The notes under the pieces were generated by a model. It was not told the DNA's origin. It saw only the letters and a list, made by a program, of their open reading frames with translations, and ran no database searches. The position numbers were made by a program, and so were the translations under genes. Below are positions 1-6,897 of a stretch of DNA of 6,897 nucleotides, in pieces. Within the stretch, counting starts at the first letter, position 1; the number at the start of each line of letters is the position of its first letter. Origin of the DNA: Treponema sp. (GTDB taxonomy: Bacteria > Spirochaetota > Spirochaetia > Treponematales > Breznakiellaceae); NCBI GenBank assembly GCA_031271075.1, contig JAISWN010000216.1, positions 1 to 6,897 of the forward strand, given 5' to 3'.

Positions 1-5
1 AAAAT

Positions 6-986
6 ATGCCTATTAAAACATCCATACGCAAAGAAACTATCCCCTTGTTTAATGAGGAGACAGCCAATTTTCCTCTTGAAACATCAGATGTTTATAATCT
101 GGTTATTGACCGGAGAAGAGTTGGAGTTTCCGTGCCGGCATATAGCAGAAGAAACGGCTTGTTGTTTACCGGAAACAGCCTCCATTGGTTGAAATTGATA
201 GAAACGGATTCTGTTGATTTAATATTTGCCGACCCTCCTTACAATATTCAGAAAGCTTCATGGGATAGATTTGATTCGCAGGAACAATACATAAGCTGGT
301 CAATGGATTGGATACGTGAGGCCGCTCGTATCTTGAAACCGGAGGGGACGCTTTATATTTGCGGATTTAGTGAAATTTTAGCGGATCTGAAACACCCGGC
401 AATGAGATTTTTTGTGGACTGTAAATGGTTGATTTGGTATTACCGCAACAAAGCCAATTTAGGAAAAGACTGGGGACGGTCGCATGAAAGTATTTTGCAT
501 CTGCGTAAATCAAAACATTTTACCATGAATACAGACAATATCCGGGTTCCTTACAGCGAACATACCTTAAAATACCCGGAGCATCCGCAGGCGGAAACCA
601 GTCAATACGGGAATGGCACGAAAAACACGCAATTATGGAAACCGCATCCCATGGGCGCAAAACCAAAAGACGTTATTGAGATACCGACAACCTGTAATGG
701 CATGGGAGAAAAAACGGAACATCCAACACAAAAGCCGGAAGAATTATTGCGGAAGATACTGCTTGCTTCAAGTAACCAGGGCGATATTGTGTTAGACCCT
801 TTTTCCGGTTCAGGCACAACGCTTGTAGTTGCCGAACAACTTGGGCGCAAATGGGTTGGCTGTGAAATGAACGAAGAATATAATACATGGGCAATCAATA
901 GAATTGATACCGTTACCCGTCGCACGGTTTCCGAATGGATAGAATATGACAAATTAAACGCAAAGCGAAGGGAATCGATACGATGA
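6..986 (+). CDS. DNA methyltransferase of a type II restriction-modification system (beta-class amino-methyltransferase)
   Basis: Probably transfers a methyl group from S-adenosylmethionine to an exocyclic amino group (N6-adenine or N4-cytosine), protecting the host from the nuclease encoded just downstream. Seen in the 326-residue protein: a GNSLHWLK block (56-63), the catalytic DPPY motif (76-79), a WGRSHESIL block (156-164), HPTQKP (239-244), and the AdoMet-binding DPFSGSGTT motif (264-272). The catalytic motif precedes the AdoMet motif, which is the beta-class order. The segment between (about 140-235) would hold the target-recognition region. DPPY favours adenine but does not exclude cytosine. 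The length is normal for a stand-alone methylase. The ATG at 6 is only five bases from the window edge, so a start further upstream cannot be excluded. The stop overlaps an ATG (ATGA, 983-986), so the downstream gene is probably translationally coupled. The AT-rich composition, unlike the genes at the right, suggests acquisition by transfer. Confidence 0.93.
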   Translation: MPIKTSIRKETIPLFNEETANFPLETSDVYNLVIDRRRVGVSVPAYSRRNGLLFTGNSLHWLKLIETDSVDLIFADPPYNIQKASWDRFDSQEQYISWSMDWIREAARILKPEGTLYICGFSEILADLKHPAMRFFVDCKWLIWYYRNKANLGKDWGRSHESILHLRKSKHFTMNTDNIRVPYSEHTLKYPEHPQAETSQYGNGTKNTQLWKPHPMGAKPKDVIEIPTTCNGMGEKTEHPTQKPEELLRKILLASSNQGDIVLDPFSGSGTTLVVAEQLGRKWVGCEMNEEYNTWAINRIDTVTRRTVSEWIEYDKLNAKRRESIR

Positions 987-1039
987 AACTATCGGAATTG
1001 CTGGAATATGCCAGAGACAAAACCAATTTCACCACTTAA
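983..1039 (+). CDS. 18-codon ORF overlapping the methylase stop; leader peptide or displaced nuclease N-terminus
   Basis: The frame reads MKLSELLEYARDKTNFTT and then TAA at 1037-1039. Its ATG overlaps the methylase stop as ATGA. It has the best ribosome-binding site in the junction (GAAGGGA, 967-973, nine bases before the ATG). The peptide looks like the amphipathic start of a real protein rather than noise. A single-base +1 slip at 1035-1038 would join it to the nuclease frame and give a protein of about 247 residues. Two readings remain: it is the true nuclease start broken by an indel or rescued by recoding, or it is a coupling minigene that brings ribosomes to ATG 1050. The sequence alone does not decide. 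Confidence 0.45.
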   Translation: MKLSELLEYARDKTNFTT

Positions 1040-1727
1040 CAACAATTTAATGATTTCAGCAAATGAATTTTCAAATTCGAAAGATACTTTTGTTTACGCG
1101 ATGAAGCACATAAAAGACATAAAGCATAAACTTGAGATACGGCAGACAATAAACAAGTTTATTTATACGTGCCAGCAATCAATAGGCGCAACGCTTGATG
1201 CTTTGCCCGCCGGAGAAAGCAGCACGGCGCGGAAAATAAATGGCGACTTGTTTGAACGCTATGTTCGGCTTATTTTAATGGAATTAGGATTATCTGTTAG
1301 AGACGGTATCGTTCCAGTTCCTGTAATTGTAAATGGAGAAACATTATTTCAAATGGTTTATCAGCATGACCTTATTATAGAAAATGGAAAAACAATAAAA
1401 GTGATTGGTTCTGTAAAAACCTCCAGCAAGGACAGGCTGGACAAAATATTTATAGACAAATTTTTATATAACCGCCTGACAAATAGTGAAACTCCGCATT
1501 TTGCCGTATTCTTACATGATGTTCAAAGAAAGGGAAAAGAGCCGAATTTCGGCGTTAACACCACGTTTTTAACCGGACACTTTAAGGGATATACCGTAAA
1601 GTTAAATCCGTTAGACGGTGTATATTACTGTGATTTACGTCCGGTAATGTACTCAGACTCAATATTAAAAGAGCATATAAAAACATTAGATTGTTTGTTA
1701 ATTGATGATATATGGAAATTTCTATAA
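1008..1727 (+). CDS. Putative type II restriction endonuclease, PD-(D/E)XK fold (start uncertain)
   Basis: Probable nuclease partner of the methylase immediately upstream. In the 239-residue reading from ATG 1008, residues 79-87 (GDLFERYVR) give an acidic helix with E83. D121 in HDLII is followed 16 residues later by K137 in IGSVKTSSKDR. This E...D...xVK spacing fits a PD-(D/E)XK catalytic site, and the SVKTSSKDR block resembles those of other type II enzymes. Downstream blocks LDKIFIDKFLYNR and NPLDGVYYCDLRP are well formed but I cannot tie them to a family. A ScaI-type enzyme is one unverified possibility. There is no signal peptide or membrane segment. The start is unclear: ATG 1008 and ATG 1050 (same frame) both lack a good ribosome-binding site. 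The ATG with a good site (983) is in another frame and stops after 18 codons. The gene may therefore carry a frameshift near its N-terminus. It is AT-rich like the methylase. The nuclease role rests on context plus the D/K motif. Confidence 0.72.
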   Translation: MPETKPISPLNNNLMISANEFSNSKDTFVYAMKHIKDIKHKLEIRQTINKFIYTCQQSIGATLDALPAGESSTARKINGDLFERYVRLILMELGLSVRDGIVPVPVIVNGETLFQMVYQHDLIIENGKTIKVIGSVKTSSKDRLDKIFIDKFLYNRLTNSETPHFAVFLHDVQRKGKEPNFGVNTTFLTGHFKGYTVKLNPLDGVYYCDLRPVMYSDSILKEHIKTLDCLLIDDIWKFL

Positions 1728-1763
1728 GAAAACATTTGGTAAAATGCCCGCACTTCGTATAAC

Positions 1764-1782
1764 GAGGCTGTCGAATAAGTCC
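1764..1782. mobile_element. Possible solitary insertion-sequence terminal repeat
   Basis: GAGGCTGTCGAATAAGTCC resembles the ends of many transposase-carrying elements, which often begin GAGGCTGTC followed by an AAAAGTC-like run. It lies 36 bases after the nuclease stop, where the AT-rich segment ends. No inverted partner (GGACTTATTCGACAGCCTC or a close variant) and no transposase are visible in the window. At most this is one surviving end of an element. Confidence 0.25.
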
Positions 1783-1783
1783 G

Positions 1784-1812
1784 TTTCAAGGTGTTAAGAC
1801 ACTATATATAGT
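1784..1812 (+). promoter_or_regulatory. Candidate sigma-70 promoter overlapping the first NrdR box
   Basis: A weak -35 (TTTCAA, 1784-1789) is followed after 17 bases by a good -10 (TATAGT, 1807-1812). The -10 falls inside the first NrdR palindrome, so bound NrdR would block RNA polymerase. Transcription would start near 1819 and run rightward into the non-coding leader, since leftward is only the 3' end of the nuclease gene. Confidence 0.45.
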
Positions 1813-1814
1813 GT
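1799..1814. promoter_or_regulatory. NrdR box 1
   Basis: ACACTATATATAGTGT is a perfect 16-bp palindrome and agrees fully with the established NrdR-box consensus (acaCwAtATaTwGtgt). NrdR is the ATP/dATP-sensing repressor of ribonucleotide reductase genes. A second, imperfect copy lies 32 bp downstream, which is the characteristic paired arrangement. Confidence 0.85.
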
Positions 1815-1830
1815 GTAGTTGGCACGAAAT

Positions 1831-1846
1831 ACACCATATATAGTGG
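1831..1846. promoter_or_regulatory. NrdR box 2
   Basis: ACACCATATATAGTGG differs from box 1 at two positions. Exactly 16 bp separate the boxes (1815-1830), so their centres are 32 bp apart, close to three helical turns. Both sites would face the same side of the helix, as is typical for NrdR-regulated promoters. The pairing greatly strengthens the call for each box. Confidence 0.82.
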
Positions 1847-1847
1847 T

Positions 1848-1885
1848 TGTTGGGCCGTTTGAAGACTTTTCCGGCAGTCCCAACA
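1848..1885 (+). other. Leader stem-loop
   Basis: TGTTGGG (1848-1854) pairs perfectly with CCCAACA (1879-1885) across a 24-base interior. It would be the first structure in a transcript from the NrdR-box promoter. It may belong to the basal stem region of the leader RNA that follows. Its role is unknown. Confidence 0.4.
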
Positions 1886-1950
1886 GGTCTGTTAGCGCTT
1901 TTTTGTCCTGCAGGCCTTACTGGGCCGATAGGCGGCTCGGGCTACAGCCG

Positions 1951-2130
1951 GAACGGTATGGGTGGTTTTTTGCTTTCATCCGTGCCGCGGGGGAGCTTCA
2001 GGGCGGTTAAAAAAGGATTAAACCGCCGGGTGCAACCACTTCGGGAGAACAACATGCCCCGCTGCTTGCGGCGGGCGTTGATTTCGGGCCCCCGCCAAAC
2101 GGTTAAAAGTAAATGCCGATGCCCTGCCTG
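1951..2130 (+). promoter_or_regulatory. Structured leader RNA with cobalamin-riboswitch-like blocks (degenerate or variant)
   Basis: Several blocks follow the order of a cobalamin riboswitch. A hairpin CGGTATGGGTG / CATCCGTGCCG (1954-1964 / 1977-1987) has 11 pairs, three of them G-U. TTAAAAAAGGATTAAA (2007-2022) resembles the UUAAAAGGGAA joining segment. CCGGGTGCAACC (2026-2037), closed by CGGG (2042-2045), resembles the GGUGaAAuCC element. TGCCCCGCTGCTTGCGG (2055-2071) resembles the B12-box CCCGCcaCUGU...CGG. GCCGATGCCCTGCCTGAAA (2115-2133) resembles the 3' GCCAGaaGACCUGCC element. None matches perfectly, so it may be divergent, decayed or a look-alike. Placement behind NrdR boxes fits the known pairing of NrdR and B12 control on ribonucleotide reductase genes. 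A 25-codon frame at 2054, preceded by GGGAG, lies inside it. I regard that as accidental because it overlaps the structure and resembles no known protein. Confidence 0.4.
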
Positions 2131-2144
2131 AAACCTTTGGTTTC
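2130..2144 (+). other. Short hairpin after the leader, possible expression platform
   Basis: GAAACC-TTT-GGTTTC is a perfect 6-bp hairpin. It immediately follows the CTGCC element of the riboswitch-like leader. It is followed by TTGGACAAATTTTTC rather than a clean U-tract, so it would be a weak terminator at best. Confidence 0.3.
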
Positions 2145-2150
2145 TTGGAC

Positions 2151-2186
2151 AAATTTTTCAAATTTTTCAATTTTTTTTGAAAAAAC
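2151..2186. repeat. AT-rich direct and inverted repeat
   Basis: AAATTTTTC occurs twice in tandem (2151-2159, 2160-2168). The second copy runs into an inverted repeat, TTTTTCAA / TTGAAAAA, around 2163-2183. The stretch marks an abrupt composition change between the GC-rich leader and the AT-rich block at 2187-2260. It could be an upstream promoter element or a weak terminator. Confidence 0.45.
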
Positions 2187-2188
2187 CC

Positions 2189-2232
2189 TTTACAAAATTC
2201 TTTATTGGTGGTATGTTAGTTATATCTAATAT
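2189..2232 (+). promoter_or_regulatory. Candidate promoter(s) for the downstream non-coding transcript
   Basis: Two overlapping sigma-70-like arrangements occur. TTTACA (2189-2194) is 17 bases from TATGTT (2212-2217). TTGGTG (2205-2210) is 16 bases from TAATAT (2227-2232). Either would start transcription between about 2224 and 2240, just before a run of strong RNA hairpins ending at 2462. AT-rich DNA gives such matches easily, so this is suggestive only. Confidence 0.35.
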
Positions 2233-2239
2233 AGTTAGC

Positions 2240-2462
2240 CAAAACTTACTATATCGGATTTTGAGTGTGCTGGGGGAAGGATCATCCGCCTCTCTCCGAT
2301 TCTGCCCCCGGCTAAGCTCAAAAGGTAGGTGCCGGGTCCGCCCGGTTTTCTGGTGTCTGTCCGCAAAGCTGGTTCCTTTCCGGACAGACCACTCTCCATT
2401 CGTTGACCCGGTTTTCCGGCAGGCTTGCGCGTCGCGCAGGCCCGCGGAAGGCCGGGTTTTTT
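2240..2462 (+). ncRNA. Putative structured non-coding RNA of unknown family
   Basis: Between the candidate promoter and a strong intrinsic terminator lie three hairpins and no credible reading frame. Hairpin 1 (2259-2323) is long: TTTTGAG/CTCAAAA, then GCTGGGGG/CCCCCGGC, then AGGATC/GATTCT, 21 pairs in all with small internal loops. Hairpin 2 (2332-2345) is CCGGG-TCCG-CCCGG. Hairpin 3 (2355-2389) is GTCTGTCCG/CGGACAGAC around a 17-base loop. The terminator follows. I do not recognise 6S RNA, SRP RNA, tmRNA or RNase P signatures. The paired arms and terminal U-run argue for a real transcript of about 220 nt. It could also be the distal part of a longer RNA started at the NrdR-box promoter. It converges on the kinase gene. 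Confidence 0.45.
2407..2462 (+). terminator. Intrinsic (rho-independent) terminator
   Basis: A long hairpin has an outer arm CCCGG/CCGGG (2407-2411 / 2452-2456), TTCC/GGAA in the middle, and an inner stem GGCTTGCGC/GCGCAGGCC (2422-2430 / 2434-2442, one G-U) on a GTC loop. TTTTTT follows directly (2457-2462). The U-tract is on the plus strand only, so the hairpin ends a rightward transcript. There is no plus-strand protein gene for it to serve after 1727. Confidence 0.82.
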
Positions 2463-2479
2463 ATTCGTGCCGGGGGGTC

Positions 2480-2524
2480 GGACTTGCTCGGCAAGTCCGC
2501 TTGACTTGCTCCGCAAGTCCGCTT
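2480..2524. repeat. Tandem pair of 22-bp hairpin-forming repeats
   Basis: Two adjacent 22-bp units (2481-2502 and 2503-2524) differ at a single base (G2490 versus C2512). Each contains a perfect inverted repeat, GACTTGC-tcg-GCAAGTC in the first and GACTTGC-tcc-GCAAGTC in the second, followed by CGCTT. The first is extended by one pair (G2480/C2498). They lie in the spacer between the convergent non-coding transcript and the kinase gene. There is no spacer between units and only two copies, so this is not a CRISPR array. Confidence 0.8.
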
Positions 2525-2548
2525 AATACCCCGCCGAACCGTAGGGAC

Positions 2549-2580
2549 CGCGGGCCTTTTGAATTTGGCCCCCCGCGCGT
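2549..2580 (-). other. GC-rich hairpin downstream of the kinase stop
   Basis: CGCGGGCC and GGCCCCCCGCG flank TTTTGAATTT, giving a stem of about eight G-C pairs with a GGG bulge. It sits six bases beyond the kinase stop and would form at the 3' end of its mRNA. No U-tract follows on the minus strand, so it may act as a 3' stabiliser or a rho-type end rather than a classic terminator. Confidence 0.4.
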
Positions 2581-2585
2581 CAGGT

Positions 2586-5108
2586 TCAGGTTTTGGGAAG
2601 GTAGTTCCGCAGTTGTTCCAGGACCCCTTCAAAGTCCAGCGGTTTAGCCACATGGCCGTTCATTCCGGCCTCCAGGCATTTTTCCACATCCTCTTTGAAG
2701 ACGTTGGCGGTCATGGCAATAATGGGGATGGTCTTGGCGTTGGGGGCGGCAGAAGCCCGGATGGCCCGGGTAGCTTCGTAGCCGTCCATTTCGGGCATCT
2801 GTATATCCATAAAGATCATGTCAAAGGCTTCCGGGGAGGCATTGAAAATGCGAACCGCCATGGAGCCGTTTTCCACACATTCCACGGAAAGTTTCGTGGG
2901 TTCCAGGAGGGCAAGGACTATCTCCCGGTTGAGTTCCACGTCTTCGGCAAGGAGGACGCGGCGGCCCGAAAAATCGTCCTGGTTTTCCGGCGAAGGAGCC
3001 GCCGGGGTTTCCCCCTGTTCCGGGAGATTTTCGTTCTCGCCCGCCGGGCCGCTTCCCGGAAAGACAAGCGCCGTTTTCCCCGCTTCCGGCTGGGAGCTTC
3101 TCCGCAGGGAAACCATAAAGGTAAAAACCGAACCCGTTCCCGGTTCGGACTCTACCCAGATAAGCCCCCCCATCATTTCCACAATGTTTTTTGAGATGGC
3201 AAGTCCCAAGCCGGTGCCGCCGTATTTGCGGGATGTGGAGGAGTCGGCCTGCGTAAAGGAGGAAAAAATCCGGGCCTGCTGTTCCGCGCTGATGCCTATC
3301 CCCGAATCGGCAACGCTTACCCTTATGACACAGGGATCCGCCTCCCCGGAAGAGGCCGCCGGTTTCTGCTTCTCCCGCTTTTCCGGCGGAACCGGGGAGG
3401 CGCCCTTCCCCGCGGCCGCAAACCCTTCCGTATCCAGGAAAGCTTCCAGACTAACGCTCCCCTGTTCGGGGGTAAACTTTACCGCGTTGGAAAGGAGGTT
3501 CACGATTATCTGGGACAGCCGCTGCTCGTCCCCGTAGAGGCTGTCGGGAATTTTCTCATCAATTTTTACCGTGAGCTTCTGGCTCTTCTCCTCCACGCGG
3601 AAGTTAATCACCGTCAAAGTCTTCTGGATCATCCGGGAAAAACTAAAATCCGCGAAGGAAAGCTCAAATTTATTTGCCTCTATCTTGGACATGTCAAGAA
3701 CATCGTTGATCAGGGACAGGAGATGGTTCGATGCCTCGCCTATCTTTTCCAGACAGTACCCCTTTCTTTCGATGTCCTCCGCCGCCTTGCCGATGGCGGT
3801 CATGCCGATAATCGCGTTCAGGGGGGTGCGCATCTCGTGGCTCATGTTGGCAAGGAAGCTGGTCTTCGCCTGGCTTGCCTGTTTAGCCTGTTCCAGGGCG
3901 GCGTTCCTTTCCTTTTCCCGTAGCGCCCGGATAGCCTCCCCGGCAATAACGCTGGATGCGGTGCTGACAAGCTGCCGGTCGCTTTCGCTCCAGATCCGGG
4001 TCCTGAATTCCTCCACCACCAGAACCGCCCAGAAGCGTCCGTCCACATAAAGGGGCGCCATGATAAAGGACTTAACCCCCACCACGGATATGGCGGCAAA
4101 GCGGGAAATTTTGCTTATATCGTTACAGTAGACAATAGGAATGTTCCCGTTCACCGGCTGCGTCCGGGGAAAATTTTTGTTAATAATATCGTTAAGCCCT
4201 TTCTTGACCGTATCGGTTACAGTCTTACTGCTGGAAGCCCAGACATAGGCGGCGTGGCTTACGGCGGAATCGGCCTCGGCAATGCTGACAACTATCCGCG
4301 CAACTTTAAGAAATTCGCCGGTTATCCTCAGCGACTCGTTGATCAGCGAGGCCGTATCTTCGGCGGTGATAAGGCTCCGGGCAAGCTGGGACATCAGGGC
4401 CTGCTGTTTAAAACGGCGGGAAAAACTCCGTTCCTTCCAGCGGTAGATATAGATAGTGCTTAGGCCGATGAAGAACATGAGGAAAAGAAAAACCATGGAC
4501 AAAAGGATGAGTTGTTTCCGCTGGGAATGGAGAAGCTCCTGATCGTTCACATCCACCCCGGCAACGGCGGCTACCCTTCCCTCCCGGTCAAAAACCGGGG
4601 CATAGGCGCTCATAATCCCGTTCCAGCCTTCCGCGTATTCCCCCGGAGGGGTAACAAAAGCCTTCCGCTCCCGCGCCGCCAGGAGCAATTCCGGCTCTTC
4701 CACCGGTTCCAGATCGCTTGCCAGATTTACTATCGTTTCAGGATCCGTATCGTTATCCACGATGTACCTGAAGAATTTCCCGTCTTCATCGATCCGGAGA
4801 TAGTAGGCGTAAAGCACCTGATTTTCTTCGGCAAAATCCATAAGCCGCCGCCGGATCTCCTGAAACAGGGGTTTCTCCATATCCTGGGGGATCTTTAGTT
4901 CCTCAAGTTCTTCCGCGCTTACTACAGAACTCAGGCTGCGGCTTGTGGTAAGGAGGCGCTGTTCGATATTCTCTTTCAGGTAAGATGAAATTGAACTGAT
5001 AAATATGCCGTCGTAAACGGAAATGATCAGAACAATAACCGCGGCAATGGAAAAAAGAATTACTACGATGTTTTCAAAAATCTTCTTTCGGAGTACTGCC
5101 GCTATCAT
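2586..5108 (-). CDS. Hybrid sensor histidine kinase with Cache-like sensor, GAF-like, HisKA, HATPase and receiver domains
   Basis: An inner-membrane sensor kinase that would autophosphorylate on histidine and pass phosphate to its own receiver. Numbering is from ATG 5108 (840 residues). TM1 is about 13-36 and TM2 about 199-222. They enclose a Cache-like sensor of about 160 residues (YAYYLRIDEDGKF, MSAYAPVFD). A GAF-like region spans about 237-392. A helix leads into HisKA with H424 in NMSHEMRTPLNAII. The HATPase has N537/N541 (NLLSNAVKF), DSGIGI (601-606) and GGTGLGLAI (630-638). The receiver (about 717-832) has E722/D723, phospho-acceptor D768 (FMDIQMP), T800 and K822. All catalytic residues are present. 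A proline- and lysine-rich stretch of about 35 residues (558-592) interrupts the HATPase before its G1 box. I prefer ATG 5108 (AGAGGG at 5121-5126) to the in-frame TTG at 5132, which has no such site. No HPt domain or partner regulator is visible, so its output target is unknown. Confidence 0.93.
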   Translation of the reverse strand: MIAAVLRKKIFENIVVILFSIAAVIVLIISVYDGIFISSISSYLKENIEQRLLTTSRSLSSVVSAEELEELKIPQDMEKPLFQEIRRRLMDFAEENQVLYAYYLRIDEDGKFFRYIVDNDTDPETIVNLASDLEPVEEPELLLAARERKAFVTPPGEYAEGWNGIMSAYAPVFDREGRVAAVAGVDVNDQELLHSQRKQLILLSMVFLFLMFFIGLSTIYIYRWKERSFSRRFKQQALMSQLARSLITAEDTASLINESLRITGEFLKVARIVVSIAEADSAVSHAAYVWASSSKTVTDTVKKGLNDIINKNFPRTQPVNGNIPIVYCNDISKISRFAAISVVGVKSFIMAPLYVDGRFWAVLVVEEFRTRIWSESDRQLVSTASSVIAGEAIRALREKERNAALEQAKQASQAKTSFLANMSHEMRTPLNAIIGMTAIGKAAEDIERKGYCLEKIGEASNHLLSLINDVLDMSKIEANKFELSFADFSFSRMIQKTLTVINFRVEEKSQKLTVKIDEKIPDSLYGDEQRLSQIIVNLLSNAVKFTPEQGSVSLEAFLDTEGFAAAGKGASPVPPEKREKQKPAASSGEADPCVIRVSVADSGIGISAEQQARIFSSFTQADSSTSRKYGGTGLGLAISKNIVEMMGGLIWVESEPGTGSVFTFMVSLRRSSQPEAGKTALVFPGSGPAGENENLPEQGETPAAPSPENQDDFSGRRVLLAEDVELNREIVLALLEPTKLSVECVENGSMAVRIFNASPEAFDMIFMDIQMPEMDGYEATRAIRASAAPNAKTIPIIAMTANVFKEDVEKCLEAGMNGHVAKPLDFEGVLEQLRNYLPKT

Positions 5109-5196
5109 TGTTCTTACAGGCCCTCTTAACAACGGAAAGGGACTTTTCCAGGAGCCGGTTCGGGATTTTTTGCTCAGGGCGCCTTTCAGACTCCCA

Positions 5197-5227
5197 TCGA
5201 ACTTTAGTTCGACGAACCAAAGGTTCG
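5197..5227. repeat. Two back-to-back perfect hairpins
   Basis: TCGAACT-TT-AGTTCGA (5197-5212) is followed with no gap by CGAACC-AAA-GGTTCG (5213-5227). The two stems share the CGAAC/GTTCG core and look like diverged copies of one unit. The style (short perfect stem, two- or three-base loop, tandem placement) matches the repeat pair at 2480-2524, although the sequence differs. Confidence 0.7.
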
Positions 5228-5244
5228 CGGAGCCGGTTAATCGT

Positions 5245-5285
5245 GGTTTTTATGTCTTTTTTCACCGAAAAAAGACATAAAAACC
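5245..5285. repeat. 19-bp perfect inverted repeat with 3-base loop
   Basis: GGTTTTTATGTCTTTTTTC (5245-5263) and its exact complement (5267-5285) flank ACC. It lies 17 bases beyond the tpiA stop and would give a long, A/U-rich hairpin in RNA of either strand. No U-tract follows on either side, so it is not a textbook intrinsic terminator. Its position suggests an end signal or stabilising 3' structure for the pgk-tpiA transcript. A cruciform or the remnant of a small mobile repeat is the alternative. Confidence 0.75.
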
Positions 5286-5302
5286 TGCAAGTCCCACAGG
5301 CC

Positions 5303-6058
5303 CTAGGCAAATTTGGCAATCGGTACAAAGGCGCCGGCCTTAAGGGCTGCGCCGCCCACCAGGGCGCCGTCGATATTTTTTTTTGCCATAAGCTGGGCGG
5401 CGTTTTCCGGCTTTACCGAACCGCCGTACTGAATAATTATACTATCCGCCGCCGCCTGGCCGTAAAGCCCGGCGATCACCTTCCGCACAAAGGCGTGGAT
5501 AGCGTCCGCATCCTCCGGGGTGGCGGTTTTGCCGGTACCGATGGCCCAGACAGGCTCGTAGGCGATAACGATCCGTTCCAGATCCGAAGCGGCTACCCCT
5601 TCAAGACCCTTCACCGTCTGGGTCTCGCAGACCTGCTCCGCTTTGCCGGCTTCCCGTTCCTCCAGAAGTTCCCCGATACAGAGGATAACATCCAGGCCGT
5701 GCCCCAGGGCCAGCTTTAGCTTCTTGTTGATCAGGGCGTCGTCTTCCTTGTAGATGTGCCGCCGCTCGCTGTGGCCCAGGATAACCGTCTGTACCCCCAG
5801 ATCCTTAAGCTGCAAAACCGAAACTTCCCCGGTATGGGCGCCCTGTTCCTCCGCGGCCATATTCTGGGCCCCCAGGCGGATGTTGGTTCCCTTGACAATA
5901 GGGCCGACCGTCTCAAGCAGGGTAAAACCGGGCGCCACCAGGTACTTGTGCTTCCCGTCCTTAAGCTGGGCAACCAGGGCCTTGGCAAGCTCCGCCGCCT
6001 CCGGCCGGATCATGTGCATCTTCCAGTTTCCCGCAATGTAATAAGGTCTATCGCTCAT
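5303..6058 (-). CDS. tpiA: Triose-phosphate isomerase
   Basis: Interconverts dihydroxyacetone phosphate and glyceraldehyde-3-phosphate in cytoplasmic glycolysis and gluconeogenesis. Numbering is from ATG 6058 (251 residues, the usual bacterial length). The substrate-binding N11 and K13 lie in AGNWKMH, the electrophile H96 in ILGHSERR, and the catalytic base E168 in AYEPVWAIGTGKTA, which also carries the flexible phosphate-gripping loop. The phosphate-binding YGGSVKPENA and DGALVGGAAL blocks are intact, so the enzyme should be active. ATG 6058 is chosen because GAGGAG (6064-6069) lies five bases before it. An in-frame GTG at 6064 overlaps that same ribosome-binding site and is unlikely. The gene follows pgk by 71 bp on the same strand, the common gap-pgk-tpi type of glycolytic cluster. 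Confidence 0.97.
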   Translation of the reverse strand: MSDRPYYIAGNWKMHMIRPEAAELAKALVAQLKDGKHKYLVAPGFTLLETVGPIVKGTNIRLGAQNMAAEEQGAHTGEVSVLQLKDLGVQTVILGHSERRHIYKEDDALINKKLKLALGHGLDVILCIGELLEEREAGKAEQVCETQTVKGLEGVAASDLERIVIAYEPVWAIGTGKTATPEDADAIHAFVRKVIAGLYGQAAADSIIIQYGGSVKPENAAQLMAKKNIDGALVGGAALKAGAFVPIAKFA

Positions 6059-6078
6059 AATCACTCCTCAATTAGTAA

Positions 6079-6107
6079 GAGAAACCGGACCTTGGGGCCG
6101 GTTTCTC
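6079..6107. promoter_or_regulatory. Hairpin in the pgk-tpiA spacer
   Basis: GAGAAACCGG (6079-6088) pairs perfectly with CCGGTTTCTC (6098-6107) around nine bases. CCTTGG inside the loop (6090-6095) could instead pair with CCAAGG (6107-6112), so two exclusive folds are possible. No U-tract follows on the minus strand. It may tune pgk versus tpiA expression by processing, stability or partial termination. Confidence 0.5.
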
Positions 6108-6114
6108 CAAGGTT

Positions 6115-6131
6115 AAACGGCGCGGCCGTTT
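6115..6131. other. Hairpin overlapping the pgk stop codon
   Basis: AAACGGC-GCG-GCCGTTT is a perfect 7-bp hairpin whose upstream arm in the mRNA begins within the pgk stop codon (6130-6132). It stacks almost directly against the 6079-6107 hairpin. It could protect the pgk 3' end after cleavage between the two genes. Confidence 0.5.
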
Positions 6132-6897
6132 AAGCACGGCAGACTTCGATGCCCGGAAGTTCCTTGCCTTCCAGAAGTTCCAGGGAAGCGCCGCCGCCGG
6201 TGGATACGTGGCTCATCTTGTCCGCCAGATGGAACTTGTTTACCGCCGCCACCGAATCGCCGCCGCCTACCACGGTAATCGTGCCCCTGGCGGTAGCCTC
6301 CGCCACCAGTTTGGCGACTTCTTCGGTTCCTTTGGCAAAGGCGTCGAATTCAAAGACCCCTACCGGGCCGTTCCACACGATGGTCTTGGCCTTGGAAAGG
6401 ATCTCCTTGTACCTGGCCACCGTCTTGGGGCCTACGTCCAGCCCCATCAGGTTATCACTCAGATCCTGGCCGTCCACCGGGACCGGCGCGGCGGAAGCGT
6501 CGAATTTTTCCGCCCCCACCTGATCCACCGGAAGCACGATCTCCACACCCGCGGCCTTAGCCGCGTCGAGGATCTTCCTGGCGGTATCGAGCTGATCATC
6601 CTCCACCAGGGATTTTCCCACCTTGCGGCCCTGGGCCTTGAGGAAAGTATAAGCCATACCGCCGCCGATCACCAGGGCGCCTGAGTTTTTGAGGAGGCTT
6701 TCCAGAACCCCTATCTTGGAAGAAACCTTGGCCCCCCCGATGATTGCTACCAGGGGTTTTACCGGCTCTTTAACAATGGGTTCCAGGAACCGGACTTCCT
6801 TCTCCATCAGGAAACCCGCCACCGAGAGGGGAACGAATTTGGCGATGCTGGCGGTGGAGGCGTGATCCCGGTGGGCGGTGCCGAAGGCGTCGTTTAC
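6130..6897 (-). CDS. pgk: Phosphoglycerate kinase, C-terminal 255 residues (5' end beyond the window)
   Basis: Transfers phosphate between 1,3-bisphosphoglycerate and ADP in cytoplasmic glycolysis. The frame is open to the window edge: the minus strand begins [15 protein letters not shown], a conserved N-domain block, so the gene is cut by the window and is not truncated in nature as far as can be seen. Visible PGK signatures in order are [11 protein letters not shown], the [13 protein letters not shown] nucleotide-domain block, [14 protein letters not shown], the WNGPVGVFE block, the [11 protein letters not shown] nucleotide-binding loop and the [21 protein letters not shown]-terminal block. 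About 160 N-terminal residues, based on a usual length near 400-420, should lie to the right. The ATG at 6822 is internal, not the start. The gene precedes tpiA on the same strand. Confidence 0.97.

What the first reader, a model, noticed from the sequence alone, without database searches (positions are those of the whole stretch)
1799..1846. Textbook NrdR-box pair with no ribonucleotide reductase gene behind it
A perfect 16-bp NrdR palindrome and a near copy, 32 bp centre to centre, with a -10 inside box 1, make a convincing NrdR operator. These normally sit directly before nrd genes. Here nothing to the right encodes a reductase, and leftward lies only the 3' end of a restriction enzyme. Either the reductase gene was lost or displaced next to an acquired restriction-modification island, or NrdR controls a non-coding RNA here, which would be new to my knowledge.
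Basis: partly seen in the sequence, partly recalled or inferred. Interest (0 to 1): 0.72.

Follow-up and report, generated by a model that had tools for sequence, protein, structure and literature searches.

The report
Jumping DNA carrying NrdR switches
The two predicted binding sites for NrdR, the repressor of the genes that make DNA building blocks, lie inside a 118-base repeat that likely moved as a jumping element and occurs in many copies in this and related spirochaete genomes, so it would bring NrdR to places where no such gene exists.

Summary
The two 16-bp boxes are real, but the locus never needed a reductase gene. They lie in a 118-bp element (1764-1881) with inverted ends and AAC on both sides; full or partial copies lie on twelve other contigs of this MAG. 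A search by the ends alone found 34 such elements in 21 of 195 related genomes; 26 carry a box pair. In 16 non-redundant 118-bp elements the boxes are nearly as conserved as the ends (0.80 and 0.77 against 0.86 and 0.88), while the DNA between and beside them is not (0.45-0.50). The boxes show no base-pair covariation, which favours a protein site over a hairpin. The spacer is 15-17 bp in 31 of 31 elements. A second element family with other ends (19 copies in one genome) has spacers of 25-26 bp in the 10 copies examined. NrdR binds spacers of 14-17 and 24-27 bp in published assays. The cell's own NrdR-type pair lies before nrdR-nrdD on another contig. Most copies sit in integron attC-like sites, here behind a restriction-modification pair. 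A lost reductase or an NrdR-controlled RNA is not supported. That NrdR binds, and that this serves the element, are inferred.

The parts
6..986 (+). N6/N4 DNA methyltransferase gene (its start may lie beyond the contig end); likely the front of a gene cassette
   Evidence: PF01555, E 3.4e-55
1008..1727 (+). 239-aa ORF, shortened relative of a 295-aa family, likely a type II restriction enzyme
   Evidence: PDB match of a relative, E 5.6e-6; no Pfam or NCBIfam family
1757..1763 (+). left core (R''-like, GTATAAC) of an attC-like site, ending in the left AAC repeat 1761-1763
1764..1881 (+). 118-bp element with inverted ends (MITE-like)
1764..1781 (+). left inverted end GAGGCTGTCGAATAAGTC
1799..1814 (.). 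NrdR-type box 1
1815..1830 (.). 16-bp spacer, not conserved between elements
1831..1846 (.). NrdR-type box 2
1864..1881 (-). right inverted end (in this copy changed at two positions of its last ten)
1882..1960 (+). rest of the attC-like site: AAC repeat and AGG 1882-1887, L''-like TCTGTTAGCGC 1888-1898, L'-like GCTACAG 1941-1947, decayed R'-like ACGGTATG 1953-1960
   Evidence: boundaries read by eye

Best explanation
The box pair is part of a 118-bp repeat with inverted ends that occurs in many copies in this and related genomes, mostly in integron attC-like sites, and it likely binds the cell's NrdR as a mobile operator that would serve the element itself rather than a ribonucleotide reductase gene. 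Shown from sequence: the element, its inverted ends, the AAC on both sides, its copies, its preferred site, the constraint on the boxes, and a nrdR gene in the same genome. Inferred: it moves as a MITE through an IS1182-type transposase acting in trans. Inferred: the NrdR tetramer, loaded with dATP and ATP, binds both boxes on one face of the helix. Inferred and least certain: bound NrdR bends or clamps the short element and so ties its movement or persistence to the dNTP supply; in many copies it could also draw NrdR away from the real nrd operator.
For: Copies with inverted ends in G000. 34 elements in 21 of 195 genomes found by ends alone, 26 with the pair. Boxes about as conserved as ends while spacer and arms are not, no covariation in the boxes. 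Spacer 16 bp in 29, 15 in 1 and 17 in 1 of 31 elements; second family with spacer 25-26 in 10 of 10 sites examined of 19 in G104. NrdR binds spacers of 14-17 and 24-27 bp (PMC12051234, passages). Boxes score like or above relatives' nrdJ boxes. nrdR present. Target TAAC...AACAGG in 22 of 31 box elements. Same ends on IS1182-like elements in two relatives.
Against: No binding or transposition data. 8 of 34 elements with the same ends lack the boxes, so the boxes are not needed for movement; two of those 8 also measure 118 bp, so constant length is not proof of box spacing. The two full-size relatives have no box pair. Two elements (G028, G083) have weak boxes; in the second family box 1 has 3 mismatches and the single G100 copy shows no pair at an allowed spacing. 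The conservation of the ends is partly set by the search, which asked for 10 exact bases at each end. The nrdJ boxes were picked with a similar consensus. The element does fold better than shuffles as single-stranded DNA (z -2.57, 2 of 200).
Confidence: 0.55

Rival explanations
1. The palindromes are sites for another protein (a transposase accessory site, or a different regulator with a similar box), not NrdR.
For: Similar pairs also stand before genes that are not reductases in relatives: 15 of 30 loci shown I could not assign to the element or to nrdJ. The genome has more boxes in repeats (18 of 22) than before nrd genes (2 of 22).
Against: The two spacings found, 15-17 and 25-26 bp, are those of NrdR, as is the 26-bp spacer before nrdR-nrdD here; nrdJ operators of relatives use the same box type. 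The two full-size elements with a transposase gene lack the pair.
Confidence: 0.25
2. The boxes are a structural palindrome or hairpin kept for transposition or as filler, with no protein bound.
For: Each box is a palindrome and the two can pair with each other; the element folds as single-stranded DNA with z -2.57. Box-less elements of the same ends carry other inverted cores.
Against: Pairing in box 1, in box 2 and between boxes does not exceed shuffles (p 0.90, 0.30, 0.44), and the arms pair no better than shuffled ones. One spacer measure did exceed shuffles (Watson-Crick only, p 0.03; with G-T 0.36).
Confidence: 0.15
3. One reading: a stranded nrd promoter, or an NrdR-controlled non-coding RNA to the right.
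For: The boxes have the NrdR form; a strongly folding stretch lies at 2217-2465 (z -7.03) behind a promoter-like hit at 2189-2217.
Against: Multi-copy element with inverted ends; nrd genes elsewhere in the genome. The folding stretch is about 370 bp from the boxes with its own promoter-like hit, and only patches of it recur in the loci held. No Rfam family near the boxes.
Confidence: 0.03

Closest known systems
NrdR operators of nrd operons (pairs of 16-bp NrdR boxes)
   Same: Box sequence and spacer lengths
   Different: On a mobile repeat, behind a gene, no reductase gene downstream
Correia elements of Neisseria (MITEs with an IHF site)
   Same: Short element with inverted ends that carries a site for a host DNA-binding protein (PMC10969869, passages)
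   Different: Here the site is the operator pair of a nucleotide-sensing repressor; other ends, other host
IS1182-family insertion sequences
   Same: Two relatives have 1.4-1.7 kb elements with the same ends, one with an IS1182-like transposase
   Different: The 118-bp element has no transposase; the full-size ones have no box pair
attC sites of chromosomal integrons
   Same: R''/L''/L'/R' layout at C336:6749-6929, with two further incomplete or decayed sites within 2 kb
   Different: No integron integrase over cut-off in this genome; the window's right core is decayed

Membership tests
NrdR operator | Two 16-bp palindromic NrdR boxes | tested here: met
NrdR operator | Spacer of 14-17 or 24-27 bp | tested here: met
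   16 bp; ranges from PMC12051234, passages
NrdR operator | nrdR gene in the genome | tested here: met
   C208, TIGR00244 182.2 bits, cut-off 124.65
NrdR operator | Stands before a ribonucleotide reductase gene | tested here: not met
NrdR operator | Bound by NrdR | not testable with these tools
   needs protein
MITE | Short, no transposase gene, terminal inverted repeats | tested here: met
   118 bp with 18-bp inverted ends
MITE | Multiple copies at unrelated places | tested here: met
MITE | Short direct repeat of the target on both sides | tested here: met
   AAC on both sides of the window copy and of most copies
MITE | Autonomous element with the same ends | tested here: met
   in relatives G089 (broken) and G116; none seen in G000
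MITE | Observed transposition | not testable with these tools
   needs experiment
Integron attC site | Complementary R''/R' and L''/L' cores | tested here: inconclusive
   met at C336:6749-6929; decayed in the window
Integron attC site | Integron integrase in the genome | tested here: not met
   TIGR02249 over cut-off in 5 of 195 genomes, G000 not among them; G000 is 63% complete
IS1182 family (the G116 transposase) | Transposase over the curated model cut-off | tested here: not met
   NF033551 165.9 bits, cut-off 270, on a 380-aa protein; PF05598 over its cut-off

The most novel reading that the evidence does not exclude
NrdR is a host factor for transposable elements: two unrelated MITE families carry NrdR operators and use the repressor as a dNTP sensor that opens or closes their own movement, while their copies act as a sponge that loosens repression of the cell's ribonucleotide reductases.
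Probability: 0.22. Interest if true: 0.88.

Novelty: new variant of a known kind. Interest (0 to 1): 0.6.

Why it matters
NrdR is described as a repressor specific to reductase genes. If bound, this would be mobile DNA that reads the cell's dNTP state, and a way to spread operators to new genes. It also warns against calling regulons from box matches alone. One protein and one 118-bp fragment are enough to test the first step.

Tried and rejected
Non-coding RNA under NrdR: no Rfam family over its gathering score among the 8 matches listed, no promoter-like hit inside the element; the folding stretch 2217-2465 has only patchy matches in the loci held. Displaced reductase: nrdD with nrdR on C208, nrdJ on C184. 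Hairpin as the reason for the constraint: no covariation in the boxes. The whole repeat as one attC site: the 118-bp core has its own ends and AAC repeats and is absent from the empty sites, so I read it as an insertion into an attC-like site. Boxes inherited from the insertion sequence: no box pair in the two full-size relatives.

Print: NrdR with transposable elements (17 papers listed at two of three terms), attC with IS1182 (3 papers), miniature inverted-repeat with attC and chromosomal integron (2 papers), MITE with Treponema and termite, NrdR with miniature inverted, NrdR with spirochete or Treponema (10 of 2,623 listed). I saw listings and abstract starts there, and nothing on point; the library holds open-licence papers only. 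Passages were read in PMC3607928, PMC12051234, PMC10969869 and PMC12176259; no whole paper was read.

Rows dropped: one search tried 38 sources, 6 gave no element and one (G085i) gave a false one, leaving 31. One search kept those found and exactly 118 bp long (22 of 26), thinned to 16 at under 90% identity; left out were G067c, G084b, G006b, C14, C85 and four of 117 or 119 bp. One search tried 31 nrdJ loci and scored 24; best pair at 31-33 bp in 18, 41-42 in 2, other in 4, with 2 to 14 mismatches of 32. One search used 17 of these 24 (dropped L211, L216, L219, L223, L224, L228, L234). The nrdJ of G000 was not scored (its motif differs) and was read by eye. One search translated a frame that was of no use.

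Full report
Observation. The window holds ACACTATATATAGTGT at 1799-1814 and ACACCATATATAGTGG at 1831-1846, 32 bp start to start. The window is the whole of contig C14 of an unnamed MAG, G000: 2.53 Mb, 394 contigs, 63% complete. A genome search for the palindrome with up to 3 mismatches gave 22 forward sites against 3 for the reversed pattern.

The boxes are on a repeat. DNA around them matches other contigs of G000 at 88-96%. Reading these places out shows one unit: an 18-bp end GAGGCTGTCGAATAAGTC, a 17-bp arm, box 1, 16 bp, box 2, an arm, and the inverted end. The window copy is 1764-1881, 118 bp. Copies with both boxes are on C353, C85, C229, C34 and C126; C37 is interrupted between the boxes; C106, C1, C16 and C108 are partial with one box; C336 holds a right end and C168 an 84-bp version without the pair. 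By my assignment 18 of the 22 box sites lie in this repeat, 2 in front of nrdR-nrdD on C208, and 2 elsewhere (C166, C249).

Where the cell's own operator is. C208 encodes nrdR (177 aa; PF22811, PF03477, TIGR00244 over cut-off) followed by nrdD (719 aa; PF13597), with boxes at 2806-2821 and 2848-2863 in front, a 26-bp spacer. nrdJ is on C184, cut by the contig end, with no site within 3 mismatches of the palindrome. So reductase genes exist here and are not behind the window's boxes.

Relatives. The pair at fixed spacing, up to 3 mismatches, was found in 30 of 195 family genomes, control 0. Of the 30 loci, one per genome, I read 12 as this element (one with divergent ends, some cut by contig ends), 2 as nrdJ operators, 1 as lying between a different inverted end pair (G150), and 15 as unassigned. 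To avoid choosing by the boxes I then searched for the ends alone: 34 elements in 21 of 195 genomes, the reversed control matching in 1 genome; 26 carry the box pair and 8 do not (my reading of the sequences).

Constraint. Of the 26, 22 are exactly 118 bp, and 16 remain at under 90% identity. Mean pairwise identity is 0.86 and 0.88 in the ends, 0.80 and 0.77 in the boxes, 0.45 in the spacer, 0.46 and 0.50 in the arms. The ends were demanded by the search over 10 bases each; the boxes were not. Pairing within box 1, within box 2 and between boxes does not exceed shuffles (p 0.90, 0.30, 0.44); spacer pairing exceeded them on one of two measures (p 0.03 and 0.36). This fits a protein-read sequence better than a hairpin, though the element does fold better than shuffles (z -2.57). 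In 31 extracted elements the spacer is 16 bp in 29, 15 in 1, 17 in 1; three of the 31 came from the fixed-spacing search. A search allowing any start-to-start distance of 20-50 bp with exact boxes gave 14 sites in 6 of 195 genomes, at 32 (11), 31 (1) and 42 (2), control 0 (strands merged by me).

A second family. In G104 the 42-bp pair lies between other ends (CTGTGTCAAAA). A search for these ends alone found 19 in G104, 1 in G100, and none in the other 193 genomes. I examined 10 of the 19: 8 have the pair with a 26-bp spacer, 2 with 25 bp; box 1 is weak (3 mismatches), and the copies are near-identical, so this is one family and not 19 witnesses. The G100 copy shows no pair at an allowed spacing. 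NrdR proteins from three phyla bind pairs with spacers of 14-17 and 24-27 bp and about a hundred times less otherwise (PMC12051234, passages). Both families fall in these ranges.

Box quality. With a matrix from 34 nrdJ boxes of 17 relatives, 34 boxes of 17 elements have median score 21.2, the nrdJ boxes (each scored with its own locus left out) 17.4, and the 99.9th percentile of 101,424 background positions is 4.9. The nrdJ boxes had been picked with a similar consensus, so this shows likeness, not function.

Target and transposase. 22 of 31 box elements have TAAC on the left and AACAGG on the right, in one orientation, and so have 7 of the 8 box-less ones. Empty sites read GCATAACAGG.TTGTTTATGC and the like. 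The site at C336:6749-6929 has GCATAAC/GTTATGC and GCTATATG/CATATAGC, the layout of integron attC sites, and two further incomplete or decayed ones lie on C336 within 2 kb. In the window the site starts at about 1756, behind the restriction-modification genes, and its far core is decayed. No integron integrase passes the cut-off in G000, and an earlier study found no integron trace in two termite treponemes (PMC3607928, passages). I therefore say attC-like. Two relatives have full-size elements with the same ends: 1698 bp in G089, broken, and 1383 bp in G116 with an IS1182-like transposase, under the curated cut-off. Neither has a box pair.

Function. The element sits behind a gene, has no promoter-like hit, and the same boxes are kept at many unrelated places. 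This points to selection on the element, not on one neighbouring gene. My best mechanism is that NrdR bound to both boxes shapes or clamps the short element and ties its movement or survival to the dNTP state; titration of NrdR by the copies is a possible side effect. Binding and effect are inferred. The nearest precedent is the IHF site in Correia elements (PMC10969869, passages).

Rating. Carriage of NrdR operators by mobile elements did not turn up in the print searched. It is a new variant of known kinds (MITE, NrdR operator) with a bold reading that is easy to test.

Noticed in passing
window 1986-2085 and 2463-2545; G000:C37 about 266-412: A second dispersed repeat, widespread in relatives (9 matches in G033, 5 in G036). 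In C37 it is inserted between the two boxes of the element with GGCACGAA on both sides.
   Followed up: partly
window 983-1060: The likely endonuclease gene seems to lack about 48 codons and to change frame compared with its 295-aa relatives (read by eye), so it is probably inactive beside an intact-looking methyltransferase frame.
   Followed up: partly
window 2189-2465: Promoter-like hit followed by a strongly folding stretch (z -7.03, none of 200 shuffles as good) that ends in a terminator-like hairpin; only patches of it match other loci.
   Followed up: partly
L172 (G186:C11) 2230-2277; L117 (G170:C8) 88-135; L168 (G164:C1) 2262-2319: NrdR-type box pairs before ORFs that look like grpE-dnaK (named by eye), before a CsgG/LpoB-like gene, and at 42 bp beside a tRNA-like sequence (by eye): perhaps a wider NrdR regulon or a sister regulator.
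   Followed up: no
L135, L138, L140 (109 bp), L165 (150 bp): Elements with the same ends but another inverted core of the type AATTCYTTGTA...TACAAGGAATT, possibly the site of a different regulator.
   Followed up: no
L178, 1753-1798 (CAMNGG010000299.1, uncultured Treponema): A near-perfect box pair at 32 bp next to a flavodoxin-like ORF (named by eye), without clear inverted ends.
   Followed up: no
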